NCBI RefSeq assembly: GCF_005144585.1
Contig: NZ_SSMQ01000078.1
Location: 1-58,431 of the forward strand
From: Polyangium fumosum
Lineage (GTDB): Bacteria > Myxococcota_A > Polyangia > Polyangiales > Polyangiaceae
DNA length: 58,431 nucleotides
Direction: 5' to 3'
Under the pieces are notes generated by a model. The model saw nothing but the letters and a program-made list of their open reading frames with translations, did not search any database and was not told where the DNA came from. The translations under genes were made by a program, and so were the position numbers. Positions 1 to 58,431 of this stretch are shown piece after piece; the stretch's first letter is position 1, and each line of letters begins with the position of its first letter.

Positions 1-96
1 GGAATCCGCTGGAGGTTCAGTGTCCAGCACGCTCGCAAGAAGATGGGGCACGCATACCCACAGCCAGCGCATCCCGCGCTGCCCGTCGCAGCGTGA
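1..96 (+). CDS. possible 3' end of a gene cut by the window edge
   Basis: Frame 1 is open from the first base to a TGA at 94-96 and gives 31 residues, including RWRFSVQHARKKMGHAYP. The basic and aromatic character would suit the C-terminus of a DNA-acting protein such as a transposase, but the fragment is too short to assign and no terminal inverted repeat is visible beside it. An open frame this short is common by chance in G+C-rich DNA, so this is only a possibility. Confidence 0.2.
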   Translation, partial: GIRWRFSVQHARKKMGHAYPQPAHPALPVAA

Positions 97-149
97 AACA
101 GTCAAGACCCCTGTGTCGAGGAACTAGGGGGCGGGAGCGTCAGCGGGAC

Positions 150-689
150 TCACGCGAGCGCGAGCGTGTTCAGGTGCTTCCGGGCGAGGTGCAGGCGGCT
201 GTAGACGGTTTTCGCGTTGAGGCCGAGCGAGGCAGCGATTTCCGTAATCGATTGGCCTTCCAGGTACGGCAGCACCGCGGCGCGGAGGCGGGAGCCGAGC
301 TTCGCCAGGAATCGCTTGAGTCGGAACATCCCGTACGTCGCCTGCAAGAGCGTGTCCGGCGACGTCCCGTCCTCCTGCTCGGGGAGATCCTCCGCGAAAC
401 CAACGAGGACCTCACGCTCGTAGCGAAGGCGCTTTCGGTAATTGCGGGCATGGTTGAGCCCGATCACCAAGAGCCACGGCCGGGCCTGCTCCGGCGTGAC
501 CAGGCACGAGAGGCGACGCCAGACCGTGAAGAAAATATCTTGGAGGACATCCTCCACGTCGCGGGGAGGGACCGCCTGGCGGAGAAGAAGGCGGCGCAGG
601 AAAGCGTGGTGTTCGAGGTAAAGACGGCCGAGCAAGGCGTGCGACGCCGAAAAGTTTGCCGGCGGAGGATGGACGAGTATCGTGACCAT
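150..689 (-). CDS. ECF-type RNA polymerase sigma factor
   Basis: The 179-residue product has the two conserved sigma-70 parts of an ECF factor. Region 2 lies around residues 20-95, with the core VEDVLQDIFFTVWRRL near 45-60 and an aromatic/basic stretch (NYRKRLRYERE) that would contact the -10 element. Region 4 is a helix-turn-helix around 140-172 (YLEGQSITEIAASLGLNAKT, then VYSRLHLARKHL). It would direct RNA polymerase to a small regulon. The ATG at 689 was chosen because the 29 codons upstream, up to a possible start at 776, are Pro/Arg-rich and add nothing conserved. No anti-sigma gene lies next to it; the neighbour is a convergently unrelated S23-type gene. Confidence 0.85.
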   Translation of the reverse strand: MVTILVHPPPANFSASHALLGRLYLEHHAFLRRLLLRQAVPPRDVEDVLQDIFFTVWRRLSCLVTPEQARPWLLVIGLNHARNYRKRLRYEREVLVGFAEDLPEQEDGTSPDTLLQATYGMFRLKRFLAKLGSRLRAAVLPYLEGQSITEIAASLGLNAKTVYSRLHLARKHLNTLALA

Positions 690-884
690 TAGCTCATGGC
701 TCCGGGGACGACGGGGTTGTGGGTCAGACGCCGGTCGGTGTGGGTAGCACCGGCCGGCGTCGCTTGTTTGTCCCACGGACCGGGGGAAAACTCAACGCTA
801 AAAGTGGGGATTGGTTCGTTGCCGGAGAAGCCACGATCCGCCGGGAATGGTGCGAGAGGTGTTGGAATGGGGGCCTTGATCCTG

Positions 885-926
885 CCTCACCCCCAACCCC
901 TCTCCCGTTCCGGAAGAGGGGCGAGG
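885..926. terminator. hairpin / intergenic palindromic repeat after the S23-type gene
   Basis: CCCCTCT (897-903) pairs with AGAGGGG (915-921). An inner CCG/CGG stem and an outer CCTC/GAGG pair extend it. It begins a few bases beyond the stop codon of the minus-strand four-helix gene, where a terminator would sit, but there is no clear T run on that strand. Motifs of this style (CCTCACCCCCAACCCC...) occur as dispersed intergenic repeats in many bacteria. Confidence 0.5.
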
Positions 927-937
927 GAGGTTTCTTC

Positions 938-1267
938 TTACGAAGCGCGGCGGTAGACGAGGCGGGCGAGGGTGGCGATGATGTGGTTCATGCGGTCCAG
1001 CACGTCGGGATGGGGGCTTTCGATGTAGCGCATGGCCTGGGCGACTTGGACGCAGGCCATCACCTCTCGCGCCGATCCGAGGGCTGTGGAATAGCGCTGC
1101 CGTTTGTGTCCGGCGAGGCAACCCATGCCTTCCGCCACGTTCAGTGCCACGCTCTGCACGGCCCGCCTCATCTGCCGAGCCAGGTCTCTATCCTTCCGCT
1201 CAATCCGCTCTGCAATGCCTGCCGCGTCCCCTGCCATCATCAAAACGACATCATAAATCTTGAGCAT
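938..1267 (-). CDS. four-helix-bundle protein (S23 / 23S rRNA intervening-sequence protein family)
   Basis: This 109-residue protein has the usual length and hallmarks of the S23 four-helix-bundle family: an N-terminal helix with YDVVLMMA, then IERKDRDLARQMRRAVQSV, the signature ALNVAEGMG near residues 41-49, and a C-terminal helix DRMNHIIATLARLVYRR. Family members occur free-standing, inside 23S rRNA intervening sequences, and as the Avd accessory protein of diversity-generating retroelements. Their general role is nucleic-acid binding. No reverse transcriptase or variable/template repeat pair is visible here, so an Avd role is not supported. The ATG at 1267 gives the standard family N-terminus. 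A hexamer repeat lies about 210 bp upstream. Confidence 0.85.
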   Translation of the reverse strand: MLKIYDVVLMMAGDAAGIAERIERKDRDLARQMRRAVQSVALNVAEGMGCLAGHKRQRYSTALGSAREVMACVQVAQAMRYIESPHPDVLDRMNHIIATLARLVYRRAS

Positions 1268-1680
1268 AACGAACCCTCCGTCCGACGACCCATTCGCCGG
1301 GACCCTCGTCCCACACCGTCGCGCGGAGGCCTCTTCAAGGCTGCGCAGCACCGCGCGGAGTCGCCCGGAGCGCGAAGCGCGAGGACGACGAGCACGGCTT
1401 GGCCTTGAAGAGGCCGAGCACGACGGTAAGCTCGCCGTCCCCGAGCGGGATCCCCTGCATCCCGTTCCCCCTCGCACGTGCGCTTGCGCTTGCGTTTGCG
1501 TTTGCGCTTGCGTTTGCGTTTGCGCTTCCGCTTCCGCTCCCGCTCCCGCCCGCTTCCGCTTCCGCTCCCGCTTCCGCTCCAAGGCAAACGCTCCCTCGGA
1601 GGCCGCGCATGCTCCGGCTCCACGAACTTGCGATACTCGGCTGGCTCTGCCCGCGGGCTGCGGCTGGCGCTTGCGTGGTT
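1268..1680. other. 413-bp gene-free stretch holding a hexamer microsatellite
   Basis: No credible gene is seen between the AraC-type and S23-type genes. The stretch includes a GC-rich palindrome (GAGCGCG AA CGCG-like, near 1367-1382) and the hexamer repeat listed separately. Any promoter of the minus-strand S23 gene must lie here. Open frames across the stretch on both strands are low-complexity (Arg/Lys or Gly/Ser runs) and are products of the repeat. Confidence 0.6.
1481..1580. repeat. degenerate hexanucleotide microsatellite (GCTTGC/GTTTGC then GCTTCC/GCTCCC)
   Basis: About 16 consecutive 6-nt units read CGCTTG, CGTTTG, then CGCTTC, CGCTCC. The first half is the TTGCGY type and the second half the TTCCGC/TCCCGC type. 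The same CGCTCC-type units recur briefly at about 4247-4270 in another intergenic region. Such a tract is prone to slippage, and because 6 is a multiple of 3 it keeps all frames open, which explains the artificial Lys-Arg and Gly-Ser reading frames over it. Confidence 0.85.
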
Positions 1681-2751
1681 TCAGGAGCGCCGCAGCACCG
1701 ACGGCGTCCGGCCCGTGTGGCGCTTCAGGGCGCGGCGCAGCGAGCGCGCGTCCGACAAACCGATACGCTCGGCGATGTCGTCGAGATTGGCCCCAGGCCG
1801 CTGCAGGAGCTCCAGGGCCCGCTCGCACCGGACCTGCGAAAGGAGCGCGGAGAAGCGCGCCCCATCCTCGGCCAGGCGCCGCTGCAAGGTGCGGCCCGTC
1901 ATCCCCAGACTCTGCGCCACGCGGTCGAGCGACGCCTCCTCGCCGCGCCAGAGCGCCTCTTGCAGGCCCTGCCGCACCAGGGCCGTGAGATCCGCCCCGC
2001 CCCGCGCTTCGATCACCGCCTCGGCCTGCCGCTGCAGGAACGCCCAAAGGCCCGCGTCAGCGCTCAGATTGCGGAGATCGAGCACGGACGCGGGGAAGAC
2101 GATCTCCACGCGCGGCGCCCCGAAGCGTAGATCGCGCGTCCCCAGGAGCTCCACATGCGCGCTCGTGTCCGCGGGCGCGTGGTGTGGGAAGCTCACCTGG
2201 ATGGCCTTGATGGCCACGCCTGTGAAGCGTCGGAGCAGCACGATGCTGGCGCCCACGCCCGCCTCGACGAAGTGGCGTGACGCGGGCGGATCGTGTGAGG
2301 CGCCGGTGCGCGTCAGGTGGACCCGGTCTTGCTCGTCGATGAATTGCCAGAGACTCGCCGGCCCGGTGAGCAGACGGCGGCTGTAATCGGTCCCGACCGC
2401 CAGGGCCTCGCGAACATGGGTCACGCTCATCCCCAGCAAGCCGGGGAGGGACATCCAGCTTGGCTCGGCCTCGCGGGCGAGATGAATGCCGAGGTTATCG
2501 TCCTCGCTCCGCGCGCAGATCTCCTCCACGACCTTGTGCGCTCCCTCCTTCGGGACCCTGGCCGTGAGGTCGTCGACCGCGGGCCGGCGCACGCCGTGGC
2601 GTGCGCAGAGCGCCGTGAGGTCCCGCTCGGACCAGCCGGTGCGCGCCGCGTGCCGCAGGAAGGGCGAGAGCAGGGTGGCGGGGCAGGTCACTGCGGCGGG
2701 CCCTTGGACCCAGGATGCGTCCTGTCGCGATCTGTCCGCAGGTTGTCGCAT
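1681..2751 (-). CDS. AraC-family transcriptional regulator (arabinose-binding-like N-terminal domain)
   Basis: The 356-residue protein has the layout of the OruR/ArgR-like AraC subgroup. A long N-terminal effector domain occupies about residues 30-225. A C-terminal double helix-turn-helix spans about 245-350, with DRVAQSLGMTGRTLQRRLAE as the first HTH and LDDIAERIGLSDARSLRRAL, followed by HTGRTPS, as the second. It would act in the cytoplasm as a ligand-responsive regulator. It is divergent from the monooxygenase-like lipoprotein gene with only about 50 bp between them, so that gene is its likely target. A GATCAT/ATGATC inverted repeat lies in the shared spacer. Confidence 0.88.
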   Translation of the reverse strand: MRQPADRSRQDASWVQGPAAVTCPATLLSPFLRHAARTGWSERDLTALCARHGVRRPAVDDLTARVPKEGAHKVVEEICARSEDDNLGIHLAREAEPSWMSLPGLLGMSVTHVREALAVGTDYSRRLLTGPASLWQFIDEQDRVHLTRTGASHDPPASRHFVEAGVGASIVLLRRFTGVAIKAIQVSFPHHAPADTSAHVELLGTRDLRFGAPRVEIVFPASVLDLRNLSADAGLWAFLQRQAEAVIEARGGADLTALVRQGLQEALWRGEEASLDRVAQSLGMTGRTLQRRLAEDGARFSALLSQVRCERALELLQRPGANLDDIAERIGLSDARSLRRALKRHTGRTPSVLRRS

Positions 2752-2761
2752 GGGGTCCTTG

Positions 2762-2788
2762 GATCATGACACATCGCCGCGGATGATC
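2762..2788. promoter_or_regulatory. inverted repeat in divergent promoter region
   Basis: GATCAT at 2762-2767 and ATGATC at 2783-2788 form a 6-bp inverted repeat with a 15-bp centre, in the narrow spacer between the AraC-type gene and the divergent lipoprotein gene. Its position suits an operator or activator site, but six matching bases could be chance. Confidence 0.3.
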
Positions 2789-2805
2789 GCCACGTGGAGG
2801 ACATG

Positions 2806-4101
2806 ATGAAACGTCACAGCTTCGCAATCCCCTCGCTTCTCACGCTCGCCTGCTTCGCCGGCTGCGGCGATACCACCGAGGATCCACGAGGGACGCCGAT
2901 CACGACCGGGCCGACGTATTACAAGGACATCGCTCCGCTGGTGGCCGAGCAATGCGCCGGCTGCCATCAGGAGGGCAGAATCGGGCAGTTTTCGCTGCTC
3001 GACGCGTCGATGGCGGCGCAGATGGCGCAAGCGATGGCGGCGGCCACCAAGGCCCGCACCATGCCGCCGATGCCGGTGAACAACGATGGCTCGTGCAATA
3101 CATACAAGAACGCGCGGTGGCTGAGCGATGAGGAGATTTCCCTCTTCGAGCGCTGGGCGAGCGCGGGGGCGCCGCTGGGCGACGTGGCGGACGCGCCGCC
3201 GCCGCCCGTGGACGATAAACCCAAAATGACGGGAGAGGTGGCGGGGTTCGACCTCGGCGTGGACTACACGCCTCATCCGGCGGACGACCAGCCGGACGAT
3301 TACCGTTGCTTCATCGTGGATCCGGGGCTCGCCACGGACGCGTTCATCACGGGGTATGACATCCAGCCGGGGGACGCGCGGGTGGTGCACCACGTGGCGC
3401 TCTTCGCGCTGCCGAACGCGGAGATCGAGGCGGGCGCGGCGGCGCTGGACGCGGCGGAGGAGGGGCCGGGGTACACGTGTTTTGGCGGCCCAGGGGTCCC
3501 GGCTTCGGTGCTCGGGGCGTGGGCCCCCGGGACCGGCGCGACGCTGTTTCCGGCAGGGACGGGGATCCGTTATGTCGGTGGGAGGAAGCTCGTGGTGCAG
3601 ATGCACTACAACGTGCCGGCCACGGGCGGGCCGTTCACGGATCGGTCGACGATGAAGCTCCAGATCAGCAAGGATCCTGGGCTCACGCCGGCGCGTTTCC
3701 AGCCGATCCTGACGACCCAGATGTCGCTCCCGCCGGGGAATGCGCACGTGGAGGCCACGGCGGAGGTGCCGCTGTCGGCGCTGGCACAGAAACTCAACCT
3801 GCCTCCGTTCGAGGGGTTCAGGTTGTGGGGAATGCTCCCGCACATGCACCTGGCAGGGCGAACGCTGCGGTCGGAGGCGACGGCGCCGGGCGGGGCTTCG
3901 CAGTGCCTGATGGACGTGGATCGGTGGGATTTCCACTGGCAGGACGTGTGGTGGAACGAGACGCCCATCGATATCAGCGTGGAGAGCACGATCCGCCTGC
4001 GCTGCGGTTACGATACGCGGGGGCGGGTGCAGCCGACCGTGTACGGGGAGGGGACGAACGACGAGATGTGTCTGGGGGTGCTTTATGTGACGATGTACTG
4101 A
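2806..4101 (+). CDS. lipoprotein with c-type heme motif and copper type II monooxygenase-like domain
   Basis: The product (431 residues) starts with a lipoprotein signal peptide ending FAGC (Cys near 20). A single CxxCH heme motif (CAGCH, about 50-54) sits in a short cytochrome-like domain. The larger part resembles the ascorbate-dependent copper monooxygenase fold (PHM/DBH-like), with the paired histidines HHVALF (about 195-200), QMHYN (about 265) and MLPHMHLAGR (about 345), all typical of copper ligand sites. It would be anchored in the envelope; the substrate is unknown. Alternative starts are GTG 2794 and ATG 2803. ATG 2806 has the best spacing (5 nt) from GGAGG at 2796-2800. Divergent from the AraC-type regulator. 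Confidence 0.8.
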   Translation: MKRHSFAIPSLLTLACFAGCGDTTEDPRGTPITTGPTYYKDIAPLVAEQCAGCHQEGRIGQFSLLDASMAAQMAQAMAAATKARTMPPMPVNNDGSCNTYKNARWLSDEEISLFERWASAGAPLGDVADAPPPPVDDKPKMTGEVAGFDLGVDYTPHPADDQPDDYRCFIVDPGLATDAFITGYDIQPGDARVVHHVALFALPNAEIEAGAAALDAAEEGPGYTCFGGPGVPASVLGAWAPGTGATLFPAGTGIRYVGGRKLVVQMHYNVPATGGPFTDRSTMKLQISKDPGLTPARFQPILTTQMSLPPGNAHVEATAEVPLSALAQKLNLPPFEGFRLWGMLPHMHLAGRTLRSEATAPGGASQCLMDVDRWDFHWQDVWWNETPIDISVESTIRLRCGYDTRGRVQPTVYGEGTNDEMCLGVLYVTMY

Positions 4102-4306
4102 GAAGGGAGCGCCGCGCCAGGGCCTGCCAGAGCAGCAGACGGATCGGGCGAGGGCTGCGCACCCGATGGAGGACCCTGTGCAAAGAACCTGTCGATCGCG
4201 CCCTTCGTCCTGCCTTTCGCCTCCCGAGCGGTACACAATCCGATTTCGCTTGCCGCTCCCGCTCCCGCTCATTCCTTCCCTGCGAATGTCGCACACGCCG
4301 CCAACG

Positions 4307-5965
4307 TCAGCCGAGCACCGAGAGCACGATCGCCGAGGGGCGCGCTGGATCGTGATGCACCGTCTGGTCCGCGGGGACGAGCCGCGTCGCGGTGGCGAGC
4401 GGCTCGCCGCTGCCGGGATTGCGGGCGAAGCGCGGGTGCGCGCCGCTCGAGACCTGCAGGCGAATGCGGTGGCCGCGGCGGAAGCGGTGCGCGGTGGGCC
4501 AGAGCTCGACGGTGATCGCCAGTGTCCCGTCGGGCCTCGGCGCGGGACGGCCGGGGACGAGGCGCAGGATGCCGTCGCAGAGGTTCACGGATCGGCCGGA
4601 AGGATCGACGTCGCAAAGGCGGACGAAGAAATCGGTGTGCGCGAGGCTCGATTGCACGAAGAGCTCGGCTGATACGGGGCCGATCACCTCGATGTGGCGG
4701 TCGAGCGGGGGGGTCGTGTAGGTCAATACGTCGCGCCGCGCTTCGAGGGCGCGGTTGTCCTGGGGTCCGCTCTCTTCATTGAGCAGGGCGCCGCCCACGG
4801 ACGGGGTGGGGTCGGCGGGATCGTAGCGGTAATGGTCGGGCGGCGAGGCCGCGGGGGGATTCGGGGCGAGGCCGCGGTTCGGCTGGAGATGATAACGTTC
4901 GGTGCGGACGCCGGGCGGGGGCCAGCTCGGGTATTCACGCCATTCGTCCGCGCCCATCACGTAAATGCGCACGGGCGCCTCGCGCAAGCGGCTGCGATCG
5001 CCGAGCATGTGCGCGCGGAACCAGGCGAGCGACTCGCGAATGCTCTCCTTGAAGAGGGGCCTCGACGTATGGGACCAGGGGCCGATGGTGAGGTACGGCG
5101 TCTGGCCCGCCGCGACGAGCGCGGCGTAATCCCGGAGCTGCCAGGGCAGGAAGACATCGTAGAAGCCGCCGATGAAAAGCGCGGGCGCCGTCACCTCGGC
5201 CACGGCGGCGCTATGGTTCGCCGGCGTCCACCACGGATCGCCCGGGGCGTTGTGCTCGAGCCAGTCCTGGAAAAACCCGACCCGATGACCGAGGACCACC
5301 CGATCCGCCTCGGCGAGCGGCAGGTGCGCGAAGGCTCGTTTGAACGAGCGGCGCGCGGCGAGCCGGGCAAGAAGATGCTCGTGGAGAGGTTTTTCCTGGA
5401 TATGGACGAGGTGCGTCCAGCGGAGCATGGCATCCAGCGAGAAGGTCTCGCCGGGATATTTGAAGTCGCGGAAATTGGAGAGCGTGATCTGGGGCGACAT
5501 GGCCTTGAGCATGGAGCCCGCGTCGCGGGCGATCGCCCATTGCACGAAGCCGAGGTAGCTCGGTCCGAAGGTGGCGATCTCGCCCGAGAACCAGGGCTGC
5601 TCTTTCAGCCAGGCGAGGGTGGCGAGGCCGTCGTCCTTTTCGGTGCGGAAGGGGTCGAGCACGCCGCCGGAGCCGAAGGTGCCGCGGCAGCTCTGGACCA
5701 GGACCGAGAAGCCGCGTTCGGCGAAGGGCCGGCCGAGCATCACGCCGAGAGGGCCCGTGCGCCCATAGGGGGAGCGGACGAGGATGAGCGGGCGTTTTTT
5801 ATCGTCGCGCGGAGCATGCCGATCGGCGAGGAGGACCGTGCCGTCGGGCATGGGCACCCGGAGATCACGCTCCACGACGATGTCGCGCGTCTCGGCGGGC
5901 GGCAGGTCGAGGAGCCATTCGAGGAGGTGGCTCGGGAGTGTCTTGAGGTCGTTCACGTCTCTCAT
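4307..5965 (-). CDS. CocE/NonD family hydrolase
   Basis: The 552-residue protein matches the cocaine-esterase/X-Pro dipeptidyl-peptidase-like hydrolases. An alpha/beta-hydrolase core carries the nucleophile motif FGPSYLG and the dipeptidyl-peptidase-type RSPYGRTGP segment. The Asp is probably in GGFYDVF and the His in IGPWSH. A C-terminal jelly-roll domain follows (about 330-550, e.g. ISAELF-like strand, then RLQVSSGAHPRFARNPG). It would hydrolyse an ester or amide; the substrate cannot be told. No signal peptide is seen, so it is probably cytoplasmic. ATG 5965 was chosen; ATG 5998 would add 11 residues and neither has a strong ribosome-binding site. It is divergent from the arginine deiminase gene. 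Confidence 0.88.
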   Translation of the reverse strand: MRDVNDLKTLPSHLLEWLLDLPPAETRDIVVERDLRVPMPDGTVLLADRHAPRDDKKRPLILVRSPYGRTGPLGVMLGRPFAERGFSVLVQSCRGTFGSGGVLDPFRTEKDDGLATLAWLKEQPWFSGEIATFGPSYLGFVQWAIARDAGSMLKAMSPQITLSNFRDFKYPGETFSLDAMLRWTHLVHIQEKPLHEHLLARLAARRSFKRAFAHLPLAEADRVVLGHRVGFFQDWLEHNAPGDPWWTPANHSAAVAEVTAPALFIGGFYDVFLPWQLRDYAALVAAGQTPYLTIGPWSHTSRPLFKESIRESLAWFRAHMLGDRSRLREAPVRIYVMGADEWREYPSWPPPGVRTERYHLQPNRGLAPNPPAASPPDHYRYDPADPTPSVGGALLNEESGPQDNRALEARRDVLTYTTPPLDRHIEVIGPVSAELFVQSSLAHTDFFVRLCDVDPSGRSVNLCDGILRLVPGRPAPRPDGTLAITVELWPTAHRFRRGHRIRLQVSSGAHPRFARNPGSGEPLATATRLVPADQTVHHDPARPSAIVLSVLG

Positions 5966-6061
5966 GGAGACGCAGGGACGGGGAGAATGCAAGGCCATGG
6001 CTGGATTCGTTCGACGAGCCTCACGGGTAGGCTCGGTACGGCGCGTGCAACCCCCTCGGCC

Positions 6062-7384
6062 ATGCGAACACATCGCGCACCGATACGCGATTTCTCCAGG
6101 CGATGGGCGTTCACCGTGGCCGCAGCCGCGTCTTTGCTGCTCGGCGGACATCTCTCGCGCGCGGAGCCCGCGGGCGCCTACGCGCACTGGCACGAGGCCA
6201 CGCAGATCCTGGTGCATAGGCCCGGAGAGGAGGTGTTTCCAGGGCTCCTCCACCCCGCCGCGGCCTTGTTCGCGGATACCTTCAGCCTCGAGGGCGCGGC
6301 TCGGGAGCACCAGCAATTCGTGGCGACGCTGGAGACGCAAGGCGTGGACGAGGTGATCCACGTGGTCGACGTCCTGCTCGCCGGCACCGAGGATCCGGAT
6401 GGGGAGGCTCGCCGGGCGCTCGCGAATCTTGCGAAACGAATGACGACCCTGGACGTCTCCAGCCTCGGCCCCGCGGATCGAGAAGCACAGCGGGCCTATT
6501 TCGAAGAGACCGTCGCGAAGATGGCCCCCGGGACGCTGGTACGAATGGTCCTCGAGCGCCCCACCGTGGGATTGGGGTACGGCCAATGCGGGGCCACCGA
6601 GCCGCGCACCTGCATCGTGGCCGAGTATCGCCAGAACCCCTTGATGAACCTCTACTTCGCGCGGGATCAGATGGTGACCACGGCCCGCGGCGTGGTGCTC
6701 GGCCGGATGGCAAACCCGCAGCGGGCCGCGGAGCGCGAGGTCATGAAATTCGTCCTCGCCAAGATGGGCATCGAGCCCATCTACGAGATCAGCCCGGACG
6801 CACGCATGGAGGGAGGGGATTTCTTCCCGGCCGGCGAGCGCGCGTTCATTGGCCAGGGGCTGCGGACCAACGCGGCGGCGATCCGAGAAATGCTGGATCA
6901 CGATGTCTTCGGCGCGCCCGAGGTGATCGTCGTGAAGGACGCGTGGCAAGATCCCCGTGAAATGCACCTGGACACCTATTTCAACCTCCTCGACGCCGAT
7001 CTCGCCTTGCTCGTGGCCGATCGCGACGTGCCCGACTGCGACGTGCACCAGCACGTGAAATGCCTGAAGGCCGACGTGTGGACCCGCAACGCGCAGGGCA
7101 CCTACGACCTTGCACGCGAGAATGCAGACTTCGTGCGATTCCTAGGGGAGAAAGGGTTCCGCGTGATTCCCGTGTCCGTGGCGGATCAGGAGGCGTACGG
7201 AGTCAACGTCCTCACCATCGGCCCGCGGCGTATCGTCGGCGCAGACGGCGTCAGCGAGGCGTACAAGCGTGCCCTCGCCGCGTCCTCCGTGCAGGCAACC
7301 TGGGTGAGCTTCGACAACCTCAAGCGTGGTTATGGCTCCGCAGATTGCATCAGCCAGGTGCTCCGCCGGCGACCGCCGAAGTGA
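6062..7384 (+). CDS. arginine deiminase family protein with export signal
   Basis: The 440-residue protein carries the complete guanidino-hydrolase set of arginine deiminase: Asp202 in FARDQM, Glu250 in MEGGDFFP, GLRTN at 266-270, His302 and Asp304 in MHLDTYF, and nucleophile Cys429 in SADCISQ. It should convert arginine, or a related guanidine, to citrulline plus ammonia. Unlike usual cytosolic ArcA proteins it begins with a charged stretch including SRRWAF, then a hydrophobic segment (about 15-29) and a possible cleavage site near 33, so it is probably exported, perhaps by Tat. Two extra cysteine pairs (176/184 and 326/334) would suit disulfides. No arcB, arcC or arcD lies nearby. Confidence 0.85.
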   Translation: MRTHRAPIRDFSRRWAFTVAAAASLLLGGHLSRAEPAGAYAHWHEATQILVHRPGEEVFPGLLHPAAALFADTFSLEGAAREHQQFVATLETQGVDEVIHVVDVLLAGTEDPDGEARRALANLAKRMTTLDVSSLGPADREAQRAYFEETVAKMAPGTLVRMVLERPTVGLGYGQCGATEPRTCIVAEYRQNPLMNLYFARDQMVTTARGVVLGRMANPQRAAEREVMKFVLAKMGIEPIYEISPDARMEGGDFFPAGERAFIGQGLRTNAAAIREMLDHDVFGAPEVIVVKDAWQDPREMHLDTYFNLLDADLALLVADRDVPDCDVHQHVKCLKADVWTRNAQGTYDLARENADFVRFLGEKGFRVIPVSVADQEAYGVNVLTIGPRRIVGADGVSEAYKRALAASSVQATWVSFDNLKRGYGSADCISQVLRRRPPK

Positions 7385-7463
7385 CCGTGACGCGCGGCGC
7401 TTGCCAGCACGACCGTGTGCCCGAGCGCGGCGCGTGGGTGCTCGCGTTGCCTACCCCCCGCCC

Positions 7464-8996
7464 CTACGGCGCGCCAAGCTCGAAGAAATTACGGATCCGA
7501 TTGAAGATATCCCGCTCCGCCTTCACGACCGACGGCCCCGCCTCGTTCACCGTGTCAATCCCCTGCCGCGCAGCCCGCAACTCCTCCGCCCGCTGCGCGA
7601 GCACCCCGGCGAGCTCCCGTGCGAGCTCGGGCCGCTTCTCGATCACCCGCTGAAACGGACCCTTCTCAAGCCGGAAGCACTCCACATCCGTCTCCGCGAC
7701 CACAGTCGCGAGCCGCGGCGACCCCGTCAGCAACGACATCTCCCCAAAAAAGCTCCCGGGCCCCAGCTTCTTCACCGGCAACTCCCGCCCGTTCTCCGTC
7801 ACGCGTACGAGCGCCGTCCCGTCCTCGATCAGATGCACACAATGATGCTCGGCATCCCCCTGGTGCGCGATGATCTCCCCGCGCGTGAACGGCGCATACT
7901 TGAGCTGCTCCGCAAGCTCGGTCCGCTCCGCATCCGAGAGCGCCTGAAACAGCGGCACCATTTCGATCAAATGCTTCCGCCTCGAAAGACGCTTCGCCGT
8001 CTTCTGCGCCGCGCGGCTCGCCTCCTCGGTCACCAGAACCGACGCCGCCGGAATGGCGAGATGCATCCCCGCGCGCTCCAGCGCGAAAAAGATACGCGTC
8101 CGGACATCGGAATCCGTCAACGCATCCATGTCGAGGTCCGTCAACCAGTACCGCAACGCATACCGCCCGTACGACTCGCCGAGGTCGACGAGCACGCAGC
8201 TCGGCGCGGGGTCCTCCGCGACATTCGGCACCTTGGCGTCTTTCACGGCGTCCCGCACCACGTCGATCACGTCCGAGGGCTGGTACCGGAAATCCACATT
8301 GAAATGGATCACGCGGCGCAAATGCGCGGGTTTGCCCTGGCGGCGACCGAACACGGTCACCTGGGATCGCATGAGCACGTTGTTCGGCACGAGCACCGTC
8401 TCCCCGTTGCCTGTCTCGATCACCGTGCATCGCCACCGGATCTCTGCGACGCGCCCGCTCACGTCGTTCACCTTGATGCGGTCGCCGACCTCGATGGAGC
8501 TGTCGAGCTGGAGCGCGAGGCCGCCGGCGACGTTGCCGATGACGTCCTGCAAGGAGAAGCCGAGGATCGCCGTGATCACGGCGCTCGTGGCGATGAGGCC
8601 CGAGAGGTTGATGCCCGCGCGGCTCATGATGCTCACCGCCGTGACGACCGAGAAGATCGCCACCATCACGTCCTCGACGATGCGCGGCGCGCGCAGGCGC
8701 AGGCGCGGGAGAATGACGTGGAAGAGCAGCACGGCCGCCGCGCCCACGAACGCGACGCCGCCGAACACGGCCGCCGGGATCCGGATCTCATCCACGAACG
8801 ACGAGCCCGTCACCACGAGCGCCGCCGCTCCGAGGAGCGCGAGCACGTGCATCGACAAGAAGAAGCCGAGCGGCCGGAGCCGCGGCTCGCTCGACATGTC
8901 GAGCCGGCTCGCGATGAGCGCCATCACGAGCGCCGTGAGGAGCCAGAACGTGTGCGCGAGGAGCGCTTCCTTCCAGAGCGCGTAGAGGAAAGCCAC
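7464..8996 (-). CDS. MscS-type mechanosensitive channel with C-terminal cyclic-nucleotide-binding domain
   Basis: The 510-residue protein has about four N-terminal membrane segments, then the MscS pore-lining and beta-domain signature (GFSLQDVIGNVAGGLALQLD, then the EVGDRIKV and GRVAEIRWR segments) around residues 135-200. A cytoplasmic vestibule continues to about 340. Residues about 355-480 form a cNMP-binding domain with FTRGEIIAHQGD, GPGSFFGEMSLLTG and PRLATVVAETD. Such fusions are known as cyclic-nucleotide-gated MscS homologues. It would be an inner-membrane osmotic or ion channel whose gating is tuned by a nucleotide. The start is GTG at 8996. It is convergent with the arginine deiminase gene and divergent from the ABC ATPase. 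Confidence 0.9.
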   Translation of the reverse strand: MAFLYALWKEALLAHTFWLLTALVMALIASRLDMSSEPRLRPLGFFLSMHVLALLGAAALVVTGSSFVDEIRIPAAVFGGVAFVGAAAVLLFHVILPRLRLRAPRIVEDVMVAIFSVVTAVSIMSRAGINLSGLIATSAVITAILGFSLQDVIGNVAGGLALQLDSSIEVGDRIKVNDVSGRVAEIRWRCTVIETGNGETVLVPNNVLMRSQVTVFGRRQGKPAHLRRVIHFNVDFRYQPSDVIDVVRDAVKDAKVPNVAEDPAPSCVLVDLGESYGRYALRYWLTDLDMDALTDSDVRTRIFFALERAGMHLAIPAASVLVTEEASRAAQKTAKRLSRRKHLIEMVPLFQALSDAERTELAEQLKYAPFTRGEIIAHQGDAEHHCVHLIEDGTALVRVTENGRELPVKKLGPGSFFGEMSLLTGSPRLATVVAETDVECFRLEKGPFQRVIEKRPELARELAGVLAQRAEELRAARQGIDTVNEAGPSVVKAERDIFNRIRNFFELGAP

Positions 8997-9040
8997 GGGC
9001 GCACCCTACCAGCTCGCCGCTAAGCTCGCTGCTGCGCTCG

Positions 9041-9748
9041 ATGTCGCTCCTCGCCTCCTCCCTCACCGTGCGCCTCTCGGGCCGCACGCTCCTGCACCGT
9101 GCTTCCCTCGAAGCGCGCCCCGGCGAGGTCGTCGCCGTCTTCGGTCCGAGCGGCGCCGGCAAGACCACGTTGTTCCGCGTGCTCGTCGGCGAGCTCGTGC
9201 CGCTCGAAGGAAAGGTCGTCCTCGCCGGCGAAGACGTCACGCGCTTGCCGCTGTACGAGCGTGCGCGCCGCGGCCTCGGCTACGTCCCGCAGACGCCGAG
9301 CGTCCTTCCCGATCTCTCGGTGCGCGACAACCTCGCCGTCTTCGATGGCCTCACCCGCCGCGCGCGCCCGTCCGATGCGCAGGGCGCGCTCGGGATCGCG
9401 CGCGAGCTCGGGCTCGATGGCCTGCTCGACATGCAGGCCGCTCGTCTCTCCGGCGGCGAGCGGCGGCGCCTCGAGATCACACGAGCGCTCACGGCCGCGC
9501 CCCGCGTCCTCGTTTGTGACGAGCCCTTCGCGGCCGTCGATCCGCTCGGCGCGACGCGGGTCGCCGAGCGTCTACGTGCCCTCGCCGACACGGGCGCCGC
9601 GGTCCTCGTCTCCGATCATCACGTCGACGCGGCGCTCTCCCTTTGCGACCGCGCCGTCCTCCTCCTCGACGGAGAGATCGCGCTCGAAGCTTCCCCCGAG
9701 GGGTTTCGTGCTCATCCGCTCGTGCAGTCTCGTTATGTCGCGACTTGA
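9041..9748 (+). CDS. lptB: ABC transporter ATP-binding protein, LptB-like
   Basis: This 235-residue ATPase has Walker A GPSGAGKTT (about 36-44), the Q-loop in VPQTPSVLPDLSV, signature LSGGERRRLEI, Walker B VLVCDEPFAAVDP and the switch histidine in VSDHHV. The overall pattern matches LptB, the cytoplasmic ATPase of the lipopolysaccharide export complex LptBFG. Its position upstream of hpf-ptsN-hprK-rapZ-ptsH-ptsI mirrors the lptB-rpoN-hpf-ptsN order of many proteobacteria, which supports the LptB call; rpoN is missing. The sequence is somewhat divergent from typical LptB, so a different ABC ATPase remains possible. A 275-bp spacer separates it from hpf. Confidence 0.75.
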   Translation: MSLLASSLTVRLSGRTLLHRASLEARPGEVVAVFGPSGAGKTTLFRVLVGELVPLEGKVVLAGEDVTRLPLYERARRGLGYVPQTPSVLPDLSVRDNLAVFDGLTRRARPSDAQGALGIARELGLDGLLDMQAARLSGGERRRLEITRALTAAPRVLVCDEPFAAVDPLGATRVAERLRALADTGAAVLVSDHHVDAALSLCDRAVLLLDGEIALEASPEGFRAHPLVQSRYVAT

Positions 9749-10023
9749 CGACGGAAGCGTGCGTCAAGGGATTGTCCGGGCGGCATCGCGGGTTGCATCG
9801 AAGACATGCAGCGTCTCGGCAGCTCGATGAAAACGAGGCGTGGCCCGGCAAACGTAGCGGTCATGCAAGCTTCCACCGGATCGAGGTCCGGCATCGTTGC
9901 GACGCCCGAGGCGCATCTTATCGACGCGCGTTTGCTCGGCCTGCGGTGTTACCATGGCCGATGGCGGTTGTGACGAGCGCACCTCTGGTGCTTTGCCCCG
10001 GAAGGAAAGGAAGGAAGCCTTCG

Positions 10024-10383
10024 ATGAACATCGCAATCACGTTCCGACACATGGTGGGCACGGACGCGGTGAAGCAGCACGCGCATGACAAGATCGCCAA
10101 GTTGCAAAGGTTCCTTCGTCAAGCCATGACCGCGCAGGTCACGTTGTCCGTCGAGGGCCTCGATCACATCGCCGATGTGCGGATCTCCTCGGGCAGCCAG
10201 CAATTCCACGCGACGGTCCGCAGCCAGGACATGTACGCCTCGATCGACAAGGTCATCGACAAGCTGGACCGCCAGATCGAAGCGGACAAGACGGCGAACA
10301 TGGCGAGGAAGCGCGGCGGGACGAGCGCGGCCGAGTTCGCCGCCGAGGTCACCGAGGCCGCCGAAGGTCGCGCTCGCGACTGA
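10024..10383 (+). CDS. hpf: ribosome hibernation-promoting factor, short form
   Basis: The 119-residue product matches HPF/RaiA (beta-alpha-beta-beta-beta-alpha fold): MNIAITFRHM at the start, DKIAKLQRFL, the strand DHIADVRISS and the C-terminal helix YASIDKVIDKLDRQIEADK. HPF binds the 30S subunit in stationary phase and promotes inactive 70S or 100S particles. The length is that of the short form, without the extra dimerisation domain of long HPF, but with a short Ala/Glu-rich tail. GGAAGGAAAGGAAGG-type purines 6-20 nt upstream provide a strong ribosome-binding region for ATG 10024. It heads the PTS-Ntr cluster with a 196-bp gap to ptsN. Confidence 0.9.
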   Translation: MNIAITFRHMVGTDAVKQHAHDKIAKLQRFLRQAMTAQVTLSVEGLDHIADVRISSGSQQFHATVRSQDMYASIDKVIDKLDRQIEADKTANMARKRGGTSAAEFAAEVTEAAEGRARD

Positions 10384-10579
10384 CGGCGAATTCCACGCTC
10401 TACGCCCTCGCCAGGCGAGCCTTTCCGTAGTAGGGCTCGGCCGTGCTTCTGCCGAGGCACGGGGGGGACAGGCAACGATCGATTCCACGGCGCAGCCGCG
10501 CCGCGCGGACGCCCCTCCGGCGGTCGCGCGGCGCAAAAGGCCGCGCACGCCCCGCTCTCCCAACCCCCCCGGCACGATC

Positions 10580-11059
10580 ATGGGTGTTCTCGAGATCCTG
10601 AGCGCGGACCACGTCTCGGTGGCGAACGAGGCCGAGGGTGTCGTCCGCTCCAAGCCCGAGGCGCTGCGCCGCATCGCCGAGCTGCTCGCCCGCAACCTGA
10701 TCCCCGCCACGCCGATCGCGGAGATCGAGCGCGTGCTCGTCGAGCGCGAGAAGCTCCAGTCGACCGGCGTGGGCGGCGGCGTGGCCATCCCCCATGGCGG
10801 GCTCGAAGGCCTCGATCGGCACGTGGGCGCGGTCCTGCTCTGCCCGCATCCGATCGACTTCGACGCGATCGACCGCGCGCCCGTGAGCATCCTCTTCGCC
10901 GTCGTCGGTCCGAAGCGCGCCGCAGGCGAGCACCTGAAGACCTTGGCGCGTGTCTCGCGCCTGCTCCGCGACGACGAGTTCCGCAAGCGCCTGCTGCTCG
11001 CGCCGAGCGGCGCCGACGCCTTCACGATCATCGCCGCCGAGGAGGGCCGGGGCCCGTGA
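10580..11059 (+). CDS. ptsN: PTS IIA-like nitrogen-regulatory protein (EIIA-Ntr)
   Basis: The 159-residue protein matches EIIA-Ntr. The phosphoacceptor is His72 in VGGGVAIPHGG, and PVSILFAVVGP and HLKTLARVSRLLRD are typical helices and strands of the fold. In the nitrogen PTS, phosphate flows from PEP through EI and HPr to this protein, which then regulates partner enzymes and transporters instead of moving a sugar. Its stop overlaps the GTG of hprK by 4 nt (GTGA). ATG 10580 was chosen because the family N-terminus starts here; upstream codons in the same frame are Arg/Pro-rich and unlike the family. Confidence 0.92.
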   Translation: MGVLEILSADHVSVANEAEGVVRSKPEALRRIAELLARNLIPATPIAEIERVLVEREKLQSTGVGGGVAIPHGGLEGLDRHVGAVLLCPHPIDFDAIDRAPVSILFAVVGPKRAAGEHLKTLARVSRLLRDDEFRKRLLLAPSGADAFTIIAAEEGRGP

Positions 11060-12075
11060 CCGACGAGGTCCCGCGAAGCGTGCCCGTCCCGCGCCCATCG
11101 ATGAGCGTGCGCGCGCTCCTCGCCGATCCCGGGCTCGGCGTGAAGCTCGATCTCATCGCGGGCGAGGCGGGCCTCGATCGGATCATCGAGTCGACGCGCA
11201 TCCAGAAGTCGGGCCTCGCGCTCGTGGGGCACTTCCACGGCATCACGTCGTCGCGCATCCAGATCTTCGGCCAGACCGAGCTCTCGTTCCTGCACACGCT
11301 CGATGTCGAGGACCGCGCGAAGAAGCTTCGTGATCTCTTCGCGCGCGACCTGTGTTGCGTCATCATCACGCGGGACGCGCGCGCCGAAGGCGAGTCGTCC
11401 GCGGAGGCCGGCTTCCCCGCGGTGCCGGAGCTCGTGGCCGCGGCCGAGGCGTCCGGGACGCCGCTGCTCCGCTCGGCGGATCGATCGAGCGTGACCATCA
11501 CGGCGCTGCACGCGCTGCTCGACGACAGGCTCGCGCCGCGCGTGCGCATGCACGGCGTGCTCGTCGACGTCTTCGGCGTGGGCGTGCTCCTCACGGGTCC
11601 GAGCGCGATCGGCAAGAGCGAGTGCGCGCTCGACCTCGTGATGCGGGGACATCGCCTCATCGCCGACGACGTCGTCGAGTGCGACTTCCGCCCGCCGGGC
11701 ATGGTCTTCGGCATGGCCGCGCACCTGCTCCGCCACCACCTGGAGGTGCGCGGGCTCGGCATCCTCAACGTGAAGGATCTCTTCGGCGTGACGGCGATCC
11801 GCGAGCGCAAGCGCATCGACGTGCTGATCAAGCTCGTCGAGTGGTCGAAGGACGTCGAGTACGATCGGCTCGGCCTCGAAGACCGGTACCACACGATCCT
11901 CGGCGTGAAGGTGCGCGAGCTCGTGATCCCGGTGCGGCCGGGGCGCGACATGTCGACGATCCTCGAGGTCGCGGCGCGGAACGAGTTGCTCAAGAACGCA
12001 GGGCACCACGCCGCGCGCGAGTTCTTCGGCAACCTCGAAGGCGCGTTGCTGAGCGGAAAGGGGCGAGATCGATGA
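11056..12075 (+). CDS. hprK: HPr kinase/phosphorylase
   Basis: The 339-residue protein has an N-terminal HprK domain (about 18-150) and a C-terminal kinase domain with Walker A GPSAIGKSE at 181-189, the HRLIADD segment and the family signature VRGLGILNVKDLFG near 232-245. It phosphorylates or dephosphorylates HPr on the regulatory serine according to ATP and metabolite levels; the serine is present in the HPr encoded two genes downstream. Start GTG 11056 overlaps the ptsN stop by 4 nt and the stop overlaps the rapZ ATG by 4 nt, so translation is probably coupled. An in-frame ATG at 11101 could start a 15-residue shorter form. Confidence 0.93.
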   Translation: MTDEVPRSVPVPRPSMSVRALLADPGLGVKLDLIAGEAGLDRIIESTRIQKSGLALVGHFHGITSSRIQIFGQTELSFLHTLDVEDRAKKLRDLFARDLCCVIITRDARAEGESSAEAGFPAVPELVAAAEASGTPLLRSADRSSVTITALHALLDDRLAPRVRMHGVLVDVFGVGVLLTGPSAIGKSECALDLVMRGHRLIADDVVECDFRPPGMVFGMAAHLLRHHLEVRGLGILNVKDLFGVTAIRERKRIDVLIKLVEWSKDVEYDRLGLEDRYHTILGVKVRELVIPVRPGRDMSTILEVAARNELLKNAGHHAAREFFGNLEGALLSGKGRDR

Positions 12076-13073
12076 GCGACAAGAGCCGCGTCGTCGTGGT
12101 CACCGGGCTCTCGGGGGCCGGCAAGTCCACCGCGATCAACGCCCTGGAAGACCTCGGCTACTTCTGCGTCGACAACCTCCCGACGTCCCTCGTGCCCGCC
12201 ACGATCGAGGTCTGCGAGGCCGGCGGCATCCGTCGCATCGGCCTCGGCATCGACGTGCGCGCCTTCGCCTTCCTCGACGGCGCCGCGCCCACGCTCTCGC
12301 GCATCGCCGAGGGGCGCGACATGGCCATCCTCTTCCTCGACGCGACCGACGAGGCGCTGCTCCGCCGCTTCAACGAGACCCGAAGGCCCCACCCGCTCTC
12401 GGCCGCCGCCTCGCGCGCGTCCGGCAGCTCCGGCGGCCTCGCCGTGCTCGACGGCGTGCACCTCGAGCGCGAGCGCCTCGCCCCGCTGCGCGCGCTCGCC
12501 ACGATCGACCTCGACACGACGCGCCTCAGCGTGCACGAGCTGCGGCGCCAGATCATCGCGCACCTCGGGCCGGGCAAGGCCGAGGCGCCGCGCATGAGGA
12601 CGAGGTTCGTCTCGTTCGGCTTCAAGTTCGGCGTCCCGGTCGACGCGGATCTGATCTTCGACGTGCGGTTCCTCGACAACCCGCATTTCGTCCCGGAGCT
12701 ACGGCGGCTGCCCGGGAGCCACCCCGCGGTGCGCGATTTCGTCTTGCAGAGCCCCGAGGCGTCCGAGCTGCTCGAAAAGATCGGCTCGCTCCTCGAATTC
12801 TCGCTCCCGCGGTACGAGCGGGAAGGGAAGAGCTACCTGACCATCGGCATCGGCTGCACCGGTGGGCGCCATCGATCGGTGGCGCTCGCCGAGGTTTTGG
12901 CTGACAATCTACGAAGGAAGGTGGAGCTACCCATCTCGGTCGTGCATCGTGACGTCGGCAGAGCGGAGCACACCGCGCCGCTCGAGCCCGATCCACAATT
13001 GCTCGAGCGGAGCGCGACCGAAGGGGCGGAGGGGGCGCCGCGCTCCCCCGACGGCGGAGGGAGCAAGACGTGA
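12072..13073 (+). CDS. rapZ: RNase adapter / nucleotide-binding protein RapZ
   Basis: The 333-residue protein has the RapZ (YvcJ) layout: Walker A GLSGAGKS at 12-19, the DNLP segment at about 34-37, and the C-terminal domain with FVSFGFKFG and GIGCTGGRHRSV, whose conserved residues bind RNA or GlcN6P in enterobacterial RapZ. The family binds nucleotides and, in E. coli, delivers small RNAs to RNase E. A target in myxobacteria is not known. The last 40 residues or so are an acidic/Gly-rich tail beyond the usual family end. It overlaps hprK and ptsH by 4 nt each. Confidence 0.93.
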   Translation: MSDKSRVVVVTGLSGAGKSTAINALEDLGYFCVDNLPTSLVPATIEVCEAGGIRRIGLGIDVRAFAFLDGAAPTLSRIAEGRDMAILFLDATDEALLRRFNETRRPHPLSAAASRASGSSGGLAVLDGVHLERERLAPLRALATIDLDTTRLSVHELRRQIIAHLGPGKAEAPRMRTRFVSFGFKFGVPVDADLIFDVRFLDNPHFVPELRRLPGSHPAVRDFVLQSPEASELLEKIGSLLEFSLPRYEREGKSYLTIGIGCTGGRHRSVALAEVLADNLRRKVELPISVVHRDVGRAEHTAPLEPDPQLLERSATEGAEGAPRSPDGGGSKT

Positions 13074-13350
13074 GCAACGCGAGCGCGACGGGGCGGTTCA
13101 CGATCGTCAACGCGCGCGGCTTGCACGCGCGGGCGGCCACGAAGCTCGTGCAGCTCGCCGGCAAGTACCCGTGCGAGGTCACGATCGCAGGGCCCGACGG
13201 GCAGGAAGCGAACGCGAAGAGCGTGATGGGCGTGCTCCTGCTCTGCGGCGGCGTCGGTACCGTGATCGAAGTGAAGGCGCGCGGCGAGGGCTCGGCACAG
13301 GCTGTTGCGGCGATCGGCACGCTCATCGCCGATCGCTTCGGAGAGCCTGA

Positions 13351-13354
<4 letters not shown>
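13070..13354 (+). CDS. ptsH: phosphocarrier protein HPr
   Basis: This 94-residue HPr has both phosphorylation sites: the catalytic histidine His19 in ARGLHARAATKLV, phosphorylated by EI, and the regulatory serine Ser51 in AKSVMGVLLL, the HprK target. The presence of Ser51 next to an intact hprK argues that serine phosphorylation is functional. Start GTG 13070 overlaps the rapZ stop, and its own stop overlaps the ptsI ATG, both by 4 nt. With no sugar-specific EIIBC in view it most likely serves the nitrogen PTS. Confidence 0.93.
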
Positions 13355-15126
<1,772 letters not shown>

Positions 15127-15165
15127 AGGCATCCTCTCCTCTGGTCCGAAAAACCCGAGGAGCTC

Positions 15166-16215
15166 ATGACCGCCATCACCTCGATCAAGATCCAGACGTC
15201 TCGCCTTCGCACGCACGTGCTCGTCAGCGGGCCTCAAGACGGCGTGCCCGTCCTGTTCATCCACGGCAACTGCTCCTCCGCTCGTTTCTTCGAGCAGACG
15301 ATGGCCGCGCTCCCTGCGGGCTTCCGCGCCCTCGCGGCGGATCTCCGCGGCTACGGCGACTCGGAGCCCGCGCCCATCGACGCGACCCGCGGCCTGCGTG
15401 ATTTCTCGGACGACCTCGCGGCGCTGCTCCGGAGCGCCGAGCTCGGCCTGAAGGGCCCGGTGCACGTCGTGGGCTGGTCGGTCGGCGGCGGCGTCGCGAT
15501 GCAGCTCGCGATCGATCACCCCGATCTCGTCGGAAAGATCGTCCTCGAAGCGCCGATGGCGCCGTACGGATTCGGCGGGACGAAGGGTACGAGCGGCGAG
15601 CCGTGTTTCGCGGACTTCGCGGGCTCGGGCGGCGGCACGGCGAACCCCGACTTCGCGCGGCGGTTGAAGGAGCGCGACGCGTCCGAGGAGAGCGCGACCT
15701 CGCCGCGCAAGGTCATGAACGAGTTCTACTTCAAGCCGCCGTTCCGCGTGGAGAAGGAGCGCGAGGAGCTCTTCCTCGCGGAGGTCCTGAAGATGGTCGT
15801 CGACGACGCGCACTATCCCGGCGACACGACCACGTCCTCGAACTGGCCCGGCGTCGCGCCCGGCACGCTCGGCGTGAACAACGCGCTCGCGCCGAAGTAC
15901 GTGAACCTTTCGGGGTTCGCGAAGATCTCGCCGAAGCACGATGTGTTGTGGATCCGCGGCGACGGGGATCAGATCGTCAGCGACACGTCGCTCTTCGACT
16001 TCGGGTTCCTCGGCAAGCTCGGCGCGATCCCGGGTTGGCCCGGCGACGACGTCTATCCGGCGCAGCCCATGGTCGCGCAGACGCGCGCCGTGCTCGACGC
16101 CTACAAGACGAACGGCGGCAGCTACCGGGAAGAGGTCCTGCCGAACGTCGGACATTCGCCGCACATCGAGGCGCACGACACGTTCGTCGCCGAGATCGTG
16201 CGCTTCTTCGGCTGA
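15166..16215 (+). CDS. alpha/beta-fold hydrolase
   Basis: The 349-residue protein has the alpha/beta-hydrolase features: oxyanion region FIHGNCSS (about 32-38), RGYGDSEP, nucleophile Ser105 in VGWSVGGG, and a C-terminal GHSPHIEAHDTFV with the likely catalytic His. An insertion of about 130 residues between the core halves probably forms a lid domain. No signal peptide is seen, so it is probably cytoplasmic. The substrate is unknown. ATG 15166 has GAGGAG a few bases upstream. It follows ptsI by 39 bp on the same strand, so it may be cotranscribed, but it has no known link to the PTS. Confidence 0.85.
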   Translation: MTAITSIKIQTSRLRTHVLVSGPQDGVPVLFIHGNCSSARFFEQTMAALPAGFRALAADLRGYGDSEPAPIDATRGLRDFSDDLAALLRSAELGLKGPVHVVGWSVGGGVAMQLAIDHPDLVGKIVLEAPMAPYGFGGTKGTSGEPCFADFAGSGGGTANPDFARRLKERDASEESATSPRKVMNEFYFKPPFRVEKEREELFLAEVLKMVVDDAHYPGDTTTSSNWPGVAPGTLGVNNALAPKYVNLSGFAKISPKHDVLWIRGDGDQIVSDTSLFDFGFLGKLGAIPGWPGDDVYPAQPMVAQTRAVLDAYKTNGGSYREEVLPNVGHSPHIEAHDTFVAEIVRFFG

Positions 16216-16288
16216 CCGGCGGGCCCGAGGGGGGGGAGGGCTCTCTCGGCGTCTCCGGATCGTCTGTTAAAAAATGAGGTTAGGGCCT

Positions 16289-16338
16289 GAAAAACCCGGC
16301 GACGGACCAACCTCGCGCAAACCGTGCTTGGGTTTTTC
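16289..16338. terminator. inverted repeat between hydrolase and first XRE gene
   Basis: GAAAAACCC (16289-16297) and GGGTTTTTC (16330-16338) form a perfect 9-bp inverted repeat around a 32-nt centre. With T5 at the 3' arm it could serve as a terminator after the hydrolase. Because it also lies about 55 bp upstream of an XRE-type regulator gene, an operator role is equally possible. Confidence 0.35.
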
Positions 16339-16391
16339 GATCGCACGTGCACGTGGCCCCGCAGAACGTGTTAGGTTTGTCGCGGGTCAGG

Positions 16392-16841
16392 ATGAAGCGC
16401 ACGTCGAGGGAAACGCAGGCGCAGGGATCGAAGACGCGGGCGGCGGCTCGCGAGCGCGCGGACAACACGAGCGGGCTGCCGGAGCCTTACGCGGGCAAGC
16501 TCGGCGCGCGGATGCGTGATCTCCGGCTCGAGCGAGGTCTGTCGCTCGCGAGCTTGCGCGAGGCGGGTGGCCTGACGCCGAGCCAGATGTCGAGCGCGGA
16601 GCGCGGGCGCGTGCGGGTCACGATGGGCACGGTCGTCGCGGTGGCGCGAGCGCTCGACGTGCCGCCGTTCGTGCTCTTGGCGTTTCCCGACGAGGATCCG
16701 CTCTCGGCCGTGCTGGAGGAGATCCGGCAGGCGTACGGCGGCGATATGCGGCGCGTGAGCGCGGTGATCGAGGAGCGCACGAGCGGCCTTCTCGGCAAGA
16801 AGCGCGGGCGCGGCGCGACGAAGCGCTCGCTCCACGAGTAG
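16392..16841 (+). CDS. XRE-family transcriptional regulator (first of three tandem paralogues)
   Basis: The 149-residue protein carries an HTH_3-type domain at about residues 38-95: KLGARMRDLRLERGLSLASL, then GLTPSQMSSAERGR and TMGTVVAVARALDVPPFVLL. The C-terminal part (PDEDPLSAVLEEIRQAYGGD, then a regulatory helix) is shared with the next two genes downstream, showing tandem duplication. The basic N-terminal 30 residues and C-terminal GKKRGRGATKR are probably disordered. It would bind DNA as a dimer; targets are unknown, autoregulation of this gene group is plausible. ATG 16392 is used; a GTG 45 bp upstream is possible. Confidence 0.82.
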   Translation: MKRTSRETQAQGSKTRAAARERADNTSGLPEPYAGKLGARMRDLRLERGLSLASLREAGGLTPSQMSSAERGRVRVTMGTVVAVARALDVPPFVLLAFPDEDPLSAVLEEIRQAYGGDMRRVSAVIEERTSGLLGKKRGRGATKRSLHE

Positions 16842-17113
16842 AGCGAAAAGTCAAGACAATCATGTCGGGGCCGTACCGAGGCCTCCCTGTCGGCGGTGGG
16901 GTGGTGTCGCGTGTGACCGGTCCGCGTGAGGGCGGCTTGCCCTGACAACCGTCCGGGTGCGCCGGGTGCGCGGGGGGCTCGGCGCGGGTTTGTCCAGGGA
17001 TCCCGCGTGTTTCGGCGCGTCCGCCGGGGCGTCCGGGGTGCGCCCTCGTGTTTGCTGTGTCGAACTCGGATTTCGTCTCCTGAAATGAATGGCCCCCACG
17101 TCGATTTTGGGGC

Positions 17114-17133
17114 GTTCGAAAATGCTTTCGAAC
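17114..17133. promoter_or_regulatory. perfect 20-bp palindrome, operator-like
   Basis: GTTCGAAA (17114-17121) and TTTCGAAC (17126-17133) surround ATGC. This lies about 145 bp upstream of the second XRE gene. Short perfect palindromes of this size are typical binding sites of XRE-family dimers. GTTCG/CGAAC ends recur at 17187-17202 and 17718-17734. Confidence 0.5.
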
Positions 17134-17185
17134 ATTGGGAACGGCCGCCCGGCATGGTAAGTGGTTTGGCCTGGATGAACCCATT

Positions 17186-17203
17186 GGTTCGCTACGGCGA
17201 ACC
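17186..17203. promoter_or_regulatory. perfect 18-bp palindrome, operator-like
   Basis: GGTTCGC (17186-17192) and GCGAACC (17197-17203) surround TACG, about 75 bp upstream of the second XRE gene. It shares the GTTCG...CGAAC ends with the neighbouring palindrome but has a shorter centre. A small RNA hairpin is the alternative reading. Confidence 0.45.
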
Positions 17204-17276
17204 TTCGAAGCCTGCAACGAGCGGTCGATGGTCGATCGCATGCTTGGCAGGAAAAACGGTTTCGAGGTGCAATCCC

Positions 17277-17636
17277 GTGCCTACACGTCGTGTCCCGGAC
17301 CCGCTCGCCGCTCACATCGGTGCTCGAATGCGCGAGCTGCGGCGCGAGAAGGGAATGTCACTCTCTCAATTCGCGAAGGCGAGCGGTCTCTCCAAGGGCC
17401 ACGCCTCGAACCTGGAGAATGGGCTCGCGCTCATGAGCGTCGGCACGGTGTTCGCCGTGGCCCGGGCGCTCGGCGTGCCGCCGTTCCTCTTGTGCATGCG
17501 GGAGGAGGACGAATCCTTCGCCGCGTGCCTCGATAAGATCCTCCGCGAGGAGGGCGGCGACGTGGGCCGCGCGGCCGTGCGGCTGCGCGAGCTCTTCTTC
17601 GGCAGGTCGGCCGGGCCGGGGAGGGGACAAGGGTAG
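17277..17636 (+). CDS. XRE-family transcriptional regulator (second paralogue)
   Basis: The 119-residue product aligns with the third XRE gene from its first residue: PTRRVPDPLAAHIGARMREL against PRRPTPEPVAAKVGARIRDL. That fixes the GTG at 17277 as start, and the preceding TTCGAGGTG is also conserved ahead of the third gene at nearly the same spacing. The HTH covers about residues 14-72 (GMSLSQFAKASGLSKGHASN, then TVFAVARALGVPPFLL). The tail DKILREEGGDVGRAAVRLREL is shared with the paralogues. It is the shortest of the three and lacks a basic tail. Confidence 0.8.
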   Translation: MPTRRVPDPLAAHIGARMRELRREKGMSLSQFAKASGLSKGHASNLENGLALMSVGTVFAVARALGVPPFLLCMREEDESFAACLDKILREEGGDVGRAAVRLRELFFGRSAGPGRGQG

Positions 17637-17717
17637 GGCCGCGAATGCAGGCGCGGGTTGTCGGGACATGCGCGTTCTACGGGGACGTTGTACCGGGCGA
17701 GGACGACATGGTAGAGT

Positions 17718-17734
17718 TCGTCCCACACGAACAC
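17718..17734. promoter_or_regulatory. 17-bp palindrome, operator-like
   Basis: GTTCGT (17718-17723) and ACGAAC (17729-17734) surround CCCAC, about 85 bp upstream of the third XRE gene. It is the third GTTCG/CGAAC inverted repeat in this regulator cluster. Confidence 0.4.
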
Positions 17735-17816
17735 GGCCAAGACGAACCGCCGCGTTTCGTCCGGATCTTCTCCGCGTCTCCGGTACGCCGGGGCGCATGT
17801 TCGAGGTGGAAAAACC

Positions 17817-18326
17817 ATGCCCCGTCGTCCGACTCCCGAGCCCGTCGCCGCCAAGGTAGGGGCCCGAATCCGTGATCTGCGCCAGGAGCGCGGCATGTCG
17901 CTCGCGGCCCTCGCCGACGAGAGTGGTCTGTCCAAGGGGCACATGTCGAGCGTGGAGCGCGGGCTCGTTCTGATCACGGTCGGGACCGTGGTCTCCGCCG
18001 CGAAGGCGCTCGGCGTCCCGCCCTTCGTGCTCCTCATGTTCCCCGAGGAAGAGCCGCTCGCCGCGGTGGTCGAGCACGTGCGCGCCAGCGAAGGCGGCGA
18101 CACCGACAAGGCCGCCGCCGCGCTGCGCAAGCTCGTCTTCGGGCCAAACGGTCGCCCGCCGAAGACGGCCACGCCGGCGAAAAACGCCGCGGCGAAGGCG
18201 ACGCCCGTCAAGGCGACGCCCGCAAAAGCCGCGGCCAAGGCCGCTCCCGCGAAGGCCGCCGCCGCTGCCGCACCGGCTCCGGCCGCCACGCCGGCGCCCG
18301 CTGCAAAGGGTCGCCGCAAGCGCTGA
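17817..18326 (+). CDS. XRE-family regulator with histone H1-like Lys/Ala/Pro tail (third paralogue)
   Basis: Residues 1-110 of the 169-residue protein repeat the paralogue layout: HTH with GMSLAALADESGLSKGHMSS and TVVSAAKALGVPPFVLLMF, then PLAAVVEHVRASEGGDTDKA. Residues about 118-169 are an extended tail of AKAxPAKA/KATPxKA units ending GRRKR, like eukaryotic histone H1 C-termini and the tails of several myxobacterial DNA-binding proteins. The tail would bind DNA without sequence preference and may let this paralogue coat or bridge DNA. The start ATG has GAGGTGGAA upstream, matching the second paralogue. The gene is convergent with the Ppx-type gene. Confidence 0.85.
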   Translation: MPRRPTPEPVAAKVGARIRDLRQERGMSLAALADESGLSKGHMSSVERGLVLITVGTVVSAAKALGVPPFVLLMFPEEEPLAAVVEHVRASEGGDTDKAAAALRKLVFGPNGRPPKTATPAKNAAAKATPVKATPAKAAAKAAPAKAAAAAAPAPAATPAPAAKGRRKR

Positions 18327-18377
18327 ACGCCCGGACAACCTCCGCGTCGCGCGCCAAACCCGCGCGGACGGGGGTTT

Positions 18378-18413
18378 GGGGGCGTCCCTCGGTTCGCCCG
18401 AGGTTACGCCCCC
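18378..18413. terminator. strong hairpin between convergent genes
   Basis: GGGGGCGT (18378-18385) pairs with ACGCCCCC (18406-18413), and inside it CCTCGG (18387-18392) pairs with CCGAGG (18398-18403) around TTCGC. It lies between the third XRE gene and the convergent Ppx-type gene. There is no T run, so it may act as a factor-dependent or bidirectional stop. Confidence 0.5.
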
Positions 18414-18450
18414 GCGTGCCCAAGGGTTCTTCCCGTAACACCCGTTTCGG

Positions 18451-20082
18451 TCAGCTTCGTGGCGTCGGAATCGGCGTCTTCCGCGAGGCGGGCGGCACCG
18501 TCGTCGGCGTCCGCGACGCGCCCGTGGCCGCGTCCACGATGCGCACGTCGAGCCCGAGCGCGTCCTTCAACATTCCGCACTTCGCCCCGACGGTCCACTC
18601 TTCGAGCGATCGGTCCTCCGTGCCCGAGAGCTCGAGCACCAGCGTGTCGCCCTCGATGCGCCCGCTGACGCCGGCGACCTTGGCCCGGTGCTCCCGATCG
18701 AGCGCGTCCGCGACCCGCAGGATCGCGGCCATCGCCTTGACCTTCGCCCGATCCTCGCGCGAGAGCGTGCGGAAGTTGTCGTGGTCGAGCTGCGGCGGGC
18801 TCTTTCGGTGGTAGCGCGCCACGTTGGCCACGATCTCGCGCTCCGGGGGCGAGAGGCCCATCAGGTCGGCGTGCACGATGAGGTAGTAGCTGTGCTTGTG
18901 GTGGCCCTCGTACCGCACGAAGTCGCCGACGTCGTGCAGCAGCGCCGCTGCGTGGAGGAGGATGCGGTCGCGCGGGCTCATGCGGTGGCGCGCGGAGAGC
19001 TCGTCGAAGAGGCGCGTCGCGAAGCGCGCCACGAGCATGCCGTGCGCCTCGTCGAAGTGGTAGCGGCGCCCGAGCCGGAGGCACGCCTCGCTCACCGCAG
19101 CCGCCTCGCCGCCGAAATCACGCGGCACGAAGTGCTGGCGCGCGAGGTCGACGAGCACGCCTTCCTTGAGCCCCACGCCCGGCGCCGTGATCGATTCGCG
19201 CCCAAAGGCCTCGGCGACCCGGCAGAGCACGGTCGCCGCGGGGACGATCGTGTCGGCGCGATCGGGCCGGAGGCCGTACGCGATCACGCGCTCGTCCACG
19301 CTCTTCGCCGAGAGCTCGTCGAGCAGCCGGCGCATCGCGCGGACCTCGATCGCGCGTCCCTCGGGGAAGGCGATCGGCATCGGGCAGAGGTCGGCGAGCG
19401 TCTCGATGTTGCCGCCCGTGCCGATGACGACGTCGACGGGCCCGTCGGAGGCGTCCTCGATCTCGCGGAAGGCGTCGGCGCAGACGCGGTCGACGTACTC
19501 TTCGAGGAGCTTTCGGTGGCCCATGTCGATCGGCCCGCGTCCTTCGAGGAAGGCTTCGAGCAGGCGGACGGTCCCGACGGGCAAGGAGCGCGAGTAGACG
19601 GGGAGGCGGCCTTCGAGCAGCGTGAGCTCCGTCGAGCCGCCGCCGATGTCGACGAGGAGCGAGCGACGCTGGCTCATGGGGATGCGCTCGACGACGGCGA
19701 GCTGCACGAGGCGCGCTTCCTCGACGCCCTCGATGATCTCCACGTGCACGCGGCTCTCGCGCTCGGCGCGCTCGACGAAGAGGTCGCCGTTTTGCGCCTC
19801 CCGCGCGGCGCTCGTGGCGACGGCGCGGTAGCGCTCGACCTTCGCCGCGTCCATGGCCGCGCGGAAGCGCTTCAGCGCCTCGCAGGCCGCGCCGATGACG
19901 CCGTTTTCGAGGCGGCCTTTCGTGAAGACGTCGTGCCCGAGCCGCACCGGGGCGCGGTCGACGAGCACGTCGCGGAAGGGGTAAAACCGGGGTCCGTCGT
20001 CCGTGATCAGAGGCGGGTCCACGTCGACCACGCGAAGCCGGATGGCGTTGGACCCGATGTCGATCGCCGCGAGGCGAGCCAT
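18451..20082 (-). CDS. ppx: Ppx/GppA-family phosphatase with C-terminal HD domain
   Basis: The 543-residue protein has the Ppx/GppA ASKHA core (about 1-300): DIGSNAIRLRVV at the N-terminus, VATSAAREAQNG, the LVDIGGGSTEL phosphate-binding loop and VIGTGGN. Residues about 310-480 form an HD-type domain (LHAAALLHDVGDFVRYEGHH). The family hydrolyses polyphosphate or pppGpp, linking phosphate storage to the stringent response. The exopolyphosphatase symbol is the likelier of the two family names but cannot be decided from sequence alone. It is divergent from the small lipoprotein gene with about 40 bp between. Confidence 0.88.
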   Translation of the reverse strand: MARLAAIDIGSNAIRLRVVDVDPPLITDDGPRFYPFRDVLVDRAPVRLGHDVFTKGRLENGVIGAACEALKRFRAAMDAAKVERYRAVATSAAREAQNGDLFVERAERESRVHVEIIEGVEEARLVQLAVVERIPMSQRRSLLVDIGGGSTELTLLEGRLPVYSRSLPVGTVRLLEAFLEGRGPIDMGHRKLLEEYVDRVCADAFREIEDASDGPVDVVIGTGGNIETLADLCPMPIAFPEGRAIEVRAMRRLLDELSAKSVDERVIAYGLRPDRADTIVPAATVLCRVAEAFGRESITAPGVGLKEGVLVDLARQHFVPRDFGGEAAAVSEACLRLGRRYHFDEAHGMLVARFATRLFDELSARHRMSPRDRILLHAAALLHDVGDFVRYEGHHKHSYYLIVHADLMGLSPPEREIVANVARYHRKSPPQLDHDNFRTLSREDRAKVKAMAAILRVADALDREHRAKVAGVSGRIEGDTLVLELSGTEDRSLEEWTVGAKCGMLKDALGLDVRIVDAATGASRTPTTVPPASRKTPIPTPRS

Positions 20083-20123
20083 GGCGGGAGAAGTAGCGGA
20101 GCGGGGCCTGGTTGGCTACTCTC

Positions 20124-20642
20124 ATGGCGCTCATGGCTACCGTCTTGCGAAAGCTCTTGCCGATTGTCGCGACCGCCGCCCTCGGCGCGGCCGCCCTCGG
20201 ATGCGGACCCGAGCCGGTCCGCGCGCCGAACCCCACGAGGACCCTCGATGAGCGCCGTGCGCTCGAGGTCATCCGTCGCGCCGTCGCCCAGGAAGGTGTG
20301 CAGCCCGCGCCGGCCCGCGAGGTCGAGCTGCGCAGCGGCAAGGCGCTCCGCGTCGACGTGAGCGTCGACGGCCACGAGTACGGGATCGCGTACATCTCCG
20401 ACGAGGACCTCGACAAGCTCGGCGACGCCATCAAGCCGCCGAACGGAGCCGACGAAAAGCTCCGGCTGGAGCGCGTCGGCCCCGAGGGCGAGGTCCGCAT
20501 CGTGCTGCTCTACCAGGCGAACTACCGCTACGACGACCTCGCCGGCGAGTCCCACGAGCTCACGACGATCACCGCCGAGCGCACGCTGACGCGTGACGTG
20601 CGCGACTTCATCACGTACGCGAAGACCAAGAAGTTCAAGTGA
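20124..20642 (+). CDS. lipoprotein of unknown function
   Basis: The 172-residue product has an N-terminal hydrophobic segment ending in a lipobox (AALGC, Cys about 27), so it should be a lipid-anchored envelope protein. The rest is a compact charged domain (LDERRALEVIRRAVAQEG, VSVDGHEYGIAYISDEDLDKLG, RIVLLYQANYRYD) that looks like a single folded unit. I do not recognise the family. An ATG at 20133 is an alternative start and would keep the signal peptide. Its stop overlaps the GTG of the next gene by 4 nt, so the two are probably translated together. Confidence 0.7.
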   Translation: MALMATVLRKLLPIVATAALGAAALGCGPEPVRAPNPTRTLDERRALEVIRRAVAQEGVQPAPAREVELRSGKALRVDVSVDGHEYGIAYISDEDLDKLGDAIKPPNGADEKLRLERVGPEGEVRIVLLYQANYRYDDLAGESHELTTITAERTLTRDVRDFITYAKTKKFK

Positions 20643-20905
20643 GCCTCGGCGACAAGATCTCCACGCTGGTGCAGAGCGAGTCCGAGCGCGCTGCGGGGCC
20701 GCGGCGCGCGCTCCTCGTGGCGAGCACCGCGCTTCTCGTCGGGCTCGGGCTCGTGGGGCTGCGCCCGAGTGACCCGAACGATACGAACCTCATCGACCTG
20801 GGCATGGTCCTGACGCTGCTGGCGCTCTTCCTCCTCATCGGCGCCATTCATACGTACGGGCGCCTCGGGCCCGACGAAGGCGAGAAGGGCAGCCGGGGCG
20901 GCTGA
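20639..20905 (+). CDS. small membrane protein, unknown function
   Basis: This 88-residue protein has two predicted membrane helices (about 23-41 and 53-71) with a short loop between them and a charged Gly-rich C-terminus. Its GTG start overlaps the stop of the preceding lipoprotein gene by 4 nt (GTGA), which suggests that the two products work together in the envelope. I do not recognise the family. Confidence 0.65.
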   Translation: MSLGDKISTLVQSESERAAGPRRALLVASTALLVGLGLVGLRPSDPNDTNLIDLGMVLTLLALFLLIGAIHTYGRLGPDEGEKGSRGG

Positions 20906-20953
20906 CGCTCGACGGACTTGCGAAGAAAGCGCGCTTGGACCAGCATCGCGCGC

Positions 20954-21106
20954 ATGCATCGTCCCAGCCGCCAGCACCAGCACCTGCTCGAGAAGATCGC
21001 CCGCAAGGAGTCCCGCGCCAAGGTGAACAACCGCAAGCCCGGTACGCGCCTGAAGCAGTGGAAGAAGTGGGCCGAGGCCTACAAGGCCCTCACCGCGCAG
21101 GCGTAG
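20954..21106 (+). CDS. 50-residue basic protein, unknown
   Basis: The product is strongly basic and helix-prone (QHLLEKIARKESRAKVNNRK, then TRLKQWKKWAEAYKAL), as in small nucleic-acid- or ribosome-binding proteins. It sits in line between the small membrane protein and the S41 peptidase. No good ribosome-binding site is visible ahead of ATG 20954, and the call rests mainly on the amphipathic, low-Pro composition, which differs from random frames in this DNA. Function unknown. Confidence 0.45.
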   Translation: MHRPSRQHQHLLEKIARKESRAKVNNRKPGTRLKQWKKWAEAYKALTAQA

Positions 21107-21203
21107 TCTTCGCGAGAAATACGCTCCCTTCCCGCATTCATCCCCACCGCATCGTCGCGAGGCCGTTGCAACGAGGTCACTCGTCGTTGCACCCTCGCGG
21201 CCG

Positions 21204-22442
21204 ATGCGCGCCTTGCTTCACGGCGGCCTCCTCGCCCTCGGGCTGACCCTCGCCGGCTGCGCCGGATCCCGGGGATCACCCGAGCGAAATCCGCGCGCAT
21301 CCACGGCCCTCACGCCGAGCTTCGCCGCGCTCGTCGCGAGCCCGAGCGACTTCGACGCCGAGCCGCGCGAGGTCACGGCCGCGCTCGCCGAGGCGGATCT
21401 CGACTTCGCGCTCGATGTCTTCACCGACGCGTACGCTGCGCCCGAGGGCCACGCGCCCGTGCCGCCGCGCGCGCGCATCGACGAAGCGCGCCGCGTGATC
21501 CGGAGCCGCGCGATCTGGTCCCCGTTCGAGCTCGCGACGCTCTTGCGTGATCTGCTCCGCGCCGACGATGGCCACCTCGCCTTTGGTTACGGCGGCGAAC
21601 GGCCGCTCCGCCTCGACGCCTTGCCGGCTCCGCCCGCGCCGCCGGTGATCGCAGCTCCGCCCGTGGAGCTCGTCGAAGGCGAGGTCCCCGTCCTCGTGGT
21701 GCGCACCTTCGAGACGGCCGCGGCCGCAGCGCTCGCGACGTTGCCGCGCCTCGCCGAGCGGCTCCGTGAGGCGCCTGCGTTCGTCGTGGATCTGCGCGGC
21801 AACCGCGGCGGGAACTACACCTTCGCCGAGCGCTTCCTGCGCGCGCTCGCGCACGGGCCGATCCTCGCGCTCGGCACGCGGGAGGTCCAGTCCGTGACGG
21901 CGGCGCTCGGACGCGTGAACGCCGCGAAGAGGCGCCTCGCGCGGGGCGACGTGCCGCCGGCCGCGCGCGGGATGTTCCTCGAACACATCACGCGGCTCGA
22001 AGGGCTCGCCGCGGACCACGCCGCGCGCGGGGAAGGACGCGTCGAGATCGTCCGCAAAGGCGAGATCCTGCAAGGCATGGCGCCCGCGCCGCTCGTGGGG
22101 CGCGGCGTGGTGCTCGTCGATCGTGGCTGCGCCTCGGCGTGCGAGATGTTCGTCGCGCTGGCGCGGCAAATCCCGGGGTTGCTCGTCGCGGGGGAGCGCA
22201 CGCGTGGCAGCATGGCGGTCGGCGAGGTCGCGTCGTTCGTGCTCCCGCGCTCGCGCCTCGTGGTCACGCTCGGCACGCGCGCCGTCATGGATCCGCTCGG
22301 CGACTTCGACGAGACGCGTGGGTTCGTCCCCGACCTCGATCTCGCGGGGCCCGATACGCTCGTCGAGGCGCGACACGTGGCCGCGTTCGTGCCCGCCTCC
22401 GCGTGGGCGGCAGCAAAGGCGGGAACGAAAAAGCCGCGTTGA
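21204..22442 (+). CDS. S41-family peptidase-like lipoprotein
   Basis: The 412-residue protein starts with a lipoprotein signal (lipobox LAGC, Cys about 19). The C-terminal half has the tail-specific-protease core: VVDLRGNRGGNYTFAERFL, VLVDRGCASACEMFVALA with the nucleophile serine near 312, and LLVAGERTRGS. In CtpA-type S41 enzymes the last motif reads GERTFGK with the catalytic lysine; here that position is serine. The nucleophile serine is kept but its neighbours are cysteines. No PDZ domain is obvious. It may use a different base, belong to a divergent S41 branch, or be inactive. It acts in the envelope. Confidence 0.8.
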   Translation: MRALLHGGLLALGLTLAGCAGSRGSPERNPRASTALTPSFAALVASPSDFDAEPREVTAALAEADLDFALDVFTDAYAAPEGHAPVPPRARIDEARRVIRSRAIWSPFELATLLRDLLRADDGHLAFGYGGERPLRLDALPAPPAPPVIAAPPVELVEGEVPVLVVRTFETAAAAALATLPRLAERLREAPAFVVDLRGNRGGNYTFAERFLRALAHGPILALGTREVQSVTAALGRVNAAKRRLARGDVPPAARGMFLEHITRLEGLAADHAARGEGRVEIVRKGEILQGMAPAPLVGRGVVLVDRGCASACEMFVALARQIPGLLVAGERTRGSMAVGEVASFVLPRSRLVVTLGTRAVMDPLGDFDETRGFVPDLDLAGPDTLVEARHVAAFVPASAWAAAKAGTKKPR

Positions 22443-22517
22443 CCTCCCAGATGCCTCACGTATTCTCCGTTTTTGCGCGTGCGGGCAGCACCACGCGCGA
22501 GGGCGGGAGGCATCTGC

Positions 22518-23321
22518 ATGCGCAAGGCGATGGCGAACGGAACGAAGGGGGCTTCACGTGCGCTCGCGGTGGCGCTCTTCATCGCGGTAGGTGTCTCCTC
22601 GCAGAGCGCTGACGCGCAAGCGCCTGCGCCTCCGCCGCCGCCCACCCAGCCGGACACCTCGGCGCCGCCGCCCCCTCCGCCGCCGGGGTATGAGCCCGCC
22701 GCTCCGCAGGTCGCGCCGCTGCCGCCGCCGGGATACGCGCCGCCGCCTGGGTATCCGCAGGGCTATCCGCAAGGGTATCCGCCGCCGGGATACGCGCCGC
22801 CTCCCGGGTATCCGCAAGGGTATCCGCCGCCGGGGTACGGGCAGCCGCCTCCGGGGTACGGGCCGAACAGCTATGGATACGGCCCGCCCGGATCCTCGCT
22901 CCCCGCGGCGCTCCCGTACGAAGAAGGGGATCCGATCCCGCCCGGCTACCGCGTCGACAGCCGCATTCGCAAGGGCCTCGTCATCGGCGGCGCCGTGACG
23001 TTCGGCGTCCCCTGGTTCTTCTCCGCCATGATCGCGTCGATCGGCGACAGCCTCTCGCGGAGCTCGGACCTCTGGCCGCTCTACATCCCGGCCCTCGGGC
23101 CCTTCATCGCGATGGGCACGCTCGACACCGAGGGCCCGGGGACCTTCTGGCTCGCGGTCGACGGACTCGCGCAATCGGGCGGCATCGCGATGCTCATCGC
23201 GGGCATCGTCGCCCAGGAAAAGCGGCTCGTCCGATCCACCGAGGTCGGCACCTCCATGACCGTGATGCCTCTCCGGTTCGGCCCGCACGGCGCGGGCCTG
23301 GGCCTCGTGGGGACGATGTGA
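22518..23321 (+). CDS. Pro-rich secreted/membrane protein (first of three tandem paralogues)
   Basis: The 267-residue protein has a signal peptide (about 1-34, ending near ADAQA), then about 105 residues of Pro/Gly/Tyr repeats (PPPGYAPPPGYPQGYPQ-like). The C-terminal domain is shared with the next two genes: EEGDPIPPGYRV, a hydrophobic helix, LGPFIAMGTLDTE, a second helix pair, and a final beta-like strand. The shared domain has about three membrane-type segments. I do not recognise the family or function. ATG 22518 has GGGAGG 8 nt upstream. Its stop overlaps the GTG of the next paralogue by 4 nt. Confidence 0.75.
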   Translation: MRKAMANGTKGASRALAVALFIAVGVSSQSADAQAPAPPPPPTQPDTSAPPPPPPPGYEPAAPQVAPLPPPGYAPPPGYPQGYPQGYPPPGYAPPPGYPQGYPPPGYGQPPPGYGPNSYGYGPPGSSLPAALPYEEGDPIPPGYRVDSRIRKGLVIGGAVTFGVPWFFSAMIASIGDSLSRSSDLWPLYIPALGPFIAMGTLDTEGPGTFWLAVDGLAQSGGIAMLIAGIVAQEKRLVRSTEVGTSMTVMPLRFGPHGAGLGLVGTM

Positions 23322-23995
23322 CGACGCGACGAACGATCCTCTCTCTCGGCACCACGCTGACGATCCTTGGTGCTGCAAGCATCTCCCTGGCGCAGGACGC
23401 GCCCCCGCCTCCGCCGCCGGGCGCCGCGGCGCCGCAGCAGCCGCCGCCGAACGCGCTGCCGCAGCAAGCGCAACCTCCGCCGCCGATGGGCGCGGCGCCG
23501 CCGGGGTATCCGCCGCCGATGGGCGCGGCGCCGCCGGGGTATCCGCCGCGCGGCTTTTATCCGCCGCCGCCGATCTTCGGGCCCTCGCGTTTGCCGTACA
23601 AGGAAGGGGATCCGATCCCGCCCGGCTACGGCATCGAGACGCGGCCGCGGTACGGGATGGCGACCGCGGGCATCGCGACGTTCGCGCCGCTCTACGGCAT
23701 GTCGGTCCTCTTCGCGGCCACCTTCGCCGGCAACGAGGGCGTGGCCGCCGGTTACTACACGCCGCTCTTCATCCCTGTCATCGGTCCTTTCGTCGCGATG
23801 GGCACGTCCGACGCCGAGAGCGTCGGCATCTTCATGCTCATGCTCGACGGCCTCGGACAGGCCACGGGCGCTGCGCTCTTCGTGGCGGGCATGCTCTCCG
23901 ACGAGAAGTTCGTCTCGCGCACCCCGACCGCATTCGATCCGCGCCCCGAGGTCATGGTCGGCCCGCGGGCCGCGACGCTCCGGTGGCATTTCTGA
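23318..23995 (+). CDS. Pro-rich secreted/membrane protein (second paralogue)
   Basis: The 225-residue protein repeats the layout of its neighbours: signal peptide (about 1-25, ...SLAQD), a Pro/Gln-rich linker with two PPMGAAPPGYP units, then the shared domain KEGDPIPPGYGI, hydrophobic segment, IGPFVAMGTSDAE, LMLDGLGQATGAALFVAGM, and a C-terminal strand ending LRWHF. The GTG start overlaps the preceding stop, so the pair is translationally coupled. An aromatic-Phe terminal residue is shared with the third paralogue and is typical of outer-membrane or beta-rich proteins. Function unknown. Confidence 0.75.
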   Translation: MTTRRTILSLGTTLTILGAASISLAQDAPPPPPPGAAAPQQPPPNALPQQAQPPPPMGAAPPGYPPPMGAAPPGYPPRGFYPPPPIFGPSRLPYKEGDPIPPGYGIETRPRYGMATAGIATFAPLYGMSVLFAATFAGNEGVAAGYYTPLFIPVIGPFVAMGTSDAESVGIFMLMLDGLGQATGAALFVAGMLSDEKFVSRTPTAFDPRPEVMVGPRAATLRWHF

Positions 23996-24027
23996 GCCGT
24001 GGATCGACGATGAAAGGACCTCCGTCG

Positions 24028-24810
24028 ATGAACAACCCCAAGCGCACGTCGATCCCGGGCCTCGCGCGCCGCCTCGCGCCGCTCGCCGCGCTCTCGCTGG
24101 GCCTCGCCTCCACGTTCCCCGCGAACGCGCAGCCCGCCCCCGCCGCGCCGCCTGCGCCGCCGCCGTCGACCACGACCACGACCGCCGCGCCCTTGCCCCC
24201 GCCTCCGTCTCCGCCGACGACGGGCGCGGCGTCGACCGACGAGGCACCGGCGCCCACGCCCAAGCGGAAGGCGCCGAGGCTCAGCAACGAGACCTGGGAC
24301 AACAGCCCGCAGCAGCCTCCGATGTGGGCCCCGATCGACGATCCGAGGCTGCCCGTCTTGCCGCGCCGCATCGACTACGAAGAGGGCGACATCCTTCTGC
24401 CGGGCTACGAGCTCAAGACGCGGGCGACGCGGAGCCTCGTCGTCGCCGGGCTCGTCACCTTCGCCGTGCCGTACGGCCTGTCCGCGCTCGTCGGTGGTGC
24501 CTACGTCTTCGACGACGGCGATCGCGACGCCGAGACCTACGGCCCGCTGCTCGTCCCGGTCTTCGGCCCGTTCATCTCGCTCGGCATCGAGAACGCGCGT
24601 ACTTCGGAGTTCCCGAACCCGCGCAGCACCTCGGACGATGTCTACACGTTCTTCATGCTCCTCAACGGCTTCACGCAGATGACCGGCGCCGCCATGCTCG
24701 CCGCCGGCCTCCTCGTGCCCGAGAAGTACCTCGAGCGCGCGCAGTCGCTCCCGGGCAAGCCCGAGCTGTTCGTGGGCGGCAGCTCCGCCGCCGTGCGGTT
24801 CCACTTCTGA
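24028..24810 (+). CDS. Pro-rich secreted/membrane protein (third paralogue)
   Basis: The 260-residue protein has a signal peptide (about 1-35, ...ANAQP), a Pro/Thr/Ser-rich linker with a basic patch (PKRKAPR), and the shared domain: EEGDILLPGYEL, a hydrophobic helix, FGPFISLGIE, LLNGFTQMTGAAMLAAGLL, and a terminal strand ending VRFHF. It is the most divergent of the three, with an insertion between the second and third hydrophobic parts. ATG 24028 has GAAAGGA about 10 nt upstream; ATG 24010 is the alternative. It ends 13 bp before the convergent pgi gene. Confidence 0.75.
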   Translation: MNNPKRTSIPGLARRLAPLAALSLGLASTFPANAQPAPAAPPAPPPSTTTTTAAPLPPPPSPPTTGAASTDEAPAPTPKRKAPRLSNETWDNSPQQPPMWAPIDDPRLPVLPRRIDYEEGDILLPGYELKTRATRSLVVAGLVTFAVPYGLSALVGGAYVFDDGDRDAETYGPLLVPVFGPFISLGIENARTSEFPNPRSTSDDVYTFFMLLNGFTQMTGAAMLAAGLLVPEKYLERAQSLPGKPELFVGGSSAAVRFHF

Positions 24811-24823
24811 GCGCCGCGCCGCC

Positions 24824-26440
24824 TCACGGGGCGGCGGCGACCATCCACGACCAGTCGAGTGGTGACCCCACCTCGGCCTCGGCGCCTTGGCCCCGCACGC
24901 GCAGCACGCCGCGACGCGGGTTCGCCGACAGATGCCGCAGGATCCAGAACACCGTCTCCGGATCGTCGCTGCCCGCCGCGGCCGCGACCTCCGCGAGCGA
25001 GAGCGCCGTCCCCGCCTTCGCGCGGAGCCCGGCGAGCACGCGCTGCTCGAGATCGATCACCGCCTGCGCCGCCTTCTTCCCCGCCTCCACGCCTGGTTGG
25101 TGGTACGCGTTGATGTCCACGAGCTCCGCGTAGATCCCCACGGCCCGCTCGTAGAGCGCGATGAGCGCGCCGAGCGACGTCGCGTCGAGCGCCTCCAGCG
25201 TGATCGTGATCGACGCGCGCCCTCGCTCGTCGAGCGCGCGCCGCGTGCCTTGCAAGAACCCCGAGAGGTAATCCCCCGGCGTCACGCCCGGCTCCACGGA
25301 GAGATCCCCTCGTTGCGGCGCGCGATCGAGCAGCACCTCGAGGAACGTCACGAAGAAGTTGTCGACCCCGTCGCGGAGCTGCTGCACGTACGCGTGCTGA
25401 TCCGTCGAGCCCTTGTTGCCGTAGACGCTGATCCCCTGCCAGACCTCGCGCCCCTGCCGATCGAGCCGCTTGCCGAGCGACTCCATCACGAGCTGCTGCG
25501 CGTACCGGCTGAAGAGCTCCAGCCGATCCTTGTACGGCAGGAGCACCATGTCCTTCTTGCCCGCGCCGCCCGTCGCCGACAGCCACGCCGCTGCGAGCTG
25601 CGCCGCCGGGTTGCGCTTCGTCACGCGCGACCGCGTCACCTCGTCCATCGCGCGCGCGCCGCGCAGCATGTCCTCCACGTCGAGCCCTTGCAGCGCTGCC
25701 GGCAAGAGGCCCACCGCGCTGAGCTCGCTCGTCCGCCCGCCGACCCAGTCCCACATCGGGAACCGATCGAGGAACCCGCGCGCCACGGCGTGCTTGTCGA
25801 GCTCGCTGCCCTCGCCCGTCACGACCACCGCGTGCTTCGCGAAGTCGAGCCCGAGCCGCGCGTAGGCGGCCTCGGCTTCGAGCATCCCGTTGCGCGTCTC
25901 CTTCGTGCCGCCCGACTTCGAGATGACGACTGCGAGCGTCCCGGGGAGCGCGTCGCCGATCGCGTCGAGGGTGCGATCGAATCCGTCGGGATCGGTGTTG
26001 TCGAAGAACCAGACGCGCATGCGATCCGCGGGCGACGTGAGCGCGGCGGAGACGAGCTGAGGTCCGAGCGCCGAGCCGCCGATGCCGATGAGCAAGACGT
26101 CGCGGAAGCGGCTCGCGCGCTCGGGGCGGATGCGCGCGGCGTGCACGTCCTCCGCGAACGTGAGCACGCGGCCGAGCGTCGTGGTGATCGCGTCGCGGAT
26201 CGCCGGATCCGGCGCGAGCTCGGGTGCTCGCAGCCAGTAGTGCCCGACCATGCGCCCCTCGTCGGCGTTCGCGAGCGCGCCGCGTTCGAGCGCTGCCATC
26301 GCCTCGTAGGCCGCCTGCAGCCGCGGCTCGAGCCCGTCGAGGAAGTCCGCCGTCCACCGGACCCGGCTCGTGTCCAGCCAGACGCCGAGGCGCTCGTCGT
26401 GAAAGAGGTGCGCGCGAAACCGGTCGAGCCCGTCGTTCAT
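24824..26440 (-). CDS. pgi: glucose-6-phosphate isomerase
   Basis: The 538-residue enzyme interconverts glucose-6-phosphate and fructose-6-phosphate. Family features are [27 protein letters not shown], the SIS motif [54 protein letters not shown] with the catalytic His region, and [10 protein letters not shown] with the catalytic lysine. The length matches the cyanobacterial/plastid-type long PGI. The C-terminal 70 residues form a small helical domain ([21 protein letters not shown]) before the end. Start ATG 26440 gives a normal family N-terminus. It is divergent from sucA with about 200 bp between. Confidence 0.95.
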
Positions 26441-26637
26441 CGTCGTACATTCCCCGTCGGTGGCGCCGGGCCGGGCTCGTCCCCGGCCGTCCCCACTTCG
26501 TCGTGGGTACGTATGTAGCGCACCCTGGGGCTCGGGCGCCCGCTCCACCGGTGGTCTCTCTGGTTTCCAGCCCTACGGCCTCCGAAAAAACTGCGCTGGC
26601 GGCGACACCGATCCCGCGTTATTTCCCTGCCGCCCCA

Positions 26638-29598
26638 ATGCCACCCATGCAGCTTGATTTCGGCATCAACGCAGGGTTCGTCGAAGAGCTCTACGCCCAA
26701 TACCTGGAGAATCCCGAGAAGGTCGACCCGAACTGGAGGACCTTCTTCGAGGGACGACGAGGTCTGTCCCAGACAACCGCCCCGGTGGTTCGAGCGCCCG
26801 TGCAGGTCGCTCCGCCGGCGGCGTCGCCCGTGACGTCACCCGCCCCGCTCGCGGAGCCGCCGCGCTACACGAACGGTGGAGCGGCGCCCGCGCAGGCGAG
26901 CCTGTTCACGCAGGAGCCGGCGTCGCGCCGGCAGCGCGGCTCGTCGCCGCCCCCGCCGCCGCGCGTGCCGGGCTTCGATTTCATCTCCTCCGAGCAGGAG
27001 ATGATGTCGACCGCGGCGACCCGCGCGCGTGTCTACCAGCTCGTCAACGCGTACCGCGTGCGAGGCCACCTCTTCGCGCACATCGATCCGCTCGGCTTGC
27101 CGCCGCCCACGCCGCCCGAGCTCAACCTCGACAACTTCGACCTCAGCGACGCGGACCTCGACCAGCCCTTCCCCACGGTCGACCTCGCCGGGCTGCCCGC
27201 GATCTCCACGCTCCGCGAGATCATGAACCGCCTGGAGGAGACGTACTGCCGCTCGATCGGCGTCGAGTTCACGCACATCGAGGATCCGGACCAGCGCATC
27301 TGGCTCCAGCGTCGCATGGAGGCGACGAAGAACCGCCTCGAGCTCAGCCGCGACAAGCAGCTCCGCATCCTGACGAAGCTCTCCGACGCCGAGATCTTCG
27401 AGCAGTTCATCCACCGGAGCTACGAGGCCGGCACGAAGCGCTTCTCGCTCGAAGGCGGCGAGGCGCTGATCCCGCTGCTCGACCTCCTCATCGAGCGCGC
27501 CGGCGCCGAGGGCGTCGACGAGATCGTCTTCGGCATGGCGCACCGCGGCCGCCTCAACGTGCTCTCGAACATCCTCGAGAAGAGCCCGCGCGAGATCTTC
27601 GCGCACTTCGAGGACAAAGATCCCGAGCGGTACGTCGGCGGGGGCGACGTGAAGTACCACCTCGGCTACTCGAACGACCGCATCACGGAGTCGGGCCACA
27701 AGGTCCACCTCACGCTCACGTTCAACCCGAGCCACCTCGAGTTCGTGAACCCCGTGGTCGAGGGCCGCGTCCGCGCCAAGCAGGACCGCCTCGGCGCCGG
27801 CACCCCTGACGCTGTGCGCAAGGTCATGCCCTTGCTCATCCACGGCGACGCCGCGTTCATCGGCCAGGGCATCGTCCCCGAGACGCTCAACATGAGCAAC
27901 CTCGAGGGCTACCGGACCGGCGGCACGATCCACGTGATCGTGAACAACCAGGTCGGGTTCACGACGAACCCGAGCGAGTCGCGCTCCACGCGGTACGCGT
28001 CCGACATCACGCGTATGCTGAAGGTCCCCGTCTTCCACGTGAACGGCGAGGATCCGGAGGCCGTCGCGCAGGTCGCGCTGCTCGCGAGCGAGTGGCGCCA
28101 GCGCTTCGGCCTGGATGTCGTGATCGACATGTACTGCTACCGCCGCTACGGCCACAACGAGGGCGACGAGCCGCGCTACACGCAGCCGCGGATGTACGCC
28201 GTCATCGACAAGAAGCCGACCGTCCGGCAGATGTACGTCAAGCGCCTGGTCGCGATGGGCCAGGTCAGCGAGGAGAAGGCCGAGGAGATCCTCGTCCGCC
28301 GCCGCGAGGCGCTCAACGTCGCGCTGCAAGAGGTCAAGCAGAAGGGCTTCGCCCCGGTCACGTACGCGATGGCCGGCGTGTGGTCGAGCTACCGCGGCGG
28401 CCGCGACGCCGCCACGCCCGAGGTGCCGACGGGCGTGCCCGCCGAGAAGCTCATCGACCTCTCGCGCCGCCTCCTCGAGCTGCCGGGTGACTTCAAGGTG
28501 CACCCGAAGGTCATGCCCATCCTGAAGGCGCGCCACGACCGCCTCGTGAAGGGCGAGCCCTTCGACTGGGGCACCGGCGAGATGCTCGCGTACGCCTCGC
28601 TCCTCGCCGAGAAGACGCCCGTGCGCATCTCGGGCCAGGACGTGCGCCGCGGGACGTTCAGCCATCGCCACGCGGTCGTCGTCGACATCGAGACGGGCGA
28701 GAGCTTCGCCCCGCTCTCGCGTGTCGCGGAGGGCCCCGCGCGCCTCGACATCCACAACAGCCCCCTCAGCGAGGCGGGCGTGCTCGGCTTCGAGTTCGGC
28801 TACGCGCTCGACTACCCCGACGCGCTCGTCATCTGGGAGGCGCAGTTCGGCGACTTCCTCAACGGCGCGCAGGTCATCGTCGACCAGTTCATCACGTCGA
28901 GCGAGGACAAGTGGCACAGGCTCTCGGGCCTCGTCCTCTTCCTCCCGCACGGCTATGAGGGCCAGGGCCCGGAGCACTCGAGCGCGCGTATGGAGCGCTT
29001 CCTCCAGAACAGCGCCGAGGACAACATCCAGGTCTGCAACCTGACGACGCCGGCCCAGCTCTTCCACGTGCTGCGCCGCCAGGTCCTTCGCCCGTGGCGC
29101 AAGCCGCTCGTCATCGCCACGCCGAAGAGCCTGCTCCGCGTCGCCACCACGGCCAAGGGCCCGCGCCCCGTCTCCACGATCGACGACCTCGCGAACGGCC
29201 GATTCCAGCGCGTGATTGGCGACGACGGGGTCGATCCTTCGGAGGTGAAGAAGATCCTGCTCTGCTCGGGCAAGATCTACTACGACCTCGCCGTGACGCG
29301 GGAGCAACGCGACCTCAAGGACGTGGCCATCGTGCGGCTCGAGCAGCTCTTCCCGTTGAACCGCGAGCTCACCGACGCGCTCGCGAACTACAAGGAAGGC
29401 ACGAAGCTCGTGTGGGTCCAGGAGGAGCCGATCAACTACGGCGCCTGGTACTACATCAACGCGGTGCTTCCCCAGTTCCTCGGCGGACGCTTCCCGCTCT
29501 CCGTCGTGGGTCGCCAGCCGAGCGCGAGCCCCGCGACCGGGTCGAAGGCGAGCCACAACCTGGAGCAAAAGCGGCTCATGGACGAAGCGTTCGCCTGA
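26638..29598 (+). CDS. sucA: 2-oxoglutarate dehydrogenase E1 component
   Basis: The 986-residue protein matches OdhA/SucA, the thiamine-diphosphate decarboxylase of the 2-oxoglutarate dehydrogenase complex in the TCA cycle. Features are the N-terminal E1 segment FVEELYAQYLENPEKVDPNW, which docks E2, the long E1 domain with FGMAHRGRLNVLSN, HLGYSNDR, the TPP/Mg part RRYGHNEGDEPRYTQP, the transketolase-type domain RRGTFSHRHAVV, FEFGYALDYPDALVIWEAQFG and the C-terminal domain with NYGAWYYINAVLPQ. A Pro/Ala/Thr-rich linker (about 45-105) separates the E2-docking segment from the core. No sucB (E2) lies adjacent, so the E2 and E3 genes must be elsewhere. Confidence 0.95.
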   Translation: MPPMQLDFGINAGFVEELYAQYLENPEKVDPNWRTFFEGRRGLSQTTAPVVRAPVQVAPPAASPVTSPAPLAEPPRYTNGGAAPAQASLFTQEPASRRQRGSSPPPPPRVPGFDFISSEQEMMSTAATRARVYQLVNAYRVRGHLFAHIDPLGLPPPTPPELNLDNFDLSDADLDQPFPTVDLAGLPAISTLREIMNRLEETYCRSIGVEFTHIEDPDQRIWLQRRMEATKNRLELSRDKQLRILTKLSDAEIFEQFIHRSYEAGTKRFSLEGGEALIPLLDLLIERAGAEGVDEIVFGMAHRGRLNVLSNILEKSPREIFAHFEDKDPERYVGGGDVKYHLGYSNDRITESGHKVHLTLTFNPSHLEFVNPVVEGRVRAKQDRLGAGTPDAVRKVMPLLIHGDAAFIGQGIVPETLNMSNLEGYRTGGTIHVIVNNQVGFTTNPSESRSTRYASDITRMLKVPVFHVNGEDPEAVAQVALLASEWRQRFGLDVVIDMYCYRRYGHNEGDEPRYTQPRMYAVIDKKPTVRQMYVKRLVAMGQVSEEKAEEILVRRREALNVALQEVKQKGFAPVTYAMAGVWSSYRGGRDAATPEVPTGVPAEKLIDLSRRLLELPGDFKVHPKVMPILKARHDRLVKGEPFDWGTGEMLAYASLLAEKTPVRISGQDVRRGTFSHRHAVVVDIETGESFAPLSRVAEGPARLDIHNSPLSEAGVLGFEFGYALDYPDALVIWEAQFGDFLNGAQVIVDQFITSSEDKWHRLSGLVLFLPHGYEGQGPEHSSARMERFLQNSAEDNIQVCNLTTPAQLFHVLRRQVLRPWRKPLVIATPKSLLRVATTAKGPRPVSTIDDLANGRFQRVIGDDGVDPSEVKKILLCSGKIYYDLAVTREQRDLKDVAIVRLEQLFPLNRELTDALANYKEGTKLVWVQEEPINYGAWYYINAVLPQFLGGRFPLSVVGRQPSASPATGSKASHNLEQKRLMDEAFA

Positions 29599-29622
29599 CC
29601 GCTCGGCCGATCAGGCCATGGT

Positions 29623-29664
29623 AACCTCCGTGGGCACGCAACCACGTGCGCACGGAGGTTTTTT
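29623..29664 (+). terminator. intrinsic terminator of sucA overlapping the next gene's ribosome-binding site
   Basis: AACCTCCGTG (29623-29632) pairs with CACGGAGGTT (29651-29660), and GCACG (29634-29638) pairs with CGTGC (29645-29649) inside it around CAACCA. A T6 run covers 29659-29664. This is a textbook rho-independent terminator 25 bp after the sucA stop. The 3' arm also contains GGAGG at 29654-29658, the ribosome-binding site of the lipoprotein gene starting at 29666. Confidence 0.85.
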
Positions 29665-29665
29665 C

Positions 29666-30166
29666 ATGCTTCGCGTCCTCACCGGATTGTCCACGCTCCT
29701 GCTCGTCTCCCTCCTTGGCTGCGCGTCCGACGTCAGCGGCGGAGGCTCTCCGTCCGGCGGCGACGCCGGCGCGGGTGGCACCACCGGCAATGGCACCGGC
29801 GGCGCCGGCAGCTCCGGCGGGAGCGACGGCGGTGGCAGCTCCGGCACGACTGGCGGCGGCGGCAGCGGCGGCAGCGCGTCCGACCTCACCTGCGCCGAGA
29901 TCGAGGTGGAGCTCCCGAAGGAGCAGGCGGCGATCATGAGCTGCACGGCCGACGCCCAGTGTGGCCAGGAGCTCAAGGGCACGAGCTGCGGCTGCACGCG
30001 CAACCTCGTCGCGCGCCTCGACGCGGACACCACGCGCTTCTACGAGCTGCTCACGGCGAGCCAGGAGCTCCAATGCGACGACGGCGTCGGCTCCACCTGC
30101 GACTGCCCGAACGCGAACGGCTTCCTCTGCAAGAACGGCTTCTGCGCCTGGAACTACGTCCCGTAG
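29666..30166 (+). CDS. Gly/Ser-linker Cys-rich lipoprotein, unknown function
   Basis: The 166-residue product has a lipoprotein signal peptide (lipobox SLLGC, Cys about 19), a linker of about 50 residues made almost only of Gly, Ser, Thr and Asp (about 23-72), and a Cys-containing C-terminal domain (CAEIEVELPKEQAAIMSCTA, CGQELKGTSCGCTRN, CDDGVGSTCDCPNANGF, CKNGFCAWNY). The even number of cysteines suits disulfides outside the cytoplasm. Proteins of this layout are common in myxobacteria, but the function is unknown. The ATG has GGAGG 7 nt upstream, inside the sucA terminator stem. Confidence 0.75.
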   Translation: MLRVLTGLSTLLLVSLLGCASDVSGGGSPSGGDAGAGGTTGNGTGGAGSSGGSDGGGSSGTTGGGGSGGSASDLTCAEIEVELPKEQAAIMSCTADAQCGQELKGTSCGCTRNLVARLDADTTRFYELLTASQELQCDDGVGSTCDCPNANGFLCKNGFCAWNYVP

Positions 30167-30167
30167 C

Positions 30168-31286
30168 TCAAGCGTCCGCCGCGCCCTCGGCGAACCGCAC
30201 CGCGTACACCGGCGGCAGGTGATTCGAGATCGTCTGCCATGAATCCCCGCCGTCCTCGCTGAGCCACAACGACCCCGTCGTCGTCCCGAACGCCAGCACG
30301 TTCCCCGTGCCGTCCACGTCGAGCCCGTGGCGGTACGTCAGATCAAACGCGTTCCCCTGGGGCAACCCTCGTTCGAGCACCGTGAAGCTCGCCCCGCCGT
30401 CGCGCGTCCGCGCCACCACCACCTTCCCGTCGACCGGGACCCGCTGCTCGTCCTTCTTCGCGGGCACCACCCACGCCGTCTCGGGATCCCGCGGGTGCAC
30501 CGCCATCGTGAAGCCGAACTTGCTCGGCTTCACCGACGTCACCTCGCGCCAGGTTTTGCCTCCGTCCGTCGAGCGGAAGAGCCCGTTGTGGTGCTGTACC
30601 CAGAGCGCATCGGGCTGCGCGGCGCAGGCCACGACGCGGTGCGGGTCCTGGATGCCCGGATCGTCCCGACGCTCCGGCGGCATGTATTCGGCGTACATCC
30701 CTTCGGTCCGCGTCTCCCACGTCGTTCCGTCGTCCGTCGAGCGCCACACGCCCCCGCAGGAGATCCCCACCGTCACCCCGCTGCGATCCACGCAGATCGA
30801 GTGGATCCCCGGCCAATCGTAGCCACCGCCGAACCAGCCCTTGCGGGTCGGGTGATCCCATAACGACCGCACGAGACCCCACGACTGCCCGTGGTCCTTC
30901 GAGTGGAACAGGCCCCCCGGGATCGTCCCGCACCAGAGATGCCCCGGCTCATGATCACGGCCGGCTTCCAGGCTCCACAAGAGCTCCACCCGCTGCGGCC
31001 ATTCTCGCCCGTCCGGCGTCTTGTCCGGCTCGGCTCCTTCCGGCAGCGGCGGAAAGGCCGGCGCCGTGATCTCCTCCCACGTCGCGCCCACGTCCTGCGA
31101 ACGCCGGAGCTTCACGCCGAAATGCCCCAGCGCGAGCGCGGCATAAAGTGTCCCGTCGCGCGGATCCGGCAACACCATCGAAACGTTGTCACCGAGGAAC
31201 GAGACCTCGCGGATCGACCACCCCGAGGGCTTTCGATCGAGACGGAAAAGCCCTTTGCGCGTCGCTACGAACAACCTGTTCGACAT
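30168..31286 (-). CDS. BNR-repeat / sialidase-like beta-propeller protein
   Basis: The 372-residue protein is built of repeated Asp-box (BNR) units: RSQDVGATWEEI, HSKDHGQSWGL, RSTDDGTTWETR, RSTDGGKTWREV, RTRDGGASFTV and WLSEDGGDSWQTI. This gives the six-bladed propeller fold of the sialidase/VPS10 type. Catalytic residues of true sialidases are not evident and there is no signal peptide. It starts 7 bp after the stop of the MoaD-like gene on the same strand, so the two are probably one operon. That pairing is recalled from other bacterial genomes, though the joint role is unknown. Confidence 0.85.
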   Translation of the reverse strand: MSNRLFVATRKGLFRLDRKPSGWSIREVSFLGDNVSMVLPDPRDGTLYAALALGHFGVKLRRSQDVGATWEEITAPAFPPLPEGAEPDKTPDGREWPQRVELLWSLEAGRDHEPGHLWCGTIPGGLFHSKDHGQSWGLVRSLWDHPTRKGWFGGGYDWPGIHSICVDRSGVTVGISCGGVWRSTDDGTTWETRTEGMYAEYMPPERRDDPGIQDPHRVVACAAQPDALWVQHHNGLFRSTDGGKTWREVTSVKPSKFGFTMAVHPRDPETAWVVPAKKDEQRVPVDGKVVVARTRDGGASFTVLERGLPQGNAFDLTYRHGLDVDGTGNVLAFGTTTGSLWLSEDGGDSWQTISNHLPPVYAVRFAEGAADA

Positions 31287-31293
31287 GGCCCCT

Positions 31294-31563
31294 CTACCCC
31301 CCGGAAAGCGCTTGCATCACGTAAATCACCGAGCCCTCGCCCACCCTGTCCCCGAGGCTCGTTCGATCCGTCGTCTGCTGGCCGTCGACGAAGAGGACCA
31401 CGTGCTTGCGGACGACGCCCTGCTCGTCGAGGACGTACCCTCGCACGGCCGGCTCGGCTGCGAAATACGCGTCGAGGGCCTCGCGGACGGTGCGCCCGTC
31501 GACGTCGCGCGCCGGGCAGGGGACGTGCCTCGCGATATGCGGGGTGAACGTGACGCGTGGCAT
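31294..31563 (-). CDS. MoaD/ThiS-like ubiquitin-fold protein
   Basis: This 89-residue protein has the beta-grasp pattern of MoaD/ThiS: VTFTPHIARHVPCPAR, DGRTVREALDAYFAA, an exposed VVLFVDGQ strand and the C-terminal tail ending in Gly-Gly (QALSGG), the site that is adenylated or thiocarboxylated in sulfur carriers and conjugated in ubiquitin-like modifiers. No moaE, thiG or E1-like gene is close; the only partner is the BNR-propeller gene directly downstream. It may be a sulfur carrier or a protein modifier. Confidence 0.82.
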   Translation of the reverse strand: MPRVTFTPHIARHVPCPARDVDGRTVREALDAYFAAEPAVRGYVLDEQGVVRKHVVLFVDGQQTTDRTSLGDRVGEGSVIYVMQALSGG

Positions 31564-31766
31564 GCGGCAGGAGCCTCGCGGACGAGGACCGGGTTTGTCA
31601 AGGCCGGGTTTTCCTTTTGCGGAGGAATTTCCCGTTCCCTCCCCAGGGATTCCCTGACCTGCCTGTAGAGGTGGCCGCCTCCGTGGTCCCCGGAATCAAA
31701 TCCGTCCCGTGAGGTACTACTTACGTGTGATTGCTTTTTGACGCTGAGCCGTTGGAACATCGCAGC

Positions 31767-34268
31767 ATGGGAAATCCCCCGCACGACCACGCCGGCGATC
31801 GTGAGAAACGAGAGCCAGGCAAGCACGAGTCTGGATGGTTCCTGGCCGAACGGGGGGGCCACGGGCGGGAAGAAGGCGAAGGCGGCGAGGGGGTCGACGC
31901 CCTGCGCGAGAGCGAGGAGCGCTTTCGCCTGGCGACCGAGGCCATCCGCGGCACGGCCTACGACTGGGATTTCCTGACGAACCACGTCTGGCGCTCCGGG
32001 GGCCTGGTCGAGATGCTCGGCTACCGGCCCGAGGAGGTCCCGGCCACCGACGCCTGGTGGCGCGGCCGCATCCACCCCGAAGACCTCACCTGTTTCTCCG
32101 GCCGAACCACGATTCGCAACCGAAACCAGCCCGTCGTCGACGCCGAGTACCGCGTCCGTCACCGCGACGAGCGCTGGGTCTGGGTATGGGACCACGCCCG
32201 GCTGGTCCACGACGAGAGCGGCACGCCCGTCCGCCTCGTCGGCTGCATCATCAGCATCGACGCCCGCAAGCGCGCCGAGCAGGCCCTCTGCGAGAGCGAG
32301 GCGCGCTTCCGCGCCATGGCCGACACCGTGCCCGAGATCCTCTTCACGGCGCTGCCCGACGGCCGCGGCGAGTACATGAACCAGCGCATGCACGAGTACA
32401 CGGGGATGCGCCCCGGCTCGGACGACGACGTCGCCTGGATGCAATGGATCCACCCGGACGACCTCCCCGCCGTCCACGCCCACCTTTCCGAGAGCGCTTC
32501 GGCCGAGCCCGTCGCCGTGGAGCTCCGCATGCGGGGCAAGGACGGCGCGTACCGCTGGTTCTGCGCGAGCGCGCGGCCGATCCGCGACGACCAGGGCGCC
32601 ATCACGAAATGGTTCTGCGCCGCGGCCGACGTGCACGACCTCAAGGCCGCGCAACAAGCCCTGCGCGAGAGCGAGGCGCACCTCCGGCTCGCGACCGAGG
32701 CCGGCGGCGTCGGGACCTTCTCCTTCGATCTGTTGGAGCGCCAAGCATGTTGCTCGGCGACCACCCGCAAGCTGCTCGGCCTGCCGGCTGACGTGGTCTT
32801 CCAGCGGAGGTTGCTTTTATCGTGCGTGCACCCGGACGATCGACAGGAGGTCAACCGCGCCACGCGCTGCGCCTTCGAGGCCGAGGCGCCCTGCCGCTCG
32901 CAGTTCCGCATCCTGCGCGGCGGCCAGGACGTGCGCTGGATCGAGCTCATGGCGCACGTGCGCAGGGACGGCGAGGGCAAACCCGCGGCGCTCTACGGCG
33001 CGCTGATCGACGTGACCGAGCGCAAGCGGCTCGAAGAGGAGCGCGCCGCGCTGCTCGACAGCGAGCGGGCCGCGCGGCGTGACGCCGAGCGGGCGAACCG
33101 GCTCAAGGACGACTTCCTGGCCATCGTCTCGCACGAGCTCCGCGCGCCGCTCCACGCCATCGTCGGCTGGGCCGAGCTGCTTCGCCGGGGCGCGCTCCCG
33201 GAGGAGGGCCTGGGCAAGGCGATCGACGTGATCGAACGCAACGCGGCCCTGCTCGGCCGGTTGATGGGCGACATGCTCGACATGGAGCGCATCCGCGCCG
33301 GCAAGCTCAAGCTCGACAGGAGCCCCTGCGACCTCTCCCGCGTGGTCGACGTCGCCCTCGAGACCATGCGCCCGATGGCGAACGAGCGGCAGATCAAGCT
33401 CGCGCGCGTGGACGACCCGAGGGCCGTCCACGTGCTCGGCGACCCGGCGCGCCTCCAGCAGATCGTGTGCAACCTCCTGAGCAACGCCATCAAGTTCAGC
33501 GCCCCCGGCGGCACCACGGAGGTCTCGCTCGCGTGCATGGGCCCCCGCGTCACGCTCACCGTGCGCGACGATGGCCTCGGCATCCGGCCCGATTTGCTGC
33601 CGCACGTCTTCGACCGGTTCCGGCAGGCGGACGCCTCGTCGGCGCGGCGGGAAGGCGGGCTCGGCCTCGGGCTCTCGATCGTGAAGGACCTCGTGGGCCT
33701 GCATGGCGGCTCGGTGCGAGCCGAGAGCGAGGGCCTCGGCCGCGGCGCGACGTTGCGCGTGGAGCTGCCGCTCGTGGCAGCGGACGGCAAGGCGCCGCCC
33801 GCGCGGCGCGACGACGGCCGCTCCTTCGAGGGGCTCCACGTCCTCGTGGTCGACGACGAGCCCGGCGCGCAGGACGTCCTCGCGCGGCTGCTCCTGGAGG
33901 AGGGCGCCGACACGCAGACGGCGTCGAGCGCGGCGGAGGCGCTCTGCGTGATCGCGTCCGGCTGGCCCTCCGTGGTGCTGAGCGAGCTTGCTTTGCCCGG
34001 CGAAGACGGCTTTCACCTCGTCCGCGCCGTGCGCAGCGGGACACACGCCCCGTCGATCCCGGTCGTGGCCGTCACGGCCTTCACCCGCGACGCCGACCGT
34101 GACCGCGCGTTTCGCGCGGGCTTCGACGGCCACGTGTGCAAGCCCGTCGAGCCGCAGCGGCTCTTCGAGGAGCTCTCCCGGATCCTCGGGCTCGTCGCGC
34201 CTACCAGCGGTGGTACGCCGGATGTCCCTCTTTCACCGCGACGAACATCCCGCGACACGTCGCCGTGA
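31767..34268 (+). CDS. multi-PAS hybrid histidine kinase with receiver domain lacking the phosphoacceptor Asp
   Basis: The 833-residue protein has three PAS domains (about 45-165, 170-295 and 300-420, each opening with an ESExxFRL/ESEAHLRL linker). HisKA has the phospho-His near 456 (FLAIVSHELRAPLHAIVGW). HATPase_c has NLLSNAIKFS, VRDDGLGIRPDLL and GLGLGLSIVKDL. The C-terminal receiver (about 690-810) has the acidic pair VVDDEP, Thr in AVTAFT and Lys in HVCKPVE, but the phosphoacceptor position in VVLSELALPGEDG is Glu, not Asp. It has no membrane segments, so it is a soluble sensor. The start is uncertain: ATG 31767 or TTG 31731. The last 68 bp overlap the convergent thioesterase gene. Confidence 0.87.
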   Translation: MGNPPHDHAGDREKREPGKHESGWFLAERGGHGREEGEGGEGVDALRESEERFRLATEAIRGTAYDWDFLTNHVWRSGGLVEMLGYRPEEVPATDAWWRGRIHPEDLTCFSGRTTIRNRNQPVVDAEYRVRHRDERWVWVWDHARLVHDESGTPVRLVGCIISIDARKRAEQALCESEARFRAMADTVPEILFTALPDGRGEYMNQRMHEYTGMRPGSDDDVAWMQWIHPDDLPAVHAHLSESASAEPVAVELRMRGKDGAYRWFCASARPIRDDQGAITKWFCAAADVHDLKAAQQALRESEAHLRLATEAGGVGTFSFDLLERQACCSATTRKLLGLPADVVFQRRLLLSCVHPDDRQEVNRATRCAFEAEAPCRSQFRILRGGQDVRWIELMAHVRRDGEGKPAALYGALIDVTERKRLEEERAALLDSERAARRDAERANRLKDDFLAIVSHELRAPLHAIVGWAELLRRGALPEEGLGKAIDVIERNAALLGRLMGDMLDMERIRAGKLKLDRSPCDLSRVVDVALETMRPMANERQIKLARVDDPRAVHVLGDPARLQQIVCNLLSNAIKFSAPGGTTEVSLACMGPRVTLTVRDDGLGIRPDLLPHVFDRFRQADASSARREGGLGLGLSIVKDLVGLHGGSVRAESEGLGRGATLRVELPLVAADGKAPPARRDDGRSFEGLHVLVVDDEPGAQDVLARLLLEEGADTQTASSAAEALCVIASGWPSVVLSELALPGEDGFHLVRAVRSGTHAPSIPVVAVTAFTRDADRDRAFRAGFDGHVCKPVEPQRLFEELSRILGLVAPTSGGTPDVPLSPRRTSRDTSP

Positions 34269-34662
34269 TCTTCCCGCCGGCCTCGAGCGTCGCCTCGATC
34301 ACGCACCGATCCTCGGCCACGTCGGCGACCCGCGCCCGCAGCGTCACGCGCTCGAGCGGCGTCGGCCGCTTCAGCTTCACGTGGAAATCAGCCGTCACCG
34401 TGCAGGGTGGTTTGTCGAGGCCGCCCCGCTCCATCAGGTGATGCGCCGCCGTCCAGTTCGAATGGCAATCGAGCAGCGCGCCGATGATCCCGCCATTGAG
34501 CATGCCCGGGAACGCCTGGTGGTACGGCTCGGGCGCCCACGTGGCGACCACCTCGTCGCCTTCCACGTGGCTCTTGATCCGCAGCCCCTTCTCGTTCGCC
34601 GGCCCGCAGCCGAAACACAAGCTCTGCGGCGCGTAGCGGTCCTGCAAGCTTTGCTGATCCAT
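34201..34662 (-). CDS. PaaI-type hotdog-fold thioesterase
   Basis: The 153-residue protein matches the PaaI/4-hydroxybenzoyl-CoA thioesterase group: SLCFGCGPANEKGLRIKSHV, FPGMLNGGIIGALLDCHSNW (the hotdog helix, with Asn/Gly and Asp in active-site positions) and VTADFHVKLKRPTPLE. It would cleave an acyl-CoA thioester in the cytoplasm. ATG 34662 has AAGGGA 6 nt upstream; a GTG at 34683 overlapping the upstream SDR stop would add 7 residues. It follows the SDR gene by 17 bp, suggesting an operon acting on an acyl-CoA or alcohol/ketone substrate. Confidence 0.85.
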   Translation of the reverse strand: MDQQSLQDRYAPQSLCFGCGPANEKGLRIKSHVEGDEVVATWAPEPYHQAFPGMLNGGIIGALLDCHSNWTAAHHLMERGGLDKPPCTVTADFHVKLKRPTPLERVTLRARVADVAEDRCVIEATLEAGGKITATCRGMFVAVKEGHPAYHRW

Positions 34663-34679
34663 CCTCATTCCCTTACCCG

Positions 34680-35447
34680 TCACGCGATCGTCATGCCGCC
34701 ATCCACCACGATCGTCTGCCCCGTCAGGAACGACGCCGCGTCGGAGGCGAGGTAGAGCGCCGCACCGGCGATCTCGTCCGGCTGCCCGTACCGGCCGAGC
34801 GGCGTCCGCCCCACGACCCGCTCGACGATATCCTTGTTCTGCACGAGCGCCGCCGCGAACCGCGTGTCCACGAGGCCCGGCGCGATCGCGTTGACGCGGA
34901 TCCCGCTCGCACCGAGCTCCACCGCCATCGTCTTCGTCATCGACATGACCGCGGCCTTCGTCGTCCCGTACATGCCCTGGAGCGGCGCCCCCAAAAGGCC
35001 CGCCACGCTCGCCACGTTCACGATCGCCCCCGGCGCGTTGCGATCGACGAGGTGCCGGACGAGCTCACGCGACGTGTAGAAATAGCCCTTCAGGTTGACC
35101 TCGAACGTCTTGTCGAGCGCCGCGTCCTCGACGGTCATGAACGGGCCGAAATGAAGGTTCGTCGCGGCGTTGTTGACGAGCACGTCCACCTTCCCGAACG
35201 CCTCGATCACCTGCTGGAACAGCCGCTGCACGTCGTCGGCCTTGCCCGTGTGGCACGTGAAGGCCGAAGCCGTCACGCCCTCCTGGCGCAGCCGCTCGAC
35301 CGCCCCGTCGAGCCCTTCCTTTTTCCTCGACGCGATCGCCACCTTCGCCCCGCTCTGCCCGAGCGCCTTGGCGATCGACTCGCCGATCCCTCGGCTGCCA
35401 CCGGTCACGATCGCGACCTTGCCCTCGACGTTGATCCAGCTCTTCAT
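34680..35447 (-). CDS. short-chain dehydrogenase/reductase
   Basis: The 255-residue enzyme is a classical SDR: the NAD(P) motif TGGSRGIGE at about 16-24, NNAA near 92, catalytic Ser in NVASVAG, Tyr and Lys in MYGTTKAAV, and the C-terminal PGLVDTRF and TGQTIVVDGGM. An Arg/Lys pair (ASRKKEG) after the second strand suggests NADP(H) preference. The sequence resembles the DHRS4-type carbonyl reductases. The thioesterase gene follows on the same strand 17 bp downstream. The substrate is unknown. Start ATG 35447 gives the standard N-terminus. Confidence 0.92.
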   Translation of the reverse strand: MKSWINVEGKVAIVTGGSRGIGESIAKALGQSGAKVAIASRKKEGLDGAVERLRQEGVTASAFTCHTGKADDVQRLFQQVIEAFGKVDVLVNNAATNLHFGPFMTVEDAALDKTFEVNLKGYFYTSRELVRHLVDRNAPGAIVNVASVAGLLGAPLQGMYGTTKAAVMSMTKTMAVELGASGIRVNAIAPGLVDTRFAAALVQNKDIVERVVGRTPLGRYGQPDEIAGAALYLASDAASFLTGQTIVVDGGMTIA

Positions 35448-35682
35448 CTTGCGGCGGCATCCTCGCGAATTGGCGCCGCTTTGCCAAGCCGGGTTTTTGC
35501 AACGCAGCGCCCAAGCGATCTCTTCGCGTGTGCACTCGGCGCCTGCTCGTTCGTGATCCAAGGCGGGCCCCGCTCGTTGCGACGGGAACATGCTGCTCGG
35601 CCACCGCCTGGCACGTACGCTGCTCCACCCCTCGCGCGGGCGGCGCTCGATTCCAGCGCCCGAAGCCAGGGGGAATGAAACC

Positions 35683-36393
35683 ATGACACGAACGATGGGA
35701 ATCGCGGTCGCGACGTTCGCGCTCGCCGCGGCGAGCGCCAGCACGGCCTCGGCACAAACGGCGATGCGCGAAGGCACAATGGAGCGGCGGGGCCAGATCG
35801 GCGCTCCGCTCAACGCTTTCGAGATCCAGGTCGATTCGGGGTACAACCAGGCCTTCGGCCCGTCCGTGCCCGCGACCGAGGGCACGGGCAGGACGAGCCT
35901 CGGCGGCGCGGGCCTCGGCGCGGGCCTCGGCCTCCACTACCGCGCGAATCCGTACTCCTCGGTCGGTATCAACGGCAGTTACAACATGCAAAACCTCGCC
36001 CGCGGCGCGGAGCTCCGCGGCGCGACGGCAGGCATCGACGGCGTCTTCCACGCGAGCCCTTACTCGCGCCTCGACCCGTGGGTCTCCGTCGGCGCCGGGT
36101 ATCGCATGTTGTGGGATCAGCCCTCGGGCCCGAACAACGACATGTTCGTCCACGGCTTCCAGCTCGCGAAGGCCAAGATCGGCGTCGACATCCGCGTGAG
36201 CGAGAGCGTCGCGCTCGCGCCGACGGTCGGCGGCGATCTCAGCATGTTCCTCTGGCGCAACCCCGAGGGCCGCGTCTCGACGCAGACGATCGACACGCCG
36301 CGCCTCAACGCCTTCGTCTTCGCGGGCATCGCAGGCCGCTTCGACGCAGGTGGGCAGCGCGCTCGCCCGGTGACGATCATGGGTCGCCGGTAA
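35683..36393 (+). CDS. outer-membrane beta-barrel protein
   Basis: The 236-residue protein has a cleavable signal peptide (about 1-24, ending ASAQT). Alternating hydrophobic strands follow, including GAGLGAGLGLHYRANPYSSV, GINGSYNMQNLA, GIDGVFHASPYSRLDPWVSV and KIGVDIRVSESVALAPTVGG, ending in a strand with FVFAGIAGRFD. This pattern is that of an eight- to ten-stranded OmpW/OmpX-like barrel. The function could be structural or a small-molecule pore. A purine-rich site (AGGGGG) lies about 8 nt before ATG 35683. No obvious operon partner. Confidence 0.75.
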   Translation: MTRTMGIAVATFALAAASASTASAQTAMREGTMERRGQIGAPLNAFEIQVDSGYNQAFGPSVPATEGTGRTSLGGAGLGAGLGLHYRANPYSSVGINGSYNMQNLARGAELRGATAGIDGVFHASPYSRLDPWVSVGAGYRMLWDQPSGPNNDMFVHGFQLAKAKIGVDIRVSESVALAPTVGGDLSMFLWRNPEGRVSTQTIDTPRLNAFVFAGIAGRFDAGGQRARPVTIMGRR

Positions 36394-36502
36394 AACCTGC
36401 ACGCGTCACCACGCGTGTGAGGGGGCGGGCCAGGTGCCTGCCCCCTCGTTTCATTCGCGCCTGGCCAGACGACCCGGACGGCGGTATGTGCCGGAGCAGC
36501 CG

Positions 36503-36868
36503 ATGAAGCTCTTCGTGCTGCTCGCGATCCTCACGGAGTGCCGCCGCGACACCCTGAACAGCCCCGACGCGCTCCGCGCCGCGCTCGACGCGGCCGTCGC
36601 AGCGGGCCTTTTCACAGGGCTCGGGACGCTCGTCGTCCCATTCTCGCCGCAGGGCGTCACGGCTTGCGCCGTCGTCGGCGAGAGCCACATCGCGCTGCAC
36701 ACGTGGCCCGAAGAGGGCAGGATCTTCATCGACGTCGCCTCGTGCAGCACGAAGCAGAGCGTCGAGCGCGCGCTCGATGCGATCCGCGCCGTGTTCCCCG
36801 AGGGAAAACTCGCCGTGCTCGAGGAGCGTGTGCTCGATGGTGGCGTGATCTCCAGCGTTGCCCGGTGA
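36503..36868 (+). CDS. speD: S-adenosylmethionine decarboxylase proenzyme, SpeD/SpeH type
   Basis: The 121-residue protein matches the short prokaryotic class 1B AdoMetDC. The self-cleavage and pyruvoyl-forming serine is in VVGESHIALHTWPEEG, followed by the metal-independent core IFIDVASCSTKQSVERAL with the conserved cysteine and a His in HTWPE. It would supply decarboxylated AdoMet for spermidine synthesis. ATG 36503 is chosen because the family N-terminus starts near KLFVLLAI; a longer frame upstream is Arg-rich. No speE lies in view. Confidence 0.88.
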   Translation: MKLFVLLAILTECRRDTLNSPDALRAALDAAVAAGLFTGLGTLVVPFSPQGVTACAVVGESHIALHTWPEEGRIFIDVASCSTKQSVERALDAIRAVFPEGKLAVLEERVLDGGVISSVAR

Positions 36869-36916
36869 CACGCGGGCCTTGCGGTCGCCATACAGGCCGC
36901 GTAAAACCGCGTCCCG

Positions 36917-38470
36917 ATGGCGACCAACGTCGAGCAGCCCGCGGAACAGCCCTGGTCGGGACCCAAGTCGAAGAAGCAGATCCTCGGCCATCCAGCCGGG
37001 CTCTTCGTGCTCTTCACGACGGAGATGTGGGAGCGCTTCTCCTACTACGGCATGCGCGGCCTGCTGAAGCTGTACCTGGTGAACTACCTGTTCGTCACGT
37101 ATCGCCAGCGCTTCCAGGGCCAGGCGTACGACGCCACGGGCAACCCGGGCGACGTGTTCGGCTGGAGCGTCATCCGTGGCCTCTTGCCCGACGTCGATCC
37201 CACGACGCTCACGCAGTGCGTGAACGAGAAGGTCGGCCTGCTCGTCCAGGGGGATCCGACGAAAAACATCGCGCCGATGGCCGCGGACGTCGCGCAATCC
37301 ATCGCGCAGCAGACCTGCGCGATGCAGCCCGTCGCGTCGGCCATTTACGGCTGGTACACCGGCCTCGTGTACCTGACGCCGCTCTTCGGCGGCTTCATGG
37401 CCGATCGTTACCTCGGCCAGAAGCGCTCCGTGTTCCTCGGCGGCGCGCTCATGGCGCTCGGCCAGTTCGTGCTCTTCAGCGCCGAGAACCTGTTTTTCCT
37501 CGGCCTGCTCCTCCTCATCATCGGCAACGGCTTCTTCAAGCCGAACATCTCGACCCAGGTCGGCAACCTCTACCCCCCGGGCGACAAGCGCCGCGACGGC
37601 GCCTACACGATCTTCTACATGGGCATCAACCTGGGTGCGTTCCTGACGAACCTCGTCTGCGGCACCCTCGCCCAGAACAACGGCTGGCGGTACGGCTTCC
37701 TCGCAGCGGGCATCGGCATGGTGCTCGGCCTGATCATCCAGTTCTTCTTCGGCCCGAGCACACTCGCGCCCGACACGCTCAAGAAGAGCGAAGGCAAGAA
37801 GGGCGAAGCCCCGGCCGTGGTGAAGGAAGAGAACGAGGGGCAACGCATGGGCGCCCTCGTCATCCTCTGCGCGCTGAACATCGTCTTCTGGGCCGTCTAC
37901 GAGCAGCAGGGCAACACGATGCAGACCTGGGCCGACGAGAAGACCGTCTGGCCCGTGATCTTCGGCTTCCAGATCCCCTCGACCTGGTTCCAGTCGTTCA
38001 ACCCCTTCTTCATCTTCCTCTTCGCGCCCATCCTCGACCGCATCTGGACCGCCCAAGCAAAGGCGGGCAAGGAGATGTCGAGCGTCACGAAGATGGCCGT
38101 CGGCTGCATCATCCTCGGCCTCTCATTCATCGTGATGGTCGGAGGCGCGCAGGTGATCGGCGGCGGCAAAGGCAGCGTGCTCTGGCCAGTCGTCTGCACA
38201 GCGCTGCTCACGATCGGCGAGCTTTACCTGTCGCCGATCGGCCTCTCGCTCGTGACGAAGGTCTCGCCGGTGCGATTCGTGTCGATGATGATGGGCATGT
38301 GGTTCATGTCGAGCTTCTTCGGCAACATCCTGAGCGGCTACATCGGCATCCTCTACACGAAGTGGTCCCCCACGAACTTCTTCCTCCTGCTCATGGCCCT
38401 CGGCGTCGCCGCCGGCCTCGCGATCGCGGCATTCAACAAGCCGCTCCGCAAGGCAATGGGCAATCACTGA
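36917..38470 (+). CDS. POT/PTR-family proton-coupled oligopeptide transporter
   Basis: The 517-residue membrane protein has the PTR2 signature: FTTEMWERFSYYGMRGLLKL with the ExxERFxxYG proton-coupling motif near 35-45, GGFMADRYLGQKR, and GNGFFKPNISTQVGNLYPPG, the second family signature. About 12-14 membrane helices are predicted. An insertion of about 60 residues between the first helices (FGWSVIRGLLPDVDPTT region) is longer than in E. coli DtpA and resembles the PEPT-type loop of some bacteria. It should import di- and tripeptides with protons, which suits a predatory, protein-degrading lifestyle. Confidence 0.9.
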   Translation: MATNVEQPAEQPWSGPKSKKQILGHPAGLFVLFTTEMWERFSYYGMRGLLKLYLVNYLFVTYRQRFQGQAYDATGNPGDVFGWSVIRGLLPDVDPTTLTQCVNEKVGLLVQGDPTKNIAPMAADVAQSIAQQTCAMQPVASAIYGWYTGLVYLTPLFGGFMADRYLGQKRSVFLGGALMALGQFVLFSAENLFFLGLLLLIIGNGFFKPNISTQVGNLYPPGDKRRDGAYTIFYMGINLGAFLTNLVCGTLAQNNGWRYGFLAAGIGMVLGLIIQFFFGPSTLAPDTLKKSEGKKGEAPAVVKEENEGQRMGALVILCALNIVFWAVYEQQGNTMQTWADEKTVWPVIFGFQIPSTWFQSFNPFFIFLFAPILDRIWTAQAKAGKEMSSVTKMAVGCIILGLSFIVMVGGAQVIGGGKGSVLWPVVCTALLTIGELYLSPIGLSLVTKVSPVRFVSMMMGMWFMSSFFGNILSGYIGILYTKWSPTNFFLLLMALGVAAGLAIAAFNKPLRKAMGNH

Positions 38471-38490
38471 GCGACCAAGCGTAGCGCCCC

Positions 38491-38557
38491 CCGGGGTTTC
38501 ACCCCGGACCCCGACCAGGGGTTGTCCACCCCTGGACCCGGACCAGCCAGGGGCTGG
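38491..38557. repeat. cassette of three consecutive G+C-rich hairpins
   Basis: CCGGGG/CCCCGG (38491-38496/38502-38507), CCAGGGG/CCCCTGG (38515-38521/38529-38535) and CCAGCC/GGCTGG (38543-38548/38552-38557) follow each other at nearly even spacing, each with a loop of 3-7 nt, and a fourth hairpin is listed next. The wording (GGGGTTTCACCCCGG, then CCAGGGG) looks like a dispersed intergenic element. It would be transcribed at the end of the peptide-transporter mRNA. Confidence 0.6.
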
Positions 38558-38565
38558 ACCCAGGG

Positions 38566-38596
38566 TTGAAAACCTGCGCTCCGCGCAGTTTTTCAA
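38566..38596. terminator. bidirectional intrinsic terminator
   Basis: TTGAAAA (38566-38572) and TTTTCAA (38590-38596) flank CTGCGC (38574-38579) and GCGCAG (38583-38588) around TCC, with one C/T mismatch. The A-rich 5' flank and T-rich 3' flank make it a plausible terminator in both directions, about 100 bp after the peptide-transporter gene. Confidence 0.6.
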
Positions 38597-38704
38597 ACAG
38601 GCCGACGAAGAAGCCGGGTCGCCAGCAGAACCAACAGCGCGGCTGTTTCGGTGGGCAGGGTCGTTGCTGGTCTTGACCCAGCTCCGCGCCTGACGAAGCC
38701 GCGC

Positions 38705-38998
38705 GTGCATGCACGGATTGGCATCGTGCCTTCGTGACGGCCACGTCTGCCGCGGCGAGGCGAGTGTGTGCATTTACACGTCGGCGCGCTGCATTCCTGC
38801 GGTCGGTGCTTGCCTTCATGGGGTCGACGTGTGCCGCCACACGTCGAGGGGCTGCCTTGGGGGGGAGGGAGCGTGCCTTCGCGGGGAGAGGGGGTGCCTT
38901 CCGAGGTGGACGGCGTGCCTTGGCGGGGGTTGGGGATGCATCCGTGGGGGAGGGGGGTGCCGCGCGGGGGCGGGGGCGTGCAATCTCTTGTCCCCGCG
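38705..38998. repeat. 14-unit tandem repeat with an exact 21-nt period
   Basis: A core of the form GTGCC/CTGCC/GTGCA begins at 38705, 38726, 38747, 38768, 38789, 38810, 38831, 38852, 38873, 38894, 38915, 38936, 38957 and 38978, exactly every 21 nt. Later units approach GTGCCTTCGCGGGGAGAGGG; earlier units keep only the core. The period equals two turns of B-DNA, so the cores face the same side of the helix. The array stops about 25 bp before the toxin leader. It is not a CRISPR, as units are contiguous and degenerate. Confidence 0.8.
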
Positions 38999-39023
38999 CC
39001 GAGGCTTGTTGCAGAACGGATCG

Positions 39024-39099
39024 CCAGGACGAACGCGGGCCCGCGTACGGCGCCACGGGGGTGGCCAGGTGAGGCCTTGCGCAATCGGAAGGCACTTCC

Positions 39100-39108
<9 letters not shown>
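39024..39108 (+). promoter_or_regulatory. structured leader shared with vgrG
   Basis: This element runs from CCAGGAC to the start region ATGGCCTGG. It contains GCCAC/GTGGC around GGGG (39052-39065) and GGAAG/CTTCC around GCA, ending directly at the ATG and including the Shine-Dalgarno GGAAGG. Nearly the same sequence precedes vgrG at 56763-56846: the last 22 bases are identical and the rest differs at scattered sites with one indel. It is probably a regulatory leader that controls translation or transcription of both genes, though a dispersed repeat is not excluded. Confidence 0.65.
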
Positions 39109-40277
<1,169 letters not shown>

Positions 40278-40281
<4 letters not shown>

Positions 40282-40769
40282 TGAAGACCCTGAAACCGGT
40301 AGAATCAATCGAAGTTGGCGATCTGGAGGCGCACGCGGTATGGCAATACGCCAATATCGACGGAGGCAACGAAACCCTCGTCCGCCCGGTGAGACGTCTG
40401 CCGGTCGCGCGCCTGGCCGGGAAGGTCGTGGGGACGCGGGTCCGGCTTGCGAACGGAACCGACGCATGGGGACTCCTTGGCAATGTTGACGAGAGCAATG
40501 CGCGGCTCACCGAGCACTTCCTGACATTGTCGATCTTCCACGACGGACGATGGTTCACGCTCGCCCGCTATCACGATTTTGACTACGGCCAGAACGGTCC
40601 AGACGCACTGGCGCGGTTCCTTGAGCTTCCTCTCGACGAAGTTTTTCCCATTGCGTACGACATACGGCCGTACGTGAAGGGAGATCCTTCTGCGCTTGCC
40701 GGCCTGATTCCCAAGGAACCGCGTGAACGGCTCTCGCGGGCTGAGCTCATTGCGCTCGCAGTGCCATAG
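40278..40769 (+). CDS. candidate immunity protein for the lipoprotein toxin
   Basis: The 163-residue cytosolic protein starts with ATG ATG overlapping the toxin stop by 4 nt (ATGA). It has no signal peptide or membrane segment and is mildly acidic, with a central FHDGRWFTLARYHDFDYGQN segment and a C-terminal LPLDEVFPIAYDI and KEPRERLSRAELIALAV. Its G+C content is clearly lower than the neighbourhood (about 45% over the first 60 bases). I do not recognise a family. The role is inferred from the position and coupling that are standard for toxin-immunity pairs. Confidence 0.65.
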
Positions 40770-40803
40770 CAACGGCTGGACGCCCTGAGACGCATGACGG
40801 GCA

Positions 40804-40918
40804 TTCGTAGTCAACAGGAAGCGCAGCGGTGGGGGAGCGGGCGCGCGACGGCCCGCGCCAAGGACGACGACGGTCAAGGACGATGATACGGCGTCGCGGG
40901 AGCCATGTCCGTGGTCTT
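40804..40918 (+). pseudogene. decayed duplicate of the toxin linker
   Basis: Downstream of the immunity gene, GTAGTCAACAGGAAGCG... repeats the toxin segment at about 39893-39975. In the toxin frame it reads SGGGAGARRPAP then RTTTVKDDD, against SGGAGAPRPAP then KTTVKTTTK in the toxin, and it stops soon after CPW at about 40918 without a start codon or toxin domain. It looks like the leftover of an orphan toxin module or of a recombination that swapped the toxin tip and immunity gene. Confidence 0.6.
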
Positions 40919-41034
40919 GACATCCGAGTTTGTCCGCAGTAGGAGGCGCCGCGAAACCTGACGCGGCATCAGAAATCGACCGCCTTGGAGACTTGCCGCG
41001 TTACGTTTCCGTCGCTCGGGTGAACACGAAGGTG

Positions 41035-41982
41035 ATGGCGCCAGTCGAGAAAGCCCCCACCGAGGATCTTTGGACGGAGCTCGCGAAGCTTCGGCCTGTC
41101 GTCGCACGTTTCCTCGAGAGCACGTGCGGAAAGCAAGCCGCCAGCACGGACGCTGTCGACGACGAGACGCAGGACGTGATGGTCGAGGGGTATGAGAGCC
41201 TCTCGGCGTACCGGCCCGAAAGCGGCACGCTGGTGAACTGGCTGCTCGGCATCGCAGCCAACATCCGCAAACGATGGCGGAGAGCGTGCGGCATGCAGGA
41301 GAAGCGATTCGCTCCCACCGATGACAACGATGAAACCCCCGCGTCGCAGCCGTCGCCGGAGCGCGCGGCGATCCTCTCGGAGGCTTGCGACCGCGTCGGA
41401 GAGGCCCTCAAGACGATGCCCACGGAACAGCGAGCTGTCTTCAGCCTGGTCGTGTTTCAGGGGCTCTCGCACGCGGAGGTGGCCAAAGAGCTCGGTATCT
41501 CCGAGGAAGCCTCCCGCATGAAATTCATGCGGGCGCGCGCGTACATTCGAGAGCGCGTCGACGAGGTGCACGGCACCGCGCTGCTCATCCTGTGCGGCCG
41601 AGACCGGCGCTCGAGGGTCCGGGCGAGATGGAAGGGGCGGTTGGAGCTCAGCTACCGCGCCGGCCACGCGTGGAGCGCGCTCATGGCTGCGGCGCTCCTC
41701 GGGTCCGCCAACGCGGCCGCGCCTCGAGACGTCGTCGCGTCGGCGCATACAGCATTCACGCGTCAGGCCTCGATGGGTCGCGCCGCGGAGCCGGTCGCCG
41801 AACCTTCAGAGATGGGCGGAGAGGACCCGGCGGCCCTCGATACACGGGCGTCTGCCGCGGAACCGACGCAGGCCGCGCCAACAGAGCAGGTGCATGAGCG
41901 TCGAGCTCCATCTCACGGGGCGCTCCCGAACGTCGAGGTGCACCCGAGTCGCCTCACCATCCGGTGGCGGAAGAGCCGCTGA
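41035..41982 (+). CDS. ECF-type sigma factor with C-terminal membrane segment
   Basis: The 315-residue product has sigma region 2 (about 20-85, DVMVEGYESLSAYRPESG, LVNWLLGIAANIRKRW) and region 4 (about 125-180, ALKTMPTEQRAVFSLVVF, GLSHAEVAKELGISEEASRM). A basic stretch and one hydrophobic segment (about 212-232, AWSALMAAALLGSANAAA) follow, then a Pro/Ala/Glu-rich extension of about 80 residues that would lie outside the cytoplasm. The fused tail may act as a built-in anti-sigma or sensor. The start is uncertain: ATG 41035 was chosen, GTG 41020 and TTG 40930 are possible. It stands upstream of envelope-protein genes it might control. Confidence 0.75.
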   Translation: MAPVEKAPTEDLWTELAKLRPVVARFLESTCGKQAASTDAVDDETQDVMVEGYESLSAYRPESGTLVNWLLGIAANIRKRWRRACGMQEKRFAPTDDNDETPASQPSPERAAILSEACDRVGEALKTMPTEQRAVFSLVVFQGLSHAEVAKELGISEEASRMKFMRARAYIRERVDEVHGTALLILCGRDRRSRVRARWKGRLELSYRAGHAWSALMAAALLGSANAAAPRDVVASAHTAFTRQASMGRAAEPVAEPSEMGGEDPAALDTRASAAEPTQAAPTEQVHERRAPSHGALPNVEVHPSRLTIRWRKSR

Positions 41983-41997
41983 GGGGCACGACGATTG

Positions 41998-42351
41998 ATG
42001 CCACCGCGAACCATTCTAGCAGTCCGTATCTTGACGTATCGGCACGATGACGGAACCGAGCAGGATCTGCACCTTCACGTCCGTATGCCGTACGTAACAA
42101 AGGGCGCCGTGTGGAAGTGCGGATTTGAGCTCGGCCCGCCGCTCAACATCACCGGCCGCGAAGGATACGGCGTCGACGCTCTCCAGGCGCTGTTGGCTTG
42201 CCTCGGGATCGCCCGCGCGTCCATCGAAGGATCCACGCTCAAGGGGCGCGTGCATTGGGGCGGTATGTTCTCTTGTGGCCTGCCCGATCTGGTAAACGGG
42301 CGAATCGAGCTCGACGCCGCCGCCGTCGAGCCTCCGCAGAACAGTGGGTGA
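41998..42351 (+). CDS. small cytosolic protein, possibly DUF6968-like
   Basis: The 117-residue protein has no signal peptide and shows the pattern DDGTEQDLHLHVRMP, WKCGFELGPPL, GVDALQALLACLGIARASIE and a terminal WGGMFSCGLPDL. I recall this pattern from the DUF6968 family of small proteins, but cannot confirm it. Such proteins are often found beside polymorphic toxins and may be immunity proteins. It lies 15 bp after the sigma-factor stop on the same strand. Function unknown. Confidence 0.6.
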   Translation: MPPRTILAVRILTYRHDDGTEQDLHLHVRMPYVTKGAVWKCGFELGPPLNITGREGYGVDALQALLACLGIARASIEGSTLKGRVHWGGMFSCGLPDLVNGRIELDAAAVEPPQNSG

Positions 42352-42433
42352 CGGCGTGGGTCAGGCAGGTTCTTGGATAAGCTGACTGGCTGCACTTGCC
42401 GAGTTTGTCCTGTTCACGTATCCTCACCATCGC

Positions 42434-43675
42434 ATGATGAACCGTGGATTATGGCTCGCCTTGCTCGTCGCGCTCAGCGCACCCATGCGAGCGTATGCAG
42501 ACGAGGACACGAAGCCCGCCCCACCCCTCTCGAACCCTGCGGCGCTTCAGCAGGCCACGCACATGGCGCGCTTCACGGCGCTCGTCGCGAAGGCCGAACG
42601 CGAACGGAGGGCCGGTCGGCTCGCCGAGGCAGCGACCGCGTATGCCGAGGCGTTCGAGATCGAGCAGGATCCGCTCGTCGCAGGTCGGCTCGGCGTGTTG
42701 CTCGTCGAGTTCGGCAACCCTACGGAAGCAGCGGATTTGCTGCTCGACGCGATCGAGCGCGCGACGGACGCGCCGGCCGCGGAGCGGGAGAAGTTCCTGA
42801 AGGCGTACGACACCGCGCGGGCGCAGGTCTGTCGCGTCGAGGTGACGGTCTCCGAGGCACACGCGTCGATCTCGCTCGATGGGGTCGTGAAGCAGTCCGA
42901 TGGAATCACGGGCTTCACGATGTTCATCCCGCCGGGGGAGCACGAGCTCCGCGCGAAGCTCAAGGGGTTCGAGGACGGCGTCACGTCCTTCACGGCGTCG
43001 AAGGGTGGAACCCTGCGCGTGGAGCTGACGCTGCTGCCGGTGCGCCCGTTCGTTCCCATCGAGCCGCCGCTGCGCCTGAAGCGGCTTCGACCCGAGCTGG
43101 CCGTGACCCTCGAAGAGCCGCCGAACGACGAGCCGGCGCGCGAGCCGATCGTCGGCGGCGTGGTCGGCGAGGAGCAGAAGAAGAGCACGCGAGGATCCGT
43201 GAGCGCGGGGCCGGTGGTCGTGTTCGGTGTGGCGTCGTGGCAGCCGGCGATCGGTGCGTTCGTGGCGGGTGGTTTGAGGGTAAATGAGTACGTGTCCCTC
43301 GGGCTCGAAGCGCGCGCGGCTTGGCTCGTGTCGGGCGTGCAAGGACGGCCGATCAGCGCAATGACAGCCGGGGGGCTCGTGAGTGCCTGTGGTCACTGGC
43401 GATGGCTCTTTGGCTGCGCGCTCGGTCACTTGGGCGTCCTCAACATCGAGGGGGCCGAGGGGAGCTACCTGCGAGAGTCGTACACCAACCTTCTGCCTGG
43501 TTTAGGCGCGCGGGTAGGGGCGACGTGGAGGTTGACGCGTTCCTTCACGATGCAGGCGGGTGCAGACATCGTGGGCCTTACGCGCGGACTCAAGATCGTT
43601 GCCGGAAAAACGGTTCTTGTTGAGCAACCTCCGGTATTGGCAGGCGCTCATTTTGTCGGTGGATGGGAGTTTTAA
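42434..43675 (+). CDS. TPR/PEGA-type exported protein
   Basis: The 413-residue protein has a signal peptide (about 1-22, ending AYADE). A helical TPR-like region follows (about 45-120, LAEAATAYAEAFEIEQDPLV), then a PEGA-type beta domain (about 133-200, EVTVSEAHASISLDGV, FTMFIPPGEHELRAKLKGF). The C-terminal half (about 255-413) looks like an outer-membrane beta-barrel (GPVVVFGVASWQPAIGAFVA, GLGARVGATWRLTRSF, ending GGWEF). Myxobacteria carry many such proteins; a role in envelope stress or surface assembly is likely but not known. The next gene begins 2 bp after its stop. Confidence 0.78.
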   Translation: MMNRGLWLALLVALSAPMRAYADEDTKPAPPLSNPAALQQATHMARFTALVAKAERERRAGRLAEAATAYAEAFEIEQDPLVAGRLGVLLVEFGNPTEAADLLLDAIERATDAPAAEREKFLKAYDTARAQVCRVEVTVSEAHASISLDGVVKQSDGITGFTMFIPPGEHELRAKLKGFEDGVTSFTASKGGTLRVELTLLPVRPFVPIEPPLRLKRLRPELAVTLEEPPNDEPAREPIVGGVVGEEQKKSTRGSVSAGPVVVFGVASWQPAIGAFVAGGLRVNEYVSLGLEARAAWLVSGVQGRPISAMTAGGLVSACGHWRWLFGCALGHLGVLNIEGAEGSYLRESYTNLLPGLGARVGATWRLTRSFTMQAGADIVGLTRGLKIVAGKTVLVEQPPVLAGAHFVGGWEF

Positions 43676-43677
43676 TT

Positions 43678-44856
43678 ATGCGATTCCTGGTCGGCTCTGT
43701 CGGGATCTTTGCGGGGGCTGTCGTGGCAATGGCTGCATGCACGGCCCCACCCTACGTCAACATATTCGAATGCGATCCGGACCCGCTTTTTCCTACTCCC
43801 GAGTGTATCGATGCGGGCACAGATGCCGACGCCGACGCTGACGCCGGCGACGACGCCGAGGCCGGGGAGGACCCCGACGCAGGCCCACCATGCCCCGGCT
43901 TTTGCGCTCCGGAGCCGAGTGGCGATTTCGGTGGGTCAGCAACACCGGCAGGAGCATGGCCACGCACGCCGATGCTCCTCTGGGTTGGCCCCGTGAGCGA
44001 TATGCCAGCCTTCTGCCCGAAGGAGGTGCCCTATGAGAAGTATCGTCGCTACAGCGGCCTCGTCGCGCCGCCCGCGACGTGCGAGTCCTGTAGCTGCGAG
44101 AAGCCCGAGGGCACGTGTTCGGGGTTGCCCGCGTCGATCGAGATCCGCACGAACGCATGCGAGCAGAGCGGCGGCATGTCGGTGCCTTTCGACGGCCCGG
44201 CCGACTGGGATGGGTCCTGCACGTCCGAAGCCGCGCTCCCGGCTGGCGCCCAATGCGGTGGGCAGCCGTGCGCGCAGTACGTCGGCGCGTCCGCCTTGCC
44301 GGGTCCCATCGAAGAGGGCTGCGCAGTCACGGCCGAGACGCCGGCGTTCACGAAGGAGCGGTCCTGGCTTCTCGGGGGTCTCGCGTGCGAGGTCGAGGAG
44401 CTCGACGGCGCGTGTCCCGAGAGCCGCCGATGCATGCAGGATCTCTCGCTCCCTTGGCTCCAGTGCGTTGCTCTGACGGGCGAGCACACGTGCCCGGGAA
44501 ACTACTCGTACGCGCGGTTCGTGATGTTCGACAAGGAGCCGGCCGACGATCGGGGATGCAACGCGTGCACGTGCGGCGCGCCCGAGGATGGGCTTTGCCT
44601 CGCGTCGCTGCATCTCTACGACGATGCGGCGTGCAGCGCCGCCGCGTCGACGACGTTGACGCTCGGCTCGGTCAAAGAAGCATGCGGCACGATCATCCCT
44701 CCCGGGCGCGTCATTGGCAGCAAGGCGATCACGGATCTCACGTACGTGCCCGGCACGTGCAGCGCGAGCGGGGGCGAGCCGATCGGCGAGGCGCGTGAGG
44801 ACGTGAACACGGCGGTCACGTTCTGCTGCACCTACCCGTTCGCTCTCCCGAAGTAA
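43678..44856 (+). CDS. Cys-rich lipoprotein with Asp/Ala repeat linker
   Basis: The 392-residue product has a lipoprotein signal peptide (AMAAC, Cys about 21), an Asp/Ala/Gly-rich linker (about 45-68, DADADADAGDDAEAGEDPDA) and a long domain with about 28 cysteines (for example CESCSCEKPEGTC, CNACTCGAPEDGLC, CSAAASTTLT and a terminal CCTYPF). It would be an extracellular disulfide-rich surface protein. GGGAG 8 nt ahead supports ATG 43678. It is paired with the PEGA-type gene, 2 bp upstream. I do not recognise the Cys domain. Confidence 0.75.
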   Translation: MRFLVGSVGIFAGAVVAMAACTAPPYVNIFECDPDPLFPTPECIDAGTDADADADAGDDAEAGEDPDAGPPCPGFCAPEPSGDFGGSATPAGAWPRTPMLLWVGPVSDMPAFCPKEVPYEKYRRYSGLVAPPATCESCSCEKPEGTCSGLPASIEIRTNACEQSGGMSVPFDGPADWDGSCTSEAALPAGAQCGGQPCAQYVGASALPGPIEEGCAVTAETPAFTKERSWLLGGLACEVEELDGACPESRRCMQDLSLPWLQCVALTGEHTCPGNYSYARFVMFDKEPADDRGCNACTCGAPEDGLCLASLHLYDDAACSAAASTTLTLGSVKEACGTIIPPGRVIGSKAITDLTYVPGTCSASGGEPIGEAREDVNTAVTFCCTYPFALPK

Positions 44857-45039
44857 GGCCCCAGAAAAAAATCGACGGCCCTGCGTTACGACGGGGGGCC
44901 TTGGAGCGAATACCTGGGTGTGACGGGACGACGAGTCCATCGCCGCTCGCAGAGAGGTTTGCGTGCAGGCCGCCCCTCTCCCATGGGCTGCCCGTAGCAT
45001 GCGATCTCCCTGCGGAGAGCGAAGGACTCCTCCCCCGAG

Positions 45040-45161
45040 GGTTGCTCGTCGCTCGTAGACGGGGCGCCTTTCGCGGCGCGCCCCGACTGCGTCATGTTCC
45101 GGATGACCAGGTTTCGGAAAGGGAGCGGTGCGCTCGAAAGGCGCCCCGTCTTCGGGCGACG
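45040..45161. repeat. long inverted repeat, arms 17 bp perfect plus extensions
   Basis: AGACGGGGCGCCTTTCG (45057-45073) is the exact reverse complement of 45135-45151, with a 61-nt centre. Outside it, GTCGC (45048-45052) pairs with GCGAC (45156-45160) across an internal loop, and GGGT/ACCC pairs further out. The total stem is near 30 bp. It could be a structured RNA, a factor-binding region or the relic of a small mobile element. Confidence 0.65.
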
Positions 45162-45181
45162 ACCCTTTTCAACAACGACCT

Positions 45182-45244
45182 CCAGGAGGGGACGATGGGG
45201 AGTGGTTCTCTGGGCGAGTCTACCTCCTTATCGTCCCCCCCTGG
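45182..45244. repeat. inverted repeat, arms 15 bp with one mismatch
   Basis: CCAGGAGGGGACGAT (45182-45196) is complementary to ATCGTCCCCCCCTGG (45230-45244) with one G/T pair in RNA, around a 33-nt loop. It follows the larger inverted repeat by about 20 bp. No T run follows, so it is unlikely to be a simple terminator. Confidence 0.6.
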
Positions 45245-45532
45245 GGGTCGTGTTCTACCGCTTGGAGGGCGCATGGGAGGAGGGGCCCGCGGCTGTGCGA
45301 TGCGACCCGCATCTTGATTCCAATGGCCCGCGCTCGATGAGCCCGTCCGCTCGCGCGGCGCCGCAGGATCGAGCAGGTCGAGCGCATACCTGGGCAAACG
45401 CTTCGTCTGCGCAGATCTCCTCGGGAATGTGCCCCCCGCCGTGCGGCCGTGACAATCCTGCGGCGAGCAGCACTATCTCGACTGCGCGCAAGATTGACCT
45501 CGGAATGCGAAGAACGTTAATGTGTCCTTGCC

Positions 45533-45766
45533 ATGCGAAACCGACACGGTACGCGCACGAAGTGGGCAGAGCTGTGCCGCTCGAATGAGTTCAGCGGGAG
45601 GTGGGTGGCGCTGGAGAATGTCGAGTACAAGGTCGGCACCATCGAGCCACACGAAGGCGACGTGGTCGACAGGGATACGGATATCGGCGCGCTGTGCAGC
45701 CGGATGCGAGCGTCCGATCGCAAGGAATGCGTGATTGTACACTGCGCCGACAACGGCGAGCCCTGA
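45533..45766 (+). CDS. small conserved-looking protein, unknown
   Basis: The 77-residue protein has a protein-like composition unlike the Arg/Pro-rich chance frames around it: FSGRWVALENVEYKVGTIEP, EGDVVDRDTDIGALCSRMRA and ECVIVHC near the end. I recall short myxobacterial proteins of this layout (GRWVAL..., EGDVVD, LC.R...), none with a known function. No good ribosome-binding site is visible ahead of ATG 45533. It lies downstream of the large inverted repeats. Confidence 0.6.
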   Translation: MRNRHGTRTKWAELCRSNEFSGRWVALENVEYKVGTIEPHEGDVVDRDTDIGALCSRMRASDRKECVIVHCADNGEP

Positions 45767-46095
45767 CCGAGGCCGCCCGCCCCACGGAGGGATACGGGTT
45801 TGGCGCGGTCGTTCGTCCACGCGAGGCATGCTCGCCGTCCCCGGACGAGGCGCATCGAATGCACGTCCCGCCTCAGGCGGACGTGGAAGGCCTCCTGCCG
45901 CCAGGTCACCTCGCTGAGCCCCCGAGGGGGTTCCGTGGGTGGGTGAGGTCCGAACGTCGACGGGATGCCTGGAAACACCCTCGGAGCAAAGTCCCGCGGC
46001 CATCGTGGGGTTGTGCAGGACGCGCATCTGCGCCAGGAAGAGGGGCGGGCCGGCTCGACCGATGGGGGGGGACCGGCACCCAGGAGGAGGTGTTC
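45767..46095. other. 329-bp stretch without a supported gene
   Basis: I see no gene, repeat or clear structure here. A frame joined to the holin-like gene stays open upstream to about 45601 but is Arg/Gly-rich and overlaps the small gene, so it is not used. The last 20 bp carry GGAGGAGG, the ribosome-binding site of the next gene. Confidence 0.5.
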
Positions 46096-46458
46096 ATGTT
46101 GAAGACGTTCGTCAGTCAAGCCATCGCGGCGGGGCTCGCGGTCCTCATCGCCAGTGCAGTCATCCCCGGCGTCCGGATCCGCAAGGGCAACACGGCGATC
46201 GGCATCGCGTTCGCGTTCGCGCTGCTCAACCTTTTCTTCGGGTGGCTCGTCAAGGTCGTGCTCGCCATCGTGCTCCTGCCCGCCGCCCTGCTCACGTTCG
46301 GCTTGCCCTACCTCGTGTTCGGCCTGCTCGTGAACGCGATCTTGCTCTACGTCACCGACAAGCTCATCGACGATTTCGAGATCAAAGGCTTCTGGCCGCT
46401 CGTCGGCACGGCCGGGCTGATCTCCGTCGCCGCGTGGCTCCTCCCGCGCCTCTTCTGA
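46096..46458 (+). CDS. phage holin family 4-type membrane protein
   Basis: The 120-residue protein has four hydrophobic helices in the pattern of the PF04020-type family (mycobacterial-type four-helix holin superfamily): FVSQAIAAGLAVLIASAVIPG, IAFAFALLNLFFGWLVKVV, LLPAALLTFGLPYLVFGLLV and GLISVAAWLLP. The DDFEIKGFWP motif before the last helix is typical. Despite the name, chromosomal members far from prophages are common and their role in the inner membrane is unclear. GGAGGAGG 6-8 nt before ATG 46096 is a strong ribosome-binding site. Confidence 0.85.
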   Translation: MLKTFVSQAIAAGLAVLIASAVIPGVRIRKGNTAIGIAFAFALLNLFFGWLVKVVLAIVLLPAALLTFGLPYLVFGLLVNAILLYVTDKLIDDFEIKGFWPLVGTAGLISVAAWLLPRLF

Positions 46459-46619
46459 GGGCGGGCGCGCCCGCGGCCGCTCCCACGCCCGCCCGCGACG
46501 CGCTCGCAATCGCTTGATACGATGGATTCCCTGCGGGCGCATGCATACGCATGCGCCGATCGCGCCTCGACTTGACGCGAGACCCGGCGACGCGACATTG
46601 CCACCGGGGTGCATTTGTT

Positions 46620-47792
46620 GTGAAGGCGGTCGTCTACAAAGGTCGGCTCGAGGTCGCGGTCGAGGAGGTGGCCGATGCGCGCATCGAGGAGCCGACCGAC
46701 GTGCTCGTGAAGATCACCTCGGCCGCTATCTGCGGCAGTGACCTGCACATGTACGAAGGCCGCACCGCCGCGCTGCCAGGGACCGTGCTCGGCCACGAGC
46801 CGCTCGGCCTCGTGGAGGAGGTCGGCTCCGCGGTCGAGCGGGTGAAGAAGGGCGACCGGGTCGTGATGCCCTTCAACATCTCCTGCGGCACCTGCTTCAA
46901 CTGCATTCGCGGCTACACGGCGGCCTGCCTCAACGTCAATCCGAGCGCGCACGGCGGCGCGTACGGATACGTGGGCATGGGCCCCTTCCGCGGAGGGCAG
47001 GCCGAGCACCTCCGCGTGCCCTTCGCCGATACCAACTGCCTGAAGCTCCCCGGCGAGCCCAGGGACATGTTCGAGAATGATTTCGTTCTCCTCGCCGACG
47101 TGTTCCCGACGGGCTGCTTCGCCGCCGATCTGGCCGCGGTGGAGCCGGGGATGAGCGTGGCCGTCTTCGGCGCGGGGCCCGTCGGGCTCCTCGCGGCGTA
47201 CGCGTCGGCGCTGCGCGGAGCAGACGAGATCTACGTCGTCGACTACGTGCCGGACCGGCTCGCCCGCGCCGAAGCCATGGGCGCGACGCCCATCGACCTC
47301 TCGCGCGGCGACCCGGTGGAGCAGATCATCGCGCTCCGCAGAGCCCGGGGGACCGCCACGGCGAAGATGGATGGCGTGATGTCCGGCATCGAGGCCGTCG
47401 GCTTCCAGGCCATCGACTGGGCGGACCCCTCCCACGAGGAGCCCAACCGTGTCCTCGAGGATCTGATCCGGCTGGTCAACCCCACGGGCCACATCGGCAT
47501 CGTCGGCCTCTACGTCCCGGAGGACCCGGGCGGGAAAAACCCACACGCGAAGAAGGGAGAGATCCAGATCTCGTTCGGCAAGCTCTGGGAAAAAGGGATC
47601 TCCTTCGGGACGGGCCAGACGCCGGTGATGCGCTACTCCGCGCGCCTGCGTGATCTCGTCACCTCCGGCCGGGCCCGCCCGAGCCAGGTGGTGACCCACA
47701 GGTTGCCGCTCGACGCCGCGCCCGAGGCGTATGCCAAGCTCAGCCGTCGCGAGGACGGGTACGCGAAGGTGCTCCTCGATCCACACATGTGA
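46620..47792 (+). CDS. zinc-dependent alcohol dehydrogenase (formaldehyde-dehydrogenase-like)
   Basis: The 390-residue enzyme belongs to the medium-chain dehydrogenases. Catalytic zinc ligands are in AAICGSDLHMYEG and GHEPLG. The structural-zinc cysteines CGTCFNCIRGYTAAC lie near 85-103. The NAD-binding GAGPVGLLAA is near 185-195. The sequence resembles glutathione-independent formaldehyde dehydrogenases, including the extended GMGPFRGGQAEHLRVPFADT segment. It would oxidise an alcohol or aldehyde with NAD. Start GTG 46620 was chosen from the family N-terminus (KAVVYKG). A sensor-kinase gene follows 12 bp downstream on the same strand. Confidence 0.9.
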   Translation: MKAVVYKGRLEVAVEEVADARIEEPTDVLVKITSAAICGSDLHMYEGRTAALPGTVLGHEPLGLVEEVGSAVERVKKGDRVVMPFNISCGTCFNCIRGYTAACLNVNPSAHGGAYGYVGMGPFRGGQAEHLRVPFADTNCLKLPGEPRDMFENDFVLLADVFPTGCFAADLAAVEPGMSVAVFGAGPVGLLAAYASALRGADEIYVVDYVPDRLARAEAMGATPIDLSRGDPVEQIIALRRARGTATAKMDGVMSGIEAVGFQAIDWADPSHEEPNRVLEDLIRLVNPTGHIGIVGLYVPEDPGGKNPHAKKGEIQISFGKLWEKGISFGTGQTPVMRYSARLRDLVTSGRARPSQVVTHRLPLDAAPEAYAKLSRREDGYAKVLLDPHM

Positions 47793-47804
47793 GGGAGATG
47801 CGGC

Positions 47805-49508
47805 GTGACGACCGCACAGGATCTCATCGCGCGATCCGGCGCGGCGGGGGCCCTCGTCGCGGGCCTCGCGTGGTCCGAGACGCCGCTCGGACCCCTCGCG
47901 AGCTGGCCGCCGCGGGTGAAGGTGGTCATCGAGACGGTGCTCGCGAGCGGCTTCCCGCTCTGCGTGCTCCTCGGGGCCGAGCCGGCCCACGCGAGGGTCG
48001 TCTACAACGACGCGTTCGCCCCGCTGCTCGGCCACAAGCACCCCTCCGCGATGGGGCGGACCGCGCGCGAGGTATGGCCGGAGAGCTGGGACTTCTTCGA
48101 GTGGGCGCTCCGCCAGGTCTGGCACGCGGGGCAGCCGGTGACGGGCAAGGATCTCATGCTCCGCCTCGATCGAGGAAACGACCTCGAGGAGGTGTACGTG
48201 TCGATCTCGTTCAGCCCCATCCGCGACGATCAGGGCGCCGTGCGCGGCGCGCTGATGTGCGGCATGGAGACGACGGGCGTGGTGCTCGCCGCGCGGCGCG
48301 AGCGCGCGTTGCGCCTGCTCGTCGAGGCGCTCCGCCCGGCGAAGAGGGAAGACGACTTCTACCGGATCATGCCGAAGGCGCTCTCCTACACGCTGAAGGA
48401 CGTCTTTTTCGCGTTCCTCTACGAGCTCGATCCGGCCGGCAAGAGGGCCACGCTGCGCGCCACCGCGGGGCTCGCGGCCGAGGCGCCCGAGGCGCTGCGC
48501 GAGCTCACGCTCGGGCCCAGGTGTCCCTGGGAGATGGCGGTCGTGGTGCGCGAGAACGAGATGCGGCTCGTTCCGTCGGCGGGCCTCGGGCTCTGCGTGA
48601 TCAACGCGCTCGCGGGCTCGCCGACGCGCGCGGCGGTCATTCCGGTGACGGGCGGCTCGCCAGAAGGACCCGCCGCCGTCCTGGTCGTGGGCCTCCGCCC
48701 GGCGCGCGCCCTGGACGACGAATATGGCGCCTTCGTCCTCCGCATCGCGCGCGAGATCGCCGTCGCGCTCACCGACATCCGGAGCCTGCGCGCGGCGGAG
48801 CGCCACGCCGAGGCCGTGGCCGAGTCGAGGCTCAAGGACATGTTCCTCGGGATCGCCTCCCACGAGCTGCGCACGCCGCTCACCTGCCTGAAGCTCAACG
48901 TGCAGCTCGTCCACCGCGAGCTCACGGCGCTCGAACCACGCCTCGCCGCGCGGCTCGACGGGCTCTCCCGCTCGATCGATCGCATGACGCGGCTCGTGAA
49001 CGAAATGCTGAGCGTATCGGCGATCGCCGCCGGCAAGCTCACGCTCCAGGAGACCTATTGCGATCTCCGCTCCATCTGCACGAGCGCCGGGGCCGAGCAA
49101 TCGCAGGCGGCGCGGCGCCCGGTCTCGCTCCACCTGCCGGAGGAGCCCGTCTGTGTCTTCGCGGACGAGGACCGGACGGGGCAGGTGATCGCCAATCTGC
49201 TCGCCAATGCATTCAAATACTCGGCGGCGGAGGAGCCCGTGGAGCTCTCGCTCGAGCGGTCCGGCACGGAGGCGATCGTGACGGTGCGGGACCGGGGGCC
49301 GGGCATCCCGAAAGAATCGTTTCCCCGCGTCTTTGATCGATTCTATCGCGTCCCCGGCGTGAGCGTACGGACGGGCTCCTACGTCGGGCTGGGGCTCGGC
49401 CTCTACCTGTCCAAGGCGATCATCGAGCAGCACCACGGCCGCATTTGGGTGGAGAGCGAGGTGGGCCGGGGGAGCGCGTTTTCCTTCTCGATGCCGCTCG
49501 CGGCGTGA
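47805..49508 (+). CDS. PAS-GAF sensor histidine kinase
   Basis: The 567-residue soluble protein has an N-terminal PAS-type domain (about 20-155, TPLGPLASWPPRVKVVIETV, YNDAFAPLLGHKHPSAMG), a GAF-like domain (about 165-325), HisKA with the phospho-His near 353 (MFLGIASHELRTPLTCLKL) and HATPase_c with NLLANAFKYSAAEE, VRDRGPGIP and GLGLGLYLSKAI. There is no receiver or output domain, so a separate response regulator must exist. GTG 47805 has GGGAG about 8 nt upstream. The gene follows the dehydrogenase closely, suggesting one operon. A terminator follows the stop. Confidence 0.9.
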   Translation: MTTAQDLIARSGAAGALVAGLAWSETPLGPLASWPPRVKVVIETVLASGFPLCVLLGAEPAHARVVYNDAFAPLLGHKHPSAMGRTAREVWPESWDFFEWALRQVWHAGQPVTGKDLMLRLDRGNDLEEVYVSISFSPIRDDQGAVRGALMCGMETTGVVLAARRERALRLLVEALRPAKREDDFYRIMPKALSYTLKDVFFAFLYELDPAGKRATLRATAGLAAEAPEALRELTLGPRCPWEMAVVVRENEMRLVPSAGLGLCVINALAGSPTRAAVIPVTGGSPEGPAAVLVVGLRPARALDDEYGAFVLRIAREIAVALTDIRSLRAAERHAEAVAESRLKDMFLGIASHELRTPLTCLKLNVQLVHRELTALEPRLAARLDGLSRSIDRMTRLVNEMLSVSAIAAGKLTLQETYCDLRSICTSAGAEQSQAARRPVSLHLPEEPVCVFADEDRTGQVIANLLANAFKYSAAEEPVELSLERSGTEAIVTVRDRGPGIPKESFPRVFDRFYRVPGVSVRTGSYVGLGLGLYLSKAIIEQHHGRIWVESEVGRGSAFSFSMPLAA

Positions 49509-49528
49509 TCGGACACGACCCAAAGGAA

Positions 49529-49559
49529 AAAGCCCCCTCGGACGAACCGAGGAGGCTTT
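49529..49559. terminator. bidirectional terminator between convergent genes
   Basis: AAAGCC (49529-49534) and CCTCGG (49536-49541) pair with CCGAGG (49547-49552) and GGCTTT (49554-49559) around ACGAA, with one C/A mismatch. It lies between the PAS-GAF kinase and the convergent DUF1501 gene and can stop both. Confidence 0.8.
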
Positions 49560-49589
49560 CTCCTTTCGAGCGACGGATCGCTCTCTCGA

Positions 49590-50879
49590 TCAGCCGAACA
49601 GCGGCAGATCTTCCTTCTCCTTGATCGGGGAGCGCGCCGCGACCTCGCTCTGATCGATCCCCGCGAGCCTGCGCAACGCGCGGTGCACGTGGCCGGGCTT
49701 CAGGCGGAGGCCGCCGCCCTCGACGGGCTCGAGCGTGTTCGGGTCGATGTTCATCGGGTTGTGACGCTCGGTCGTCTTGCCGATGACCTGGTTGCCCGGG
49801 ATGCCCGCGCCCATGAGCAGCATGCTCGTGATCGACCAGTGGTCCTTGCCGTTGCCGGAGTTGTACCCCGGCGTGCGGCCGAAATCGGACCCGACGACGA
49901 TCACCATGTTGCCCCAGACGCCCGTCGCCTTCGCCTCTTCGACGAGGTAGTCGATGCCGTCCCAGAGCTCGGCCAGGCGGCCAAACTGCTGGTCGTCGTT
50001 GTTGCCGTGCGTGTCGAACCCGCCGATGCCGAGGTTCGCGCTGACGCAGATGCCGGCGCGGTAGGCGGCGAGCGCGATCTGCGCCTGGCGACGGAGGTTC
50101 GAGTTCTCGAGCTGCGCCGGCAGGTACTCGGTCAGCTTCTTGAGCTCGTTTTGCCCCGAGCGCGCCGTGTAGAGCATGCCCATCGACTGCTTGATGCGCG
50201 GCAGGTTCTGCTTTTCGGCGTACGCCATGTGCCGCGCGGAGCGAGTCTCGGCGATGCGCGCCTCGGTCTCGTCCGTGTAGTACGGCGTCTTGTTCTGGTC
50301 GTACATCGGGTCGATGACGTTCGGATAGGCAATGCGACGGATCGCGTCGACGTTGCCCACGCGGGTCACCGCCACGGTGCCGGCCGTCGTGTCGTAGCCG
50401 CCGTACGAGATGTACGCCATCGGCAGCGAGCCGCCCGCGACCGCGGCCGTGAGCGCCGCGAACGAGGCCTTGTTCTCGGCCAAGGTGCCCGCCCACGTCA
50501 CGCGCGTGCCGACGTCGTGGCTGTTCGTCGACGTATCGACGCCGTTCAGGACCATGAGGTCGTTCACGTACTTGTCGAAGAACGCCTTGTTTGCCCCGTC
50601 CGGGTCGGGGGCGTACCGCATCGGGAGCTTGCTCTTGCTCCCGACCGCCGTCCCGATCGTCGTCTCGAGGTAATGGTTCATCGGGTCGGGATCACTCTCG
50701 CCCTTCGCGCCCTTCGGGTCGCAGTGGCTCGTGACGTCCCAGCCGCCGCCGGCGTGGATCATGACCCAGAACTTGCCGGTATACGGCGCTGCTCCGGCTT
50801 CACTGGCAAACGGGATGGTGCTGGCGGCGACGCCGAGCCCTGCCGTCGATGCAATCTTGAGGAAATCTCTTCGGTCCAT
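49590..50879 (-). CDS. DUF1501 domain protein, Tat-exported
   Basis: The 429-residue protein starts with a Tat signal (DRRDFLKIASTAG, then a hydrophobic stretch to about 30). The DUF1501 core is recognisable by WVMIHAGGGWDVTSHCDP near the start, ICVSANLGIGGFDTHGNNDD in the middle, and VVGSDFGRTPGYNSGNGKDH with a metal-binding look shared with alkaline-phosphatase-like sulfatases. DUF1501 genes usually sit directly behind DUF1549/1592-type cytochrome genes, as here (12 bp). The pair is thought to act on a polymer or small molecule in the periplasm; the reaction is unknown. Confidence 0.88.
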   Translation of the reverse strand: MDRRDFLKIASTAGLGVAASTIPFASEAGAAPYTGKFWVMIHAGGGWDVTSHCDPKGAKGESDPDPMNHYLETTIGTAVGSKSKLPMRYAPDPDGANKAFFDKYVNDLMVLNGVDTSTNSHDVGTRVTWAGTLAENKASFAALTAAVAGGSLPMAYISYGGYDTTAGTVAVTRVGNVDAIRRIAYPNVIDPMYDQNKTPYYTDETEARIAETRSARHMAYAEKQNLPRIKQSMGMLYTARSGQNELKKLTEYLPAQLENSNLRRQAQIALAAYRAGICVSANLGIGGFDTHGNNDDQQFGRLAELWDGIDYLVEEAKATGVWGNMVIVVGSDFGRTPGYNSGNGKDHWSITSMLLMGAGIPGNQVIGKTTERHNPMNIDPNTLEPVEGGGLRLKPGHVHRALRRLAGIDQSEVAARSPIKEKEDLPLFG

Positions 50880-50891
50880 GGGGCTCGCCTC

Positions 50892-53273
50892 TCACTCGTA
50901 AAGGAAGTGGTAGTCCGACAGCATGTACGTCACGACCGTCATCCAGGACCGGATGACGTAGGTCGGATCCTCGCGCAGGCGATCCTCTTCGGGCAGCGGC
51001 GTACGCGTCCAGTAGTCGTTCTCCACGCGGCACGGGCCGGGCAGCCACGTCGAGTACTTGCCCTCGGGCTGCGACATGTCGCTCATGCCCTTCACGCCTT
51101 CGCGGTACGTCTCGAGGAAGAGCTTGTAGGTGCGCTCGATCTCGGGATGCCCGTCGGGCAGCGTCTCGCCGAGGATGTGCTTGTGGAGGAACTGGATGTT
51201 CTTCTTGATGGCCACGACGGCGGGCTCGACCGGGAAGCCGTTCTTGTCTTCCGGCTCGAAGCTCGTCTCGACGTACGGGAAGAGCGTGCGCTCCTCCGTC
51301 GGCTTCCACATGTCGCGCGGGACCGCGATGCAGGACATCTCGTTCGCCATGCGCTCGCCGATGTTCGCCATGATGCCGTTCGGGCTGATCACGCGCTTGA
51401 TCACGTCGGCCGAATCGATGCCGCCGTAGAGCATGCGGTAGGCGTCGCCGCGGAGCAGGTAATCGTAGGTCCCGCCGCCGTCCTCGTAGGCGCGAGGGCG
51501 CCACGGATACCCGAGGACTGCCTGGATCTTGCGGTGGAGCTGCTCGGGCGTGATGAGGCGGCCCATGCCGACCTCGCCGAGCCGCGCCTTGCCAGCCGGG
51601 TCGAGCGAGCCGCTGTTCTTCGCGCGGAAGTACGGCGAGTGGACGATCTGCTTCACGACGACCTTGAGGTCGTAGTTCGAAGCCTCGAACTCGCGCGCGA
51701 TCTTGCTGAACTCCGTGTACTCGGCGAGGTACGCCTGGAACTCGGTCGAGAAGTCGGTCGCCTTGCGGTCTTGCGGCGCGACGAGCGGCTTTTGCCCCGT
51801 GAGGCCTTCGAAGATGATGTACACGGCCGAGAGGGCGAAGCGCGGGTCGGCGGCGACGCGCGGGGCGAGCCACTGCAGGCCTTGCGGCAGCGTCTCGTAC
51901 GGCGTCTTTTCGCCCTTGAAGCCCGGCGGACGCATGTCGTCGAGCGGAGGCGTCATCGGGTCGTAGGCGGCGCGGCCGTTCCAGTGACGGAACGCGCCGG
52001 CGACCGGGTCGATCTCGACGTGGCATTGCTGGCAGGCGGCCGCGTTGAGGGTCGGGTTGACCTCGGTGATGAGCGTCTGATCGAGCGGCTGCTGGCCGGT
52101 CTTCAGGATGTCGGTGCCGAGGAAGAACTGGTAGACCATGCGCGCGCGCGCCCGGTTGCGGTTCGTCTCGGTCGTCGGGAAGCGGTTCAGGAACATCGGC
52201 GACGTGAGCACGCCGGCGTGGGGCAGGGTCGGGATCTGCGCCTCGATGAACTCGTTCGGGTCGGCGTCGTTCTTGAACGCAAGGTCGCCGAGCATGAACG
52301 CCTTCGCGGAGAAGGGGTTCACCATGATGTAGTTCGCCGTCAGGATCTCGCTGAACGGCCGGTTCTCGCGCACCACGTGGGCCACGAGCTCGAGCGGCTC
52401 GCGCGCCACGCCGCGGTTCGTCCAGGAACGCAGCTTGTTGTAGAGGTCGTCGGCGTTCCAGGCGCCGTACTTGTCGATGCCGTCTTCCATCGACTTCGGA
52501 TCGGCGTTCGCGGCATCGAAGAACTGGTCGTACCAGTAGGGGTTGTAATAATCGATGTCGTTGAGGAGCTGCACCGCGTCCTCGTTCCCCAGGTAGCGAT
52601 CCGTGAGGAACTGGTCGTTGTAGACCTCCTTCAGGCGCGTGTAGAACGCCTCCTCGGTCATCATCTGATCGAGGATCGGATCGAGCGCGCGGATGCCGCC
52701 GGCCTCGATGGCGTCTTCTTCTTCCACGGTGGGCAGCCGGCCGACGAGGGAGAGCGCCGCTTTGCGCAGCGTCTCGGCGGGCGTCGCGAGCTGCACGCCC
52801 GTGAACGTGGCCGAGAGGTTCGTCTCGCAGGACGAGGGCTCGTTGAAGCGGTTCACGAGCTCCTCGAGCGCCTTGAACTCCTCGCTGCCCGGCTGAATGA
52901 CCACGCCGCCCGGATGCTTGCGGGAGGCGGTGCCGCCGGTGGGCATGGCGAGGAGCTGCGACATGCCGTCCTGCTGGAGGGCCGCCGCGTTCTTCATGAT
53001 GTCGTAGTTCGTGTCGAGGAAGCCTGCTTCGCTGCTGCCTCGAAGCACGAGGCTCGAGTCCTTCGCGGCCCCGTTCGAGGTATGGCAGGCGATGCAGTTG
53101 TTCGAAAGGATCGGAGCCCAGACCTGCTCGGCGAAGAACATCTGGTCCGAAACGCACGGACCATCGTCCTCCCCTGCAATACAACCGGTGAACCCGACCG
53201 CGCCGAGCGCGGCCAGAGACACCAGACCAATGGAGCCAAGATGCTTTCCGAGTCGTCTTCGCGTTCGCGGCAT
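50892..53273 (-). CDS. di-heme DUF1549/DUF1592-type lipoprotein
   Basis: The 793-residue protein has a lipoprotein signal peptide (lipobox GFTGC near 31) and two CxxCH heme motifs: CIACH near 60 in a small cytochrome domain, and CQQCHVEIDPV near 420 in the DUF1588/1592-type part. Between them are the DUF1549-like LVGRLPTVEEEDAI segment and the VYNDQFLTDRYL region. The C-terminal part is the partner fold of the DUF1501 system. This two-gene unit was first noticed in Planctomycetes and also occurs in Myxococcota. ATG 53273 has GAGG 6 nt upstream; ATG 53327 would add 18 residues before the signal peptide. It is cotranscribed with the DUF1501 gene. Confidence 0.82.
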   Translation of the reverse strand: MPRTRRRLGKHLGSIGLVSLAALGAVGFTGCIAGEDDGPCVSDQMFFAEQVWAPILSNNCIACHTSNGAAKDSSLVLRGSSEAGFLDTNYDIMKNAAALQQDGMSQLLAMPTGGTASRKHPGGVVIQPGSEEFKALEELVNRFNEPSSCETNLSATFTGVQLATPAETLRKAALSLVGRLPTVEEEDAIEAGGIRALDPILDQMMTEEAFYTRLKEVYNDQFLTDRYLGNEDAVQLLNDIDYYNPYWYDQFFDAANADPKSMEDGIDKYGAWNADDLYNKLRSWTNRGVAREPLELVAHVVRENRPFSEILTANYIMVNPFSAKAFMLGDLAFKNDADPNEFIEAQIPTLPHAGVLTSPMFLNRFPTTETNRNRARARMVYQFFLGTDILKTGQQPLDQTLITEVNPTLNAAACQQCHVEIDPVAGAFRHWNGRAAYDPMTPPLDDMRPPGFKGEKTPYETLPQGLQWLAPRVAADPRFALSAVYIIFEGLTGQKPLVAPQDRKATDFSTEFQAYLAEYTEFSKIAREFEASNYDLKVVVKQIVHSPYFRAKNSGSLDPAGKARLGEVGMGRLITPEQLHRKIQAVLGYPWRPRAYEDGGGTYDYLLRGDAYRMLYGGIDSADVIKRVISPNGIMANIGERMANEMSCIAVPRDMWKPTEERTLFPYVETSFEPEDKNGFPVEPAVVAIKKNIQFLHKHILGETLPDGHPEIERTYKLFLETYREGVKGMSDMSQPEGKYSTWLPGPCRVENDYWTRTPLPEEDRLREDPTYVIRSWMTVVTYMLSDYHFLYE

Positions 53274-53517
53274 GAGCGGCCTCGTGGGTGGTTCCAGCCT
53301 CGCCGAGGGACGAGCCTGGAAAGTCATACGTAACGGAAGCTCTCTTCTACACGAGGAGCGGCGCCGCTGAAATGGTGGGAATTGGGCCCTACTTCCCTAC
53401 CTCGTGGCTTTTTTCGGAAAAGGAATGGACTTTTCCCCTCGCAGCATAACGCGCCGTCGGCTCCGCGAGGCCTGATACGTCACGCAAGGTTGCGTGCGTA
53501 TTCTCGATTTTGGCAAA

Positions 53518-54186
53518 TCAGGTGCCACCGGCTCCGCCCGCGCCACCCGCGCCGCCGGCTCCGCCCGCGCCGCCCGCGCCACCCGCTCCGCCCGCGCCAC
53601 CCGCGCCCGTGGACGCCGCGGTGCTCGACGCTGCGGTGCTCGACGCCGCGCTGGAGCTCGTCGCGCCGCTGCCGCCGCACTTCTCGAGCGGCTTGCAATC
53701 GTTGCAGGAGCAACCTTCGAGGTACTCGACGCACGAGCCGTTGTCCGTGCAGTTCATCGTGCACCGATCGGTATTCGTGCAATTGGGGCAGGTGCAGTCC
53801 TCGTTGATCAGGCACACGCCGTCGTCGTTGTCACAACCGACGTTTGCCGGGGGACAGTTGGCGACCTTGAAGTAACAATCGTTGCACGTGCAATCTTCTG
53901 TCCCCATCTCGGCGTTGTCGCACTTGCCGTCGTCCTGACAGGTACCGAGACACGCGGCTTGATCGGCGCAGTCGGGGCATGCGCACGTCTCGGCGTTCTG
54001 GCCGTTGAAGTTGCAGAAGCCGTCCGGCTGGTTGTTGTTGCAGCCGGTGCTCTGGCCCCCGCCGCCGCCGCCCGTGAAGTTGCCTGTCGCGGAAGGATTG
54101 TTATTCGCGCCGCCTTCCGAGCAGCCAACGAAGGGGATCGCGACAAGGAGAAACGAGGAAGCAAGGATCGCCGTCAGGGTGCGCAT
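53518..54186 (-). CDS. Cys-rich lipoprotein with Gly-Ala repeat tail
   Basis: The 222-residue product has a lipoprotein signal peptide (FVGC, Cys about 22), a short Gly-rich linker, and about four diverged copies of a Cys unit (CACPDCADQAAC, CTCNDCYFKVANC, CTCPNCTNTDRC, CSCNDCKPLEKC), each with an Asp-rich stretch suited to binding calcium. The last 45 residues are Ser/Ala/Thr-rich, then about eight GAGG units, encoded by a G+C-rich tandem repeat near 53521-53600. The tail is probably disordered and slippage-prone. It would be a surface protein of unknown function. It is divergent from the S46 peptidase gene. Confidence 0.8.
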   Translation of the reverse strand: MRTLTAILASSFLLVAIPFVGCSEGGANNNPSATGNFTGGGGGGQSTGCNNNQPDGFCNFNGQNAETCACPDCADQAACLGTCQDDGKCDNAEMGTEDCTCNDCYFKVANCPPANVGCDNDDGVCLINEDCTCPNCTNTDRCTMNCTDNGSCVEYLEGCSCNDCKPLEKCGGSGATSSSAASSTAASSTAASTGAGGAGGAGGAGGAGGAGGAGGAGGAGGT

Positions 54187-54252
54187 GGTGCGACGAGGAT
54201 CGCCGCCTGCGCGGGACTGCGTCAACAGAAGAAAGGTGCTACAGGGCTCGCC

Positions 54253-56562
<2,310 letters not shown>

Positions 56563-56580
56563 ATCGTCGGGGCGGCTGGT

Positions 56581-56623
56581 AGGACATCGAGTGGCTGCAA
56601 GCGCTCGATGTCCTCCTTTTTTT
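56581..56623 (+). terminator. intrinsic terminator of the S46 peptidase gene
   Basis: AGGACATCGAG (56581-56591) is exactly complementary to CTCGATGTCCT (56604-56614) around a 12-nt loop and is followed by CC and T7 (56617-56623). It lies 19 bp after the stop codon. It isolates the following vgrG from the upstream gene. Confidence 0.85.
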
Positions 56624-56762
56624 GTCCCGCGTCGTACGCGTCGCGTCCCCACGCATTCCAGCAAAGCCCGGCCGAGGGACCCTCCGTTCGCTCGGACAGG
56701 GTACGTCTCACCCACGTGCGAATGTTCTTGCGCACATCCGCCCTTGCCATGCACAAGAATCA

Positions 56763-56846
56763 CCAGGAACAACGCAGGCCCACGCACAGCGCCACGGGGG
56801 TGGCTTGGTGTGGCTTGCATCCACGGAAGGCACTTCCATGGCCTGG
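56763..56846 (+). promoter_or_regulatory. structured leader shared with the toxin gene
   Basis: CCAGGAAC through ATGGCCTGG repeats the leader at 39024-39108. It keeps the GCCAC/GTGGC hairpin (56791-56804) and the GGAAG-GCA-CTTCC hairpin carrying the Shine-Dalgarno, and the last 22 bases up to TGGCCTGG are identical. Differences in the first half fall 3 or 6 nt apart. No 21-nt array precedes this copy. Confidence 0.65.
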
Positions 56847-58431
56847 CTTCCCTCGATCCGCCCGCCGGGCGGGGCGCTCGCGCTCGTCCTCGCGTCCGGC
56901 ATTTCGGTTGACGTCCGCCGCTTCTCGATCGTCGAGGGCCTCTCCGCGCTCTTCCGCGTCACCTTGGAGGCGTTCTCGACCGACGCCGCGCTCGATTTCG
57001 AAGAGGTCGTTGGCCAAACCGCGCGCTTTACGATCCAGCGAGGTTCCGAGGCGCGCTCGTGGACCGGAGTATGCCGTGCGGCTCGCCTCCTCCGCGTCGA
57101 GGAAGACGGGCTCTCCACCTACGAGATCGTCCTCGTCCCGATGCTGTGGCTCCTCACGCAGCGCGTGAACCGCCGCATCTTCCAGCACCTCTCCGAGCCT
57201 GAGATCGCCACGCGCCTGCTCACGGAATGGCGGATCCCCCACGAGCTTCGGTTGTCGGAGACATACAAACCGCGCGAGTACCGCACGCAATACGATGAAT
57301 CCGACCACGCATTCCTGAGCCGCATGCTCGAAGACGCGGGGATCTCCTTGTTTTTCGTCGAGAAGGAGGACGAGGCCGTCCTCGTCCTCGTCGACGCGCC
57401 CCAGCTTCGCGAGCCCCGCGCGGGCGTCCTTCCCTTCAAGGCCGATACGACGATGGTGACGGGCGAATACGCGACGCACGTGCGCGCAGGCCGCGAACTC
57501 CGACCTGGGCGCCTCACGTTGCGGGACCGGGATCATCGCCTCCCCGCGGCGTATCCCCTCGGCGGCCTCGCCGACGCGCGCGCGCTCGCCATCGAGGCCC
57601 GCCTCGAACGATTCCAGAGCATGCCCGGCGCGCTCCTCTTCCAGACGACCCCGAGCCCCGGCACGCCCGCGGCCGACGATCGTGGAACGTATCGGAGCGA
57701 CGAACGAGCCGGGGCGCGTATCGCGCAAAAGCGCCTCGAAGCCGAGCGCGAGGGCGCCGTCACCTTCGGCTTCGAGACGAACGCGCTCGACCTCGCGCCC
57801 GGCGTCGTCGTCCGCGTCGCCGGCCACCCGCGCGAGGAGATCGGGCGCGGCGTGCTCATCGTGGAGACGCGTATCGAGGGCACGTTCGACGACGAATGGA
57901 CGCACGATTGTGGCGCGAGGCTCGCCGATGTGCCGTATCGGTCCCCGCGCCGAACGCATCGGCCGCGCGTAGAGGGGATCGAGGCTGCGACCGTGGTAGG
58001 TCCTCTCGGCGAGGAGATCCATTGCGACGAATTCGGTCGCGTCCGTGTCCATTTCGGGTGGGACCGCGAGAGCGATAGGGATGAGCACAGCTCCTGCTGG
58101 GTCCCGGTCAGCCAGGCGTGGAGCGGCGCGGGCTACGGCGCGATGCACCTGCCGCGCGTCGGACAGGAGGTGCTCGTGGCCTTCCTCGATGGAGATCCCG
58201 ATCGACCGATGATCGTGGGCCGCGTGTTCACAGCGCTGGAGCGGGTGCCCTATCCGCTCCCTGCGCACAAGACGCAAAGCGGCATTCGCACGTCGTCTTC
58301 CCCGGGCGGAGGCGGGTACAACGAGATCCTGTTCGAGGACAAGAAAGGCGGCGAATTCATCCGCGTGCACGCGGAGCGTGACGTGCAGGCCACGGTCGAG
58401 CGTGACGCCTCGCTGCTCGTGCGGCGGGACC
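56838..58431 (+). CDS. vgrG: type VI secretion tip protein VgrG, 3' end outside window
   Basis: The frame stays open from ATG 56838 to the right edge (531 codons). The N-terminal part is the gp27-like base (LDVRR-type start SVDVRRFSIVEGLSALF, ILVPMLWLLTQRVNRRIFQH, YRTQYDESDHAFLSRMLEDA, GISLFFVE). The gp5-like OB-fold has HCDEFGRVRVHFGWDRE, EHSSCWVPVSQAWSG, MHLPRVGQEVLVAFLDGDPD, RPMIVGRVF. A beta-prism repeat begins near the edge (GYNEILFEDKKGGEFIRVHA). VgrG trimers tip the T6SS tube and carry effectors; effector and adaptor genes usually lie downstream, beyond this window. It shares its leader with the toxin-type lipoprotein gene at 39.1 kb. Confidence 0.92.
   Translation, partial: MAWLPSIRPPGGALALVLASGISVDVRRFSIVEGLSALFRVTLEAFSTDAALDFEEVVGQTARFTIQRGSEARSWTGVCRAARLLRVEEDGLSTYEIVLVPMLWLLTQRVNRRIFQHLSEPEIATRLLTEWRIPHELRLSETYKPREYRTQYDESDHAFLSRMLEDAGISLFFVEKEDEAVLVLVDAPQLREPRAGVLPFKADTTMVTGEYATHVRAGRELRPGRLTLRDRDHRLPAAYPLGGLADARALAIEARLERFQSMPGALLFQTTPSPGTPAADDRGTYRSDERAGARIAQKRLEAEREGAVTFGFETNALDLAPGVVVRVAGHPREEIGRGVLIVETRIEGTFDDEWTHDCGARLADVPYRSPRRTHRPRVEGIEAATVVGPLGEEIHCDEFGRVRVHFGWDRESDRDEHSSCWVPVSQAWSGAGYGAMHLPRVGQEVLVAFLDGDPDRPMIVGRVFTALERVPYPLPAHKTQSGIRTSSSPGGGGYNEILFEDKKGGEFIRVHAERDVQATVERDASLLVRRD

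What the first reader, a model, noticed from the sequence alone, without database searches (positions are those of the whole stretch)
45040..45244. Two large inverted repeats in a gene-free 676-bp stretch
One repeat has 17-bp perfect arms plus outer pairing, the next has 15-bp arms with one mismatch. They lie within about 200 bp, have no T runs and adjoin no gene closely. This is a candidate structured RNA or a small non-autonomous mobile element not explained by the annotated genes.
Basis: seen in the sequence. Interest (0 to 1): 0.6.

Follow-up and report, generated by a model that had tools for sequence, protein, structure and literature searches.

The report
Orphaned operon hairpins in Polyangium
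Two large hairpins in this soil bacterium belong to a family of RNA hairpins not in the RNA catalogue searched; in related gene clusters of the same genus they usually stand right in front of one particular gene, and here that gene has been lost while the hairpins remain.

Summary
Both hairpins are real: hp1 45046-45162 and hp2 45175-45251, the only two with 18 or more Watson-Crick pairs found in the window. They match no Rfam family. They belong to a Polyangium hairpin family tied to a paralogous gene cluster: ECF sigma factor (B), TPR/PEGA-like protein (C), Cys-rich lipoprotein-like protein (D), hairpins, then E (predicted winged helix) and F. In three Polyangium genomes, 26 of 26 hp2 places found by the covariance model lie downstream of a D gene (25) or a truncated C gene (1), on its strand. 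hp2 and hp3 show compensatory changes; on the gene strand G-U exceeds A-C, 83:12 in hp2 and 25:2 in hp1. In 20 of 27 E genes the last hairpin ends 14-40 nt (median 17) before the start codon. In the window E and F are gone and homology stops just after the start codon: an orphan copy. Best reading: cis-acting intercistronic/leader hairpins that set E-F output relative to B-C-D by mRNA processing or protection; the mechanism is inferred. Rivals: binding site for E, attenuator, REP-like palindrome.

The parts
45046..45162 (+). hp1: long hairpin; apical region GACTGCGTCATG..ATGACCAGGT largely conserved in 8 aligned sequences
45175..45251 (+). hp2: long hairpin with apical motif TCTGGGCGAG; member of the genus-wide hp2 family (model R1)
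45264..45275 (+). relic translation start: Shine-Dalgarno GGAGG (45264-45268) and ATG (45273-45275) where gene E starts in related clusters; homology to them ends at 45276; the frame stops after 14 codons (stop 45315-45317)
43663..44856 (+). gene D: Cys-rich, lipoprotein-like (by eye), no Pfam/NCBIfam match; paralogues precede the hairpins in the other clusters
42434..43675 (+). gene C: TPR/PEGA-like protein (all Pfam matches below the curated cut-offs); a C-terminal beta-barrel is my guess, not tested
40930..41982 (+). gene B: ECF sigma factor with a C-terminal extension (ORF as listed, true start not checked)

Best explanation
hp1 and hp2 are an orphaned copy of a genus-specific, cis-acting RNA leader. 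In related clusters one to three long hairpins (types hp1, hp2, hp3, in varying combination) stand between the B-C-D part and gene E, and the last one usually ends just upstream of the Shine-Dalgarno of E. Shown: structure, family, gene context, strand, spacing, compensatory changes. Inferred: the hairpins are transcribed with the cluster and act as intercistronic processing/protection elements (3'-end barrier for B-C-D mRNA, structured 5' end for E-F mRNA, possibly an RNase III substrate), so that E-F are made at a different level from B-C-D. In the window E and F are missing and the hairpins are now at most a 3' element of the D transcript.
For: Own-genome copies at 91% and 86% identity plus more distant ones, in paralogous clusters. 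R1 on 60 family genomes: 26 distinct places in the 3 Polyangium genomes of that draw; 25 have a D gene within about 2.3 kb upstream and 1 a truncated C gene, all 26 on the cluster strand. Counting all 36 hp2 copies (G022 match left out), 36 of 36 are on the strand of the cluster genes. Compensation: hp2, 36 hand-chosen sequences, 23 pairs, 94.1% paired, 7 pairs changed on both sides, 0 of 500 shuffles reach the observed value on any of five measures; hp3, 11 sequences, 5 of 29 pairs changed on both sides. G-U versus A-C in stems on the gene strand: hp2 83:12 (13 columns against 2), hp1 25:2 (6 against 1). Spacing: in 20 of 27 distinct E genes a hairpin of >=17 pairs ends 14-40 nt (median 17) before the start. 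DNA downstream of 72 D entries of two Polyangium genomes has 49 hairpins of >=18 pairs in 192 kb; 19 loci at D genes of five other genera have 2 in 78 kb. Precedent: hairpins without a U tract bounding differentially stable operon segments, and papBA-type structured 5' ends (PMC5927463, passages).
Against: No transcript data. hp1 alone has weak covariation (1 of 31 pairs both-sided, 8 sequences). In one search two slid controls (-3 and +3) have more cells with both-sided changes (17 and 16) than the structure (13), although far fewer paired cells; and related sequences can beat the shuffles without structure. 6 of 13 hp2 places in the window's own genome, this one included, have no E match behind them. 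About two thirds of the D entries scanned (48 of 72, by eye) have no hp2-class hairpin. One hp2-class hairpin (L278, G001 near 168.0 kb) has no cluster gene within about 6 kb. The Shine-Dalgarno stretch is only partly exposed in the fold (mean unpaired 0.18-0.60). In some E genes a similar hairpin lies inside the ORF (L087 by R1; L011 and L042 by eye only). The - strand fold is strong too. REP elements also show G-T pairs in stems (PMC3733652, passage).
Confidence: 0.5

Rival explanations
1. Autogenous or in-cluster protein-binding site: the conserved apical motif (TCTGGGCRAGC in hp2) on a variable stem is recognised by a cluster protein, most simply E, which feeds back on its own synthesis.
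For: The loop motif stays while stems differ widely (e.g. L146, L157, L087, L089). The C-terminal part of E is modelled as a winged helix (residues 131-208, block pLDDT 82-90; whole model mean 67.1; best VIA Z 7.4, 87 aligned, rmsd 3.4). 9 of 9 strong E matches in G000 (above 130 bits) have hp1, hp2 or hp3 in front.
Against: Winged helix is a common arrangement; Z under 8 and no Foldseek match at E <= 0.001 show no function. hp1, hp2 and hp3 have different loops. Hairpins persist where E is lost.
Confidence: 0.15
2. Palindromic repeat of REP/MITE/RPE type that spreads and happens to live in these clusters.
For: Several copies per genome, two hp2 in one spacer (L274), mixed order of hp1/hp2/hp3, copies inside ORFs, one isolated copy (L278).
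Against: 26 of 26 model-found places are tied to one gene family and one strand; the loop motif alone is not enriched genome-wide (38 against 33 control in G000, 37 against 42 in G001); GC-rich (hp2 0.62); no phage or plasmid match.
Confidence: 0.17
3. Transcription attenuator/terminator between B-C-D and E-F.
For: Position between two gene groups; long GC stems. In L011 and L012 another hairpin (hp5) just before hp1 is followed by five or six T (sequences, read by eye), like an intrinsic terminator.
Against: hp1 and hp2 have no T run; 0 terminator-like sites in the window region. A terminator needs no conserved loop.
Confidence: 0.13
4. Recombination or deletion junction: the palindromes mark places where modules are exchanged or lost.
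For: In the window homology ends right after the hp2-ATG unit; in L085 similarity to C ends about 30 nt before hp2; some E genes match best a different locus than their D (e.g. L039/L044).
Against: C-D, D-E and C-E distances correlate about equally (0.49, 0.56, 0.44; 15 loci), so the hairpin is no special breakpoint.
Confidence: 0.05

Closest known systems
Intercistronic protective hairpins (malEFG, papBA; PMC5927463, passages; puf seen there only in the reference list)
   Same: Stable hairpin without U tract between genes of one transcription direction, next to the downstream gene
   Different: Here about 24-28 pairs long, a recognisable sequence family with conserved loops, one to three types in varying combination, 36 hp2 copies seen over six genomes of one genus; no decay data
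REP/BIME and Rickettsia palindromic elements (PMC3733652, PMC10969869, passages)
   Same: Palindromic, several copies, often between co-directional genes, G-T pairs in stems, some copies inside ORFs
   Different: Longer stems; tied to one gene family; one orientation; GTAG/CGTC tags and RAYT genes were not looked for
MITEs (PMC10969869, passages)
   Same: Short inverted-repeat units whose transcripts fold strongly
   Different: Not scattered among unrelated genes; GC-rich where MITEs are typically AT-rich; target duplications not tested
Autogenous leader RNAs such as ribosomal protein leaders (recalled; listings only)
   Same: Structured 5' leader close to a Shine-Dalgarno, possibly bound by the encoded protein
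   Different: No binding evidence; no Rfam match

Membership tests
Any Rfam 15 family | score at or above the gathering threshold | tested here: not met
   0 matches in the window; with the E-value threshold only sub-threshold microRNA models
Intrinsic terminator | GC stem followed by a T run | tested here: not met
   0 sites in 44500-46400
Intercistronic protective hairpin | stable hairpin without U tract between co-directional genes | tested here: met
   met in related clusters; in the window itself the downstream gene is missing; U tract tested for the window only
Intercistronic protective hairpin | boundary of differentially stable mRNA segments | not testable with these tools
   needs RNA-seq/term-seq
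MITE/REP | dispersed over unrelated genomic places | tested here: not met
   26 of 26 R1 places next to cluster genes; one isolated motif hairpin outside, not among these 26 (L278)
MITE | target site duplications / empty sites | not tested
   homology of relatives to the window's right flank stops at 45984, before the hairpins; the left flank was not compared
REP | GTAG or CGTC tag and a RAYT transposase | not tested
   no search made
Structured cis-RNA | compensatory base changes beyond shuffles | tested here: met
   hp2: (0 of 500 shuffles; two slid controls have more both-sided cells); hp3: (no shuffle control run); hp1 weak:
Structured cis-RNA | fixed position relative to a gene | tested here: met
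   20 of 27 distinct E genes

The most novel reading that the evidence does not exclude
A new RNA regulatory system: a swappable set of leader hairpins with conserved loops (hp1, hp2, hp3) read by a cluster-encoded winged-helix protein (E) or its paralogues, wiring many paralogous ECF-sigma/lipoprotein clusters of Polyangium into one post-transcriptional network.
Probability: 0.15. Interest if true: 0.75.

Novelty: new variant of a known kind. Interest (0 to 1): 0.5.

Why it matters
It turns two lone inverted repeats into members of an uncatalogued hairpin family with a clear gene partner. The family sits in an expanded, uncharacterised sigma factor/lipoprotein gene family (28 to 49 D matches, fragments included, in three genomes) and offers a natural set of replicate leaders, with and without the downstream gene, for testing how intercistronic hairpins set gene output in GC-rich myxobacteria.

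Tried and rejected
Rfam: only sub-threshold microRNA models, rejected as generic hairpin matches. tRNA/tmRNA: none. Phage and plasmid DNA: none. PADLOC: only CARF-labelled matches (best E 8.7e-6) to the sigma region of one protein, rejected. Coding reading of hp2: an ORF often runs through it, but motif frame and loop length vary between copies (sequences, read by eye), so rejected. Loop motif alone as a genome-wide signal: not enriched. Start-site sequestration: the Shine-Dalgarno is partly paired, no clear case. Module exchange at the hairpin: no stronger incongruence across it. Structure of F: confidence too low to use (mean pLDDT 53.5). PDB folds of E are common winged-helix arrangements; families not listed are not excluded. 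Papers: none held 'Polyangium' with intergenic, repeat and palindromic; 2 hold 'Polyangium' and 'noncoding RNA', seen as a listing; some searches were seen as listings; passages were seen of PMC5927463, PMC3733652 and PMC10969869. attC-like sites and kissing loops were considered from memory only and not tested.

Counting notes; 28 rows, L035 and L269 being one locus (27 distinct). Start coordinates given to the script were off by 3 to 9 bases in L012, L272 and L274 and were corrected by eye. L011 and L042 (hp1, 27 nt before the start by the coordinates) and L083 (hp3) have a hairpin at the same place that the finder scored below 17 pairs; L044, L041 and L272 have the nearest one 68, 88 and 97 nt away; L087 has none upstream; 46 entries made from 49 G000 rows (fragments merged, one at a contig end left out) and 26 of 43 G001 rows; 24 of these 72 have an hp2-class hairpin, counted by eye., random control: 90 kb around motif occurrences has 8 hairpins of >=18 pairs, five centred on the motif by which the loci were picked, one (hp6) beside a D cluster, two unrelated; 76 model matches were reduced to 40 by a motif filter meant to keep the gene strand; on those 40 G-U is 94 and A-C 19. 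One search used stricter filters, which lose weak matches, and drew 3 of the 6 Polyangium genomes held. G000 has 14 E matches; 9 are strong, two at 68 bits have none of the three hairpin types before them, three near 30 bits were not examined. Note 91 gives the relic ATG as 45271; 45273 is right.

Full report
Observation. Both inverted repeats exist. Folded as RNA the pair reaches -150.1 kcal/mol on the gene strand (z -11.4, 0 of 200 shuffles) and -131.5 on the other (z -9.3). They are the only hairpins with 18 or more Watson-Crick pairs that the finder (loop up to 75 nt) sees in the window; 20 whole-window shuffles never gave two. There is no terminator-like site nearby and no Rfam family.

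Relatives. In the window's own genome (13.0 Mb, 201 contigs) the stretch has copies at 91% and 86% identity and more distant ones. All six genomes held of the genus have matches. The ten E relatives found in GTDB contigs are all titled Polyangium. A covariance model of hp2 (18 sequences) run on 60 family genomes matched 4: the three Polyangium genomes of that draw, and G022, where the match is a plain palindrome without cluster genes.

Gene context. The copies lie in paralogous clusters: B (ECF sigma factor), C (TPR/PEGA-like), D (Cys-rich, lipoprotein-like), in some a further sigma factor after D, hairpins, then E and F. D, E and F have no Pfam or NCBIfam match at the cut-offs. D is a large family: 49, 43 and 28 matches, fragments included, in three Polyangium genomes; 43 of 79 family genomes have at least one. 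Of the 26 distinct hp2 places in the three genomes, 25 are within about 2.3 kb downstream of a D gene and one follows a truncated C gene, all on the same strand. D does not require the hairpin: about 24 of 72 D entries of G000 and G001 have an hp2-class one. At D genes of five other genera, 19 loci, only 2 hairpins of >=18 pairs occur in 77.7 kb, one of them inside D, against 49 in 192 kb in Polyangium; in two of the 19 (L291, L292) tblastn did not see D, the stretch starting at its end.

Position. Where E is present, the last hairpin, of type hp1, hp2 or hp3, ends 14-40 nt before the start codon in 20 of 27 distinct E genes, median 17. Three more have a weaker hairpin there; four do not. In G000 all nine E matches above 130 bits (one a fragment) have hp1, hp2 or hp3 in front; of five weaker matches two lack them and three were not examined.

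RNA evidence. For hp2, 36 hand-chosen sequences and 23 pairs: 94.1% of cells paired, 7 pairs with changes on both sides, 0 of 500 shuffles as high on the five measures; slid versions pair 49-64%, though two of them show more both-sided cells (17 and 16 against 13). Related sequences can exceed such shuffles without structure, so this is support, not proof. hp3: 5 of 29 pairs with both-sided changes in 11 sequences. hp1: 1 of 31 in 8. On the gene strand G-U exceeds A-C 83:12 in hp2 and 25:2 in hp1. More distant hairpins keep the loop TCTGGGCGAG while much of the stem differs.

The window copy. B, C and D are present and open. After hp2 the Shine-Dalgarno and ATG remain (45264-45275), but homology ends at 45276 and the frame closes after 14 codons. 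Searched with the E and F proteins of the alignments, the window shows neither. 6 of 13 hp2 places in G000, this one included, have no E match behind them. A similar ruin is L085, where similarity to C stops about 30 nt before hp2.

Mechanism. Shown: a hairpin family, its strand, its gene partner, its spacing. Inferred: transcription across it, and action in cis on mRNA ends and levels. I favour processing/protection that uncouples E-F from B-C-D, by analogy with hairpins that bound stable operon segments and with papBA (PMC5927463, passages). The conserved loop suggests recognition; E, modelled as a winged helix in its C-terminal part, is a candidate reader but untested.

Against this reading: no expression data; hairpins without E and many D genes without hairpins; one isolated copy (L278); hairpins inside some E reading frames (L087 by model, L011 and L042 by eye); a strong fold on the other strand too; and REP repeats also show G-T pairs in stems (PMC3733652, passage).

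Verdict. Observation confirmed; structured RNA supported; mobile element not supported; the window copy is an orphan of a genus-specific leader family.

Noticed in passing
L268 3420-3458; L276 6184-6222; variants downstream of D in L143 (C22b) and L162 (C145): A second palindrome, CTAGAACATCGAGCGGTT..AACCGCTCGATGTTCTAG and variants, recurs in these loci.
   Followed up: no
window 46481-46553: Synteny break: the stretch to its left and the dehydrogenase gene to its right each match relatives at 82-91% identity but at different places there.
   Followed up: partly
L011 and L012, just before hp1: A further long hairpin (hp5) followed by five or six T looks like an intrinsic terminator between D and hp1 (sequences, by eye).
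   Followed up: no
L089 5563-5670, L090, L177 1488-1596: A very long palindrome (hp6, GGATCACGAGCATCACGAGGGCG...) follows an hp2-class hairpin with a different stem.
   Followed up: no
L278 5938-6018 (G001 C1 near 168.0 kb): One hp2-class hairpin without a recognisable cluster gene within about 6 kb.
   Followed up: partly
window 45533-45766: Small ORF of 77 codons at the edge of the gene-free stretch, read by eye, not searched for relatives.
   Followed up: no
G036 C1 3865512-3868477: Three D-like matches in tandem in a family member of another genus.
   Followed up: no
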